NCBI GenBank assembly: GCA_015178975.1
Contig: WHVD01000003.1
Location: 868,001-932,000, forward strand
DNA: 64,000 nt
Source: Hysterangium stoloniferum
Taxonomy: Eukaryota; Basidiomycota; Agaricomycetes; Hysterangiales; Hysterangiaceae
Direction of reading: 5' to 3'
Shown here: piece by piece, positions 1 to 64,000 of the stretch
Position numbering within the stretch: the stretch's first letter is position 1
Layout: each line of letters opens with the position of its first letter
Notes under the pieces: model-generated
The model's input: the letters and a program-made list of their open reading frames with translations, nothing else
What the model was told of the DNA's origin: nothing
Databases searched by the model: none
Made by a program: the position numbers and the translations under genes

Positions 1-3000
1 TCCAATATCATGTCTGGATGCGGTATCCAACAGCCCAGCCAAGGTTTCAACGTCAGACTGTCTAAGGACAACCAATGCAGCATCTTGAAGGTTTCGTTGT
101 GCGTATTCGAGTTCAACAGCTTCTGCGGACGGATTGATAGGCTCGTCGGTGTCAGACGCGACAATCACGCCCACTGCGCCAGCTGTTTTAGCCATGGACA
201 GCTTTTGCAGGAACGTGCATTCACCGCGGTCAACGACCAAAACCACACCGGCGGGCAGATCCTTGTCGTAACTCTGACACCCCATGCGATTAGCTTCGGC
301 GGCACGTATCACGTACACTGGTTCAGGCCCGCTAAATCGCAGGACTTCTTGCGTGTGTCCAGAGCCAACTGTTGGATCTCCTCCAAATAACGCTGTAAAA
401 GCTGTCATAGTACCCTCCTGTGCCACAGCTTCAATATCATAATTGAGTAGAAGTGGCGAGTCCGAAACATCGAGATAGAAGTGTAAACGAACGTCAGGCC
501 GGCGCCGGAGTTGTTTGTCTAATGGGTCCGGTGGCAAATGAAACGATGTATCGTTCAGATATACTTTTTGTCCGGTACGTACAGCAAATTGCCCAACTGC
601 ACAGAACCATTAGTCGATCAGTTCAAACACTGGAACGAGAACATGACAATAAGTACATACTTCTGGTAATATCGTATCCTTTGCCATCCAATCGGGTGGT
701 AATATGTGCTCTAAGCCCAGTCATATTGGTAATGACAAACCCATTATATACTTCATGTAACTTTGTCCGGTCAGGGGATAAATCCTCGTGGGCCCAGCCG
801 CCATCGGAGGATAAAACAAAGTCCATTGACTAACGAAAGTCAGCATAGCGCCTCTTTTTTTTGGCAGAAAGATACATACGAATAAATCTGTCTGTGGTGA
901 TTTACACCAGCCTTCCGACATCCAAAATGCTGCATCGTCTGCTGCAGCTCGGGTATTTTCATCGCTTCCTACGCTAATTCGCGCAAATTCTGCATCATCA
1001 CGAGAGCGTACGGAACTCGCAAGTCCATAGTGGCCATCCATTGGATCTGATGGGTGACGTGTTGGATAATATGCTGGACACTGTAGATTTTCTCCTCGGC
1101 GCAATTGCCTGCGAACTGCGGAAGGGGTATTGATGTGCTCACGGGAAAGAGTGAGTAGATGCCCCTCCGTCGTGAAGATGGTATTCGAATCATCAGTATG
1201 TAATGGATTGTTCTCGTCGAACAGGAGATATAAATACTATACAATATACATGTGTCAAACAAATCAATGCATAGACCATAATTTGAGTACGTACTTTGAG
1301 CGTTTCGCTCAGGACAAACGACTCCATTCTGTCGTCCCGTTTATTGGTCAAAAGACTACCGATCGAAGCCAATCCACAGTCGACTTTGGATCGGGATATG
1401 ATGTCCGATAAAATCCGTTCACCTACATCCAGATACATGAAGTCACCAGTAGCCTGAAAAATCAGCGCTTGAATCAATTATCAAACATAAGTGGAGCGGT
1501 TAAAGTTTTTCGCCCACTTACACGGTATAGAAAATAAGTTGATTCGATAAATTCTTCGGTAGGTTAACACATCGCAAGCACGTAAGAAAACAAGGTATTA
1601 CCGGGGCGGAGGGGGTACTGCCAGGCAGAAGGTAGACGAGTATTTAAATCAAAGACTTCGGGGATACCAGAAAAACGCCGCCATAAATTCCAATCTGAAA
1701 TCATTAGTGGTCAGACGGAGAAGCACGCAGCAGACCATGTACTACATATAAAGTGCGATTTTATGGCATTTTGCACATCACCAGCTAATACCTGTATGAA
1801 CACTTAGTTGGCGTATGGTCTGTAGAATGAAGTTGATCCACCTGAAGGCCACTCCAAAATGAACCGAGAGAATCCGCAGACGCGTAGACCAGGTCTCCAC
1901 TTTTCATACTCACTTGATAGAACTAAATCCAATTCTAAATTAGAAACACAAGTACTCGAAAGAGCTCGCTTACCCAGTACCCCTCCGGCCCGCGATTGTA
2001 ACGCATAATATTGCTATAGGCTTCATTCCACACGTCCAAAAACTCAGTCTCGCCTGCGGTTATCATATCCTACATATTCATCTTGACAGCCCTGCCAGAC
2101 TCACCACTTAAAATATACCACTTTAAGGCGTATTCATAAAAGCTGTCGACTCCAGCACCAATTCCAGTAGAATCTGATAGCCACAACTAAAGACGCGATG
2201 AATAGAAAAAAAAAGCTGTCCAAAAATATTGTCTTACTCCTGTTTTTGCGTTGATAGTGTTGCCAACTAATCCGATGTCAGATCTCCTGTTCCAAATCGC
2301 AAAGAACGCTTTATGTGCCGCTTTCTCAAATCGAAAATCACCCGTCAAGCGGCTCAATACACCGAATTCAATTATTAGCGAGCCAGCTCCAGCAGTGCCT
2401 GTGTTAAAAAAAAAAAAATGTCGTAAAAGCAATAGTGGCGAGAGAGACGCTGGGGACCTACATGTCTCCTGAGACTCCCCGGACAATATCCCGTGCCGTA
2501 AGTTTATCTATAACATTAAAAAAATTTATATATGCTCTCTTGTACGTTGAAAAGCCATACCCGAGCATAAGGAATCCCTGTCGGTGTGTCAAACGCTGGC
2601 AAAAGTCTAACCCCCAGATCATATGCAAGATTTAAAAGCTGTAGAGCATTGGCCAATGAAACAGGTTATAAAGCTAGGCCATACCTCTCCTTTGTACCAC
2701 CTTAAGTGAAATTTGTGCCTAGCATTTGAAGCGAATTGATGGCCGGATAAGAGACCGCCCATGACCCTAATGTTGGTTTCAAATACTTGAGGCCGCGTAT
2801 CAAGATCGAATGAATGAACCGCATTGATTACGTTCTGGACAGCCTGAGCAAACCCTCGACGATCATTCATAACAACAAATGTGTCGAGAGCATCGATGAG
2901 AGTGACGGAGAAATTGCCAGCCACATCGTTGACGACCCAGTCGTTCCTAAATCTTAGTCCATAAATCTCTTTTGGGATTTCCGATGAAGACGAACGGGTC

Positions 3001-3434
3001 ATCGTAGTTTGGTCCTCTACCCACACAGGAGAGAGGTCGTAACTGTGGGATAGTAATGTAACAATCAGTAGATTTTTAATGTATATTTGACATACCTCGT
3101 CCATTGGATATGCTATAATTTGAACTACATCTCAGATCTGGGAAAATGTATTAGATTCTTGCAACCCACCATGTTGCATATAGTTGTCGAATCCGTGAGT
3201 CCACAAATCTCTCACTTTTTCCCTGTACAATATAATAAGTTATCTCATTCCGCTTTATGTATACACATAAGCCTCCAATGCTGACCGGTTTGTTAATTTT
3301 TTCGATGATGTCCAGGGTGACCCAGCTTTTACTTGAGGAGAGGGGTCCCAGAACCATTTACTGTGTACGGGAAACCCCAACGCAAGCAAGCTAAGACAGA
3401 GAATTGTGTGTTTCCACGAAAGCCATAGGCTCAT
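1..3434 (-). CDS. EDEM-type GH47 alpha-mannosidase-like protein with PA domain (3' end cut by window edge)
   Basis: An endoplasmic-reticulum GH47 protein of the EDEM group, which trims or recognises mannose on misfolded glycoproteins and sends them to ER-associated degradation. Read on the minus strand, the chosen ATG at 3434 opens a hydrophobic signal peptide (MSLWLSWKHTILCLSLLALG); a longer frame to 3461 begins with TTG and was not used. Short exons then give REKVRDLWTHGFDNYMQH, LRPLSCVGRGPNYDDP, NDVAGNFSVTLIDALDT, QVFETNIRVMGGLLSGH, TAGAGSLIIEFGVLSRLTG, GIGAGVDSFYEYALKWY and ATGDFMYLDVGERILSD, the ordered GH47/EDEM blocks. The last visible exon (about 450 down to 1) reads as a protease-associated domain (GVVLVVDRGECTFLQKLSMA), the layout of EDEM3-like proteins. 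The C-terminus, including any ER-retention signal, lies outside the window. Introns are about 50-65 bp; the first splits an Arg codon at 3286. The family call is secure; membership of the EDEM3 branch is inferred from the PA domain. Confidence 0.93.
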
Positions 3435-3578
3435 ACCTAATCCACAGAATGTGGTCAGCAAGATATTGGATAGCAGACTACGTGTCCAGGTTTAAATCCT
3501 AATTTGGAATTATAATCATATCACATTTGTTTACATAAGTTCCAGACGTCACTACAAACTCTTAGTGAAACTCAAAAC

Positions 3579-4710
3579 ATGAGCAGGATTTCGAACGTCT
3601 CTAACAAGCTAGGCGAATACATGCTTAAAGGTTATATATTAACAGACGACGGATGCCCCAAGTGCTCTATTCCAATGCTCAGACCGCCTTCTACTAGTAG
3701 CAAGTTCCCACAACATCTATTCTGTAGTCAGTGTCCTGATGAAGTGCCCCACGGTGCGTATCCTACATCTTCGTATTTTACGCCCCTATAATGAGATTAA
3801 TGGTTATAATCAGCACTCGAGAAAGAATCAGCTTCAAGTATTTCAAGTGGTTCAACTGCGGAATTGTCGTGTGTTTCGACAGCTCCTACTGAGATCTCTA
3901 GTAGTTTAAGTTCTCCAACGTTTGCTCCACCACCAGTTACACAACACACACTGCAAAGACGTGCTCAGTCAGACATGGCGTCTGCCGAGATAGGCAAACG
4001 GATGCTGCGTGGATGGGCAATGTTAGCTGAGGAATGTCCGAACGAGTCGTGCTATGGTGTCCCATTAGTTCGTCCTCCACTCCCTGGGAAGGACAAGGAT
4101 CCTAAGAAGGTAGTTGTATATGTGTAATTAATCTTATGTGTGTTCCTGATTTTTCGCAAAAACCTTCGTGACAGGAGTGTGTAGTTTGCGGAGGTATCTA
4201 TATATACGAATACGATACATTTGGACAGCGTGTTCTAATCCCAGCTATCCCACATCCTCCTATCCCTGTCAATGTTCAAGAATTATCGCATATTGATAGC
4301 AACCCCAGCACAATCGCCAGTGAATCCGCTACGGCCAATCCATACGTGCGTTTGACCATCTAGCTTGATATTAATATCCTAAACTTCGACCTTTCTTTCT
4401 AGGAGAGAACTCGCATATTGAATGAAAAAACGGCTGGCCAAGAAGCACTGACTGTAAGCCATTATCATATATCGCTACGAGTGAGCTGAAATGGCATTAG
4501 AGCCAAGTTTCTGCCACAATTTCGACTCTCAATTCTACCATCTCGTCATTAGAACAAGCACTTCACTCGCTAGCACATCGTTTGTCTGCGTTAAGTGGCC
4601 AAGCCCCTCCCGATCATATAAAAATGGGAGAGGTCGCAATTAGTATTGAGCAGGTGACAAATACTCTGAGAGCTGTGAAGTTCTTACACTTCCAGGAGGG
4701 TAGACTATGA
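3579..4710 (+). CDS. Double zinc-ribbon protein of the ZNRD2/SSSCA1 (autoantigen p27) family
   Basis: The protein carries two copies of the Auto_anti-p27 module. The first exon gives LGEYMLKGYILTDDGCPKC followed by FCSQCP; a second copy starts at about 3985 with GKRMLRGWAMLAEECP, continues PLVRPP and ends across an intron with ECVVCGG and a Tyr-rich tail. Each copy has the leading helix (K/R-ML-x-G-W/Y) and paired cysteines that should bind zinc. The last exon encodes a Ser/Leu-rich helical stretch (STLNSTISSLEQALHSLAHR) and ends TNTLRAVKFLHFQEGRL at a TGA at 4708-4710. The ATG at 3579 is the first in frame and heads the conserved helix. The family is small and poorly understood; links to mitotic or centromere proteins come from the human member. 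At least four introns interrupt the gene. It is divergent from the EDEM gene, with about 145 bp between the two starts. Confidence 0.85.
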
Positions 4711-5424
4711 AACTTCGCCATACGTATATTGTGGTTTGAAAAACTGGATGCAAATACATCTGAATAGGCTTTCTCGAGTTCTTAAAACCAGCCTCTATTT
4801 ATGTAGTCATCTCCAGATCACTTCACCAGAGTTAAGCGTACTTCTAGGATCCCTATTCGCTGGCCAATATGGTAGCTTGCCATAGATTAGTAGTACTAAA
4901 GGAAAGTCTAGGTAGTCTACATAAAATTTTCTCTGGACATTCCCAAATTCCTGATGTGACATGAAATCCAACGCTGGGTGCGACAAATAGATGATATAGC
5001 AGGACACTTATCCGAACCTGTTATGATCTGAGACTTACACGTGCCTGAGAGTGTGTGTGGCGGACTCGGAGTGACCCAGAGCAATACTCGAGGTGTACCA
5101 CGAGTACAGACTAACCTTTTGTTCCTTTGTTCAGCCTTTATTTCTTTGTTTTACAATGTCTTGCCGATTTAGTCTTTGCCTCCCATTGTTCTTTCTCGTA
5201 ACTACCTGCAGTCCTAACCGTTTGTACCTCATGATCAGTCGATTTTCCTCTTTGTGTCCACTGTGGTAGCCACCCATGAATTAGTCATTTACCCCCCACG
5301 GTAGCATACTAATATAATACGTTTGAGTAGATATAGAACCGAGAGACAGCAGATGCGTGCCTTCGCTGCTGTATATAGATGGAATAAAAAGACAAGGATA
5401 ATTGTTTTAAGATATCACATAGTG
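4711..5424. other. Intergenic, no gene recognised
   Basis: This 0.7-kb stretch between two convergent genes shows no reading frame with family motifs on either strand. It holds a T-rich segment near 5120-5160 and short repeats of GTGTGTGTGG type near 5050. An old retroelement remnant cannot be excluded, but I could not find paired ends or a target duplication. Confidence 0.5.
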
Positions 5425-6952
5425 TTATATACCTTCCCCGTCGTCAAGCTCGCTGGCGAGTAGTTCTACTTTACTCCTATATGTCTGTGTACGACCCTCA
5501 ACAACCGCTTCGAGTACTCGTAACTGCCACTTTAATCGCTTGGTCAACATACGAGATATTGCTTGACGATTACTTTGTAGACGCTCAACAAATGCCTAAA
5601 AGTATTTAAGAATCAAAGGTTTTCTTTAAAAATTTAATGCCAAACCGACTTTATAAATTCGATCATCTCGGGCAAAATAATATGACTGAAAGTTGGTCAA
5701 TGACATTATGATGACGATACAAGAATGTCGCAAATGCTTACCGGTATAGGTTCGCCTCCAATCACATTTGAAGCACTAGTCCAAGCTGCTAATATGAGCA
5801 GATCAACGGTGGCATTGGCAACACTGTTGAACCGTCGATTGCAGTTAAGTGGCTGCGATCTATACCAGCCACTAAGGACTTACTAGTCTTCCAATGCGGC
5901 TATGGAAGCAGCCTTCCCTAACTCCTTTGTTGCAAACTTTCTCACAGCCTGCTCAGCTGCTTGCACAGGTTTGCCTTCAGTTCCTGTACGTAGTGCAAGT
6001 GCAACGGTCGATGTTTGTGCCCAAACCCACTTGTCACCTTCACTCATGATCAGGCATTGCATAAAAGACGCGATCAAATCGCCTTGACTCTGCTGTAAAC
6101 CGTAGTCAATCGCCAGCTTAAGATTCATGCCTAAATTATAAGTCAAGTTCAGAATGACAGACCCAAAATTACAAAAATGATACATACGTAGGGCTTTCAA
6201 AAGACTTTTAGTGCGTGCATTTTGAAGGTCTGCATCCTCCAAATGATTGACAAATCGACTTAATGCACCAACAAGCAAAATAGCAACATCCCGATGACTT
6301 TGACCAATCCTCATTGCATGGAGAAGAGGTGTAGCATCTCCAGTGCGACGTAATAAGAGCTAGATAGGTACATAAGCGTTGCATAGTAAAATTTTCAATG
6401 ATATTAAACGAACATGAAATGCTCGGTCTCTAAAAATAAATACCAAGTTTTACAACTACAATACAAAAAGAGATGATGCGAACATACCGTACTTCCATGA
6501 GAAAGACAATGTCCTTCCGCTCGACCGCGCGAAGCACTTCAAATGGCTGCGGCTCCTTCCAATTTGTAGTACTTACGTCCCGGATAGGTCCATCTGTGTT
6601 ACTAGTAGATGTGAAAGAGCCTTCTGATGTTCTGGATAGTCTGCGAGAGAGACGAGGTGAGGTGGGCTCGTCTAAGGCTGGTGACTCAAGTGTGGGAGAA
6701 GAACTACGACGACGAAGCTGTCGGACCAAGGCTTTCGAAACACCATATTCTGCTTCACGTTGCATAAAGGCTAATAATTAATAAATCAACTGGAAGGTAT
6801 TATAGAAAGATATTATCAATGAAACACAAACCGATCGTTGGTAAACGGACAGGCAAGCATGGCAGCTGACGCACTGGCTCACGAAAAATCTGGGATTTGG
6901 GAAAACTATCCTCTCCATCAAGACACGAGATAATATATCCGTTATTGAACAT
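5425..6952 (-). CDS. Conserved helical protein of unknown function
   Basis: I do not recognise a named family. Minus-strand exons join cleanly: an N-terminal exon from ATG at 6952 (MFNNGYIISCLDGEDSF...), a Ser/Arg-rich low-complexity stretch (RRRSSSPTLESPALDEPTSP, then SRRLSRTSEGSFTSTSNTDG), then a helical core with FEVLRAVERKDIVFLMEVR, MRIGQSHRDVAILLVGALS, LLKALR, NLKLAIDYGLQQSQGDLIAS, GDKWVWAQTSTVALALR and AVRKFATKELGKAASIAALE. After a GTAAGT intron the frame continues ANATVDLLILAAWTSASN. A tiny exon (SYYFARDDRIYK, about 5670-5705) follows, and the last exon ends KRLKWQLRVLEAVVEGRTQT...LDDGEGI with TAA at 5425-5427. Phases agree at every junction, and the core has the look of purifying selection, so it is a real gene. 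The core resembles helical-repeat scaffolds; that is only an impression. It is divergent from the Dicer gene, sharing a 208-bp promoter region. Confidence 0.8.
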
Positions 6953-7160
6953 AGCAAGAGGACCGAAAAGTGTTCACAGTCCAGGCCAGCCTTGACATTC
7001 CTGGATCCAGCTCCGTAGGAGGTGGCAACTGGCGCTTATGTGAGTTACTTGAAGCGGACAATAAGCACCTAATCTTTGTCTAATCTGCTTTCCATCACCA
7101 CTTCTCAGTTTCTGCTCCCTCTATATTCTAACAGTATTAAGCTGTTCTCTGTCTTAATCA
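6953..7160. promoter_or_regulatory. Shared divergent promoter of the unknown gene and Dicer
   Basis: Only 208 bp separate the two opposite ATGs, so both core promoters and 5' leaders must lie here. A pyrimidine-rich stretch (about 7085-7160, with TCTATATTCTAAC) precedes the Dicer ATG. No specific factor site was recognised. Confidence 0.5.
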
Positions 7161-10100
7161 ATGTTCAATATCTGGAAGCAGGCCTGGCGTAATGGAGAAT
7201 CTTCTAGAGCTGAAAGCCCAAGTGAAACCACATTTGACGAGTCTGTGGCTCGATGGAATCCTGACGCAGCCCCGGTTCCCGCCGATACTCAGACAACGGT
7301 GGATGAGGATCCGACTAATACTACTGTCAATACTGCTAGAAAACGCCCTAGAGCTGATGAGGAGAAGAAATTGCCTGGTTTGATCGATGGCGTTACGACA
7401 CCCGATAGCAAACGACCTAAGAATGAAACATCTGGGGACGGGACGAAAAAGGATTCTGTTGCTTACTATCTCCCCGAAATTCTGGATGAAAATCTTGATT
7501 TGGTATCTGAGTCTGACGCGGCGCAGGTTTCGACTGTTTCGCAGTCTTATATTGACGAAGTTTCCGAACGCGCTCGGAAAATAAACAGTGAGCATGGTAA
7601 GTCAACGAAGTCAATCTTATAATAATCACTATGATAGCCTTGGCTGTTCTGGACACTCTTGAGCGTAAGTGCCATATTGCGAATAGTCGTTTTATGGTAG
7701 TAATGTCGATTAAACAGAAAAGAGCGCCATTATTATGAATCTTCTGGCATGGTCTGTTGAGGTAGAAAAATCCAGGAGGCAGAAGGGTTTGTCTAGGCGT
7801 GTGGCGCTTCTGGTTGTAACGTTGGTTCTATTTCTTCACCTATCCAAGACGGCGACGCAACTAACCTGGCATATGCAGACACAACGCACTAGCAGAAGAT
7901 CAACCGCAGATTTTGCGACATACTGAACCCTTCAATATTGGGGCCTTCGGCGATCTTTGGCAGTGCTCCGCGGCAGATCCTTGGGCAGATCTCTTGCATA
8001 AAGATCTTGTTATGGTTTCAGCGAAGGTAGGGTACACTGTATATACGCAAACGACGCTAATGAGCAGTTGATCTTAATATAGGCCTTTTTGGATTCTCTT
8101 CTACGTAATCAACTCTCTCTGGCGCAAGTAAATCTGATCATTTTGGACGATGCCCATACTGCTGGCGACCCTCACCCCATGGCTCGTATTATGCTTGAGT
8201 TCTACAGATCTGCTCTTCGCGATGAAAGGCCTCGTATACTCGGTATCATTACCCCAGCTATTGATACGAAATTTTATTACGACGTAAGTATTCTTAAGCT
8301 TGAGAAACTGCTGGATGCGACGGTGGCTGGTATCTCCTCTGAAATGCGAGATGAGGTGATGGCATTACCCGATAAACCCAACGAATTGGTGATTTTCTAC
8401 GACCCTCATCTGCAGATGGGAAAAGTCGATACACCATTACTACGACAACTTCGCCAGATAGATCCAACTATGGAGTGCTTTAGAAAGCAATTCAAAGGTG
8501 CAAAGCATGTGTATGTACTGTTTTCATTCTGTACTTGATGGCATTTAAGTTTCTCTCAGTGGACACGAGCTCGGATCGTGCGCTAGTGATCTTGTCTGGC
8601 GAAAAGCTTTGCGAGAGATGGATGATTCCGACCTCATCCATGTCGATGATGATGACGAGGATCATCCGGAACAGGATCCTACAATAAGGGCTGCTAAGAT
8701 CCAACAAAGGGTCCGGAACACTGTCAAAAACTGGATATTTGCTATGCCCAATCTTGACTACACCTCTCGGGGCTATAACGTCACACCTAAGCTTGTTAAG
8801 CTTGTCCAAATTTTGAAAGCTTGCGAGCCTCAAGGTGACGGTTTTCGTGGTATCGTATTCGGTAAAATTGAACCACATGACCTAAATAAATCATTGTACT
8901 TACTGGTATCTGCCAGTACAACGAAGAGTCGTCGCGCATGCATTATTGGATATCTTGCGAGTCTTAAGCGATTATTTGGTTTTCCTTCGCCCTCAAGTAA
9001 TAACTGGTCATGGACCGTTCATGGACCCACACGCTCAGGTTTGGCTTTATTATTATTTTGTTTCGGATTCTAATTATATATGTGGTGTTGGTAGCAAGAC
9101 CTTTTGGAAGATTTCCGTATTGGAAGTACAAATCTATTAATAGCCACCAAATTTGCTGAAGATTTGGAAGTTCCTGCATGTTCTTGTGTCATTAGGCAAG
9201 TGAAAGGCAGCTGGATACCCCACTTTAGTAACTTCTGATGATTTGCCATCACTAGATTTAACATATTTGAAAGTCAAGTTTCGTATGCCTATGCTCGCGC
9301 CAGGTGTCGGGGTGGCGATAGTCATTTGATTCACATGGCTGAGAGAGGGAATGATGTGCATCGTCGCGTTTTGTCAGACATAGCGAAGTTGGATAAGCGA
9401 ATGCAGAAATGGGTTGATTCGATAGTGGATAGTCCCGAAAGCTCTGCTCCACCATCATCGCTAAGTGAGACACCAGATCCATATCGCTCCGACAGCGATG
9501 ATGAAGAGGACGAAGGTGATGCCTTTGTAAAAGATCCCACTACCAGCGGGCGCATACATGCTTATAATGCTACCACGGTCATTTACCGCTTTGCTGCCTC
9601 AGTGAATGGAAATACGGACGAATCACTATCCTCTCGCCCACTTTTCGAGTTTCAACAGCTGCGTGGATATGGGTCACGCAATATGCACATATGCACAGTC
9701 ATCTTACCTCCTGGGTCTCCTATCCGAACCGTATCTGGTCCACCTTATCCAACTCAGTCTGCTGCCAGACGCGCTGCTTGTTTGCAGGCATGCGAAGAGC
9801 TTTTCTACAAGGGATACCTGGAATATAAGCTCTTTCCCCGTCCTCCCCCTGTAACTGTGCGGCAACAACGAGAAAGCTACGTATCTCCCGCCATGCTTGA
9901 AGAAGTAAGTGATAAAGATGATGATGATGCATATCTCTCGAAACAAAAGACTTCGGGGACACGTAGTTATCCCCGTCGGCAGCCCGACTTTTGGGTTAAT
10001 TCAGTTGGAGTATTTCATGGTCGTCTTTATCCTACTGCCATCAGTATTGAGGGATATGATGATCCTTTGAGCCCCCACCAGCCGTTGCTTATCCTGACTC

Positions 10101-13100
10101 GCCTTCCGTTGCCCCCTATCGAAAGCTTCAAGCTATTTTTCACAGGTGTTGCACGTAACGTTCACTTCCAAATCGGGGCACCCTTCGATGTGAGCGAGGA
10201 GCAATTAAATCTACTCCACAAGTACACGCTACGCGTATCTCGAACTGTGGCTAATAAACCATTTATCTGTAAATCAGACGAGCTTGTTTACTTTATTGCG
10301 CCCTTAGATTCGCAGTGGAATTCCCCAGATTCGTCCGTCCATAAATGGTATCTGCCTGATCTTGCTAGCCACATCCCCTGGCACCTGGTGGCTTCTGCGG
10401 CGGCGAATTGGGTGGTTGCTCTCAATAGGGACTCAGTCGAGAGTCTTGTTGAAGATATTCGCGACGCTGTAATTCAGGACAGATGGGTTGAATTTACTCG
10501 TCGTTATGAAGCTGTCGCTGTTCGTCCAGATCTTAATCCTTTGTCTAAGCCCGACGATAGCCCTGTCAGTTTGGTACCTTTAAAATTACTCCTATGCACT
10601 GATGAGTATTATGTAGCGTGAAGCGCATTACGAAAATTTGGTTGAGTACTGCAAAGCACGACGTAAAGGGTTTGAAGGCTTGGAGGACTATGACCAACCA
10701 CTGATCGAAGTTTCGCGCCTCCCTATCGTCACAAACCTCCTTAATCCAACTTCCCGACCAGCTGCAGAGTCGAAGAAGAATCCCGCTAAATGCAAGTTTC
10801 GCCGTGCTGTGTCAATTGGGTACTTCACTTAATTGGTTTATTAGATCTGATTCCGGAGCTATGCTGCCGTTTGACTCTTCCCGCCAGGTATGCCACCCTT
10901 GAGCTTGATTTTCCTCACCTACTTATATTATACTCAGCACGCTGCGTATGGCCCTATTACTACCTTCAATCACACGTAGATTGGACGATATTTTATTGGT
11001 CAAAGAGCTTAATGCGAAGTTTTTCGACCATTGTATCGCTGAACACTTTCTACATGCTGCTATTTCAGCACCCTCAGCCAGTGTCGAATTTGATTACGAA
11101 CGGTTAGAGTTATTAGGTAAAGTCCTTGTAAATCCATGAGTTTCATTTCTAAAAGAAAGGCAAGGGGATGCGTATTTGAAATATCTTTCTTCAATCTATC
11201 TCTTTGTCACAAATCCAACGCTGCATGAAGGCGCCTTACATATTGCGAGACAACGCATCATTAGCAATAGGTCCCTATTAAAAAATGCGGATCGTAGTGG
11301 CTTACCGCAATATATCCAATCTAAGCCGTTTACATCCAAAGCTTGGCAGCCCCCGAATTTCAGAGTTTTCCGCCCGCCACGACCTATCATTCCGGATGAA
11401 GAATACCATGATCCTGACGAAGATGCCCAAGTGGTTCCAAATCCTGATGTTTCAACGAATGAACCTAAGCAGGACCATGTACTCGCGGCTGCAGCAGATA
11501 CCCCACAGGCTGTTACTCATACCGATAGAAATTCGCCATCGCTTAACTCAAATCTAACCAACAATGTCCAAACAACAGTGAAGGACAAGATTCCTACTTC
11601 AACAATAGTTTCAACTTGCACGCGGGATCGCCCTATGCCTATCAGCAAGAAAGCTAAACGGACACAGGACGATATAAACGTGCAATGGCTTGGCGATAAG
11701 GTAATATGATTACGATTAACTATAGCGAACGTTGCTCAAGATATTTATTCAAGGGAGTCGCAGATGTGGCAGAAGCCATAATCGGCGCGGCCTATATAAC
11801 GGCGGGGAGGGAGGTGGCTTTGCGCGTTACAAAGGCTATGAACATCCCGGTACCACACATAGATCGGTGGACTGATTTCGCGAGGAAAACCTTAGCACCC
11901 CCTCCTGATGTCTCGGCACCTTTAAAACCTGGAACCGTGGAGCATCTCGAAGAGGCCATTGGTCATTCTTTTAAGAGACCTCATCTGTTGGCACAAGCTT
12001 TGGTGAGTTTGTCAATAGCCTGGTTGGTCTCTTCTTGGGATACTTACCTTCCATAGACACATGCCTCCATTCAGGGTCACGAGACGACATGCTATGAACG
12101 ACTCGAATTTATTGGTGATGCTATCCTTGATTTCCGTATGTCACCCAGATTCCTTCTATTCGGACGCTGATACAATACAAACTCCTGAATTTTCAGTGGT
12201 AATCCGGTATATTTTTAATAGGGACGGTCAGCTCAGTCCTGGGGCCTTGACGTTGCTAAAGGTAAGAAAATTTTACGTAAAACTTGCCTTTGTGTTAATC
12301 AGGGTAGGGGGCTATGGTCTCTAATTCTACCTTGGCTGCTGTTTGCGTGTATTCTGGCGTGCATGAGCACCTCATATTCGAATCACATAGTATCGCTTCC
12401 AGCATTCAAGCGTACTCCGAACTTTTAGACAGCGCTCGTAAAGCGGATGAAGCGCGAGCGAAAATCGAGGGGAGATTACCTGGACAATACTGGGTGGATA
12501 TAGAGCAACCAAAGGTTATTTACTGATACATTTGGAACATTAATCTTGCTAACTTTCCCGGAGGTTTTATCCGACGTCTTGGAATCCGTAATGGGAGCCA
12601 TTTATGTGTCAGATAATTTCTCACCTGAAGGAGTCGAAGCATTTTTCGATAGCGTCCTAAAGCCATTCTTTGATCGGCACATCACTTTGAGAACTCTATC
12701 CCACCACCCAACCAAAATTCTGTTCGAGCTTTTCCAATCTAGAGGCTGTCAAGAATTCTTAATCGATAAGCATTCTGATTCAGAAACGCCTGGGTTTGTG
12801 ACCTGTGACGGTGGGATACACATTTTCGATCGATACTGTTCTTTATACTCACGCATCAAATTTCAGTGGTTTGCCATGATATAATCCTTGCGAGCGCCGA
12901 GGACCCAACGGCCCAGTTTGCTGCCCGCAAGGCATCATTCCTAGCACTGGATGCCTTAGAAGGGGATGTCGAGTTTATGTCCCGGACTTGTTCTTGCAGA
13001 AGTATAAACGAAGCGAAGAAGGCGGCAAAGAAAGCTGCCACAAAGAACGTGCCAGAATTCGACGAAGCAGAGGCAGATCTTGAGATGAGAATAGTGGAAG

Positions 13101-13138
13101 AAATGGCGCTGGGGAGTGATAAAGTAGCAGGGTGTTAA
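7161..13138 (+). CDS. Dicer-like RNase III with degenerate helicase domain
   Basis: Cuts double-stranded RNA into small RNAs for silencing. About 20 exons give roughly 1,650-1,700 residues (my estimate). The N-terminal ~145 residues are a charged extension. The helicase follows: the motif I region reads LDTLEQKSA instead of a GxGKT loop, motif II is LILDDAHTA (about 8135), and motif VI reads YARARCR where QSRGRAR is usual. Next come the Dicer dimerisation fold (FEFQQLRGYGSRNMHICTVI, with SAARRAACLQACEEL), a platform-like region and NLVEYCKARRKGFEGL. RNase IIIa has ITRRLDDILLVKELN and YERLELLGDAYLKYLSSIYL, a ~100-residue acidic insert, then DVAEAIIGAAY. RNase IIIb has THASIQGHETTCYERLEFIG, DAILD and SDVLESVMGAIY. 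Both catalytic Glu/Asp sets are intact. A dsRNA-binding-like tail ends GSDKVAGC. One intron near 9198 has a GC-AG donor (AG|GCAAGT). The nuclease should be active; ATP-driven helicase action probably is not. Confidence 0.95.
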
Positions 13139-13406
13139 GAACGAAATTTGATAAATGTGTTCATGGATCTCGTGTATTTTTTACTATAACCTGAGAACTG
13201 CATGATACTTGTATTACCATTAACTCGCTCGACTTGATGTTCTGATCTGTTACTTATATTATATTCACGCACAGGCGCGATGGCCCGTTGTTGCACTTTT
13301 ATCATGTCAATTTATGTACGTATATTGATCTAATCAGTTGTAGCACCGGATTTCCTCCTGTTTATAATGCACATATCAGATGCTGAAAATCAATACGGAT
13401 ACTCGC

Positions 13407-13732
13407 TTACAGCTGGAATATTGTGGCCAAAAAAGGGATCGAGAAACCTCCAGCCATAAACAATGCAAGCTGCAAAGATTAGGCAAACTTGTAGCTATAC
13501 AAAATATCAAATAAAAGATAAATTTACTTTGACAGCAAATGCTTTAGGTTGTCCCTTGTACTTGAAAGGCATGTTCTGGATGACAATATAAGACAAGTTC
13601 CAACGGTGATATAGAAGACAGATGAGGGCTCACATTGCCTACCGTGTTCTCTATGTGAACATGTCTAACCGAAACGGTGCGAGAGCCAAGCATGGCTTGA
13701 CGGGCCAAGTTGGAACGGGCGAGTAGAGACAT
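13407..13732 (-). CDS. COX8: Cytochrome c oxidase subunit VIIc (yeast Cox8 type)
   Basis: A tiny inner-membrane subunit of mitochondrial complex IV. Three short exons on the minus strand: ATG at 13732 gives a mitochondrial presequence (MSLLARSNLARQAMLGSRTV, then RHVHIENT). An intron starting GTAGGC is followed by NMPFKYKGQPKAFAVK, and after a second intron the last exon is LALFMAGGFSIPFLATIFQL with TAA at 13407-13409. That is one transmembrane helix, and the NxPFKYKG...FA.K block is the family signature of the mature subunit. The frame is open upstream of the ATG, but the Arg/Ser-rich presequence fixes this start. At about 60 residues after processing it has normal family length. It lies between the 3' ends of the Dicer and aldehyde dehydrogenase genes. 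Each exon is too short to stand out as a frame by itself. Confidence 0.9.
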
Positions 13733-13892
13733 TTGCAGTCCGGGTTGGAGTGCGGAGCTCAGTAAATAGTTATGTAATCGAATCGCGCTGTCACGCAGAT
13801 ACAATATGTCAAGCGTTCGAGGTAGAAGTACAAAGTATATTTTGATTGATTTTAAACACATTGAATTATCCTTACAGCACTTACGATTACTA

Positions 13893-16425
13893 TTACAAAG
13901 GCCACTCAAGCTTGTCGGCGAAATTCCAATGAACGGCCTTCACTGTTGTGTACTCGCTGAGGGCATATTCTCCCAGCTCTCTACCGATACCACTCTGCTT
14001 GTAACCACCGAACGGAACATTGTTATGCAAAATGTTATAAGTGTTGATCCATACAGTGCCCGCTTGAAGTTCCTGAGATTAAAGAATTTAAGGTTGCAGC
14101 AAAGTAGTCAAGGCGGAGTAAATACGTACACCGGAAACCCTAAGACACTGAGCAGCATCGGATGAGTGCAGGCCGGCAGCAAGCCCATAAGTGGTATCAT
14201 TGGCGATAGCAATGGCCTCCTAATAAAGTTAAAAAATTGTGAACAACATTCCACACGTTGATAGAGCACACGTGCCTCTTCAGTTGTGAACTTCCCAACA
14301 GCAAGCACTGGCCCGAAAATCTAGGAAAATCTGCATTTGCATCGACTCCCAGAATACACCACTCACTTCTTCTTTCACCTGTAATGAACACGGGCGTCGA
14401 TGCAATGCAGGCTATAGGTTAATGAAACAGCTTACAATTTTCATATCAGGTTTGATATCGGTAAAGACTACAAAAGTGTAGATAAAAGACTTATACTTGT
14501 AAAATGGGACAACTTACTGCATGGGTCCACGAAATAGCCTTTGCCTTGTCTCTTCTCTCCACCAACTAGGACAGTTGCACCTTCTTTCTTTCCAGATTCG
14601 ATGTATCCCCAAACTCGGTCGTATTGGAGCTTCGAGATTACAGGTCCTCCAGCGGTTTTTTCATCGAAAGGGTCGCCGACAACGAATTCTTTCGCCTTTT
14701 TAACAAGCAGCTGGACAAACCTATCATAGATAGATGCCTGAACGTAGACTCGGGACCCGGCAGTACAATCCTGTCCGCTATTCATTGTGTTTATAAGAAC
14801 ATGTTTTCGCATATCAGCGAATCACGCTCGCCTATTCCATGTGATTCCGAAGATAGCCCAGTGAGCCGCTACCCAACTTTCAGTAAAATATTTGATTGCG
14901 TTGGCGGTACTAACCTTGCTCCAAATCGGCCGATTCGAAGATGAGATGAGGGGATTTACCACCAAGCTCAAGTGAAACCTGGAATACGGTGAGAATAGCC
15001 CCGAAAACATAGCCAGTAGTCTTACTTTCTTGAGATTACTTTTAGCTGCCGCTTCCAAAATTTTTCGTCCAGTGATGGTTGATCCAGTGAAGGCTACCTA
15101 TTGCAAGTAAACTACACAGATTTCTTTGTTGAGTGATATATCACAGACTTTATCGACACCAGGATGGCTGGAAAGAGCGGCACCCCCGATGCTCCCCAGT
15201 GAAGGGACACAATTGAGAACACCCGCAGGATAGCTGGACATAGATAGAGTCAACCATAGATACAAGGATGAATGATGACCACAAACCCAGCTTCTTGGGC
15301 AAGTTCACAGAGTTTCTAAAAAAGTATGAGCTGCATAATGAACGAATACGACGAATTATTACCAGAGCCGTCAGAGGTGTATTCTCTGAAGGCTTCATAA
15401 CAATGGTACATCCGACAGCAAGCGCTGGAGCAACTTTCCAAGACCTGGAATATCTACCTTCAGATGGTTGACAGATTTGACAGGGGTCGAACAAACCACA
15501 TATTGATCGGATAATTCCAAGGAATGCTATGGGTTCGTTATTCATTTAGTAAAGATGTCAACTAGTCTCAGATGATCACGTACATCTGCCCACATACACC
15601 AATAGGATCGTGTTTTGTAAATACAAATTTGGATTTATCGTTGACCTCGATGGTCTTTGATTGTCCTTAAAACCGAGTATGATGAGGCAATGCAAGAACT
15701 GCTAACCTTTCCTTGTACTTTGTCAGCAAATCCGGCTAAGAGTTGAATATATATGCATCGTCAAATAACACTGGGCGGCGGTAGTGCTAATTCACGGACC
15801 GTAGTATCTCAAACAAGCTATAGTGTCTGCGATGTCAGAGTCTCTGCACAATACAAACATCATAGGGAGGACAAGACTGAGGAATTGCGGTATCAATTTA
15901 CCTTGCGAATCTAACAGGCTTTCCACTGTTGACGGATTCCAATTCTGCCAGCTCCTGCTGATCGCGTTCTATAAGGTCGGCGAAGCGATTAAGAAGTTTG
16001 GCTCGTTCAGTTGGTGCTGCGTTCTTTCCCCAAGTAGTCTGAAATGCTTTCCTGGCAGCTGCAACAGCGAGGTCGATATCCTTGACAGAAGCTGAGTACT
16101 ATCAGTTTGTTTCACAGGCTCGATCGCGGAAGTGCAATTTACCACCAACAACCGTAGTAATAATCTCTGTAAAGATTTCGTTATTGCCTTAATCATACTT
16201 TACCTTCATGAACGCACCTTCAGTAAATGGATTTATTATGCTACATTCGTGAGCAGTTAAATACTACTAGTTCATCCTTGGGGAGGTGATAATTACTCAC
16301 GGTAGATCCTTCTCAGCACCGTCTGCGCTAGGTACAAACTTCCCATTGATGTATAGTCCCGTTTGAACAGTCACCTTTTTCCCAGTAGGAAGTGAGAGCG
16401 TAGCAGATAGAGCCTTGATCGACAT
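13893..16425 (-). CDS. NAD(P)+-dependent aldehyde dehydrogenase
   Basis: Oxidises aldehydes to acids; probably cytosolic, as no presequence is seen. From the ATG at 16425 the protein starts [20 protein letters not shown] and then [11 protein letters not shown]. Minus-strand exons carry the class motifs in order: [18 protein letters not shown] (14935-14995, the active-site Glu loop), [20 protein letters not shown] (catalytic Cys in GQDC, about 14755), [37 protein letters not shown] split by an intron (the second catalytic Glu), and the C-terminal [14 protein letters not shown] ending in TAA at 13893-13895. About ten introns interrupt roughly 500 codons. It belongs to the fungal Ald group; the substrate (acetaldehyde or another) cannot be read from sequence. 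It is tandem with COX8, whose start lies 160 bp beyond its stop. Confidence 0.93.
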
Positions 16426-17062
16426 GATGAAGAGACGAGATATTGCAAGTGACAGGGCAACTCAAGGTGGTTGATATAAATACCGACGGAATCAGTAATC
16501 TCATCCTTATCGATATTCTTCGATATCTTGCGCTTCCTCATCCGACAATCGAAGCTGGCGGACCACCCTCATTAGAAGTCAGTAGGCTCTTGTAAATCCC
16601 ACACTGGTACTATATCCGTGTGAAAGATATGATCGCATAGCTATGCCCCCTGACGGCTATCTATGTATAACGTACACAGGTCTAACATGCCTTGAATCAA
16701 GCACAGCGTTTATCGTGCATTTATATTGTGTATATATATCCGTGGGTCCTTATTCCAAGTGCTAGTAACCATTCGTTCAAATATGGTAATTGCTGGATAG
16801 AACGAGGGTGGAGATTCAAGTCAGCCAGGGTTGAACGTTTGAACATTGACAACATCGAATGGTTAACAAATTATCCTTACTCCTATACTTTCACCAGTAA
16901 CAGGGTGAGCACGTGAGTTCACCTGCCACGGCCCCTGAGGCTTGGGAGAATGCAATCTTAGCAAAGATAGTAAGCATGTGATGAATATGATAATGTAATG
17001 AATTGTTGAGACACAATATAATAACTATAATAAGTCAATTTGAAATGTTATGGATATAATGA
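16426..17062. other. Intergenic, ALDH promoter and repair-gene 3' flank
   Basis: The first part must hold the aldehyde dehydrogenase promoter. A 74-codon plus-strand frame at 16692-16916 has no recognisable motif and biased aromatic content, so I do not call it a gene. Nothing else was seen. Confidence 0.5.
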
Positions 17063-20000
17063 TCACGGAGCTTGCTGCCCTATACCGCTCCCAAATATCA
17101 AGTCGATCTTATTTTTCCTGTAAAGAATTAAATTATGAAAGAAATGTGTAATTGTGGCAACGACTGACCGGTCCCAGACCAAAAGGCCATCACTTCTTCG
17201 CCGAAAGTGCATAACACGATGGAATGGAACCTACACAAATCACCGAAACAATCGTCAGAGTCAAAATTTCCACAATGAAATAGATGGCATCCTTACAAAC
17301 TCCTCATCCACTACATCACGCTTCCAATTCAGCAGTGGTGTCTCCATCAGCCCCGAGAACCGGTCTTCGTAACCGATAACGTAGTCTTCCGCATTCAATT
17401 CTCTATCCCACATGATACGATTGTAAATATCGGAACTGGTTCGAAGTTTTGCAGCGGGTATGTGGGGCGTGTCACTCCCTCTTAATGCCGGTGGTCGATT
17501 CTTTCTAGCTTGTGTAGATGAAAGGAAAGTAAATGCCTCCTCTGCATCAGGATCGTCCAAAGGGTCAATCTCAGCATCGTCTGGTGATTCGTCGTCGGGA
17601 TCAATGTCACCATCCACCCATTCAGGAGGCAGGGTAATATTGGATGGAAGGTGGGTAGAGTCAACCAAAGAAACTGAAACAAACATGTTTGATGGATCGT
17701 AGTATCTTTGATCACGTTGTAACTCGTCTTCAAAGGCAAATACTATGGCTTGAACCTTGCTCTTGTTCGATGACGTGAGTGAGTCGAAGCCTGCGAAATA
17801 GAAGCTTCGCAGCCCAGTCGCAAGATCTCCCGGATCATTGGCATCAACAAACCGGTTTGGCCAAAGCCTGGCATAACAATGAGGGAGCGAGCTTTGCAGT
17901 AGAACAAGAAGCTATAAAAAGGTACACATCAATGAGCCTGGAGAGGACAATAAAAGCGGCACTAACATGTGGTAATCTTGATTGGACATAGCTAACCCAC
18001 GCACGAGCTTCAACAGTACTGCTGTTCCATATTGAGAGATCGATTTTTATAAAACAATTATGGCGTTGTAATGCCCTCTTAAAAGTATATCCGCATATCC
18101 CCCCTGTAGCGCATACGTCTTCCCAGGAACGACCAGCAGACAATTCAGAATGAGCCCGCTTGAAAGATGCGACGATAACCCTTAGAGTATGTTGATTGGC
18201 GTTCTGAACAACATTTTGCGTCGGCTTCTCCGTCGATAAAATCACCATCGGTTCTCGTCCCGTTGCACGGCTATACGACGTAGAATTTGTAAGCCCTGGT
18301 ACAGTTACAGCATGCTGAGCCCAATCCCACTCTGCATATGTCGAAAAAAATGCACGTATGAACTGTGATGCTGAAGATCCGGGAGAGCATTGCAAGACCA
18401 CACGTGTCAAGAGCAGCGTCAAATGGATGCCGCCGAGGTAACCCAGTCGAGATGAAAAGATGCCTTCTGAAACGCAATGAATCTTTAACGCTCTGTAGGC
18501 TAGGCGAAATGCTGCCAACGACGAGATTGGTAGGACGCGTAAGAGGGCAAGTTGAACCCTATAAGCATTGAGAGTTCGAAGTGAGGATGCTGGAAGCAAG
18601 AAGACTGAATCATTGGAAGGAAGGACTTTGAGTTGACCCCAGCTAAAAGACGAGGGTGTTTAGTGACCTAATGATGATTACAAAAGTCACTCGAAATACG
18701 TACACTTCTAACACTTTAGCAGCTGAGCAGTACTGCATGTCTACGTGCACAGTGCCTATGGTCAGCTCCATCATAGGGACACTCGCGTCTTTGATGAATC
18801 GTCTGAGTAAAACTTCTGGGAGATCAGTCTTGTCGGAAGGATTGCCTGTTAGTAACCTTGAGGTAGACCTCCGAAGCCGCGTACGAGCCAGGGACCAAAA
18901 TGACTTGGGTGAAATGTTACCCACGACTAGAATATCAACATCACTGTCCTGTGTGTCCACTTGTAGGCCATAACTGCCAACTGGAACAAACTGAAACCTA
19001 ACGACGGAGTGTAGCTTGGTAAATCCGGCATCTTCCTCTTTGCCCGTTTTTGTAGTAGGAGGCGCTATGGCAAAGATTTTCTGAAGCGCTGAGACAACGT
19101 TTGACCTGGATTCACTCTGTGAGATGGTCGGGAAACCTCCTTCTCTGCGAATAAACTGCTCTAGTTGCTCATCATCTCCATTTGACAATGCTACTTGTTC
19201 AGTGACGGGCGCTACAGATGAAGTATCAGTTGTCATGATTTCTGCAGTACCAAACGAGATATGTGCAGCAACTCCATTGTGATCACTCCCGCTGTCATCT
19301 TTACCAAATATATCGACAGATGTAACGGAGAGATCCTTCTCATGACGGACCCAAATCCTATCATAGCGCTGAGGAGATGAATCCTTCTTCATTGTTAAAG
19401 TGGCAAGTGGGTTTGCACGAGGGTCGTAAGTCGCTCCTCCATCTTCGAAAAGGTGGATATGAAGCCAAGCATCTTGGAAAATGTCTGAAATCGCCGATGG
19501 AACTGACTGAGAAGTAGCTAGGTTAAAATCTCCAGCCATGATCCATGGCGAATCATGGAACCGCTGCTGAAGAACAGCGATCAGAGAATTCAACTCTTCT
19601 AATTTTGTCTGATGGTGTATAGCCTGCAGACCAGCAGTAAGATGGACAACTGCAATAATGAGAGGTGAGTGATCCTCATTAGGCAGGGAAATAAGTGCGG
19701 CAGGTTTGTGCTTCCGTAATTTGACTGGTTCCCAAGTAAACCCAAAATCCTCCCTCGCAAGTACGACAATATTACGCTCATCAGGGAGAACGTTACAGGG
19801 ATCATGTGTGCACCAACGCCAAGTTGATTGAATAATAGGTACGGAGAGTAAACGCCGTAACGCCTCATCTGTCACCTCCTGCAGACACAGTATATCAGGG
19901 ATAGGTTGTACCCCAAGAATTGTTGAAAGAAGGCGAGGGAAGCGGTCATTTAAAGAGTGATTAGGGTCATGAAGGATATTGAATGTCGCAATGTGAAGCC

Positions 20001-20664
20001 CGCTCGGTCGCTGGGGTAATGGTTTTGACGGTGACCAGTTCGATGATTGGAAATGATAGGCAGTAGGTAATAATCCGGTAATCGCAACAGGCAAAAAAGG
20101 TGGGGCATTTAAGGAAAATGGGATTTCATCATAAATCTCCATTTTGCCGTCGTCCGCGGCAGATTTTCGAAGTATGACGACACTGCACATCTCCCACTCG
20201 ATACCATCCTGAATCAACATGCTTCCCTTTTCATGGAGAAATGTCAAGGAATTGTCCCAATGTTGGGCTTGGCCAAGAGTCAAATGTGGCACGGCTGGTC
20301 GACCTGTGTAATTAAACACTTTTGCTAGCGTATCATATACATGACGTAGATTGCCATCCTCTGAAACACCAAGATACACGGTATCATATTCACGCTGCTT
20401 GAACCTAGACACTTTGTCCAGTTTTATCGAAAACGGCGGAATATTTTCCTTGGAGAGATCCTCTCTAATGAGAGAAGATGCTCTAGGGAGCAGCTCAGGC
20501 TGTACAAAAGGGAAGAGGAGGGTAAGGTGGGCTGTCCAGCGAGGAAAGGATTTGTCATTGCCTGTACGAAAGGCATTGATACGTTGCTGAATATGAGGAG
20601 GAGGTAGAATAACTAGAGCAGTAGCATAGGATGAGAGAGATGGGATGCTGGTGTTCCCTGCCAT
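17063..20664 (-). CDS. Four-domain RNA repair/processing protein: 2H phosphoesterase + EEP + nucleotidyltransferase/PAP core + MJ1316
   Basis: One long first exon and a few short introns encode about 1,100 residues. Residues ~10-185 are a 2H phosphoesterase with both HxT motifs (AHLTL, H46; PHLTL, H127), a fold that opens or removes 2',3'-cyclic phosphates. Residues ~222-472 are an endonuclease/exonuclease/phosphatase domain: HIATFNIL, LQEV (E263), AGDFN (D379), GSDHNG (D461-H462). Residues ~550-650 are a polymerase-beta-like nucleotidyltransferase with PVGSYGL, DSDVDILVVG (D575, D577) and VHVDMQ (D642), joined to the poly(A)-polymerase central fold (SLRTLNAYRVQLALLR, FSSRLGYLGGIHL). The C-terminus is an MJ1316 domain (DIYNRIMWDRELNAEDYVIG, YEDRFSGLMETPLLNWKRD, LLVWDRKNKIDLIFGSG), proposed in the literature to recognise cyclic-phosphate RNA ends; it ends QQAP, TGA at 17063. 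All visible catalytic residues are intact. The repair role is inferred from domain families. It is divergent from proteasome alpha-2. Confidence 0.9.
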
Positions 20665-20958
20665 GAGAACTCGAGACTAGGTGGGGTTTGCTATGCAGGG
20701 GTATATCTTACTTTCTTGACCTTCTAATATGTGCTTATTATAATAAATGACTTTCTCAGCCTGACATGACATGATTGTTGCCATGAGCTTTTCTGATAAC
20801 TGTCGGATCCGCTACAGCAGTGACTTGATTCATTGACGGCGTGACTCGATTGCATGACTCCCAGTAACCTTCGTCTGATCACGCCACATTCCTGGGTCTC
20901 TCTTCCATTACGCGTCGTACACGCGTCGAAGCAGCAAATAATCGCGTCTTAAACTACC
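20665..20958. promoter_or_regulatory. Divergent promoter, RNA-repair gene / proteasome alpha-2
   Basis: 294 bp between opposite ATGs. Contains short palindromic patches (ACGCGTCGTACACGCGTCG near 20910). No known proteasome-associated control element was recognised. Confidence 0.4.
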
Positions 20959-21941
20959 ATGGCCAGCGCAGAAGGTGGTGCATACAGGTGAGGCTTGTGC
21001 AAATCGTTCGTATACAATTATCTTACTCCAATATTTGCATGTTAGCTATTCCCTAACAGTCTTTTCTCCCTCTGGTAAGCTAGTGCAAATTGAGCATGCA
21101 CTTGCTGCAGTCTCGCAGGGGACAACCAGTCTTGGTATCAAAGGTACATTCCAATCGCCCAAGATAGCTTTCCATGTTGATCCTTTGAAACTAGCAACCA
21201 ACGGCATTGTGATTGCGACGGAGAAGAAATCATCATCCCTTCTCATTGATGCTTCTGCACTTGACAAAGTTGCAATTATATGTCCTAACATTGGTCTTGT
21301 TTATTCTGGCATGGGTCCCGACTTTCGAGTGCTTGTAAACAAAGCGCGTAAGAGTGCCCAAGCATACTGGAAAATATACAACGAGTATCCACCGACGAGA
21401 GTGCTTACCCAGGAGATTGCAAGTGTCATGCAGGAGGCTACACAATCAGGGTGAGTGGCTCTTCTTTAAACCTGCGAAGACTCCTTAATGTATATTAGTG
21501 GTGTCCGACCTTACGGCGTTTCATTACTGGTGGCTGGGTGGGATGCGCATCGTGGACCCAGTCTATACCAAGTTGACCCTTCAGGTTCATTTTGGGCATG
21601 GAAGGCTAGCGCAATAGGCAAGAACATGGTGAATGCCAAAACTTTTCTCGAGAAACGGTAATTATTATCAGCTATCAACTTGAAAAGAAGAACTAAAGGT
21701 ATATCTTCGGAGGTATAATGATGATATCTCACTCGAAGATGCCATTCATACCGCACTTCTTACTCTGAAGGAGGGTTTCGAAGGTCAAATGACGGAGAAG
21801 ACGATTGAAATTGGTGTCATCACAGCTCCCGAACTCAATCAGTTTGGTGAACAAGAAAAGGAAGGGGGCGAAACTGGGAGGCCAAGACCGACATTTAGAA
21901 AGCTCACGGAAGAAGAAGTAAAGGACTATTTAGCGTTGTAG
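20959..21941 (+). CDS. PRE8: 20S proteasome subunit alpha-2
   Basis: A structural alpha-ring subunit of the 20S proteasome. Exon 1 is only [10 protein letters not shown]; after a GTGAGG intron the classical alpha signature follows ([20 protein letters not shown]). A short intron splits GIK/ATNG, then [57 protein letters not shown] and [20 protein letters not shown]. The last exon runs [20 protein letters not shown] to [10 protein letters not shown] (TAG at 21939-21941). About 250 residues, normal for the family. Alpha subunits carry no catalytic Thr. Alpha-2 identity rests on the short N-terminus and the GIKATNG(I/V)V(I/L)ATEKK context. Confidence 0.95.
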
Positions 21942-22124
21942 TTTGAGATTCCCAATTGTATATCTTTATGGTGCATGCTCTTTGAAATAATATTGACAGC
22001 AACTTCGGGTTTGTAGGCATGTGCATATATAATAATGAAACTTCCTACATTCCGGCCAGCTGGTTAATATTACAATGATGTTAAAGTACACAAATTAAAT
22101 ACTAGTAAACAAATTGGATGCTAT

Positions 22125-23136
22125 CTAATAGTAGGCAACTGCGTGTAATAAGCTGTGTGGGTGTTTTTCTTGCTGTGCTTGTAATATCTGATCTATCTCC
22201 TCGTCGATATCGTCGGAGGCTTCAATCTACGGTACTTGCGATTAACTCTTGAAAGAAATCGGCGATATATACGAGCTTACGGCTAATGCCAAATCGGCGA
22301 TGGCTCGTCCAGCTATCAAAGCCTCCTCATGGTTGTCCTTAATTTCTACATTTATAACGTGAACTGGACGATTAAATTCGCCTCCTCTACTCAAAAGATC
22401 TGTGAAAAAATGGATTAATACAAATCGTTCATACTGATGTGTACACATATACTTACCGTCGCAAACCGCGTCGAAGCATCGTTCTTCACAAGTAATAACA
22501 ATATCGGCTACACTCTGACTTTCTTGCCACCTTTCGGGAGCCAGTTTGATATTGCGATTGCGATCAAGCATTTGCAGCAGGCCGTTGGCACTGTATCTTA
22601 AGGTGACGGCGCAGTAAGTGAAAATTCGGGTAGGAACGGATACGACTGACAATCTGGCATCCTTGCTGCTTAGATCTTCATACATCTGATTGTAGGGCGT
22701 TCCGAAGGCATATATATTTGGCTTGTCAATAGATGCACCTGGTAATCGAACTGCAGATCCAGTTCCAAACGATATAACCCGATGGCCAGCTTTCCTAATG
22801 TTACCGCTTTAGTAAGGTAAACTAGCAGCACGACTGTATTCTCACGTACGCCAAGACATTATGTCCTTCCATAGATCGATTCTAATGCCAGTGTTAGATG
22901 GAAGAACAAACGACGTATGTACGAACCTGATTGCTGGCGCAAACGACGCAGAACAGAGGTTTTATTTTTACAAGCTTCGATGCTGAGAGTGTACTCGCAG
23001 CATTCTCTTGCTGGGATGGCGCTAGAAAGGTCGTTGGTGTGGATGACTGGGATGGAGTAGCAGGTGATGGCGAATGTGAATTAGTTGTCTGAGAGCGGGT
23101 TGCTAGACGAGGGTCGCGGGCTCTGCGAGGATCCAT
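22125..23136 (-). CDS. SSU72: Ssu72 RNA polymerase II CTD phosphatase
   Basis: Phosphatase acting on Ser5-P of the RNA polymerase II tail and a component of the 3'-end processing machinery. ATG at 23136 begins a Ser/Thr/Pro-rich extension ([18 protein letters not shown]...). The catalytic loop [19 protein letters not shown] is split by an intron right after the CASNQ (CX5R motif). Further exons give [92 protein letters not shown] and the end [10 protein letters not shown] (TAG at 22125-22127). All are family landmarks. The N-terminal extension of about 50 residues is longer than in yeast. Confidence 0.94.
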
Positions 23137-23839
23137 GAAATATATTCTATGTCAGAGGAAGAAAAAGCATCAGAAACAGGTATATAAACTTATCACCAAG
23201 TCACTAAGATTAAAAATGGCGAATTTACAAACACCTCAAAAGTATCCAGAACATTTTGGGTCATCTTTGCGACCCAGCTATGTCAAATTGAAAGCAGGTC
23301 GATACAGATTCCACTCTGCAGTCATCATAGGTGTCATAAAATTGGATATACCACTCACATATCGCAGTTCAAGGCTTGGAACGACTCGTAAGGTAGCGTG
23401 GTCTGTTTATGTAAGCCCATGCCACTAACTACAAAGAAGTTCACAAAAATCCGTGCTTGTCCTTCGACTCATTTTGGGAGTTGACAATATTATCGTTTTG
23501 CTGAAAAATAACTATAATAAATATTACCCTGAAAATGATTATATCGGGATGTCCATCGTAACGGCGTAACGGAGCAACTTTCGGAAACTTACAACTGTTA
23601 CATAAACAGCGCTCTGCGTGTGAAGTTTTATTCTTCCGGTCTTACATGGCACTGCAAACATCACCGCAAACCTCGCACACGTTCAGCCTTTTCGTTTCCC
23701 TATAGCCTTGCAATATCATTTTTCTACTAAAAAGCTATTATTTGCGAAAGACAAGGTCGATACACTACTCTCGAATTAGCGTTTACCCTAAAGATCTTTA
23801 AATCCAGACAGCGTACTGTGTTAACGGCATTGTGGTCGA
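23137..23839. other. Intergenic, divergent promoters of SSU72 and PPTase
   Basis: About 0.7 kb between opposite starts. A 97-codon plus-strand frame (23135-23428) overlaps the SSU72 start and has no family motif, so it is left out. The tract near 23500-23560 is A/T-rich. Confidence 0.45.
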
Positions 23840-24926
23840 ATGGAACCACCTCCAAGTCGTGAACCAAAGCTCTCTGTGTGGATAGTAACATTAAATCGTC
23901 AAATTCACAGAGATGTACGTCCCCGCCAGTTCCATGCAGATTTATTATGTTTATATTTCTCTGCAGGAGTATGCCATCTGCGCAAAATACATCGAAGAAA
24001 GGGCCCAACAAAAGGCGAAGAAATACAAGGATCACAGCGAGGCTTTTCGTGAGCTTACCCACAAGCTCTATATAAGAATAATGTTAAAAAATTGTACTAC
24101 AGGCTATGTCATGGGCTCCCTTCTTCCGTCTCTTGTAATGAGAAATCAGAATAATGGCTTGAGCCCACATAAGTGGTATATCAAGGCCACCAGTTCGGGG
24201 AAGGAATATCTGGTGAGAGAGACAAAGCCAATGAATGGCCCAAAAATAACCCCCTCAGTAGCATACGGTCGCCGACAGCAAGGTCCTTGGCTTTAGCACG
24301 GGATGGGCGGAATCTGCCGTTGCAATTGCGTATTCATACGGCCGCAAGTCTCAAATTGTCAATATAGGCATTGATATAATGCACCTTACGCTTCCCCGCG
24401 ATGTGTCAGCTGGCAAGTATGTAGAAGCTTTTGCGCACAAGGTGAGGCTGCAACGCGTTTTAACTAGGAAAGCCCAATTGATATATTTTTCTTCTCTACG
24501 TAGTTGACGCAGAACGAAGACGCATTATTGGATCGCAGGATGAAAGACGATGTCATTTTACGTCGACTATGTATTCTCTTAACGTTAAAGACAGCCTACA
24601 TCAAAGCCTTAGGACAGCCGACTGGCTTCGATTACGGTCGCATCGACTGCGATATACCCCAAGAAATTATCAAAGTGGACGGGAAGGTGCTCAATGGATG
24701 GGAATTTCGTTTGTTTAAAGCGAATCTAGGGGTGATCCGTAAGGGATTACTTATCGAGGAAGCATATCAATGTACAACGGCCATGTATCGCGGATGGGAA
24801 AAGACTGTCTTTGTCTGGGAAGAAGATCAAAAGGAAACCGCTCGTTGGCTAGACTTTATTCCAATTGATCTAGTGTTGAGCAGTTTATCCCCAAAGTCCT
24901 TGGAATCGAAGGCTAGCACTTCATGA
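23840..24926 (+). CDS. 4'-phosphopantetheinyl transferase (Lys5/NpgA type)
   Basis: Transfers phosphopantetheine from CoA to carrier proteins; in fungi such enzymes activate alpha-aminoadipate reductase for lysine synthesis and fatty-acid, polyketide or peptide synthases. Exons: MEPPPSREPKLSVWIVTLNR (ATG 23840); EYAICAKYIEERAQQKAKKY; RYVMGSLLPSLVMRNQNNG with KWYIKATSSGKEYL; HTVADSKVLGFSTGWAESAV; then the Mg2+/CoA motif VNIGIDIMHLTLPRDVSAGK; and LLTLKTAYIKALGQPTGFDY (the W/F-x-x-K-E-A-Y-x-K motif, here LKTAYIKA) and GWEFRLFKANLGV. TGA at 24924-24926. The GID and KTAY-KA motifs fit the superfamily, but the usual Glu of KEAY is Thr, and W/S before it is L-T. So activity should not be taken as certain. 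Length is about 270 residues. Confidence 0.78.
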
Positions 24927-26199
24927 TTAAAACATATCAGGCTGTGGCAACAACCCTCGATTGCTATCACATTTTTCGTCATGCTCCACATGTTCTTGTT
25001 CCCTATATATTTTCCCTCTCACTATCACATTGGACTAATTCTTGTTTTCATCTGTATTATTGTTATTGTTCCATCGATATATCCTCCAGTTACATACTTA
25101 TTATCTTGCTACCCTTAGACGCAAACAACACCATTTACCACACCACTAATCTACTAGTAGGATTTTGCATCTAATAGACCATAATTCTATATAATTAACC
25201 CTGAGAATTCCGGTGCATACGCAAAACGATTCGATACCGATATAACGATTATTACGACATCGTCCTGCAGATTTTGTATAAGGTCGCTCAATATGGACGA
25301 CAATTGACTATAGAAATCTCACGCGGTTCTTCAGCTGTTGGGATAGCTAACGTAAACATGGTTACAACGACCCATTTCTGTGGCTGTGGGACGGTCCCGA
25401 ACAAAAATGGCAGCACTATCAGTGATCAAGCTGAGATAGTTTCAAGTATACCCATGAATTCACCGCTTAACATGTAGGTATAGACATTGCCTTAAATAGT
25501 ACGCCACCACCGAGATCGGAATAAGTGTGTATCATCTAGTACCTACAATCCAAGCTATCCTCCATAAGGCTAGTATAAAGCTTTTAAGTTCAGATAAATC
25601 AAAAAAAAATTGCACAGGACTTGCAAATGAAGCTGCGATAGTAACCATCTTGATATATGATCAAGGGATAACAATGCCGCATAACGACGACGACCATGAG
25701 GAATTACTCCACGCTTTGGAGAAGGACATTCAGGACGAGTGATATATGGTAACCGGACACTGTATGCCGTACGCTCAGCTGCATGAGACTGGCAACAACC
25801 AATGAGCTGAGATTATATACGAGTGGAATCATGAGCTGCAGATGACACTCGTCTGGTAAGTATCAAAAGACTTCAGTGGCGTGGCAGGGAACTGGAAAGC
25901 ATGTCTTTGTCTTTGCGTAGAACATCGATAGCTCGTAACAGTGACGATATTTTCGTCTCAACAGCTGCTAGTTACTGCGAATGATGTGCGACCCCATCGA
26001 GAAATTAGTCAACCTACTCCTCGTCAAGTCGAATAACGAGGAATGCAATATGAAGAAGAGAGCGAGCAAGACATTCGGTAATGCAGTAATTGATTATCAA
26101 GGGAATCATGACTCCCGGTCTTCAACTTTCAGCTCCGCCCAAATTTGTCTCACGGGGAGCCAAATGACGCCCCCGTTGAAATCCTCACTCTTCACCACC
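24927..26199. other. Long intergenic stretch with unassigned small frames
   Basis: No gene is recognised in 1.27 kb. Small plus-strand frames at 25274-25477 and 25527-25742 (the latter ends with an acidic HNDDDHEELLHALEKDIQDE) and good splice-like signals near 25855 (GTAAGTATC) and 25965 (CTCAACAG) hint at an unannotated transcript or a long spliced 5' leader of the next gene. I cannot join them into a convincing protein. Confidence 0.4.
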
Positions 26200-26918
26200 A
26201 TGCTCCATTCAGTCCTAGCAAAGTCACTTCGTTCTTCTCTTGTCCGTGCGGGCAGATCACCCGTAATCGTCCGCACATACCACGAAAAGGTTATTTCACA
26301 CTACGAACGGCCCCGTAATGTACCCGCAAAAGCTGCTTTGTCATATGTCTTTTTATCTGATAACCCTTTTTAGGTCGGTTCAATGCCAAAGGGTGATCAC
26401 GACGTTGGCACTGGCCTCGTCGGTGCTCCTGCGTGAGTGATCTACTCTTATTGCATATGCAAACTAGTTAACCGAGGTCATTTTTTCCAGTTGTGGAGAT
26501 GTCATGAAACTTCAGATTCGAGTAAACGAAGATGGCATCATCTCCGACGTCAAGTTCAAGACCTTTGGATGTGGTAGTGCTATTGCATCTAGCTCCTATA
26601 TGACAGAACGTGTCAAAGGCTTGTCATTAGAAGAGGCTGGAAAGATCAAGAACACCGAAATAGCCAAAGAATTAGCATTGCCGCCTGTGAAGCTACATTG
26701 CTCAAGTTGGTATTCCAGATATATGGCTAGTGCATGTAACTCAAATGATGTTTTATGCAGTGCTCGCTGAAGATGCTATTCGTTCCGCTATTCGCGACTA
26801 TCGTTCCAAACGCAGCAAATTATCCGATTCTAAGAAGGCTGGCTTTATTAATGTGACACAAAGTGTAGTTACGGGTGAGACGGTTGCTACTGCACATCCA
26901 GGCAGACAAGCTGTGTAG
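26200..26918 (+). CDS. ISU1: Iron-sulfur cluster assembly scaffold, mitochondrial
   Basis: Scaffold on which [2Fe-2S] clusters are built in the mitochondrial matrix by the Nfs1/frataxin machinery. ATG at 26200 sits in a strong CACCATG context and begins a presequence ([20 protein letters not shown]). It is followed by [67 protein letters not shown] and LPPVKLHCS. The three ligand cysteines (PACGD, FGCGSA, LHCS) and the LPPVK motif recognised by Hsp70 are all present. A frame stays open upstream to 25981, but those residues do not look like a presequence, so 26200 is preferred. The last exon encodes [17 protein letters not shown] and a somewhat extended tail ending HPGRQAV. Confidence 0.94.
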
Positions 26919-27103
26919 TTCAGTACAATGTTTTGCCTACTTTCTTGTTCTTTCTATCGCCCATTCCTCGTGTTACTGTTATGCATCACATTCTACTCTT
27001 GTATCATTACTGTTGGGTCGGACCTTGCGGGAGGATGGGCATTAAAACGTCATTACATCTAGACATTATAACAATATATGCAGTTACATCCCGTTATGCT
27101 CTG

Positions 27104-29200
27104 TTACTTTCTGCTACCCTTTTCTCCGACGAAGGAGAACGTTCCGGCACCAGCGAACCACCTCTCATTAGCTTCCTTCACACGTTGAGAGGCAGTAGCG
27201 GAGTTTGTAATTTGAAAGCCTTCAAAAACAATGAATTATTAAATACACGAATATGATGGAAACGAACAGAGCCCACCTTGTACTGGTGTCACAATCAATG
27301 AGGTGGCCGTCCCGGATGTGTGGGTCCCTGACTGTTGTGCAGCGCGAGTTAAAGCTGCTGTGCGTAGCTTGTTCGCCTTCGACAATTTTGCTGAAGATTG
27401 GAATGTGAGATGACGTCACCAAGGCGAACAACCTCAGAACTTACCACGACTCTTAGCATCTCCAGAACCCGCCCTGACCTTCCCAGTACCAACACCTATC
27501 ATGCCCAATCCCTTCGTCTGGTCGAAGGCTCCTACTTCCTCTTCGGCCTCACCAAAGGCCATCCTGTTCTGAAGCTTGCGTAGCTCAGTCTGTGCATAGG
27601 CTTCCTTGGCTTTACGAGCTCTGGTACAAACAGGTATCAACAAAATGATATAGAACATAACACCAAAATAACCTCTTTCCCCCCCTGCGCTTTTTTGGAC
27701 CATCATCTGGGATGGGAAGCGCTTTAATAACTTTAGCAGGCGGGGGAGCAGCTAGTCGATCAAGGTGTTTGTCGATCTTCTCTCGTAGTTCTTTACCATA
27801 TGAGCCTTGAAAGGTACGACTGAGATATAGTTAAATACGATGATGTACGTGTATCTCACCATCTCTTCTCCGTCGTTCTGCGTCCATTCGTGCAGCAAGT
27901 ACACATTTTGCACCCACCGTCCGTTGAGCCTTAAGCCGATATTCCGATGACGTTGACTGGATAACCTCCGATTGAAATATAAAGCCTGTGTGTCGATCTT
28001 GGGTTGCTGTTGAAAACCCGGCGGTTATCTTCTTTTGCGCACCAAGGAGCTACCACGGAGTTAGAGTTTAATAAAATATAATCAAAAATGATTACAAACA
28101 TGAACGTTACATGCAGGCATCTTTGCCAACGCAGTCAAACCACCTGCAACCCCCAGTAATTTGGCGGCAGTTGTCGGTCCAATGATAGCAGAAAGGTTCG
28201 GTGCGAGTATATTCATCCGAGAGCTCACATATGAGAAAATCTGAAAGCAGAGCTACACATGACAGCGGTGTCAAAGAATGAAACCCTACACACCTTCTTA
28301 CGCGCATCTTCCAAACGATCTGCGAGATCACATGCGTCGGATACAATTTGCCATGCCTGAGCAGTGAGCTGTTGGCCTGAAGTAGTCGTGGCCGTCACCA
28401 GTACACTCATGACAATAGCCGGTGGAAGCGCCCCAGCAAGATTGACTTTGGTTGGATCCTGTAGTTCAGGTATACGAGAAGCTAACATGAATTAATTGGT
28501 AGACAAACCTCTGAATTTCCTAGGGTTCGGACGGCACGAATATACATTGCAGCATCCGTCACGAGCTGTTCCAGTTCGGGGAATTTGGGGGCATAATGAT
28601 CTCGGATGAACTACATAATTCGAATAAAGAAAGAAAATTAATACCTTGAATGACAAAAATTAATATTCAAATAGATTTGCCTTGTGAACCACAAGAATTT
28701 CATTGTCGATATCGACTGAAAGATTGTTGGCTTGAACTATGAGTTGGTATTCTGGATTTGAATGTGTTGGTTGAGCCATTTGCTCTACCGTGCTTGGGTG
28801 GGAAATGTACTTTTCAATTTCCTGCGAACAATTTTTTAAGAATGATTATATTCTATGCATTCCAACCGAGAAGTCTCACCTTAAGAATCTCATTCATACG
28901 TCGACTGCCATCCAACTTCGCCACTTTGGTAATATCCTCAATATTACCAAGTTCCATACGTTGTACATCTTCCTTGTCCAATTCGTCCGCAGGCTTGACT
29001 CCACCTTCGAGAACGAGGCCACCTTGCCCATCCATTTCTTCATTATCTCCAGCTTCATCACCTTCCGACATGTTATCATCAGGAGATGCCTTCCTTTTCA
29101 GCGAATTAGGCTCATTTGTATTATCCCCCTGGTTGTAGTCGCCATCTTCGTCGGAAAGACCTTCTAGATCAGCTAGCAGCTCATCAGCGAGGCCACTCAT
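27104..29200 (-). CDS. PRP31: Pre-mRNA splicing factor Prp31 (U4/U6.U5 tri-snRNP)
   Basis: Binds the U4 snRNA-15.5K complex and joins U4/U6 to U5. ATG at 29200 starts an acidic N-terminus ([20 protein letters not shown]). The Nosic/Nop region follows: [94 protein letters not shown] and [18 protein letters not shown]. Then [20 protein letters not shown], and the Prp31 C-terminal region [59 protein letters not shown] and [13 protein letters not shown]. It ends [22 protein letters not shown] at 27104-27106. Domain order and length are normal. It shares a very short (96 bp) divergent promoter with the uracil phosphoribosyltransferase gene. Confidence 0.95.
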
Positions 29201-29296
29201 TATATGGGTTCAAAGCTAAGCCTGATGGCTTGGGCGCTATCTTGTGGGAAAGGAGAACGCACATATCACGCTTGATCCAGATTACTGTCATCGATA

Positions 29297-30300
29297 ATGA
29301 TTGAAGATTCAACTACAATTTCGGATAATATCCATGTCCTATCTCACCCTGTGGTAACCGCAAAACTGTCAGTTTTGCGTCAAACAACTACCTCTTCAAA
29401 AGAATTCCGTGAGGTTAGTTAAAGATTACTCTATCAGCACTTTTCGAAGTCCTTGTTGATGTCGATCAATTACAAGGGTATCAATGATTTGAGCTTCATT
29501 TTAGGCATAGAGGCGTCCCGAGACCTCAAGGAAACTTCCTTTGAAGGTGTCAGTGTTATTTGCATCGATGAAAAGTTTGTTACTTATGGATCGTAGACAA
29601 CTCCCGTCGGCGCAACGTTCAGAGGCAGGACCATTGCATCTAGTATCGGGCTCACGCCTGTTTTAAGGGCCGGACTGGGCATGGTGGATGGCATGCTCAA
29701 ACTGTTTCCCGAAGCTCGTATATATCACATCGGTCTCTTTAGAGAGAAAGTCAGCTTACAACCTGTTGAATGTATTGTTTATTTTATCTTATTACGTTAC
29801 ACTTTCCGTGTTTACATTCTTTTCACTGGATAGATTATTCTAAGTTGCCACCAAACCCGACGGTCGACTTGTGCTTTCTTCTGGACCCACTGGTTGCCAC
29901 TGGTGGCACAGCTTGTGCAGCATTAAACATGTTGATCGACTGGGGCATATCAAGTAAGATATCTTTCTTATCTGATCATCGGTCTGTCTGAGTTTCTTTT
30001 CATCATCAGTCAAAAACATCAAATTTCTCGTAGTTCTGGCTTCAAGAGTGGGCTTGGAGCACATCAAATCAGAGTTCCCTGAGCTCGAGGTCAGGACTCT
30101 TTTTTTTTTTGGTGATAATCATTTGTTTTGACATCTGGGACTTTTAGATTTGGGTAGCTGCTGTGGATGACCATTTGACCAAAGATGGTCTTATTTACCC
30201 AGGTCTCGGCGATACTGTAAGTATTCATACACGAGTTATTTGCTGGCAGTTTTATATAAATTGCATATGACAGGGCGATCGCCTGTTCCACACGAACTAA
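29297..30300 (+). CDS. FUR1: Uracil phosphoribosyltransferase
   Basis: Pyrimidine salvage: uracil + PRPP gives UMP + pyrophosphate; cytosolic. ATG at 29297 gives MIEDSTTISDNIHVLSHPVV then LRQTTTSSKEFRE. Later exons: TPVGATFRG, SSIGLTPVLRAGLGMVDGML, PEARIYHIGLFREKVSLQPV, EYYSKLPPNPTVDLCFLLDP, the PRPP-binding loop LLDPLVATGGTACAALNML, and KDGLIYPGLGDTGDRLFHTN ending in TAA at 30298-30300. The glycine-rich C-terminus is the uracil-binding signature. About 220 residues and about six short introns. Convergent with RRP8, with 137 bp between stops. Confidence 0.95.
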
Positions 30301-30437
30301 TATTAAAGGCTGTTCTTTCTTGGATTGTAATACTAGTTCGCATCGTAATATAGAATTTATTGTTTCATTTAATTTCAGAGGTGCAAGCCGAACTTTATTA
30401 GAAAACAACATTCCCTTAATATCCCTGTAATCTACGA

Positions 30438-31822
30438 TTATCTGCGTTTATACTCGCACGGCTTCAACACATCATGTTGTGCACGAAGCTGGTCCCACTT
30501 TTGTGGAGATAAAGTGGGGCGGCTTACTTTCTGAAACTCGAAGAGCGTGAAGTGGGTGTTTGCAACATCCTGTACCGTCACAGATTGTTAGGCAATGCAA
30601 GTATGAGACATAAAATATTTCACCTTAGACTTTAGCATAAAGCCAAGATGACTGACTATGTCGACAAATTGATCGATATTCACAAGGCGGCTGGCCACCT
30701 CAGCAATCTTTAATTCACCTCTAGACAAGCACATTTAATGATCGAGTTCAGCAGTATAGATAGGATTGTTATACCGGGGTTTAAGAATGCGCCAGCTTTC
30801 TCGAATACATTTAATCCAATCTAAGCTCATTAGACTGAGAGCGCAGATGCACACATCAACAATCTGTCCTTCGTTTGAACCTTCCGAACCTGGTAATGGG
30901 ATCCGTTGGCACACATCTGCTTCAAGGATATACGGGCCAGTCCGGACGAGGTCATATGAAAGCACTGTGTATCCTTTGGGAACAAGGGTACGGGCCAACG
31001 CTGCGTCACCACATCCTAAATCAGCGATTACAGTGCCTTTGGGATATGAAGCCAGGACAGAAATATAATGGTCGACTGGATTGTGCGGCCAAGAGAGAAC
31101 CTGCTGCCGAAAGCCCGAATGATACTGGGGAAGTTGATGCGGTTGTCAGTAAGCACATGAAGATATCCAAGTTGCCCACCTCTTCAAAGATTTTTGGATC
31201 ATCTTGGATCATCTTGTGTCCTTCAGTACTGCTAGTGGTATATAAAACTTGATTTATCCATCTACAGAATATAAATCGGATAAGAGAGACAGATTACTTC
31301 ATAAAAGTATCCGTGCCTGAAGCGAGCCCCATCCAAGTTATCCTTCATGCTGGATTGCAGTGAAGTCAGACCAACGACGTTACTCTTCGGGTTAGCCAGT
31401 TTTTTGTGTTTCTTAGAGCTGACCGCATTGGTTGGGGGTGCTGAGTGCGAGTCTTTGTTTTTAGCTCGGTTTGACGGAGTTGTGTCTTTGGGGCTGCCAA
31501 CAGCTTCTGCTCTGTTCAGACTGGGAGCAGCCTTTTCAACCGGTTGAATGCGCTTAGGTCCAGCAGTACGAGTACCCGCTACAAGAAGGCTGTCGTTGTG
31601 CTTTCGTCCCTGTTTTTTCGTTTTCTTCGGTCTTGTTTTTGCGTCTAACTTGAAACCTCCCTTGTCTACCATATGCATGAGGCTATCAATGTTAATTTGG
31701 GCAGAATGAACATTGTTAGCTTCAGCTTGTACGGCGGGTCTCTTCCGCTTTCTAGACGTTTGTGATGTCGTTACGACCGTCTGGGAGGGGACATCCCAAT
31801 CTTTAACTTGGAAGAGAGACAT
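30438..31822 (-). CDS. RRP8: Rrp8-type 25S rRNA adenine-N1 methyltransferase
   Basis: Nucleolar SAM-dependent methyltransferase that makes m1A in large-subunit rRNA. ATG at 31822 opens a long basic, low-complexity N-terminus (MSLFQVKDWDVPSQTVVTTS, KKTKKQGRKHND, SKKHKKLANPKSN), followed by LQSSMKDNLDGARFR. The catalytic part has INQVLYTTSSTEGHKMIQDD, HSGFRQQVLSWPHNPVDHYI, the SAM motif VIADLGCGDAALARTLV, CICALSLMSLDWIKCIRESW and VASRLVNIDQFVDIVSHLGF. It ends with the family tail LKPCEYKRR (TAA at 30438-30440). Intron positions were located from frame changes. The identity is clear from the tail plus the SAM motif. Confidence 0.93.
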
Positions 31823-31861
31823 AAGTTGTAGACGTTATAAATAGACCAATTTTGCTTGCAT

Positions 31862-31878
31862 TCACGTGACGAAGTCTT
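31862..31878. promoter_or_regulatory. CACGTG site, copy 1 (RRP8-proximal)
   Basis: TCACGTGACGAAGTCTT, a palindromic E-box core with a 3' extension, identical over 17 bp to a second copy at 32203-32219. In yeast, TCACGTG is the Cbf1/Met4 site of sulfur-assimilation genes; here it lies between RRP8 and the sulfite reductase gene. It sits directly next to a run of 21 T (31877-31897). Confidence 0.6.
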
Positions 31879-32202
31879 TTTTTTTTTTTTTTTTTTTGTT
31901 ATATTTGTATCCCGCTTCAAGCAACAATGGCTAACTGCGGCTAGGGGGTGGAAAGGCCCCCAGAGAAACTATGCTACGGTGGTAAGACGTTCCGAGTGAG
32001 CTTCGTGGCTACGATGGATTTTAGAGGGCTCGAGTCAGGGTGGGGACGGTGAAAGTCGGCGTACGGAGTTAGATGTAGCTAGAAAGAGAAAAAGAGAAAG
32101 AAGACCAAGAAAGGGATATGTACATTGGCCATGGCGTTCAGGGACGATCTGTTGTGGAGGGATTGTGGGAGAGGTGTGGGGCGAGCGGGGGAGTCGGCGT
32201 CG

Positions 32203-32219
32203 TCACGTGACGAAGTCTT
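32203..32219. promoter_or_regulatory. CACGTG site, copy 2 (sulfite reductase-proximal)
   Basis: Second exact 17-bp copy of TCACGTGACGAAGTCTT, about 107 bp upstream of the chosen sulfite reductase ATG at 32326. A Cbf1-like bHLH site is expected for a MET gene. The site would be inside coding sequence if translation began at the upstream in-frame ATG (32131), which argues for the downstream start. Confidence 0.6.
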
Positions 32220-32325
32220 GACAAGTATTGCGCGATGTGAGAAGTCCGAATTACTTTTATCTCACCTTGTCATCCACCACTCAAGCTTGATAGTAAGAGT
32301 CTTTTGTATCGACATAAAGCTCGGA

Positions 32326-35300
32326 ATGTCTCAAGTGAGTGATATCAGTAATTCATTTCAAAAATTGCACAGGTTAATAGGCCACCAGGCATCAACTTTG
32401 CTGGAAAAATTCAAAAAAAATGATGTTGTGGATGTTGCTGCTTCATCAGTCATAGAAAGCATTTCCTCACAATCCAGTAATATCGTTTTTTTGTATAATT
32501 TGGCCGTGGAGTCGGGATTCGGCGCTTTGACAAAGGAATGGTCGACATTAGACCAAAACTCAGCCAGAGTCATCCTCCTCCAGACCCGCATTGGTGCTGG
32601 GTTGACCTTAGTTGGTCGATTGTCAGAAGGGACGAGCCAAGATGGTCATAGGTCCTTGCCGTTGACTGCATATACCAGTCCATCTGGTCTGGCGCAGATG
32701 GCGCCTGCTTTAGACATCCTTCCCAAGCCGACATCTTCGAGACGGCTGGTTATTCAAGTTGCCAGTATCACATCTGTTGGACCTGACCTCCTTCTTTCGC
32801 CTACTCTGGGACCTCTTTCCGTCTCATTATTCTCCTTGCCGGAGACTTTCACGGTGTTATTATCCTCAACCCCGCAAGAATCTATCGACCTCGCTACTGT
32901 CGCTTACAGACTGCCAAACAGTCATGTTGTGCATATATTTGATTATCATGGTTCTGCGCGGGAGATAACGCGCGTGCAGTTTTCACCAGTGGCGTCTAGT
33001 ACCAACTCTTCCGTGCAAGAAGCGTTGGCCCAGTTGAAATATTCCTTCTTTGATTATGCAGGCGACAAGGACGCTCATACGGTTCTTGTCATGCTCAATA
33101 GCCCGCTCGCCAATATAGCCAACGCATTCGGTCACAGGATACCTGGATTTGGTGTGCTAGTTGTTCGTGTACTTCGACCTTGGGACGAAAAGGCACTTCG
33201 TCATGCATTGCCGAAGACAGTCAGAAATATTCATGTAATGGAAGATGTTCCTACAGAGACTGTCCGGGGCGGATTATTCAATGATGTCTTCTCGACGCTT
33301 TTCGATCCTAATTCGCCGGATGTGACGACGTTCCAGACTCACCGAAATATCCCCGCGAAGACACAGAAATATTTCTCAACACCCGATGCATTCCCGTCGT
33401 TCATTTCAAGCCTTCTGTTGCCATCCGCCCTGCCGTTAGTGCCTTTTAAACCAATAACGTCGCCGGCTTCCAAGAAGCTCCTATTCTTGTCTGCTGTTGA
33501 TTCCAGTACAGCGAGCCTTCCTGCTCTTATTAGCAAAATGTTCTTATCGCATCGTAGCATCAAAACACGTCATTTGTCTGCATTTGATGCGTATTCCAAG
33601 GTTGGGGGGGTTTCGGCGGACCGCATTATACTGTCAGCCGAGTCTGATGGCAATGGCGACATACCTGTTTCATTTTTGCTTCCGTTGGATCCAGCGGTTC
33701 CAGAGGACACGGAGGGTACAGCAGACTTCGTTGGTATTCTCGAGCCAGCCCTCTTGAAAACTCATTCCATCTTGAAGTATGCGCGCCCTAATGCGCCAAT
33801 TTTGGTGTGCACGAATTGGACATCCGCGGAACTCATATCCAATGTTGCACCACAGGCTTTAGAACATATCCGGAGTCGTTCCTTGAAGGTATATACTCTC
33901 GACGTGAAAGGGGTGGCCGCGCAGTTGCTCCCGAATGCTCAGAGTTCGAACAAAGATGTCCTTGAAGCGGTCATTGGCTATATTGCATTTATGAGACTAT
34001 ATATCGGTGGAGGTTCAGCAAGTATTAAATCCGTTGAGCAGCTGGCACGTTCCGCGTTTGGTTCTTTTGTGGAAGGAATCGATATAGGTGTCGTTTGCGC
34101 CAAGGCTTGGGATGCTCTAATATTCCTACTCTTGCCCTCCAGCGAGGGTGATTCTATAGAGGCGAAAGCTGTTTCACTCAACGAGTTTGGCTTCAACACG
34201 GTGGAGCCAATTGGTTGTGAAAGTCTTGTAGATGTGACCATTCCTAAGGTTAGCACTTGGCATGATGCGGCTAAACATATTATTTTCCGCGAGGCATTTG
34301 CGCCTCCGCCGCCAACACCGTCTTCAGACGAATCCGAGACACATGTTCAGACGGCAGCACTCAGACCTGATGTTCCAGAGCGCACTTTCCTCGTGACTAC
34401 AACGGTAAATCGCCGCCTCACGCCTAAGGAGTACGACCGCAACGTCTTTCACCTTGAATTTAACACTCAAGGAACTGGTCTCAAGTATGCGATTGGTGAG
34501 GCCTTGGGTGTGCACGGATGGAATGACACTGATGAGATCTCGGACTTCTGCCGCTGGTATGGGGTAGACCCCAACCAGCTTATCATCCTCCCTGCCCCTG
34601 GTAGAGAGGTTGGAGGGACAAAGCTGATGCATACGAGAACCATATTCCAGGCTTTGCAACAGCAGGTTGACATCTTCGGCAAGCCACCCAAGTCATTTTA
34701 TGCGGCGCTCTCGAAATATGCACAGAAACGGACTGAGAAGATGGCCCTCTATTTCATTTCATCTCCGGAAGGCTCATCGACGTTCAAGAAGCTATCGGAA
34801 AAAGACACGGTATCTTTCGTTGATGTTCTGAGATTATACCCCAGTGCTAGGCCTCCAATTGCTGAATTGTGTGACCTTGTTGGCGATATCAGTCCAAGGC
34901 ATTATAGTATTGCAAGCTCCCAGGCAGCGGTTGGTGACCGTGTAGATTTGTTAGTAGTCACTGTTGATTGGGTGACGCCTAGCGGTGAGCATGGTTCAAT
35001 AGAATGTCTAAGATATGCATTTCTCAACTCTGAGCCTAGGCGCACCAAGATATGGTCAATGCACACGCTATTTGGCTAATTTGAAGGTTGGTCAGCGCGT
35101 CACTGTATCAATCAAGCCTAGTGTAATGAAGGTAAGAAGATCGCTTGCAGATCCAAGAACTCTCTGGAAGCTAACACATGAGTGATAGTTACCGCCGAAT
35201 CCGTTACAACCCATTATCATGGCTGGCCTTGGTACAGGGTGAGTAGGCGACTTCTTTAAACATACATATGTTAATCTGTTCCAACGTAGCGCCGCGCCTT

Positions 35301-35766
35301 TCCGCGCCTTCATGCAGCACCGCGCGTGGCTGGCTTCGCAGAATATCCCCGTCGGCCCATTGTTGTACTATTTCGGTTCTCGTCACCGCTCACAAGAGTA
35401 CCTTTATGGTGAAGAAATCGAGGCGTTCATTGCCGACAACGTCATTACCCATTGTGGATTGGCCTTCTCCCGTGATGGAAAGAAAAAGGTGTATATACAG
35501 CATAAAATGCTGGAGGATGCCGAGATGCTGGTGAAACACCTGAGCGGTGAAAATGGCGTGTTCTACCTATGCGGACCAACTTGGCCAGTACCAGATGTAT
35601 ACAAAGCCCTGGTCGATGCGTTGGTGAAATATGTAGGTAAGACCGAGGAAGAGGCTGGCGAATATTTGGAAAGTCTGAAGGAAGAGGAACGATATGTGCT
35701 TGAGGTATTTTCACCCTTTTTATTTTTCAGATGTTTGTTGTTAATCACCCAAAACAGGTATATTAA
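32326..35766 (+). CDS. MET10: Sulfite reductase [NADPH], flavoprotein (alpha) subunit
   Basis: Passes electrons from NADPH through FAD/FMN to the Met5-type subunit that reduces sulfite to sulfide, for Cys/Met synthesis. The long first exon encodes a pyruvate-ferredoxin-oxidoreductase-like N-terminal half, as in yeast Met10. The FAD/NADPH reductase module follows: RTFLVTTTVNRRLTPKEYDR, YAIGEALGVHGWND, DISPRHYSIASSQ (FAD), APRYGQCTRYLANLKVGQRV, LQPIIMAGLGTGAAPFRAF (NADPH), GPLLYYFGSRHRSQEYLYGE, VYIQHKMLED and GVFYLCGPTWPVPD. It ends ERYVLEVY (TAA at 35764-35766). The last intron leaves only V-Y-stop in the final exon. ATG 32326 (MSQVSDISNSFQKLHRLIG) was preferred to the in-frame upstream ATG at 32131, because that leader is unlike the family and contains the CACGTG site. 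About 1,060 residues. Confidence 0.94.
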
Positions 35767-35836
35767 GTCCATGGCTGTGTGTAGAGTAGAATATTAGATA
35801 TAGGTCGTATCAGGGAGACGACGTCAATAGCACAGT

Positions 35837-38217
35837 TCAGGATTTTGCTCTGATGCACAAAAGAATCCAGTAAAGACCTAAGACAGTGAGAAACAACCCA
35901 ACCAAACCAACAATAGTACCCATGGTAATCGTGGCCCACGTAGGAAGCGACGGAGAATGACACTGAAAAGCGGCATCGCATGGAAAGCCTGTAGGTTTTA
36001 ACTTATCATAGGCGCCAGGCTGTAAAGAAGTATAAAATGGGTCTTGATTGTTCGTCAAAACATTATATGCCGCAAGTGTGAGCATCGGCGCGACATAATC
36101 CAGTGCAACCTGTGGATTTGAGGTCAGCTCGATAATACATCGTCGAGTCTTTTTGTACTTCAGTCTGAGGCCAATCACTTCGGATGTCAAAATATCGATC
36201 ATGGCTGTCTGGGCCACCGACGACGCCACCGTAAAGTATATGAGCTTCTTGAGGTGGGCTTGCGTCTATATCACCGATGTCAGTTCCCCCGCTGGCAAGG
36301 GCAGAATGGGGATTCGCTGGTGAGTTCTGGATTGTCGAACACGATTTAATCGAATATTTGAATTGTACACCAGACTTACAGGGTTAGAGCCAACCACATA
36401 AGGTACTATTCAAAGTCACAATTCGATTCCATACATAGATATAAAGGATGCTCACCTGACATTGGATTTTTCCCTAGTGCATAATCTATCTGGCGTCTGG
36501 CAAAATCCTAGTTACGCTTAGTATCCGGCCACGAAGCGTACAACAAACAAATTCACCTGATACGCCACAGTTTTTTCAGCGGTCGTCGACATTGGCGCAT
36601 ACCGAAGCATGAGCATTGCGGCGTTCAGGGAAGGGTTAAGACTTGCACCATCTGATTCGCCGGAATAGTATAGTAAACCACCTTCGAAGCAGTCAGCCTT
36701 TCCGGACGCATACATAGGACAAACCTTACCATCAGTGAGAAACCCAGGCCCTTTATTTCCTAAAATGTCATCAAAGTATCGCTCTGCTTCACCCTTCCAC
36801 TCGGATATGTTATTACCAGTGCTACTGAGATCAGACCGTGCCATGGCAATCTGCGCAAAGAGGACTGGTAAGGCGGGAGTTTTATCATCCCAGTTTAAAA
36901 CACCATTGGAGCCAGCTAGAGAATAATTTCTCCAGAATGATTCAGCTTGTGAGTAAAACTCTGCCCCATGTACACTAGTCGAGTTTGTCAAGGAAAGAAA
37001 TAATGCAGCGGTAACTAATTCATCGCCATATGCTGTGGACGGGTATGCCAGCCCAACCTCTGGGACCGAGGTTTGATATGTAGTCAATCCGGCTGATGCA
37101 TTGACGGCAAAATCATAGAGTTGTAAGGCATGGGCGAGCAGAGTTTGGGCGTATGTTGAGTTGGTGAGAGAGGCAGAGGCAGCGGTGTTGTTAATACGTT
37201 GCCCTGAGTAGAGCAGGGAACAAGCGGCGAAGGCTGCAGACGCCTGCGCTGCTGCGTCTGTACCAGGGCTGACAAGACGGCAACAGGCTCAGCAGGGAAG
37301 CCATAATTGTTGGAGACAAAATATGGTGGAAATCCTATAACACACCTACTATCATTTATTTGAAACGACGGCCGCGGGCCCGGTATATCTTGGTCACCCC
37401 CCCAATACGATTGATCTGTCTGTGCTATGTATTATTCAGGTCATCAATATAATTGAATCCCGTATGTCAACTACAAAAGAGAAGAACTTACAGTCAGCCA
37501 CCTGGACGAATAAGGTACGAGGATTCGGATGTGCCTACACATTAGAATTAAACATGGTATTTTTATCAACATATTTTTTAAGCTTAAAAGTTGAGACACA
37601 CGTTGATCATCCAATCGAGCCCCCAACGGATCATCGAATCGAGGTACGCCGTTTGATTTGCGTTGTCGTAACCTGATTCTCTGACAATTAATTGACTCAT
37701 ATTCGCAGTGTTATAGTAGGTTGCACCAACCAGCCCCATAGTCTAGTGCACCCCAGCAGACGGACATAAGTGTGAATGACTGGCCAATGGTCAGGGACCA
37801 TGTTCACTGGACCGGTCTGATGGCTCATCTCACCAAAGGGAAAGTAGCTTTAACGTAGTCTTTAACCTGGTCAGTTAAAATGAACTAGAACAACCAGGAG
37901 CGTTGTCATTCACCCCCTGCATCAAAATAACCACCGGACAGGTCAATATTTGCATCCTGGCCGTCATTTGGGACACTGTCATTGCGCCACGCCACCCGAT
38001 TATCAGAGGGCAATTTTCCACTGCGTTGGATATCATAAAAGAATAGGAGGTTCCCAAGAAGAGTGGACCAATGGCGATTGGGTCTTTCTGAAGTCGATGG
38101 CGAAGACGAGACACCAAAAGTAGCATTGGGAGGGATGTATTGGGGCGACGGTAGAGGAATCTGCGCAATTGATGGCGAAATTCCGATCAGACTGATAAGC
38201 AAAGAAGCTATTACCAT
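35837..38217 (-). CDS. Membrane-anchored GH9 endoglucanase-like glycoside hydrolase
   Basis: Hydrolyses beta-1,4-glucan-type chains. ATG at 38217 starts a signal peptide (MVIASLLISLIGISPSIAQ). The GH9 opening block reads LLFFYDIQRSGKLPSDNRVA and WRNDS, then DLSGGYFDAG/DYVKATFPL, so the DAGD catalytic motif is intact but split by an intron. Middle exons include AYPSTAYGDELVTAALFLSL, ERYFDDILGNKGPGFLTDGK, ADCFEGGLLYYS and LNAAMLMLRYAPM. The C-terminus is PTWATITMGTIVGLVGLFLT...YWILLCIRAKS, a single transmembrane helix with a short basic cytosolic tail. The enzyme is therefore tethered to a membrane rather than freely secreted. Membrane-anchored GH9 proteins are known in basidiomycetes; the exact substrate (cell-wall glucan remodelling or plant cellulose) is not decided by sequence. 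Convergent with MET10, 70 bp apart. Confidence 0.88.
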
Positions 38218-38651
38218 GGTGAAGCAATGTGACGGGACTAGCTGTGGAGCAGACAAGGCTTGCTTTATATATTGGGGTCTTAAAGTATCGCTAGGGGTGC
38301 AGTACTTTGGAAGTCCGACAGACGTTGACAGAGATTAATTAGGCTTATACTTCAATGTAACTCACTCGTATATGTCTTTTTTGAAAAAATTATTGCAAGG
38401 CTACTCTTCAAGTTGAGGGACGCCTGCATCACGTGATAAAGATTGAATTAAGCCGTCTGTCTGCTCAGCTACTACGAATAGCCGTGGCCTGTACAAAATC
38501 TATGTGATTGGGTAAAAGAATAGTGATATCAACTGGTAACTTGGAACTATAATAGGTTCTACATCAAGAGGCAAAAGAATTGGCCACTACACGATCGGAG
38601 CCTCGGAAGTAGGTGGCCTGTTTAAAGTTGTGCAACGAAAATGAACATAAA

Positions 38652-39135
38652 TTAGCTATACATTACTTCCAACTTCACGTAATATCGTAAGTCCTGAATT
38701 CGAAGCTAGCGCTCAACATCAAGTGTACATGTGCTATTTTTTGACTAACGTCTCTATTGTGATTCTTACCCCTGCCACAATAGGACAGGCGGTGGATGGG
38801 ACCTCGAGATTGAATTGATGACGCACTGTCGTATATAGTTAGAGGAACCTAGTACGCAAATGCGATGACTGTAGATGGAATCTTTCCCAGTCCTGGTGAG
38901 AACTATCGAACACATTAGCACCATCGGTGTGAACAAACAGAATCGCGGAGCCAACGGAGCCGAACTCATGATAGTGATATGGGACATCCACGTATTCTGC
39001 TACTACGTTCTTAATGTAAGAACTGGTTAAGAACTGTTCGGCATTCGGATCCGGTGACTCTATTTACGTATAGGAATACCCGTGGGAACAGTCCTATTTG
39101 AATACACAAGCACACATATGATGGTGATCGATCAT
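38652..39135 (-). CDS. Small spliced gene candidate, unknown function
   Basis: Not recognised as a family. A minus-strand exon (about 39050 to 38850), which has no ATG of its own, reads DPNAEQFLTSSYIKNVVAEY, VDVPYHYHEFGSVGSAILF, VHTDGANVFDSSHQDWERFH, LQSS. It joins through a GTACTAG...CGACAG intron to LLRHQFNLEVPSTACPIVAG, then through a GTAAGA...TTCAG intron to DLRYYVKLEVMYS with TAA at 38652-38654. Both junctions keep frame and have consensus ends, and the composition is protein-like, so I think it is real. The start is weak: ATG at 39135 followed by an intron is one possibility. About 100 residues; the HYHEFG segment suggests a cupin-like strand, but that is a guess. Confidence 0.45.
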
Positions 39136-39278
39136 CCCCCCCTAAATTAGGGTACATGAGCGCCCACAATAATCAAGATCTTCACGTCGAGATACACCCG
39201 ATCCAGGGGCCCGGATGCCGGACCTACACTTCCGATCCTTAAGTACTAACAAGTTCTGAAACCCTCCATGTCCCACTC

Positions 39279-41319
39279 ATGCCCGATTCCCTTACCATTA
39301 CAGTCCTCCCAGACCTTCTCGCCCTTGTACACATCCCTCGTTCACGACTAGTTCAGTTCTCACATCATGTTGTAAAGCAAATTCTTACCCCCGCCCCCTC
39401 CTTTCTCAATATTACCTGTAATAAAATTGAGCTGTACGTCGAATTTCTACTTCTCGCTTGAGTCTTTTCAAGCCAACCCTCTCGTGGTCGGATAAGACAA
39501 CTCTGCGTCTATTAGGGTCTGGACACTCAATTTACCGGCCCTGACAGCTCGCGGTAGTCGATTATTTCACTGGAGATAAACTTGCCTTCTCCTGCATCAG
39601 TCATGTATGACTCGCTGGCTAAATGCGATCCACTTTTGTAGCTCCCTCTTCGCTCATCACTCAATTTTGGCCGAATTTGAGCCCCTAGCCCGGAAAGATA
39701 GACAACGTCTACAAAGTGTCTCTTCATCCTCTCGCCGCCCTTATCATCGACGTCGTCATGCCTCTACTAGTACCTCCGATCACCTTGAGGTATCTTATGA
39801 CACCTGGAATGTTCTCCAATTAGACTCTCACGATGATCGTTTGGGTAAGTTCTATCTTGACTTGACAAGTGACAACCTCGTTAACCCCCCCTAATTTACC
39901 TGTCGCCGCAGACAACGCAGGAGCCAGAGTTCGTGAATTATCCGCCCCACTCGCGGATGCTGGCATATCAATCTTGTACCAATCATCTTACACATCTGAC
40001 TTTATCTTTGTATGTATGTGGTCAGCCCTATCTTTCATGCCGTTCATTGCCCGCAGGTAAAATCTTCTCGGCTCAACCAGGTACTTGCCAATTTGTCGAA
40101 GGCCGGCTTCGTTGGATATTCATTCGACATTGCGTCTCATCTATCACCGACTGCTTCCAGGTCCCAGGATGGCAACAATGTCATTGCCTCCCCAGTTCGC
40201 AGAAGCATGGACGGTTCGGCCACCGAATTCGTTCTCCAAAGAGACAATGGTCCTCCTCCCAATGATTCATCATCTTCTCCCTCGGACTCTGGCACCGTAA
40301 CACCTTCTCCTGCCCCATCGGCCCCATCGGCCCTAGCCTCCCGTACTTCTATTTCTCCGTGCGCTGGTGATGTCCAAGTTCTCAATCAGGATATTGTTTG
40401 CGTCGGTCTATCCGATGCTTCCGCGGACGTCTGGGCCTCTAAAATAATCAAACTGGTGGCGTATCCTGAACTTATTATCCGTTCCCACGCGAATGGAGCT
40501 GTAGAAGAATTTTTTGAGCACGCCCCTGCCTTACTTTCACCAGTTGATGATCCCGAGATGCCTTCCATGGGTGGTATAGACATTCCTCGACCTCGACGGG
40601 GATTCTGGACATACCCTTCACCGTCCGCTTCCTCATGCTCTTCCGTTGGAAGCTCATCGCCTTCTGAAGATGGTTATTTTTCTTCGACCTCACCTTGCAC
40701 TCCACCAGGTTCTGGGAGTTGCTCATCGCCACCCTCGTTTGTGTGCTCACGTTCTTACCCTGAGATGAGTGAGATTACACGACCTGTACGAGAGCACCTT
40801 CCCCGTCTAAATACTGTGTCCGGGAATCTGTCTCAAATGACAAGCTCTGTGAAACAGATTGACCACCCGGTGCCATTTTTTAGCTTCACACGTACGGCGG
40901 AGGGATCGAGTCTCACCACGGGTCGGGAGTTGCTCACCGCTTTGTTTTCTCCCAGTGAACGGCATATGGTGATATGCGGTGACGAGCTCATGGATGACGA
41001 ACTCCCTTTGGATCACAGCGAGTGGTCCCAGAAAATTCATAGAAGCCGTGAGGTGTCGCCAGTCAGTGCTTCGACGATGAAGTGTTTACAGATAGACCTT
41101 CAACGCTTTGGTCTGGATAAACATGGGTTGATCAGCCGATTCTCAAAGGTGTTGGATTGCAACGGGATCAATCACATGTATAGTTCAACTTACAAGACTG
41201 CCAACTTATTGGTGAGTTGGATGAGATCTCTGGTTTGCTCATGTTTTTAATCTACGTATCTATTGCAGGTAAATAAAAAGGATGCATTACGGGCAGCCAC
41301 CTTGCTGCGTCAATGTTAA
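39279..41319 (+). CDS. ACT-domain protein resembling CASTOR arginine sensors
   Basis: N-terminal exon MPDSLTITVLPDLLALVHIP...QFSHHVVKQIL, then (after an intron splitting Leu) LSLFAHHSILAEFEPLARKD, SYDTWNVLQLDSHDDR, ARVRELSAPLADAGISILYQ and SSYTSDFIFVKSSRLNQVLA. This is the order and spacing of an ACT-type pair as in animal CASTOR1/2: an L-x-L-x-P-x-L-A-L-V-x-I-P start, TW-x-V-L, IA/AP-LA-x-x-x-ISxLxxSxYxTDFILV. A second half has IVCVGLSDASADVWASKIIK (again an ACT-type strand) and a Ser/Pro-rich insert rich in phosphorylatable sites. The C-terminal part DLQRFGLDKHGLISRFSKVL, NGINHMYSSTYKTANLL/VNK is a further ACT-like repeat, ending LRQC (TAA at 41317-41319). Animal CASTORs bind arginine and restrain GATOR2/TORC1; ligand and partner in this fungus are unknown. 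About 580 residues. Confidence 0.75.
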
Positions 41320-41803
41320 TGGATTGCGACCCCACATCCTTGATTTGGAGCTTGCTCGTTTTTATTATTTGAATACCCAAACAGTGCAGCATTTTACAAA
41401 GCGATGGACGCATGTTATTCAGGTGCCGCACATAACAAGTATCAACAATCGTAAACTTATGACAAATATTCACGCAGGTTCTAGGCACGCTATTCATACA
41501 CAATGTACCAATTGTTTCCCCCCTCTCATGGTCTGGCCACGTTTTCATCGAGTTATTCACTTTCCTTCTTTCCCTTGGGTCTGTTGTTCTTGTTAACACA
41601 TTATTGCCCGTTCTTGCCATCATCAAAAGTCATATTTTGTTGTAGTACAGTTGTGTAATGCGTGGTTTTATGTGGATACACATTTGTGAGCTTTCCGGGT
41701 GGTTTTCATGTACATTTCCTATCACTGCTGGAGTTAACTGCTTTTGATCACAGCGCGCGATCACGTGATCAATTTTTTAAATTAGTACCTAGTTGTTGTT
41801 GTG
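41320..41803. other. Intergenic with palindromic CACGTG near the SWD1 start
   Basis: Holds the 3' flank of the ACT-domain gene and the promoter of the WD40 gene. A near-perfect palindrome GATCACGTGATC lies at about 41759-41770, some 35 bp before the start codon, a likely bHLH site. No gene was seen. Confidence 0.45.
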
Positions 41804-43630
41804 ATGATGAAGTATCCTCCTTTAAGTTAGTCTGAAGTCGCAAAATTGAAGCGTATTATATTTGATCTCTTTACTCGCAGATCACTTTGCATTTCGCATC
41901 CCAAAGGCAATCCAAACATCTCTCGCCGCCTCTGCTTTTTTCGCTCGATTTGACAATTCCGGCCATTATATCGCAACCTCTCGCTCCGATTTCATAGCGG
42001 TCATATGGGATCTTGATACGATGTCGGAAGTGCGCATCCTGGAGGGACACGTCTTAAAGATCACGGACATATCATGGTCGCGGTGTTCGCGATATGTCCT
42101 CACCGCATCGGCGGATTGGAACTGCATTGTCTGGGACCTGGTATCAGTCTTAAATTCTCCCCAACGCCTGCGCACGATCCGATTCGATGTCCCGGTGCTC
42201 CGGGCTTCGTTCCATCCGCGAAACAGGTGGGTGCCCCACGGTGTGTCAATCTCCAGGCTTCTCCGCTCATCACACGTATTTTGCGTGTTCGCCATTTTGC
42301 GGACAGCAACATCGTTTTGGCGCTGCTGGAGACTGGGGAGGCTTTTGTAGTCGATTCTCGGCCGGGCTATCCATACCGTACTGAACTCTGCGAGATCGTC
42401 TATGAGAGCGACGAGAACAGCGCTGAAGCCAGTGGACGGACACGGTTGGTACACACTGCACGGAGTACCAGGTACCTTAAATTCACATGATTAATACCGC
42501 GCACAGTGCCCCTATGACATGTATTGAATTCGGCCCCACTGGCAAGTTGATATTCGCAGGAACATCACAGGGCTATGTCCTGGTGTTCAGCACGCGTACA
42601 AAGCGCGTGAGCAGTATTTGTTCATTCCCACTATTCGATGATGTAACTGGCAGAATATTTTTATAGATGATCGCTCGTCATCGAGTCAATAATGCGGGCT
42701 CTATCCGACACTTGAAGCTCAGCCGTTGCGGACGGTACGGTGTTCCAGGTTTCTTTCCGTCTTTATCAACATCTACCTCACTAGGTTTCTCTTGACCAAT
42801 TCCACGGACCGTGTCATTCGGCATTTCGAGATTCCAGCATACCCGCCCCCCTCAGCTGACTCGGAGGCTGCCTCCGAGTATGTGGAACAAGACATCGAAC
42901 CTGTCTACAAATTTGCGGATCCAGTTGATAAAGTCCAGTGGAATGGTATAGGATACAGCGCCGACACGGAGTGGGTAATCGGGGGTGAGTGTAATTTGCC
43001 GTACCTTCATTCCGAACCGTGGTGAATGTCGCTTCCTCTTGGAAGGCGCGGCAGATGCTGCAAAGCACAAGATCTACGTGTGGGATTTATCTCAAGAAGG
43101 TATCCTCTACGAAACCTTAGAAGGGGGCCGTGAGCCTCTGGTCGATATTCAGGTGCCGCCAAATTACAGTTCTGATTTTCATTCTGCCTGAATTAAAATA
43201 ACGGCTAGTGGCACCCGACAAAGGCAGCGATGGCTTCTACGACAAAAAATGGTACAATCTTTCTTTGGCATTGTCCCACGCTGGAAAAATGGAGCGCATT
43301 TGCTGGGGATTTCGAAGAACTCGATGAAAATGTCGAGTATATCGAGAAAGAGGACGAATTTGACATTGTGAGCTTGCTTTTATTCTTATTAACATGTGTG
43401 TCGCTGAACCCCCCACTCAGGAAGATGAGGAGGATATTATCGCACGTAAAATGCGAGCCGAGGAAGATGATGTTGATGTTGATGGATCAGATGACGACAG
43501 ATTCGTCCTGGATCCATATATTGAAACCAATGAGAAGGGTTGGGAAGAAGACATCCGGTGGGCGGAGGCCTGTCCAGATGATGATTCCCCCAATTGGACA
43601 ATGCGCATTATCATGAGAGATGACATGTAA
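41804..43630 (+). CDS. SWD1: COMPASS subunit Swd1 / RBBP5 homologue (WD40)
   Basis: Core WD40 subunit of the Set1/COMPASS histone H3-Lys4 methyltransferase. A mini-exon MMKYPPL (ATG at 41804) splices to NHFAFRIPKAIQTSLAASAF. The WD repeats follow: NSGHYIATSRSDFIAVIWDL, GHVLKITDISWSRCSRYVLT, ASADWNCIVWDL, RFDVPVLRASFHPRN, APMTCIEFGPTGKLIFAGTS, NAGSIRHLKLSRCGRY, LTNSTDRVIRHFEIPAYPPP, KFADPVDKVQWNGIGYSAD, HKIYVWDLSQEGILYETLEG and KNGTIFLWHCP. The acidic C-terminus (EDEEDIIARKMRAEEDDVDV, RFVLDPYIETNEKGWEEDIR) is where RBBP5 contacts its partners. Stop ends at 43630. The block VQWNGIGYS-D-E-W-V-I-GG and the acidic hinge separate it from generic WD40 proteins. Two short exons near 42230-42290 and 42740 were inferred from frame changes. 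Confidence 0.88.
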
Positions 43631-43742
43631 TATATGGCGTATCAAATAACCTTGTCTCTCTAACTCGTAAGATTCCGTGTTAAATAGCGTACATAAAATC
43701 ATGTTCGATAATTTTCCCACAAAAACCTAATTAACTTGTACT

Positions 43743-45731
43743 TTATTCATCAACCCAATCACCAGAGCGCACACGCTGAACATATTCCGCGACCCAGAGT
43801 GGTTTCACTGTAGGGGGTGGTAAATCCGGCTCTGCCTCGCTAACTTCTAGGCCACGTCGGCGGCTCTCTTCTCGTTCAGTCCGCTCCCGATCTCGCTGTG
43901 AAGCACGGGCCTCTCGCGTCCGTGCTTCGTCGCGCACCCGACCTTCTCGCGCCCTCAAAACGGCCCGTCTTCGATCCCATATGGCCGGATATAACGTTAA
44001 GATAAGTAGCAAAAAGAAGGTTTTGATCTTGTGAGCCAAACTCGGTGGCGGAGTATTCCGATTGAGGTTAACATCTGATTCAACGAAATGAGCTTCATTA
44101 TCTAAATTTATTTGAGCCAAATAATTTAGGATGGCCTCTTGAGAGTTCGGCAAGCCAGCTTGAGGAGCATTATTCGGTGCCCCAGGTCTTGCTCCTGCAC
44201 CGGCGCCCGGCGGTCCCTGACCGGGGACATTTGCAGGGACACCATTAACAGGACCAAGACCATTTTGAAGACCCCCGCCCTGCTGATTATTTCGATTACG
44301 GTTCTGAAGGGCCTGGTCACCGCCTAACGCTCCACGGACGGCACCGATCACTTCCCAAACAACCCATATCAACACCATCAGCCCAAAAAAAGGTTTCCGA
44401 GCCGGCTGAAAGAAATAGAGCAATAGTGACGTTCGAATGGTAAGCATAATGAGCGGGACGATCAGCGGACGAATGGGGATCTGAAATGCGAATTGGCCGT
44501 GGACTGCAAAGGGGGGGACAAGGGGTCGAGGAGGAATAGGATTGATCTGCAAAGGATTGCTATGTGGTTGAGATTGTGCAGGAGGGTAAACACAGAGAAG
44601 AGGAAAAGTATAACTAAGAACACGAATGGCATGGGCTTGCAATGACGTCGGTGTCGCGTCAGGAGTCATTAGGGCAAGGTATGGAAGATTTCTGGCAAGG
44701 TGCTGTTTAGCTACAAAATAACCCTACAAACAAGACTTACTCGATAAAAGTATTATTATATCTGACTCCGTCGTTCGTATCCTCTGGATTTGGCGGAGGA
44801 AAATCCGTATTAAGAAATGAGGGCCAACCTCGATTTGCTGACTCTATTCCTCGTCGCGCAAATACACGCGCAGCGTTGAGGTCACCGTGATTTTCAGGCC
44901 AGAGGATCATAGGCTGCCGCGCGAGAATGCGAAGTGCATTTGCGTGCATATACTGAATATAAGGGTATGTCGTCCGTGAATGAGGCTGCATGTGTGGTAA
45001 TTGGAGCCTGTTTAGCGCATGTGGAGGGAGTGGGTGGGGGTGAGGTAGAGGTTGAGGTTGAAGTTGAGGTTGAAGTTGAGGTTGAAGTTGAGGTTGAAAT
45101 TGAGGTTGAAGTTGAGGTTGAAATTGAGGTTGAAGTTGGGGTTGAAGTTGGGGTTGAAGTTGAGGTTGAAGTTGAGGTTGAAGTTGAGGTTGAGGTTGAG
45201 GGTGAGGTTGAAGTTGAGGTTGAAGTTGAGGTTGAAGTTGAGGGTGAAGTTGAGGTTGAAGTTGAGGTTGAGGTTGAGGGTGAGGTTGAAGTTGAGGTTG
45301 AAGTTGAGGTTGAAGTTGAGGGTGAAGTTGAGGGTGAAGCGCAAGAGGTGTTTGAGGAGAAGACGGAGCTGGATTCACCATGTTCGGAGTCATCGTGGCC
45401 GGAACATTGGGGGGCGTCGCCGTCCAAGCTGACGGATGCACAGCCAGATGGCAAACATGGTGGGTTTCCGTGGCCTAGCAAGAAGAGCATAAGAACAAAC
45501 AGATTACACCCGAAAGGCTATGTAACGCACCTTCCATACGTCACCGACAATTTCCGAGTCCCCTAGCACCCGTCCTTTGTATATAACACGTTGGCCCGAT
45601 GCTTCGGGCGCACCTGGACACGTTCTAGATATTACCTGCTTGAATTGGCCGATGTTAGCACCAGTTGAAACAGATACATCAAATGAGTGAGAGTAGGCCG
45701 GAAGATGAACTTGAACCGTGGCCAACGACAT
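43743..45731 (-). CDS. Herp/Usa1-like UBL-domain membrane protein with Gln-Pro-Leu repeat
   Basis: Probable ER-membrane protein related to Herp/Usa1, which organise Hrd1-type ERAD ligases. ATG at 45731 starts a ubiquitin-like domain (MSLATVQVHLPAYSHSFDVS, IGQFKQVISRTC, GQRVIYKGRVLGDSEIVGDV). An intron leads to ATETHHVCHLAVHPSAWTAT, then a ~100-residue low-complexity tract of QPQLQPQL type encoded by a hexamer-based DNA repeat. Beyond it come YMHANALRILARQPMILWPE and NTDFPPPNPEDTNDGVRYNN. The last exon holds two hydrophobic regions (IRPLIVPLIMLTIRTSLLLY with FFGLMVLIWVVWEVIGAV, and IKTFFLLLILTLYPAIWDRR) and a charged Arg/Glu-rich tail ending SGDWVDE. UBL + proline-rich middle + hydrophobic hairpin is the Herp layout; the Usa1/Herp label is inference. 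Convergent with SWD1, 112 bp apart. Confidence 0.75.
45042..45345. repeat. Hexamer-based tandem repeat inside the Herp-like gene
   Basis: About 300 bp built from GAAGTT, GAGGTT and GAGGGT hexamers (plus strand), mostly as 12-, 18- and 24-bp higher-order units. On the coding strand it gives Gln-Pro-Leu repeats. The tract is free of stops in at least five of six frames and gives alternative products rich in Glu-Val, Leu-Arg-Lys, Ser-Thr and Asn-Leu. Such arrays change length easily. Confidence 0.9.
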
Positions 45732-45980
45732 GAGATCAAAGTAGTATGTAGATCTAGTGGTGGAAGTCGAAGTCGATAAGCCTGTGAGGGCGTCCTTAAG
45801 TGGCTGCGACTGACGTGGATACGATTATAAGCAAGCGCCCAGCCCGATTCTGTGGTGACGGTTCTTTGGCCGTTTGCACAAATGAAATCGGACACAGATA
45901 TATTCAGACCATGGCATGGATTCTTTGTACCAGATTAATTAGAGTACATGTATATATATATCGATAAAGATGTGTGCACA

Positions 45981-47466
45981 TCATACAGGTACCTCCAATG
46001 TACGACCTTCCATCGAACTCTGCTTTGCTAACTCGATGAGCTGAATCACCGTTGAGGCTTCCTCCCACTTCACATCGGGGCGTTCATCGTTACGAATGGC
46101 AACAGCAAGATTCCGATACAACGATACATATGTTCCTTGTTCAGAATGAAGGCTAATAGAAGAAGTTGATAAGTGTCTAATGTGATCGAAACAGTAGATG
46201 AACTCGCCGTGTTTTCACCGTGGTGAAATCGGGCTGGAGAATTTCCAACAGACCATGAATATCATGGGGCTCAATGCCAAACAAGGGGTCCAGGACAGGC
46301 AGCGTATTAGCTTTGAGTTGATTTTCTTGAATGTCCACGCCTTCCTTTGTGAAGACACCCTTCGTGCCTTTTATACTATAACGAAATTGGGGATTACGTG
46401 CCGATAGACAATTGGCCCGTAAAATAACGGTCAGAGGATGAGGCTTCTGTGAATGGGAGGGATAGTGGAGGAGGATAGTGAACTGGTAATGTATGGTCAA
46501 AGCTTTAGGCGAAGTCGAAAAATATTCATAATCCTTACGTTGTCCTCAACATCTCCCAGTCCGGCCACATTCTGTAAGAAAGCTGTGATCGTTTGGGGCC
46601 TCCCAAATAACACAAGTGCCTGATCGATCAAGTGTGTCCCCAGGTCATATACCAACCCAGAGCCTGGCTGATCACTTGTGTGCCAATTCACCCGCAAACT
46701 AGTGCGAAATCGATCGAAGCTAAAATAAAGTCAATATTGTATCTATATTAGGGATGCACACTTGGCAGCATACTGGCTCTCAAACTCCGTAATAGATCCT
46801 AGAGCTGTTTCACATCGAAATTAATACCGGAAAATGAGGCAAGTAGGACGACCTACTGCCGTCGTTGATCAATTTCTTCACGGTCAAAAAGTCTGAATCC
46901 CATCGACGGTTTTGGAACGCATCTATAAGTCGGTAAGGTATGCCAAGTAACGGGAATATGGACAATAGCGCACAGAGGACCAAGTTTTTGGCGTTTGCGA
47001 GATCAAGTAACTCTCTTGCTTGACTATAGGTGGGGGTGATGGGTTTATCGACGAGCACTACAAGAAGGGCTAAGCTTAAAGGATAATGTCGCCGGAGATT
47101 CTGTGTGTACCGTGCTTTCCAGCAAGAAGTGCCGCCTTGGCGAAAGAGTAGTGTGTAGCATTTGGGGTGCCGATGATCACCTGGATGTTAGACAATCATT
47201 AATATCCCACACAAGCCGATGTGGTAGATGGTCAAAATCTCTCTCACCAACTCGACTTCTGGGTCATTCAGAGCTTCCTCGATAGACGAGACAACTTTGG
47301 GAGTTACGCCGAATTTCCTTGCCTTTCCGCCGTCACCTCGTGGATTTCTCTCTACCACAGTGTGTATCTCGAAGAGCTCGGGCAAGACGGCCAGAAGAGG
47401 CAAATGAAAGACCATTCCTGACAGACCCACGCCAACAACGGCAGTCTTAATCGGGCTCAACGTCAT
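45981..47466 (-). CDS. Gfo/Idh/MocA-family NAD(P)-dependent oxidoreductase
   Basis: Dehydrogenase acting on a sugar-like or polyol substrate. ATG at 47466 gives MTLSPIKTAVVGVGLSGMVF, whose GVGLSG is the Rossmann loop; the longer frame to 47481 starts at TTG. Later exons: VVERNPRGDGGKARKFGV, VSSIEEALNDPEVELV, VLVDKPITPTYSQARELLDL (the family DKP motif), QNRRWDSDFLTVKKLINDGS, WHTSDQPGSGLVYDLGTHLI (catalytic-site G-x-x-D-x-x-x-H), VAGLGDVEDN, FRYSIKGTKGVFTKEGVDIQ and ASTVIQLIELAKQSSMEGRT. It ends LEVPV (TGA at 45981-45983). The Lys of DKP and the GTHLID His are both present, so it should be active. The substrate is unknown. Fungal homologues are often annotated only as oxidoreductase. Confidence 0.88.
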
Positions 47467-47541
47467 CCTTGTTGGAATCAAAAGAAAGAATATTCCGTTT
47501 GATTTCTGTGGCTCGTGGGAAGCAAACCGTGGAATGAATAG

Positions 47542-47810
47542 TCAGCAACTCCATCGTTTTCGGGCCGCACAGCCCGAAGCTGTCATTGTCCTTACTCTTG
47601 CGCTGCTGTGTCCGAACTGATCTAACGAGTGACAAGTCTCATTCAGGCCTCTATTACGTCGTTTCAATTCATCAACTACACTCCTGCGAGCTTCTAACGA
47701 ACTACTCGGCCCTGCCAATCCATTAATCCCTACTGTCGACGGGGCCTCCAATTCCCTTCCAAACAGCTTACCATCCCATGTTTGTACTTGTGCTTTTGTT
47801 CAGCTAACAT
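47542..47810 (-). CDS. Small gene candidate upstream of the oxidoreductase, unknown
   Basis: No family recognised. ATG at 47810 begins MLAEQKHKYKHGM, and an intron (G|GTAAGC ... GTCGACAG) joins it in frame to VGINGLAGPSSSLEARRSVV, DELKRRNRGLNETCHSLDQF, GHSSARVR, a soluble, charged, helical-looking sequence. The frame can run to a stop at 47542 (ARKRWSC), or splice at AGA|GTAAGG to an acidic end (ILSFDSNKDDVEPD, stop at 47447) that would overlap the oxidoreductase start. The second exon reads like a conserved protein segment rather than noise. It lies on the same strand as the oxidoreductase and could also be part of its 5' leader. Confidence 0.4.
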
Positions 47811-48290
47811 GTTCCAACATAGTTCTCTCGGTTTTGTTCTGTTTTTCCTGTTGTAGCAAATAATAATATTTATCTGGTTACTACAATTCGGTCCTCGCTT
47901 CCTATGATCGCTGAGCGACTATTCAGATTCCCGTTCTGCCCATACCCTCTTCCTTGATATCTGTATCTTCCAAAAAAAAAAAAAAAAAATTCTGTTAGCC
48001 TTGTGTAAACTTGTACTATCTGCGAATGAAATCCGTTCACTCACGACCCGGGTTCACGATACTCAACATTGACACTCCCTTATTGAGAGATGATAAGATT
48101 TCAGCCCTGCTGGCGTTGCCAGGTTATTATCATTTTATTCAACCAGCATAACTCTCTTTCGCAAGTCACATGACTCATATCTGCAAACAACGTACGTCAT
48201 GCAAGATATGGAGCGGATTAATTTCTCTAGCTTTCACCCTGACGCCTTCTGACGGAAACCGTACAGATTTTCAAACAAAAAAATCCTGAA
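47811..48290. other. Intergenic, GLC3 promoter
   Basis: 480 bp with an A-run (about 47971-47989) and CT-rich patches. This holds the branching-enzyme promoter. No reading frame or known site was recognised. Confidence 0.4.
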
Positions 48291-50682
48291 ATGTCCTCTA
48301 AATCGACACTTGACCCCAACCCTATACTCGAATTGGATGGGTATTTGAAACCGTTTGTCCCCGCAATCGTACATCGATACGAGAAGTTCCTACACTGGAA
48401 AGCCTCTATCTTTGAGCATGAAGGTGGCTATGATGCCTTCTCCAAAGGATATCTGAGCTTTGGGCTCAACGCAAAGCCCAATGGTGACATCGTGTACCGG
48501 GAATGGGCTCCCAACGCGAAAGAAGCGTATCTTATCGGAGATTTCAGTCAGTTGTTGTATAATTTGCCATAGATACGATTGTCCTTACTGTAATTCAGAT
48601 GATTGGAATCGTTCATTGCACCCGATGAAGCGTAATGAGTTCGGTGTATGGGAAATAACGTTGCCGGCCAAAAACGGTGTTCCAATTATTCCTCACGATT
48701 CTAAAGTCAAAGTGAGAACAGCTCGCTTCCTGACTGACTATTTCTGAATTAGACTCTCAGATATCAATGATTATTCCATCTGGGGAACGCATTGAGCGTC
48801 TTCCTGCTTGGATCACACGTGTTACACAAGATATCTCTGTTTCTCCTGTGTACGATGCTCGTTTCTGGAATCCGCCCAAAGAAGAACGTTACAAATTTAA
48901 ATATGCGTCTCCTCCGAAACCAGAGAGTGCACGCATATACGAAGCCCACGTTGGGATCTCGACGAAAGAAGAGCGAGTGGGAACTTACACAGAATTCACT
49001 AGAGATACCCTACCGAGAATTAAAAAACTTGGATACAATATTATCCAACTCATGGCAACCATGGAGCATGCTTATTACGCTTGTGAGTCTTTACTTCAAA
49101 GGCGTGGAAAGTATTGACAGCCCTCGAAGCCTTTGGATATCAGGTAACGAGCTTCTTCGCAGCCAGCTCGCGTTACGGCACACCAGAGGAACTCAAAGAG
49201 TTGATCGATACTGCCCATTCCATGGGTATCGGGGTATTACTCGATGTTGTACATTCACACGCTTGCAAAAACGTCTTAGATGGTATTAATCAGTTTGATG
49301 GAACTGATCACCAATATTTCCATGAAGGTGGCAAGGGCCGACATGAACTTTGGGATTCGCGCCTTTTCAACTACGGACACCATGAGGTGTTGAGATTCCT
49401 ATTGTCGAATCTTCGTTTTTACACGGATGAATACCATTTCGACGGTTTCCGTTTTGACGGTGTGACAAGTATGATGTATGTACATCACGGAATCGGAACG
49501 GGATTCTCGGGTGGGTACCATGAATATTTCGGTGGCGGCGCGGACGAAGAAGGCATAGTATATTTGATGCTTGTACGTATTTCTATGCCTTTCATTTAAC
49601 GCTAAATGTCTGAATCTGACCTCACCAAAGGCTAATGATTTTCTCCACACTCTTTATCCTTCAATTACCACCATCGCCGAAGATGTCTCAGGGATGCCTC
49701 TTCTTTGTATCCCAGTTTCACAAGGTGGTGTCGGCTTCGATTATCGTCTCTCCATGGCCATTCCTGACATGTGGATCAAACTGCTGAAGCATTCGCGTGA
49801 TGAAGAATGGCAAATGGGTGATATTGTTCACACGCTCACCAACCGTCGTTGGAAGGAAAAGAGTGTTGCTTACGCTGAGAGTCATGATCAAGCTCTCGTT
49901 GGAGACAAAACACTGGCTTTTTGGCTCATGGACAAAGAGATGTGTAGGTTTTCTTTTATCTAACTATTTTCTTGTTCTAATAGCAAATAGACACTCATAT
50001 GTCCGACCTGACGCCATTGACACCTATTATTGAACGTGGAATGGCTTTGCATAAACTCATTCGGTATTGTCGCTTCTGTGGATAGTAAATCCCTTTTTAA
50101 TCCTTGAAAAGGTTCTTATGTCATTCTCTTGGTGGAGAGGGCTACCTGAATTTCGAGGGCAATGAGTTTGGACATCCTGAAGTATGTGTATCCCTGCTTT
50201 TCTATCCCGCACTTTAATTCGCCTATTAGTGGCTCGATTTTCCTCGCGAAGGAAACAATAATTCGTTCCACTATGCGAGACGTCAGTGGAACATTCTAGA
50301 CGATGCTCTACTCCGGTATCAATACCTGAACAATTTCGACGAAGCGATGAACAAGCTTGAGGAAAAATTCCACTGGCTTAGCGCCCCGCCAGCTTATGTC
50401 TCATTGAAGCATGAAAAGGACAAAGTCATCGTGTTCGAGCGCGCGGGACTACTTTTCGTCTTCAATTTCCATCCATCGGAGTCGTTTGCCGACTACCGTG
50501 TTGGCGTGGAGGAGCCAGGAGAATACCACGTCGTATTATCAAGCGACGAGAAACACTTTGGCGGGTTTGAGCGTATTGATAGGACCACAAAATTCTTCAC
50601 AACTCCTATGGAATGGAATGGCAGGAAGAATTGGGTTCAGGTATATATTCCAACCAGGACGGCTTTGGTTCTTGCGAAATAG
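48291..50682 (+). CDS. GLC3: 1,4-alpha-glucan (glycogen) branching enzyme
   Basis: Makes the alpha-1,6 branches of glycogen. [20 protein letters not shown] (ATG 48291), the carbohydrate-binding N-domain [17 protein letters not shown](N) [20 protein letters not shown], and [20 protein letters not shown] lead into the GH13 barrel: [56 protein letters not shown] sequence reading [20 protein letters not shown] (nucleophile Asp), [11 protein letters not shown] (acid/base Glu), [20 protein letters not shown] and [20 protein letters not shown] (third Asp). The all-beta C-domain ends [14 protein letters not shown], stop at 50680-50682. All GH13 catalytic residues are present. About 680 residues, normal length, with roughly nine introns. 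It is divergent from the small gene/oxidoreductase pair. Confidence 0.95.
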
Positions 50683-50928
50683 GATAAGACTCGAGTACAA
50701 ATGTTGAAAACATGGCGTCAGCCAGGAAAGCGATGTACTTATATGCCGTGTAGAATCGCTTCTAACGCTAGTGATGTAAAACTAGACACGAACTTCCCTT
50801 TGGAAGAATGGATTAACAAGCTGTAGCGTAGCATACAATGAAAGCAAATCGATGAAATAACATGAAAGAGCGTGAGGATATGGGACAGTTGGACTCGGAA
50901 ATACGTAAAGCAATGCGACATTTTAACA

Positions 50929-53497
50929 TCAATCCTCCACAGTATCTGCCTCTTCGTTCTGTATATCGTCATCGTCCAGATCTCCTCTAATAGCCCCGCT
51001 GGTCACAGCATTCCACACGTCCATGTGGATCTCCTTCAAGTGCTCTGACATTGCTTCGATAGTTGGACTGGTGAGAACTGTTACATTGGGCCATTCCTCT
51101 GGTTCCTCTTCGTGCCTCATGCTGCATAAACAATAAAAAAACAAGAGAGGGCAAATCCAAGAAATCAAGCACATACCGGCAGAGAGTACAGAACTTGTGT
51201 GAAGGATCGTCTTCCCACTCGCCGAATAATTGATCAAGAATATCTAAAAGTCCAGGAATTTCCGGGTCAGATTCTTCTGTTGGCTGTGGAACTGCTGGGT
51301 CAGTGGCAACACTGGTAGGCTCAGGGAGCGGTTTATTGGCGTCATCGACACCCACTGCTTGATCAGGAAGTTGTGGTTCGTCCATAGTAAGATTCACGGA
51401 AGGCACAGGAGCGACCTCTGATGGCACAGAATGCTCCATTTGCGGGGTCTGTTCGGTATTGCTTGCCTGAACCCCGCCCAGCGCATCTTGCTGCACGATT
51501 CCACTTTCTGGCTGGTTCTGCTCGATATCAGATGTAGTTCGGCGACGCTTTTTCGGTCGTTCTGGAGACGGTGGTACCTCATTATCGTCCAGCGTCAGAT
51601 CTATCACTTCTGTGGACAGGCTCGTAGGTGTCTGTATACTAGCGGATCGACGATCTAGAGGAGAGGAATTAAATCTATTAGTATAGTTGAGCGTGGCTGG
51701 GGATGCCGGACTGGGAGAGCATGTGCGTTAGAGGACCCATGGAGTGAAGTGATTGAAACTTACTTTGAATATTGATGTGCAGAAACGTGACCACGAGACT
51801 CAGATGGAGAAGCGACGAGTTGTTGAGGTACTTTTTGTGTCATTGGTCCAGCGCTGGGCGAGGATTGTTGTATGATGTTGATTCGAAGCGGTGACCTTTG
51901 CAACTCCAACAGGGGAGAAGATCGACGGGCATGTTGCTGTTGAGCTCGCTGCTGCTGGAATGGGTGTGCTTGCTGGGATGGTGGTATCTGTGTACCCATG
52001 TCTTGCTGATGGGAGCGGTAGTTCACCTGTTGCGGCTGCTTATTCTGCATTACTTGTTGTTGGTATTGCGGCTGCAGTTGTGTTTGTTGTAGCTCTCTGC
52101 TCTGGTGCATCGACATGATTGCCTGTTGAGGAAAACCTGGAGTCTGCGTAAACCATGCAGCCTCGGGTTCTCCTCGCGCCCATGGGTTGAATTGTGTCTG
52201 TTGCAGATGGCTTTGTTGCAGATGGCTTTGTTGCAGATGCATCTGTTGTGCCTGTTGGAACGCATTTTGAGGCGCTTGTGGTGGAGACTGTGAAAGCTGC
52301 AGCTGGGCGCGTTGTTGAATATCGAATTGAGGAGGGTGAGACAAGATCTGCTGTGAAACGGGCCGTACTAACTGCACTTGGCCGTCGTAGTTGCTCGGCA
52401 TCGAAGGGTGACTGGGTCGCCGTTGTGGAGCTCTCTGTGGGGGCTGACAGGGCGTGGTAGGAGTGGGGCCAGCTCGAGCGTGGCCATTACGAGTGCTCGC
52501 TACCTCCGAACGCGGAGTCTGCCATACTCAGTCAGAAATATAAAACAAGGCGGGCGTGATAACTGTCACTACCGAGTCTTGTGGCGAGCTCACATTGAAC
52601 TGATTCAATCTTTCCATACTTTGTTGATGGCGATGCTGAAACGAAATGCTGTTAAGTCATACGGAATTTTGACTACATAAACGCCTTTGGCCTACTTGCA
52701 ATGCCATCTCACGCTGATGAGACTGTACAGAAATAAGTCTACATTGTCTGAGGTCTCAACAAAGGTGCGCACCGCTGCTAGTTCAGTTTCTAGTTGTGCG
52801 ATTTTAACTTGCAGTTTAGACACGTCTTCCTAATTTATCCAGTAAGTGACGTATTAGCCAAACGGCATGGCTGCTTCTACGTCACCTTAGTCGTCGTCAA
52901 CGACGACGCTGCCGAATCTTAAAGAGTGGCTATGTGTTAGGCGTGTCAATGTGTGAGATGTGATGGTGAAACCTCACCATGTGCCTGAGCCCGTCTTTCC
53001 GCATTGCCGTCACATAACTGACTTCTCAAGCCTTCAATTTCCGTGCAGGCCTGTTCATACCGGGCCTGTGTATCAGTCAGCTTCTTCTGAAGCTGCTGGT
53101 TATTCGCCGAAGCTTGTGCGAGAATCTGCATCAGCTTCTGCGTATCAGGAGCTGCAGAGCCGCAGACGCTTTGCACGAGTTCCGTCTGCTGAGAGTGCCG
53201 AAGGTGAAGGTCTTTAAGCTGTGTTCGAGCTTCAGTTAACTCTCTCGCAAGGCGAACAACGAGACCACTGTCGATCCCAGCCTCCGACACAAGTATTTTC
53301 ATGTGATTTTCTATTTCCGCATGCAGTGTCTCGCGAGTACTAGTTGCAACGAAGATAGATGTATTAACAATACGACGCGTGAAAACACGCCAGACGTACG
53401 TGACTGCTGGGCCCAATGTTGGCGCCATTTGGTGGCTATTTTGTCCAGGCCCATTTTGCGCTGCCTGTTGTCGTGCTACCAAGTCGATTTCTGCCAT
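50929..53497 (-). CDS. Coiled-coil, Gln-rich protein with C-terminal CxxC...HxxxxH motif
   Basis: Not assignable to a named family. ATG at 53497 gives MAEIDLVARQQAAQNGPGQN; after an intron come coiled-coil exons (TRETLHAEIENHMKILVSEA, LARELTEARTQLKDLHLRHS, NNQQLQKKLTDTQARYEQAC, EDVSKLQVKIAQLETELAAV, HRHQQSMERLNQF). The middle is Gln/Pro-rich with three HLQQS-type repeats and many QQ runs, like an activation domain. Then MIDLTLDDNEVPPSPERPKK with a basic KKRRRTT patch (possible nuclear signal; the IDLTLDD stretch resembles a SUMO-interaction motif), an acidic linker, and CTLC ... HLKEIH spaced like a single C2H2-type finger. The acidic C-terminus ends EEADTVED. The architecture suggests a nuclear scaffold or coactivator; that is inference. 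Exon joins around 52490-52930 are the least certain part. Confidence 0.7.
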
Positions 53498-53778
53498 ACA
53501 TGAATCGGGATCAAAAAATTATCTGCGATACGAGTTTGTCTTATATATGTCGTTTATATGGTACACACGGCGAAATATGATAGGGCTCTCAGTAAAAGAT
53601 AACTTGAAAGGCGCAAAGGTAGGCAAATCTAGCAAACCGGGAAGTTGGATAATTTCCATTGAAATGTCAATCCTCCGAGTGTTCCAACTCCGTCGTAGGG
53701 ACAGCAGCGATAGGTAGTGTAAGATTCAATAAATTACGTAGTGCGTATAAAGGAGAAATAAAATAAAATAGAATCGTG

Positions 53779-54533
53779 TCATAATACAGGTTCTGATGAG
53801 AGTGGTAGACGATCAGGAGGCCTAGGCTCACGCTCTCCATTCATATGAGCTGTTACGGCGTTGTATTCAGGTGGCGGGGGCTGATAAGGTGGTGGCGGGG
53901 GCCGATCCGGTAATAGACTGAATGGTACCCTCCGAAACAACGCCAATGCTCTGTCAACCTCTCGTATCTCTGGGGGGGGGGTACGTCTACTCGCAGGCGT
54001 CCTCTTGTAAATATAGATACATCGCGAGATCGCAAGAAGGACTACGAGTCCAGCGATGCCACCGAGCACCTCAAAAAATATCTGCGCAATACGAGGGCCA
54101 TTGGATGCTAGGTGGGCTGGATTGTGACCAGCATCTGGGTTCAAACCCGGTTCTGGAGGTGTGAGAGGAACTGGTTGAACAGTTTGACCAGGTGGGTGAC
54201 TTATGTGAGTGAGTGTGCTGGGATGTGTTGTTTTATTATGCAGGGCCGCTTGACGAGTTGTTGTGTTTGAATCGGAATGCGAATGTAGTAGTGAGTTGTT
54301 TGTTAAGATGAGAGATTCCCCAAGAAGTGCGGTTGATACCGATAAAGGAGAGGGGGAGGAAGTTGAAGGAAGTGAAGGAAGAGGCTGCTTCGACTGCTGT
54401 CGTGCGGTAAGCGAGCTAAGGGGCAAAATGAAGAACTGTGGGAAAAATCATGCAGTTGAGGAACATACACCGTGTCAGCACATACAAGATGCGAGAGATG
54501 GAAAGATAGCAGCGCAAGAAATCGAATAATCAT
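53779..54533 (-). CDS. Type I single-pass membrane protein with PPxY cytosolic tail
   Basis: Unrecognised family. ATG at 54533 encodes a signal peptide (MIIRFLALLSFHLSHLVCA) and DT; an intron GTGTATG...CCACAG joins it to FFILPLSSLTARQQSK. The outside part is Ser/Thr/His/Pro-rich (possible O-glycosylation: SLPSTSSPSPLSVSTALLGE, NTTTRQAALHNKTTHPSTLT) with N-glycosylation sequons. One transmembrane helix (IAQIFFEVLGGIAGLVVLLA, ISRCIYIY) is followed by a basic stop and a proline-rich tail with PPPPPYQPPPPEYNAV. Two PPxY motifs there would bind WW domains, as in Rsp5/Nedd4 ubiquitin-ligase adaptors. This layout resembles wall-stress sensors or ligase adaptors; no more can be said. About 235 residues. 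An upstream in-frame extension to 54623 begins with a non-ATG codon. Confidence 0.7.
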
Positions 54534-55466
54534 TCGAAGATGCGCAAAGGAGACTGAGATAGTCTCCAGATAGGTAAGAACTAACAATGCCCATTTGACA
54601 GGATTCCCCAGGCCCGGCAACATGAGAAATATTTAGGACACTTTGTCACACCCTTCGCTTCTTTCTGCACTGCGCGGGGGTTCATCACCGTTACAGCGCG
54701 TTTTTCTCCAAGATTGATCCGGTCGCAACTGCCACGCACGGCTAGGTGCCAAGTATTTAAGAGGCACAGCGCGAAAAGTCATGGGAATTTCTGAGAGCCA
54801 GTTGTTCCTCTGAATGCATGGGAGGACTTGAACCATTGCAGGTATTCTTTTATTATACACTCTGTTAGAAGTCATGTAAGACATCCCATGTAATCCAAAC
54901 AAGATATGATATATATTCAACAATACATACATGGTAGATCAAATGCAAAAAATGAAGGAAAATGAGCCGGGCTTTTGTGTATTACACTGTCGGGATTAGT
55001 TCTGTGTTTCGGGTTGTGTTTTCCAGCGTAGACCTGTATTGTGAAACAAAAAATCAATCAATCAAATGGCAAAAAGAACAACAAAACACAGGAAGATGAG
55101 TGGCATGCAAAGAAATAAACAAAAAAGGTTATTGTAGTGTGCCCACGGCACAACGATGCCACTGATCATACCTCACCTTATCAACTACAAGAAAAGATCA
55201 TCACCTTCCGCAGCACTTACCCACCTGTATTTACACCTCCATCTTCCTAAATCGAGCTTGATCTGAAACCTTTCAAAAAACGATCAACAGATAGGATGGC
55301 TATTTTTCGTCGCGTGTCATGGAGCAGATCCAATTATAACCCATTCAATTCTGTCCGTAAGGCGCTTTCCCTACGGCATAGGCCAGACGGCAGGGTTATC
55401 CCGGCGATCAGAGGTGCTTTGCGAGCCTCGCAGTCGGGTCGCAAAGCTTACATAAACTCAGAATGT
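54534..55466. other. Intergenic boundary between genes and repeats
   Basis: The first part is the promoter side of the membrane-protein gene (GC-rich patches at 54660-54760). From about 54940 it becomes A-rich with no frame of note. A perfect 9-bp inverted repeat, GCTTTGCGA ... TCGCAAAGC, lies at about 55417-55448 and could form a hairpin with a 14-nt loop. No gene seen. Confidence 0.45.
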
Positions 55467-55537
55467 TGATTTGGACAAAAATAATTTGTCCATGTTCTCT
55501 GAAGGAGGCACGTGATATAGACAACAATGCTCGATCA

Positions 55538-56563
55538 TGTTGGAATAAAATCTCGAAGCTCGCAACAATCAGAAACAAGGACGAATGTGATTTCCGTTTG
55601 ACCCTCTGTGTCTTGTAGGAGGCAAACGGATAGTGTAAATACAAAAATCTATACTAGTTATATATGCCTTGAGAACAATAGACATATGGCAACAAAAGGT
55701 TACACGGAACAATGGGGTGGCAAATTGCTGGTGTAGCACCTTATGCAGCTCGCACAACCCTATATTCTAACACCACCCCTCGAGCAAAACAAGGTGCCAA
55801 AAGTACTCCCTGAAATTCTGACAATCCCCCAAAAATCTCTCAGCTTCTTCAATGCTTCCCAAATCCCTCTAAAATCATCTGGAGGCCCGCTCAAGGCATT
55901 TCTTCGATGGTCTTCTGGAGGCCCACTCAAGGCACTCCCTCGTCAGTCTTCTGGTGGCTTGCTCAAAGCACTTCCTCAATTCTTCTTCTGCTCAAATGGC
56001 ATAAGGAGGCCCACTCAAGGCTCCCTTCTTCAGTTCTTCTGCCCCCAGGCTCATGGAGGACTTCCTCTGCAAGTTTAGAAGCATTGCAGGCCTTCTTCTG
56101 CCTCAGCGACAAGAGGACTTTGGTTTGCGCTCCGAGTGAGCGGCTTTCTGCGGCATGATGGACAATGGCAGGAATCGGACATCAGAGCGTGAGTCTTCAA
56201 CTCCAGTGGCATCTGAGAGGTCAAGAAGTTGAGTTGGCAGCGGGGAACAAGAGCCAGTGATGACGACAACTACAAAGTGAATATGTTACTGACCCACTCG
56301 AAAGGACAGGATCCGTTTGTGTTGGAATAAAATCTCAAAGCTCGCAACAATCAGAAACAAGGACAAATGTGATTTCCGTTTGACCCTCTGTGTCTCTGTG
56401 TCTCGTAGGAGGCAAACGGATAGCGTAAATACAAAAATCTATACTAGTTATATATGCCTTGAGAACAATAGATGTATGGCAACAAAAGGTTACGTGGAAC
56501 AATGGGGTGGCAAATTGCTGGTGTAGCACCTTATGCATGCTCACACAACCCTATATTCTAACA
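55538..56563. mobile_element. Miniature (TRIM-like) LTR retroelement, complete, non-coding
   Basis: Two direct repeats, 55538-55772 (235 bp) and 56320-56563 (244 bp), both start TGTTGGAATAAAATCTC and end CTATATTCTAACA. They enclose only 547 bp with no coding capacity. The flanks are a perfect 5-bp duplication, GATCA, at 55533-55537 and 56564-56568, and the related copy B at about 58320 shows the unoccupied site. The two LTRs differ by about ten substitutions, essentially all transitions and many at CpG, plus an 8-9-bp slip in a GTGTCT run. I could not identify a primer-binding site. The element is a passenger needing reverse transcriptase from elsewhere. Confidence 0.85.
55870..56045. repeat. 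Degenerate tandem repeat inside the miniature element
   Basis: Three to four imperfect units of about 35-50 bp with the core GGCCC(A/G)CTCAAGGCA...TTCTTC(TG)G. No coding function is apparent. Confidence 0.7.
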
Positions 56564-57128
56564 GATCACTCTTTATGCCACTCATTGTCCTCTGTTCCCC
56601 TTTTCTCTTTGTTCTCTCTCATTGTTCTTTATCCTATATATCACACATTCCTAGTTCCACACTCTCTATCTCGTCTCATCTCAATTCTGCACTCGATAAT
56701 CTTCAAAGGCTTTGAGTTCTGCTTATATTTTCGCAAGTCTTCAAAACTTTCGAGCAGGCTCAAGCTCCTTGAGAACACACACGTACATTATGCAGGAAAG
56801 GTCAAATGCCATCTGTGCAGACTCTTATGTCTGGTGCACGATGGCCTTCTGCACCAACTTTGCCTGAAGAGACCGTCTATCCCAGATCCCAACATTCCAT
56901 GTGTGCATGCTGTCCTATTCCCATACCAGTTTCATTCTTTGGCCATGCCATTGATTGTATCTTAATGTCCAGTTCATATGATACAGATTCTATCCAGTTA
57001 TCGCTATCCCCATCACCAACAGTCTCATCTAACTCACACATTGTATCACTCTATCTTGGGCTAGGCCCCTCCATCCAATTTTGTATTCCTATCCCTATTG
57101 AGTCCTCGTATACTGAAATTCATTACTC

Positions 57129-57845
57129 CGAGCTGCTCCTCAAACACAATCCTGGACACACTACTTTGTCCCTAGACAGTCTTCGACGGTCCACTTAATT
57201 TCATTACTGCTACGATTAGTACTGAGTCGTTGTTCCTCCAACCCCATGCTGGACACACTTTTCCCTTAACAGTCTTTGACTGTCCACTTAAATGTATTAC
57301 CGCTACCATTAGCACTGAGCCGCTGCTCCCCCATACTGGACACACTTGTCCCTTGACAGTCATCTTAAATTCATTACTGCTACCATTAGCACCGAGCCAT
57401 TGCTCCTCAATCCAGGCTGGATGCATTTGTCCCTTGACAGTCTTTGACTGTCCACTTAAATTCCTTGCTGCTACAATTAGCACTGAGCCACTGCTCCTCA
57501 ATCCCCATGCTGGACACATTTGTCCCTTGACAGTCTTTGACTGTCTGCTTAAATTCATTACTGCTACCGTTAGCTCTGAGCTACTGCTCCTCAAACCCTA
57601 CGCTGGACACACTTGTCCCTTGACAGTCTTCGATTGTCCACTTAAATTCATTATTGCTACAATGAACATCGAGCTGCTGCTCCTCAAATCCGAGGCTGGA
57701 CATACTGACTTGTCCCTTGACAGCCTTCGACTGTCCACTGCAATTTATTTCTACTACCTTAGCATCAAGCCACTGCTCCTCCAACCTGACACTGGACTCA
57801 CTGATTCGTCCCCTGACAAGCTTCAAAAACCCATGTCCTCCTAAT
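57129..57845. repeat. Minisatellite of about 92-bp units, eight copies
   Basis: Each unit contains GCTGCTCCTCAA, GCTGGACACAC, TTGTCCCTTGACAGTCTT, TGTCCACTTAAATTCATTA and CTGCTAC.ATTAGCACTGAG, with 5-20% divergence and one shortened unit near 57330. Because the unit avoids stops, long frames cross the array on both strands (204 codons plus, 140 and part of 247 codons minus). They look like a by-product of the repeat, not genes. Confidence 0.85.
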
Positions 57846-58156
57846 TCACCCCTATTTTGCAATCCCTCCAGTATTCTCTCTTTGTGTCTTCTCTCTGATC
57901 CCTCCTCCACACTGCTGGTTTCGATCCTACCTCCTTCGTGGGTCACTCCGAAAGGAGTGGCGCAGCTTCTTTCGCTGCTGAAGCAGGGTTTACTGACTAC
58001 AAAATTCAACTGATAGGGCGCTGGTGCAGTGATGCCTACAAACTTTACATTGAGTCCTCCTGCACACGCATTATTAACCTCTCTGTCTGGCTTCATTGGG
58101 CCATTCCCACCCCTCAACCTCCCAGTCCACTGGACCTTCATCTCACTTAACCATTT

Positions 58157-58256
58157 GGCTTGAGCATGGCCCAATTTATTTCTGGTTGTGCAAAAGAGTG
58201 GTGGCAACACAATAGAGTCTATTTGCTCACCCAAACTCACGAACAAATGCCAGAGA
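58157..58256. repeat. Dispersed 100-bp module, copy 1
   Basis: Starts GGCTTGAGCATGGCCCAATT and ends CACGAACAAATGCCAGAGA, directly abutting LTR-like copy B. A second copy at 58545-58638 keeps the CpGs (GGTCGCGCAAAAGAGCGG) that here are TpG or CpA. Confidence 0.75.
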
Positions 58257-58495
58257 TGATTTGGACAAAAATAATTTGTCCATGTTCTCTGAAGGAGGCA
58301 CATGATATAGACAACAATGCTCAATCACTCTTTACACCACTCATTGTCCTCTTGTTCCCCTTTTCTCTTTGTTCTCTCTCATTGTTCTTTATCCTATATA
58401 CCACACATTCCTAGTTCCACACTCTCCATCTTGTTTCGTCTCAATTCCGCACTTGATAATCTTCAAAGACTTCAAGTTCTGCTTATATTTTCACA
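58257..58495. repeat. LTR-like repeat copy B (239 bp), uninterrupted
   Basis: Begins TGATTTGGACAAAAATAATT and ends CTTATATTTTCACA. It gives the empty-site version (AATGCTCAATCACTCTT) of the point where the miniature element entered copy A. Its 5' boundary falls exactly at the end of the 100-bp module. Confidence 0.75.
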
Positions 58496-58544
58496 CCCGC
58501 CCTTCCTCTTACTCTATTTACACTGCATGTATTTCGCTTCCGCC

Positions 58545-58638
58545 GGCTTGAGCATGGCCCAATTTATTTCTGGTCGCGCAAAAGAGCGGTGGCGACGCAA
58601 TAGTCTATTTTCTCACCCAAACTCACGAACACCAGAGA
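58545..58638. repeat. Dispersed 100-bp module, copy 2
   Basis: Second copy of the GGCTTGAGCATGGCCCAATT module, less CpG-decayed than copy 1; after CCAGAGA the sequence continues ATTGACCCCATGG with no LTR. Confidence 0.75.
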
Positions 58639-59878
58639 ATTGACCCCATGGAGGCTACACATAATCTGTAAGAGTCAAGTCATGGAACTTTGAATAATTG
58701 ACTAAATATTACATCATTCACAATCCTGCAATGTTTGTTACAACTATAACAGAATATAACTCAGTTGTCACAATATAGTGGAATTAACTAAATTGTAAAT
58801 CTACCTATAACACAATATAACTACAATGCAATTTGTTAATCACCTGCAATGTGTTCTATTGTCACTTAGTGTTAATCTCTGGATGTGTCACAGGTGATGA
58901 GCCTGTGTAAGCCCTCATATCATGACAGTGTTGCACTGGGGTATCAAAAAATGACAAAAAAAAAAAAAGAAATGGCTATTGGTTAGAGCCAAGATTGTGT
59001 AAAGATCTGTTCCTGGGAACTCCATGGAGTTTCCCAGATACAATATCAGATTCTAAACCATCTTCTGAACTAGTATCAAGATCTGGAATCCACTGGAACC
59101 TAACCCTCATCCCTCAAGTACCCTTTACCTCAGTCTCCTCTCAGATATTCCACTCACAACTAGACACTTTATATTACATATGTCCTGGAACCCATTGGAC
59201 TCCACCCTTTTCCCAGCTAGTATCTCCAAGTGTCCTTGGTGATTTTGACCTGGACTCTGGCTGGACTCCCTGCATTTGTTCTATGTATATATATACATCT
59301 TTAATCCATGACTCAACCTTTACTAGATCATCCCTGTCAACCCTCATCACTTCTCTATGCCAATGTTCCAACCTGCTGTTAGGATCCACATTGTTTCAGA
59401 CCCCCATGAGTTGTTTTAGGTCTTGTAAACCTCTGTCATCCTACTGCTCATGGTGCCCTCAATACTTGTTTTCATTATAGTTTGACTTTCTAGCTTTCCA
59501 TTCCATCTCTGTCCCATTCACTTCCCCATCACTGTCTCCCTGTACATGTCTCACTTGCCACCTCAGACCCCTTTAGTATTGTTAGTATTTTACAATTAGT
59601 CTCTCTGCCTTGTCATTGATTCCTTATGATCCACTTCTCTCTTTGCTTCCTTGACTGGCCCTCTGGTCATCCATCTCATTGTAGTATAAAATATTCTTCA
59701 TGTATGCTACAATTACTCAGTTTGAAAATCAACTTAGATTACCTTCTATTAGTTCTCAGTTCCCTTCCTTCCTTCTCAATACCTTTGAAGGTGTTCTCAG
59801 CAAGCTGTGAACTCTTATTTCATGACTCTTAGTATTTCAGTCCCCTGGCCAATTGGGCTGAGTGTTGAACCCCATTGT
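58639..59878. other. CpG-poor, A/T-rich repeat-derived DNA without genes
   Basis: No protein motifs were seen; a 161-codon frame at 58995-59480 has no recognisable features. CpG is almost absent while TpG and CpA are common. The part at about 59600-59875 is a diverged copy of 62395-62640 (shared CATCCATCTCATTGTAGTAT). The piece at about 59380-59460 is related to 60580-60665 (shared CTCTGTCATCCTACT). Confidence 0.6.
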
Positions 59879-60575
59879 TGTTAAGAGTCGTGTGCAGAGC
59901 TTATCAGAGGGTTTCCGGAGAAACCCGCAGGAAAGCCGGTAGGACTTGGCTTCAGCTTATAGGCTGTGCCCTCGTGAGATCGTCTTGTCCAATTTCAAAT
60001 GGGCAGACGGGAATCCCAGGGAGTCTAGGAGGGGTTTGTGGGTTGTGAGGTTGGGGAGTCGAGATAGATAAGTTGGAGGTTGAGTGATAGATGGGTCAGA
60101 GCCCATGGGCTCCGATGAGGTAAAGTGGTGTGTTTCAAAGAGGAGTTTAGAGTGGAAAATATACTTGAGATTACTGGGGGGAATCTAAGCTGATTTTCTG
60201 ACTGGATTGTATGTACAATATCTGCCAGACTATATAGACTGTGGAATGTATAACATACCAAATCCAGTAATAATGAAAAACTAAACTAGCAAACATGAAA
60301 CGAGATAAGTAAACACCAAACTTGGTGTTAGGAATGGGATGGAGTGGAGTGGAGTCCAAATCGTGACAGGTCGTAAAACCATAATGGGAATGGGGTGGGA
60401 GTGGAGTCTGGTGGGTATTCTGGTGACTGGTACATGAAGTAACAAAGGTCGAGCATGGACAGATCTGATGTATGGAGTCTGGCAGGTATTCCAGTAAACT
60501 GATAATTGGTGTGTATAGGGGTGTGGGTACATATAAGTTAATGCCTGGAGTCCGGTGGGATTTCTGGTTGTAACA
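59879..60575. mobile_element. Solo LTR 1 (697 bp), target duplication ATTGT
   Basis: Starts TGTTAAGAGTCGTG and ends TTCTGGTTGTAACA, so the ends are TGTTA...TAACA inverted repeats. Perfect 5-bp flanks ATTGT lie at 59874-59878 and 60576-60580. It matches solo LTR 2 along its length, with shared blocks such as GACTTGGCTTCAGCTTATAG, GGTTGGGGAGTCGAGATAGA and ACCAAACTTGGTGTTAGGAA. No internal region or second LTR is attached, so it is a recombination remnant of a full element. Confidence 0.88.
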
Positions 60576-60683
60576 ATTGTTAGGACTCCCATCATTTTGG
60601 ACCCCTGTGAGCTGTTTCTAGTCTTATAGCCCTCTGTCATCCTACTATCAGCACCCTGCTCATGATAGCACTACTTGTGGTGT

Positions 60684-61720
60684 CTGTTAAGTACTGTGTT
60701 GGAACCTATTCCAGAACTATCAGAAAGTCACCAGAAATTTGGAAACTATCAGATAGGATTAGGATGTCAGCTTCAGCTTACAATATGTGCTGTACCTCTA
60801 CACAAATGCTTGGGAGTCCTTAATTTCAGAGATGAAAACTTATGCTGGAGGATATGGATATTCAGAGTTCCAAAGAGTTCTGAATATTGAGTGTACAGAA
60901 AGATGGAAAATGGAATAAGAAACTAAGTTGATATCAGATCTAAAGTAAAATACAATTTGTGGAAACTAATATAGATCGACTCATTATTGTACTACAAATT
61001 TAGGATCATAATAAGATGAAATCAAAAGTATTCTGAAATGGGAATACAATAAGGTGGATTAGGGAAAATATTCTGAAATGGGAATACAATAAGTAAACAA
61101 GTGAATACTTGTCAGTCAACAAATTGCTAAATGCAGAACAAAGGTGAGATTCGGAAGTATGGGAACTATGAATGTGTTACGACCCGTTCCCGGATGTTTC
61201 AATATCCGACTCCCGATCTCCGACTACGGAACATCATAGTTACCGTATCTTCTGCATTCTTCCCTTGTTCTGCATTTGGTAATTTGTCCATTGACAAGTA
61301 TTCACTCGTTTGTCTATTATATTCCCATTTCGGAATATTGTCTCCCCGATATGTCTTATTGTATTTCCCGTCTTAGAAATACTCCTATTTCTGTCTTATT
61401 ATGGTCTTAGTTTATAGTACAATAACGAGAAGACTTATATTAGTTTCCGTGAATTTGTACTTTACTTTAGATCAGATATCGACTTAGTTTCTTATTCCCT
61501 CTTCCATCTTTCTGTACAATCGATATTCGGAACTCTTTGGAACTCTGAATATCCGTATCTTCCATTGTAAGTCTCACCTCTGAAATTAAGGACTTTGAGC
61601 ATTTGTGTAGAAGCGCAGCACATAAGCTGAAGCCAACATCCTAAACCTATCTGATAGTTTCCAACTTCCCAGTGACTTTCCGATAGTTCCAGAATAAGTT
61701 CCTGACACGGCACTTAACAG
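60684..61720. repeat. Long inverted repeat (foldback), arms about 490 bp
   Basis: CTGTTAAG at 60684 pairs with CTTAACAG ending at 61720. Pairing can be followed inwards through AACTATCAGATAGG, GGAACTCTGAATATCC-type blocks, GTGAATACTTGTC and AATGCAGAACAA to about 61172 / 61228, leaving a loop of about 55 nt. Arms are diverged, with small indels. I found no target duplication. The arm ends (TGTTAAG) and an internal GGCTTCAGCTTAT block about 80 bp from each end are shared with the solo LTRs. Confidence 0.82.
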
Positions 61721-63126
61721 AATGTTCCATAGTTGGAAGTTGGGGTCAGATATTGAGGTGGGGGTCAGATGTCTTGGATGGTATTGGATATTAAAGCATC
61801 TGGGAATGGGTCATAACAGATTCTAAGGAGTGAGTTAACAAAGTAATGAGTTAAGGGGAGAGAGGATTATGTATATGAGTAATGCAAGTTGAAGCTGGCT
61901 ATAGTTCAAGCTTCAACTATTCAGTATGAAGCTAGATAGTAATTGCAAGTTTGAGTTGAAAGCTGTTCAAGATGGCTGAGACAGTACCCCAGTTATGACT
62001 TGCAGGACACTAAAAAGGGTGTCTGGGCAAGTCATGGTTACAGGGTAAAAAATGTCTGAGTTCTAACTATGCATGCTAATGTACATAAAACTATGGTGTG
62101 ACAAGTATCTATGTACCCACAGGCATACATAGATCTTCAAACTAATGTAAATACTATCAAATGCGAGATGTAGTAGTAGAAATAAAGAAAGAAGCATGGG
62201 AGGTAAAACATAATCAGAGATATATTTTAGGATACCTCTCACACCTTGACAGTCTGTGCAAGGGTGCAACACATAAGCTGAAGCAAGCTCCACTCTATTG
62301 TTGGCCCCCTGATTAACTCATTTCACATCATTGGCCCCCCAACTAGAGCATTCCCCCTTCTCCAGGCTTAGATCTTAATACTTAAGATCCATTTCACCCT
62401 TCACTTCCTTGATTCAACCTCCAGTCATCCATCTCATTGTAGTATAAAAACCTCTTCATGTATGACACAATTCCTCAGTTTAAAAATTGACTTAGATTAC
62501 ACTCTACTAGTTCTCAGTCTTATTGCTCACTTCTCAATACTCTCAAAGGCATTCTTGGTAAGCCACAAACTCTTATTCTTACAACTCTTAGTATTTTGGT
62601 TCCCCAGCAGATTGAGCTAAGTGTTGAACTTCATCTTTATCATACTATCCACTCTGTTTGAAATACCAGAGCACCCTAACAGTTCATATGAGGGTGCAAC
62701 ACATAGGTTGAAGCCAAGCTCCACTACATTTATAGAGTTGGAAGTATGATCTCTATTGTTGACCCCCCCATTAGTTCATTTTGTATCATCAGCCCCCTGA
62801 TTAGAGCCTCCCTCCTCCTTTTAGCTTAGATATTAACAGTATTTTTGAACTCAAGCTTGTGAACTGTTACCTTCTAAACAATGAACCCTTTTGACTTTAG
62901 ACAAGAAGCCATCAGAAGGATTACTCTCTATACTACTGATCAAGAGCATGTCAGATCCCCACTGACATCCCTCCCAGATTATGTCTCCAACACTTGGACC
63001 TCAGTGAGCCCACCAAGGCCTCTCCTGGTTCTCCCAAGTCCTGGTGGAAGTGTGTTCCAGCACTTCTCATCACCTCCTGTGTCAGTCCACATGATCCACA
63101 ACAGTTTGTATCATATGTAGTAGCCA
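61721..63126. other. Mosaic of decayed repeats, possible element-derived frame
   Basis: Contains two minus-strand-oriented relatives of one repeat (about 62217-62375 and 62650-62840, both with TGCAACACATA(A/G)G(C/T)TGAAG and a nearby CAACAATAGAG on the other strand). Between them lies the second copy of the 59600-59875 repeat. The piece 62940-63126 is open in one plus-strand frame (SWWKCVPALLITSCVSPHDP) up to the solo LTR insertion. No family recognised. Confidence 0.55.
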
Positions 63127-63932
63127 TGTTAAGGTGCATACACAGAGGGTTTCCAGAGAAACCTGTGGGAAAGCCAGTAGGACTTGGCTTCAGCTTATAG
63201 GCTGCACCCTTGCGAGATCATCTTATCCAATTTCAAATGGGCAGACGGGAATCCTGGGGAGTCCAGGTGGGGTTTGTGGGTTGAGAGGTTGGGGAGTCGA
63301 GATAGATAAGTCAGGGATTGAGTGATAGATGGGTTGGAGCCCATGGGCTCCAACGAGTAAGAGTGGTGTGTTTTCAAAGAGGAATTTAGAGTGGAAAATA
63401 TACTAAGATTACTGGGGAGAATCTAAGCTGATTTTCTGAGATTGTATATACAACATCTGCCAGACTATATAGACTGTGGAATGAATAACATACCAAATCC
63501 AGTAATAATGAAAACTAAACTAACAAACATAAAATGAGATAAATAAACACCAAACTTGGTGTTAGGAATGGAATAGAACAGAGCAGAGTCTGAATTGTAA
63601 CAGGTCATAAAACCATAACGGGAATGGGGCAGGAGCAGAGTCTGAATTGTGACAGGTCATTTAACTATAACGGGAATGGGGCTCAGTTAGAGGGCTGACG
63701 GGTTTTCTGAGCGGGGTCTGGTGACTGATGCGTGGGATGGGCTTGGAGATAGACAGGGATAGAGTCCAGCGGGTATTCCAGTGACTGATACATGAAGTAA
63801 TGGAGGTCGAACATGGACAGGTCTGATGTACAAAGTCTGGCAGGAATTCCGGTAAACTGATAATTGGTGCGTGTAGGGTGTGGGTGTGTATAAGTTAGTG
63901 CTCGGAGTCTGGGGGGAATTCTGGTTATAACA
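63127..63932. mobile_element. Solo LTR 2 (806 bp), target duplication AGCCA
   Basis: Starts TGTTAAGGTGCATAC and ends ATTCTGGTTATAACA, with perfect 5-bp flanks AGCCA at 63122-63126 and 63933-63937. Same family as solo LTR 1, but longer (a partly duplicated GGGAATGGGG...GTCTGAATTGTGACAGGTC segment near 63590-63680). Several CpG positions of copy 1 are TpG or CpA here, for example near 63150-63230. Confidence 0.88.
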
Positions 63933-64000
63933 AGCCATCCCAGTGGTGGCCCATCTAGCTCTCACAGCAATGGCCCTCCCAGATCTTACCATAGTTTTGG

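What the first reader, a model, noticed from the sequence alone, without database searches (positions are those of the whole stretch)
17063..20664. Single-chain RNA-end repair machine: 2H + EEP + nucleotidyltransferase/PAP + MJ1316
One polypeptide combines a cyclic-phosphate-processing 2H fold (two HxT motifs), an EEP nuclease/phosphatase with E263, D379 and SDH460-462, a polymerase-beta-type transferase (GSYGL, D575/D577/D642) on a poly(A)-polymerase core, and a C-terminal MJ1316 RNA-end-recognition domain. Every visible catalytic residue is kept. A plausible cycle is to recognise a cleaved RNA with a 2',3'-cyclic phosphate, open and remove the phosphate, then add nucleotides. Domain functions are family knowledge; the cycle and target (tRNA, U6-like RNA or Dicer products) are inference. 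The gene is about 4 kb from a Dicer gene.
Basis: partly seen in the sequence, partly recalled or inferred. Interest (0 to 1): 0.88.

Follow-up and report, generated by a model that had tools for sequence, protein, structure and literature searches.

The report
Fungal one-chain RNA-end healing-and-tailing enzyme
A fungal gene makes one protein with several enzyme-like parts that together look able to find a broken RNA end, clean it and add new nucleotides; the same protein occurs in many other fungi, and no laboratory test of it was found.

Summary
On the minus strand, 20664 to 17063, five exons encode 1122 aa, identical to NCBI BU17DRAFT_36825 of Hysterangium stoloniferum. Pfam finds 2H, EEP, PAP_central and MJ1316 over their cut-offs. 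By hand count 77 of 139 retrieved proteins carry all four labels: Agaricomycetes, Pezizomycotina, one chytrid. In 84 aligned rows the seven EEP and four of five transferase active-site residues are identical; both 2H histidines are kept wherever covered. Predicted folds match LigT/YjcG, TDP2 and canonical poly(A) polymerase.

Best reading: it heals and then tails RNAs ending in 2',3'-cyclic phosphate. Animal mitochondria run such a relay with separate proteins (PMC9525292). I found no assay.

Corrections: the adenine-contacting Asn of poly(A) polymerase is kept in 0 of 84 rows, so "poly(A)" is not safe; Dicer leaves 3'-OH ends (recalled), and an aldehyde dehydrogenase gene lies between. The fusion may already be listed in a 2016 survey that I could not read.

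The parts
17063..20664 (-). whole gene, five exons, 1122 aa; introns 18703-18643, 17966-17912, 17296-17231, 17168-17118
   Evidence: all four introns GT...AG, 51-66 nt; product identical to NCBI BU17DRAFT_36825
20104..20637 (-). 2H phosphoesterase domain, residues 10-187, HLT46-48 and HLT127-129
19246..20010 (-). EEP domain, residues 219-473; N229, E263, H341, D379, N381, SDH460-462
17630..19209 (-). canonical-PAP-type nucleotidyltransferase with central and RNA-binding regions, residues 486-973, over exons 1-3; GS563-564, D575, D577, D642
17459..17596 (-). acidic linker of low model confidence, about residues 985-1030
   Evidence: pLDDT under 50 at 988-1019; sequence
17084..17449 (-). MJ1316 domain, residues 1034-1116, over exons 3-5; R1063, P1086, H1088, R1089 shared with archaeal stand-alone MJ1316
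   Evidence: Pfam PF04457 62.8 bits, cut-off 26.3

Best explanation
A single-chain enzyme that heals and then tails RNAs cut by endonucleases that leave a 2',3'-cyclic phosphate. Proposed steps: (1) the C-terminal MJ1316 domain, with the RNA-binding region of the PAP part, docks the cyclic-phosphate 3' end; (2) the 2H domain opens the cycle, probably to a 2'-phosphate; (3) the TDP2-like EEP domain removes the phosphate, giving 3'-OH; (4) the PAP-type transferase adds nucleotides of undetermined base. With no ligase domain in the chain, the likeliest outcome is a tail that marks the fragment for decay or protects it, not rejoining. Shown here by computation: the architecture, the predicted folds, the retention of active sites, the spread of the fusion. 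Inferred: substrate, order of steps, tail base and fate.
For: Domains and folds. Active sites: EEP N229, E263, H341, D379, N381, D461, H462 in 84/84 rows; D575 and D642 84/84, D577 83/84; H46 78/78 and H127 82/82 where the row covers the site. One exon encodes 2H, EEP and the start of the transferase without a stop. Quick trees of the EEP and of the PAP part each give the basidiomycete / ascomycete / early-fungus split of the whole protein, and 2H and MJ1316 nearly so: the parts seem to have travelled together. Precedent: in Angel2/Angel knock-outs terminal phosphates block polyadenylation of certain mitochondrial mRNAs, and recombinant ANGEL proteins (EEP fold) hydrolyse 2'-P and 2',3'-cP but not 3'-P (PMC9525292 section 8). 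Possible sources of such ends exist in this genome: matches to RNase T2 and to the Ire1/RNase L family. Genes with the Pfam domains of Trl1, Tpt1, Usb1 and a second PAP are elsewhere, so those jobs are probably covered. In archaea, stand-alone MJ1316 lies next to a CLP1-type RNA kinase gene in 10 of 29 loci and behind a DHH-DHHA1 gene in 12 of 29: weak support for RNA-end work.
Against: No biochemistry. The EEP looks nearer to TDP2 (a 5'-tyrosyl phosphodiesterase) than to the ANGEL/CCR4 group. Cyclic-phosphate recognition by MJ1316 is stated in PMC6514570 (passage), but I saw no measurement. Endogone has 2H-EEP-PAP without MJ1316, so the rest can do without it. The first 2H motif is HxN, not HxT, in 61 of 78 rows that cover it. 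A first set of nine archaeal MJ1316 loci showed an RNA kinase neighbour in one only, and no 2H or RtcB among the 28 other ORFs scanned. Domain-to-domain placement in the model is unsure (pTM 0.57).
Confidence: 0.55

Rival explanations
1. Repair for ligation: the chain restores missing 3' nucleotides on cut tRNAs or other RNAs and hands the 3'-OH end to a partner ligase, so the purpose is rejoining.
For: MJ1316 fusions are discussed as RNA-repair parts (PMC6514570 passage); a gene with the Trl1 CPD domain is in the genome.
Against: No ligase or kinase domain in the chain; fungal Trl1 needs a 2'-phosphate on its 3' end (recalled), which this EEP would remove.
Confidence: 0.18
2. Trim-and-tail editing: the EEP is a 3' exonuclease or deadenylase (as in CCR4, nocturnin) or a TDP2-like remover of 5' adducts, and is not a terminal phosphatase.
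Against: A transferase behind a 2H domain needs a phosphatase step to get 3'-OH; ANGEL2 shows that the EEP fold can do it.
Confidence: 0.17
3. The chain makes or breaks small nucleotides (2'-5'-linked oligonucleotides or cyclic nucleotides) instead of tailing RNA.
For: The adenine-contacting Asn is lost; 2H fold matches include viral 2'-5' and cGAMP phosphodiesterases; EEP proteins include the 2',5'-phosphodiesterase PDE12 (PMC9525292 passage).
Confidence: 0.05
4. Annotation artefact: two neighbouring genes joined by prediction.
For: None found.
Against: 2H, EEP and the transferase start share one open exon; the PAP domain itself crosses the first two introns; 77 of 139 retrieved proteins carry all four labels (hand count).
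Confidence: 0.02

Closest known systems
ANGEL2 followed by MTPAP (animal mitochondria)
   Same: EEP-fold enzyme removes a terminal phosphate so that the end can be polyadenylated (PMC9525292)
   Different: separate proteins; no 2H and no MJ1316 (recalled); this EEP is nearest TDP2 and this transferase is of the canonical PAP type
LENG9 (vertebrates)
   Same: has the MJ1316 domain (PMC9635633 passage) and, as recalled, a 2H domain
   Different: LENG9 has a CCCH zinc finger and, as recalled, no EEP or transferase; no CCCH hit here
Canonical nuclear poly(A) polymerase (Pap1, Pla1, PAP alpha/gamma)
   Same: whole three-part fold and catalytic Asp triad
   Different: 2H-EEP added in front and MJ1316 behind; position of Asn226 is not Asn in any of 84 rows; the genome has a second PAP gene that keeps that Asn
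Usb1 and Trl1-CPD (fungal 2H enzymes)
   Same: 2H fold acting on RNA 3' ends
   Different: matched by separate genes in this genome; this 2H is nearest YjcG/LigT
MJ1316-containing RNA-repair fusions discussed by Burroughs and Aravind
   Different: whether this exact fusion is listed there is unknown to me; the survey cited for that sentence is, as I recall, their 2016 paper, which is not held

Membership tests
2H phosphoesterase superfamily | two HxS/T motifs in the 2H fold | tested here: met
2H phosphoesterase superfamily | 2',3'-cyclic phosphodiesterase activity | not testable with these tools
   needs an enzyme assay
EEP (PF03372) | metal and catalytic residues N, E, H, DxN, DH in the EEP fold (set recalled) | tested here: met
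ANGEL2-type 2',3'-cyclic phosphatase | ANGEL/CCR4-group EEP with the ANGEL2 active-site loop (PMC13247085 passage) | tested here: inconclusive
   ANGEL2 profile hit at E 0.0048, behind TDP2; not among the 50 rows shown; loop not examined
Canonical poly(A) polymerase | GS motif, DxD plus third Asp, central and RNA-binding regions | tested here: met
Canonical poly(A) polymerase | adenine-contacting Asn (yeast Asn226; PMC7470959 passage) | tested here: not met
   A 63, S 14, Q 4, G 1, T 1, P 1 of 84 rows; hence 'PAP-type transferase', not 'a poly(A) polymerase'
MJ1316 domain (PF04457) | profile match over cut-off | tested here: met
   62.8 bits against 26.3; R1063, P1086, H1088, R1089 shared with archaeal members
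MJ1316 domain (PF04457) | binds 2',3'-cyclic phosphate RNA ends | not testable with these tools
   stated in PMC6514570; no measurement seen
RNA repair ligase systems | an RNA ligase in the system | tested here: inconclusive
   none in the chain; a Trl1 CPD match is elsewhere in the genome, RtcB has no match; a partner ligase cannot be tested here
LENG9 | CCCH zinc finger with MJ1316 | tested here: not met
   no CCCH family up to E 0.1 in the Pfam scan

The most novel reading that the evidence does not exclude
An ancient fungal machine that turns cyclic-phosphate RNA fragments into RNAs with a distinct, possibly non-adenine, 3' tail. The position of the adenine-contacting Asn is not Asn in any of 84 rows and the next residue is K or R in 82 of 84, so the tail base may have changed, and the tail would be a chemical tag for RNA cut by RNase T2, Ire1 or ribotoxins.
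Probability: 0.22. Interest if true: 0.82.

Novelty: new variant of a known kind. Interest (0 to 1): 0.6.

Why it matters
RNA ends with 2',3'-cyclic phosphate are missed by ordinary RNA sequencing (abstract of PMC6277466 in the listing), and I know of little on what becomes of them in fungi outside tRNA splicing and U6 maturation. One protein with all the needed parts, found from a chytrid to mushrooms, would give a direct handle: remove it and sequence cyclic-phosphate ends and 3' tails. It would be the single-chain form of a relay that animal mitochondria run with separate enzymes.

Tried and rejected
Dicer link: the gene is confirmed, but it is not the neighbour and RNase III leaves 3'-OH (recalled). 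Conservation of the neighbourhood in other fungi was not tested; I found no collection here that holds fungal genomes with their DNA. Mitochondrial location: judged unlikely, no K or R in the first 25 residues and the 2H domain starts at once. PDB sequence search with exon 1 alone (E up to 0.01) and with the MJ1316 piece (E up to 10): nothing. A search of large proteins with the MJ1316 region found only members of this family, 6 of 47 candidates; other MJ1316 fusions may lie outside that length and word limit. The lists are capped: one search lists 120 of 145 and 120 of 138 matches, from about 8000 word-sharing candidates each, so the absence of yeasts, Eurotiomycetes or rusts from the names seen is not evidence of absence. 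Papers: ten searches, several with capped listings; none of the titles, abstracts or passages that I saw describes this fusion. Direct name searches were 7, 85 and 98. Seen in part: passages of PMC6514570, PMC9922296, PMC7470959, PMC13247085, PMC9525292 with its section 8 in full (90), PMC7026655, PMC9635633. Others: search listings only. Burroughs and Aravind 2016: nothing seen, recalled.

Rows dropped before counts: A2 holds 84 of the 120 proteins listed; the 36 left out were mainly 2H-EEP-only pieces, partial models and near-duplicates, chosen by eye. Results against the reading among those seen: P0098, left out of A2, lacks the DxD stretch (perhaps a gap in its gene model); P0070 in A2 and P0138 outside it have N at the second Asp; P0006 matches only positions 2-45 of 75 of MJ1316. 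In the EEP-only tree the ascomycete group has support 18. Of the nine first archaeal loci, the MJ1316 reading frame in L140 was not resolved by my ORF script.

Full report
What is there. The window lies in contig C223 of a 111-Mb assembly. Minus strand 20664-17063 holds a five-exon gene with four GT-AG introns of 51-66 nt. The spliced product, 1122 aa, is identical over its whole length to NCBI BU17DRAFT_36825 of Hysterangium stoloniferum, of the Phallomycetidae (lineage); this supports the gene model and names the organism. Exon 1 is one open frame of 653 codons that runs from the 2H domain through EEP into the transferase, and the PAP part continues over introns 1 and 2, which speaks against a wrong joining of two genes for 2H-EEP-PAP. 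No transcript data were available.

Active sites. In alignment A2 (84 of the 120 proteins listed) N229, E263, H341, D379, N381, D435, S460, D461 and H462 are invariant, as are G563, S564, D575 and D642; D577 is N in one row (P0070), and also in P0138 outside A2. H46 is H in 78 of 78 rows that cover it, H127 in 82 of 82. The partner residue of motif 1 is T in 17 and N in 61 of 78; of motif 2, T 77, S 4, A 1, G 1 of 83. Random sets of columns from the same domain reached the active-site mean in 0 of 20000 draws for EEP and for the transferase, 28 of 20000 for 2H, and 117 of 20000 for four MJ1316 residues, which I had picked after seeing their conservation.

A change in the transferase. Published work says that yeast Pap1 Asn226 contacts N6 of the adenine (PMC7470959 passage). 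By the HMMER alignment to yeast Pap1 that position is 718 here. It is A 63, S 14, Q 4, and G, T and P one each in 84 rows, never N, and the next residue is K or R in 82 of 84; the Lys215 position is K in 68 and R in 12, the Tyr224 position Y in 69 and F in 8. The second PAP gene of the same genome keeps YSN there. So the catalytic machinery is kept while the base contact is not. What base is added is open.

Age and spread. By hand count, 75 of the 120 proteins listed carry Pfam labels for all four of 2H, EEP, PAP_central and MJ1316; with two of the three new ones and none of the 16 new ones this is 77 of 139. Named holders include Sphaerobolus, Gautieria, Mycena, Gymnopus, Fusarium, Trichoderma, Neurospora, Xylaria, Choiromyces, Rhynchosporium and the chytrid Entophlyctis (its domains). 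Endogone has the first three without MJ1316. A quick tree of 31 chosen rows puts basidiomycetes (SH-aLRT 100), ascomycetes with unnamed rows (91) and the early fungi (99) apart; Entophlyctis has a very long branch, so its place is unsure. EEP alone (ascomycetes 18, basidiomycetes 93, early fungi 97) and PAP alone (80, 98, 94) give the same three groups; 2H and MJ1316 each differ for one group. The simplest reading is one old fusion inherited together, with MJ1316 lost in Endogone or gained separately; transfer between fungi is not excluded.

Genome setting. MJ1316 and PF13563 each ring at one place in the genome, both here (lower bounds). Matches to Trl1-CPD, Tpt1 and two Usb1-like copies are elsewhere, RtcB is not found. 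RNase T2 matches lie at two places and Ire1/RNase L-type matches at several. So tRNA splicing and U6 trimming probably have their own enzymes, and sources of cyclic-phosphate ends exist.

Archaeal MJ1316. I searched the genomes of 28 of the 80 loci listed; 9 of 28 have it. In 36 genomes of the phylum of Methanocaldococcus sp. SG1, 29 have it. A CLP1-type kinase gene lies directly upstream in 10 of 29 (kinase named), a DHH-DHHA1 gene upstream in 12 of 29 and a CBS gene downstream in 14 of 29 (single-linkage clusters; one representative of each scanned). The first nine loci showed one kinase neighbour only. This supports nucleic-acid-end work only weakly. R1063, P1086, H1088 and R1089 are shared by fungal rows (73 of 73, 72 of 74, 71 of 73, 71 of 73 that cover them) and by 26 archaeal sequences, where the matching R, P, H and R are invariant. 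They are the candidates for end binding.

How it most likely works. PMC9525292 shows the logic with separate proteins: without ANGEL2, mitochondrial mRNAs made by non-canonical cleavage keep a terminal phosphate and are less polyadenylated; recombinant ANGEL proteins remove 2'-P and 2',3'-cP but not 3'-P in vitro (section 8). A 2H domain that leaves 2'-P (inference; the CNPase abstract in the listing gives 2'-monophosphates for that 2H enzyme) would feed such an EEP, and the PAP-type transferase would then extend the end. The chain has no ligase, so tailing for decay or protection is likelier than rejoining. I put 0.55 on this relay as a whole; the architecture itself is close to certain.

Known or new. 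The protein is in public databases as 'hypothetical protein' and its relatives also as 'polynucleotide adenylyltransferase'. [quoted passage not shown] I recall that the source cited there is their 2016 survey, not held, and it may list this very fusion. I found no experimental paper on it in the searches named. Hence 'new variant of a known kind', interest 0.6.

Noticed in passing
about 8000-13100, + strand: Dicer-like gene: Dicer_dimer in the ORF 9242-10618 and RNase III in 11140-11706; its ends are my estimate. An aldehyde dehydrogenase gene (part in 14471-14821, minus strand) lies between it and the target.
   Followed up: partly
about 20942 onwards, + strand: Proteasome alpha-subunit gene, head to head with the target gene and only a few hundred bases from it; a shared promoter region is possible.
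   Followed up: no
own genome C508:269491-270163 and 274056-274729 (L010-L013): Two Usb1-like (HVSL) copies about 4 kb apart, apparently a tandem duplication of the U6-trimming 2H enzyme.
   Followed up: no
A4 columns for residues 46-48: Motif 1 of the 2H domain is HxT in the basidiomycete rows and the chytrid row, and HxN in its ascomycete, Endogone and unnamed rows; in A2 it is T in 17 and N in 61 of 78.
   Followed up: partly
L138, L153, L154, L160, L164, L165, L167, L172-L174: In archaea of the Methanocaldococcus phylum the MJ1316 gene follows a CLP1-type RNA kinase gene in 10 of 29 loci; in others it sits behind a TrkA_N-DHH-DHHA1 gene or before a CBS gene.
   Followed up: partly
32083-35079, + strand: Long ORF with FAD_binding_1; looks like a sulfite reductase flavoprotein subunit (recalled likeness).
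   Followed up: no
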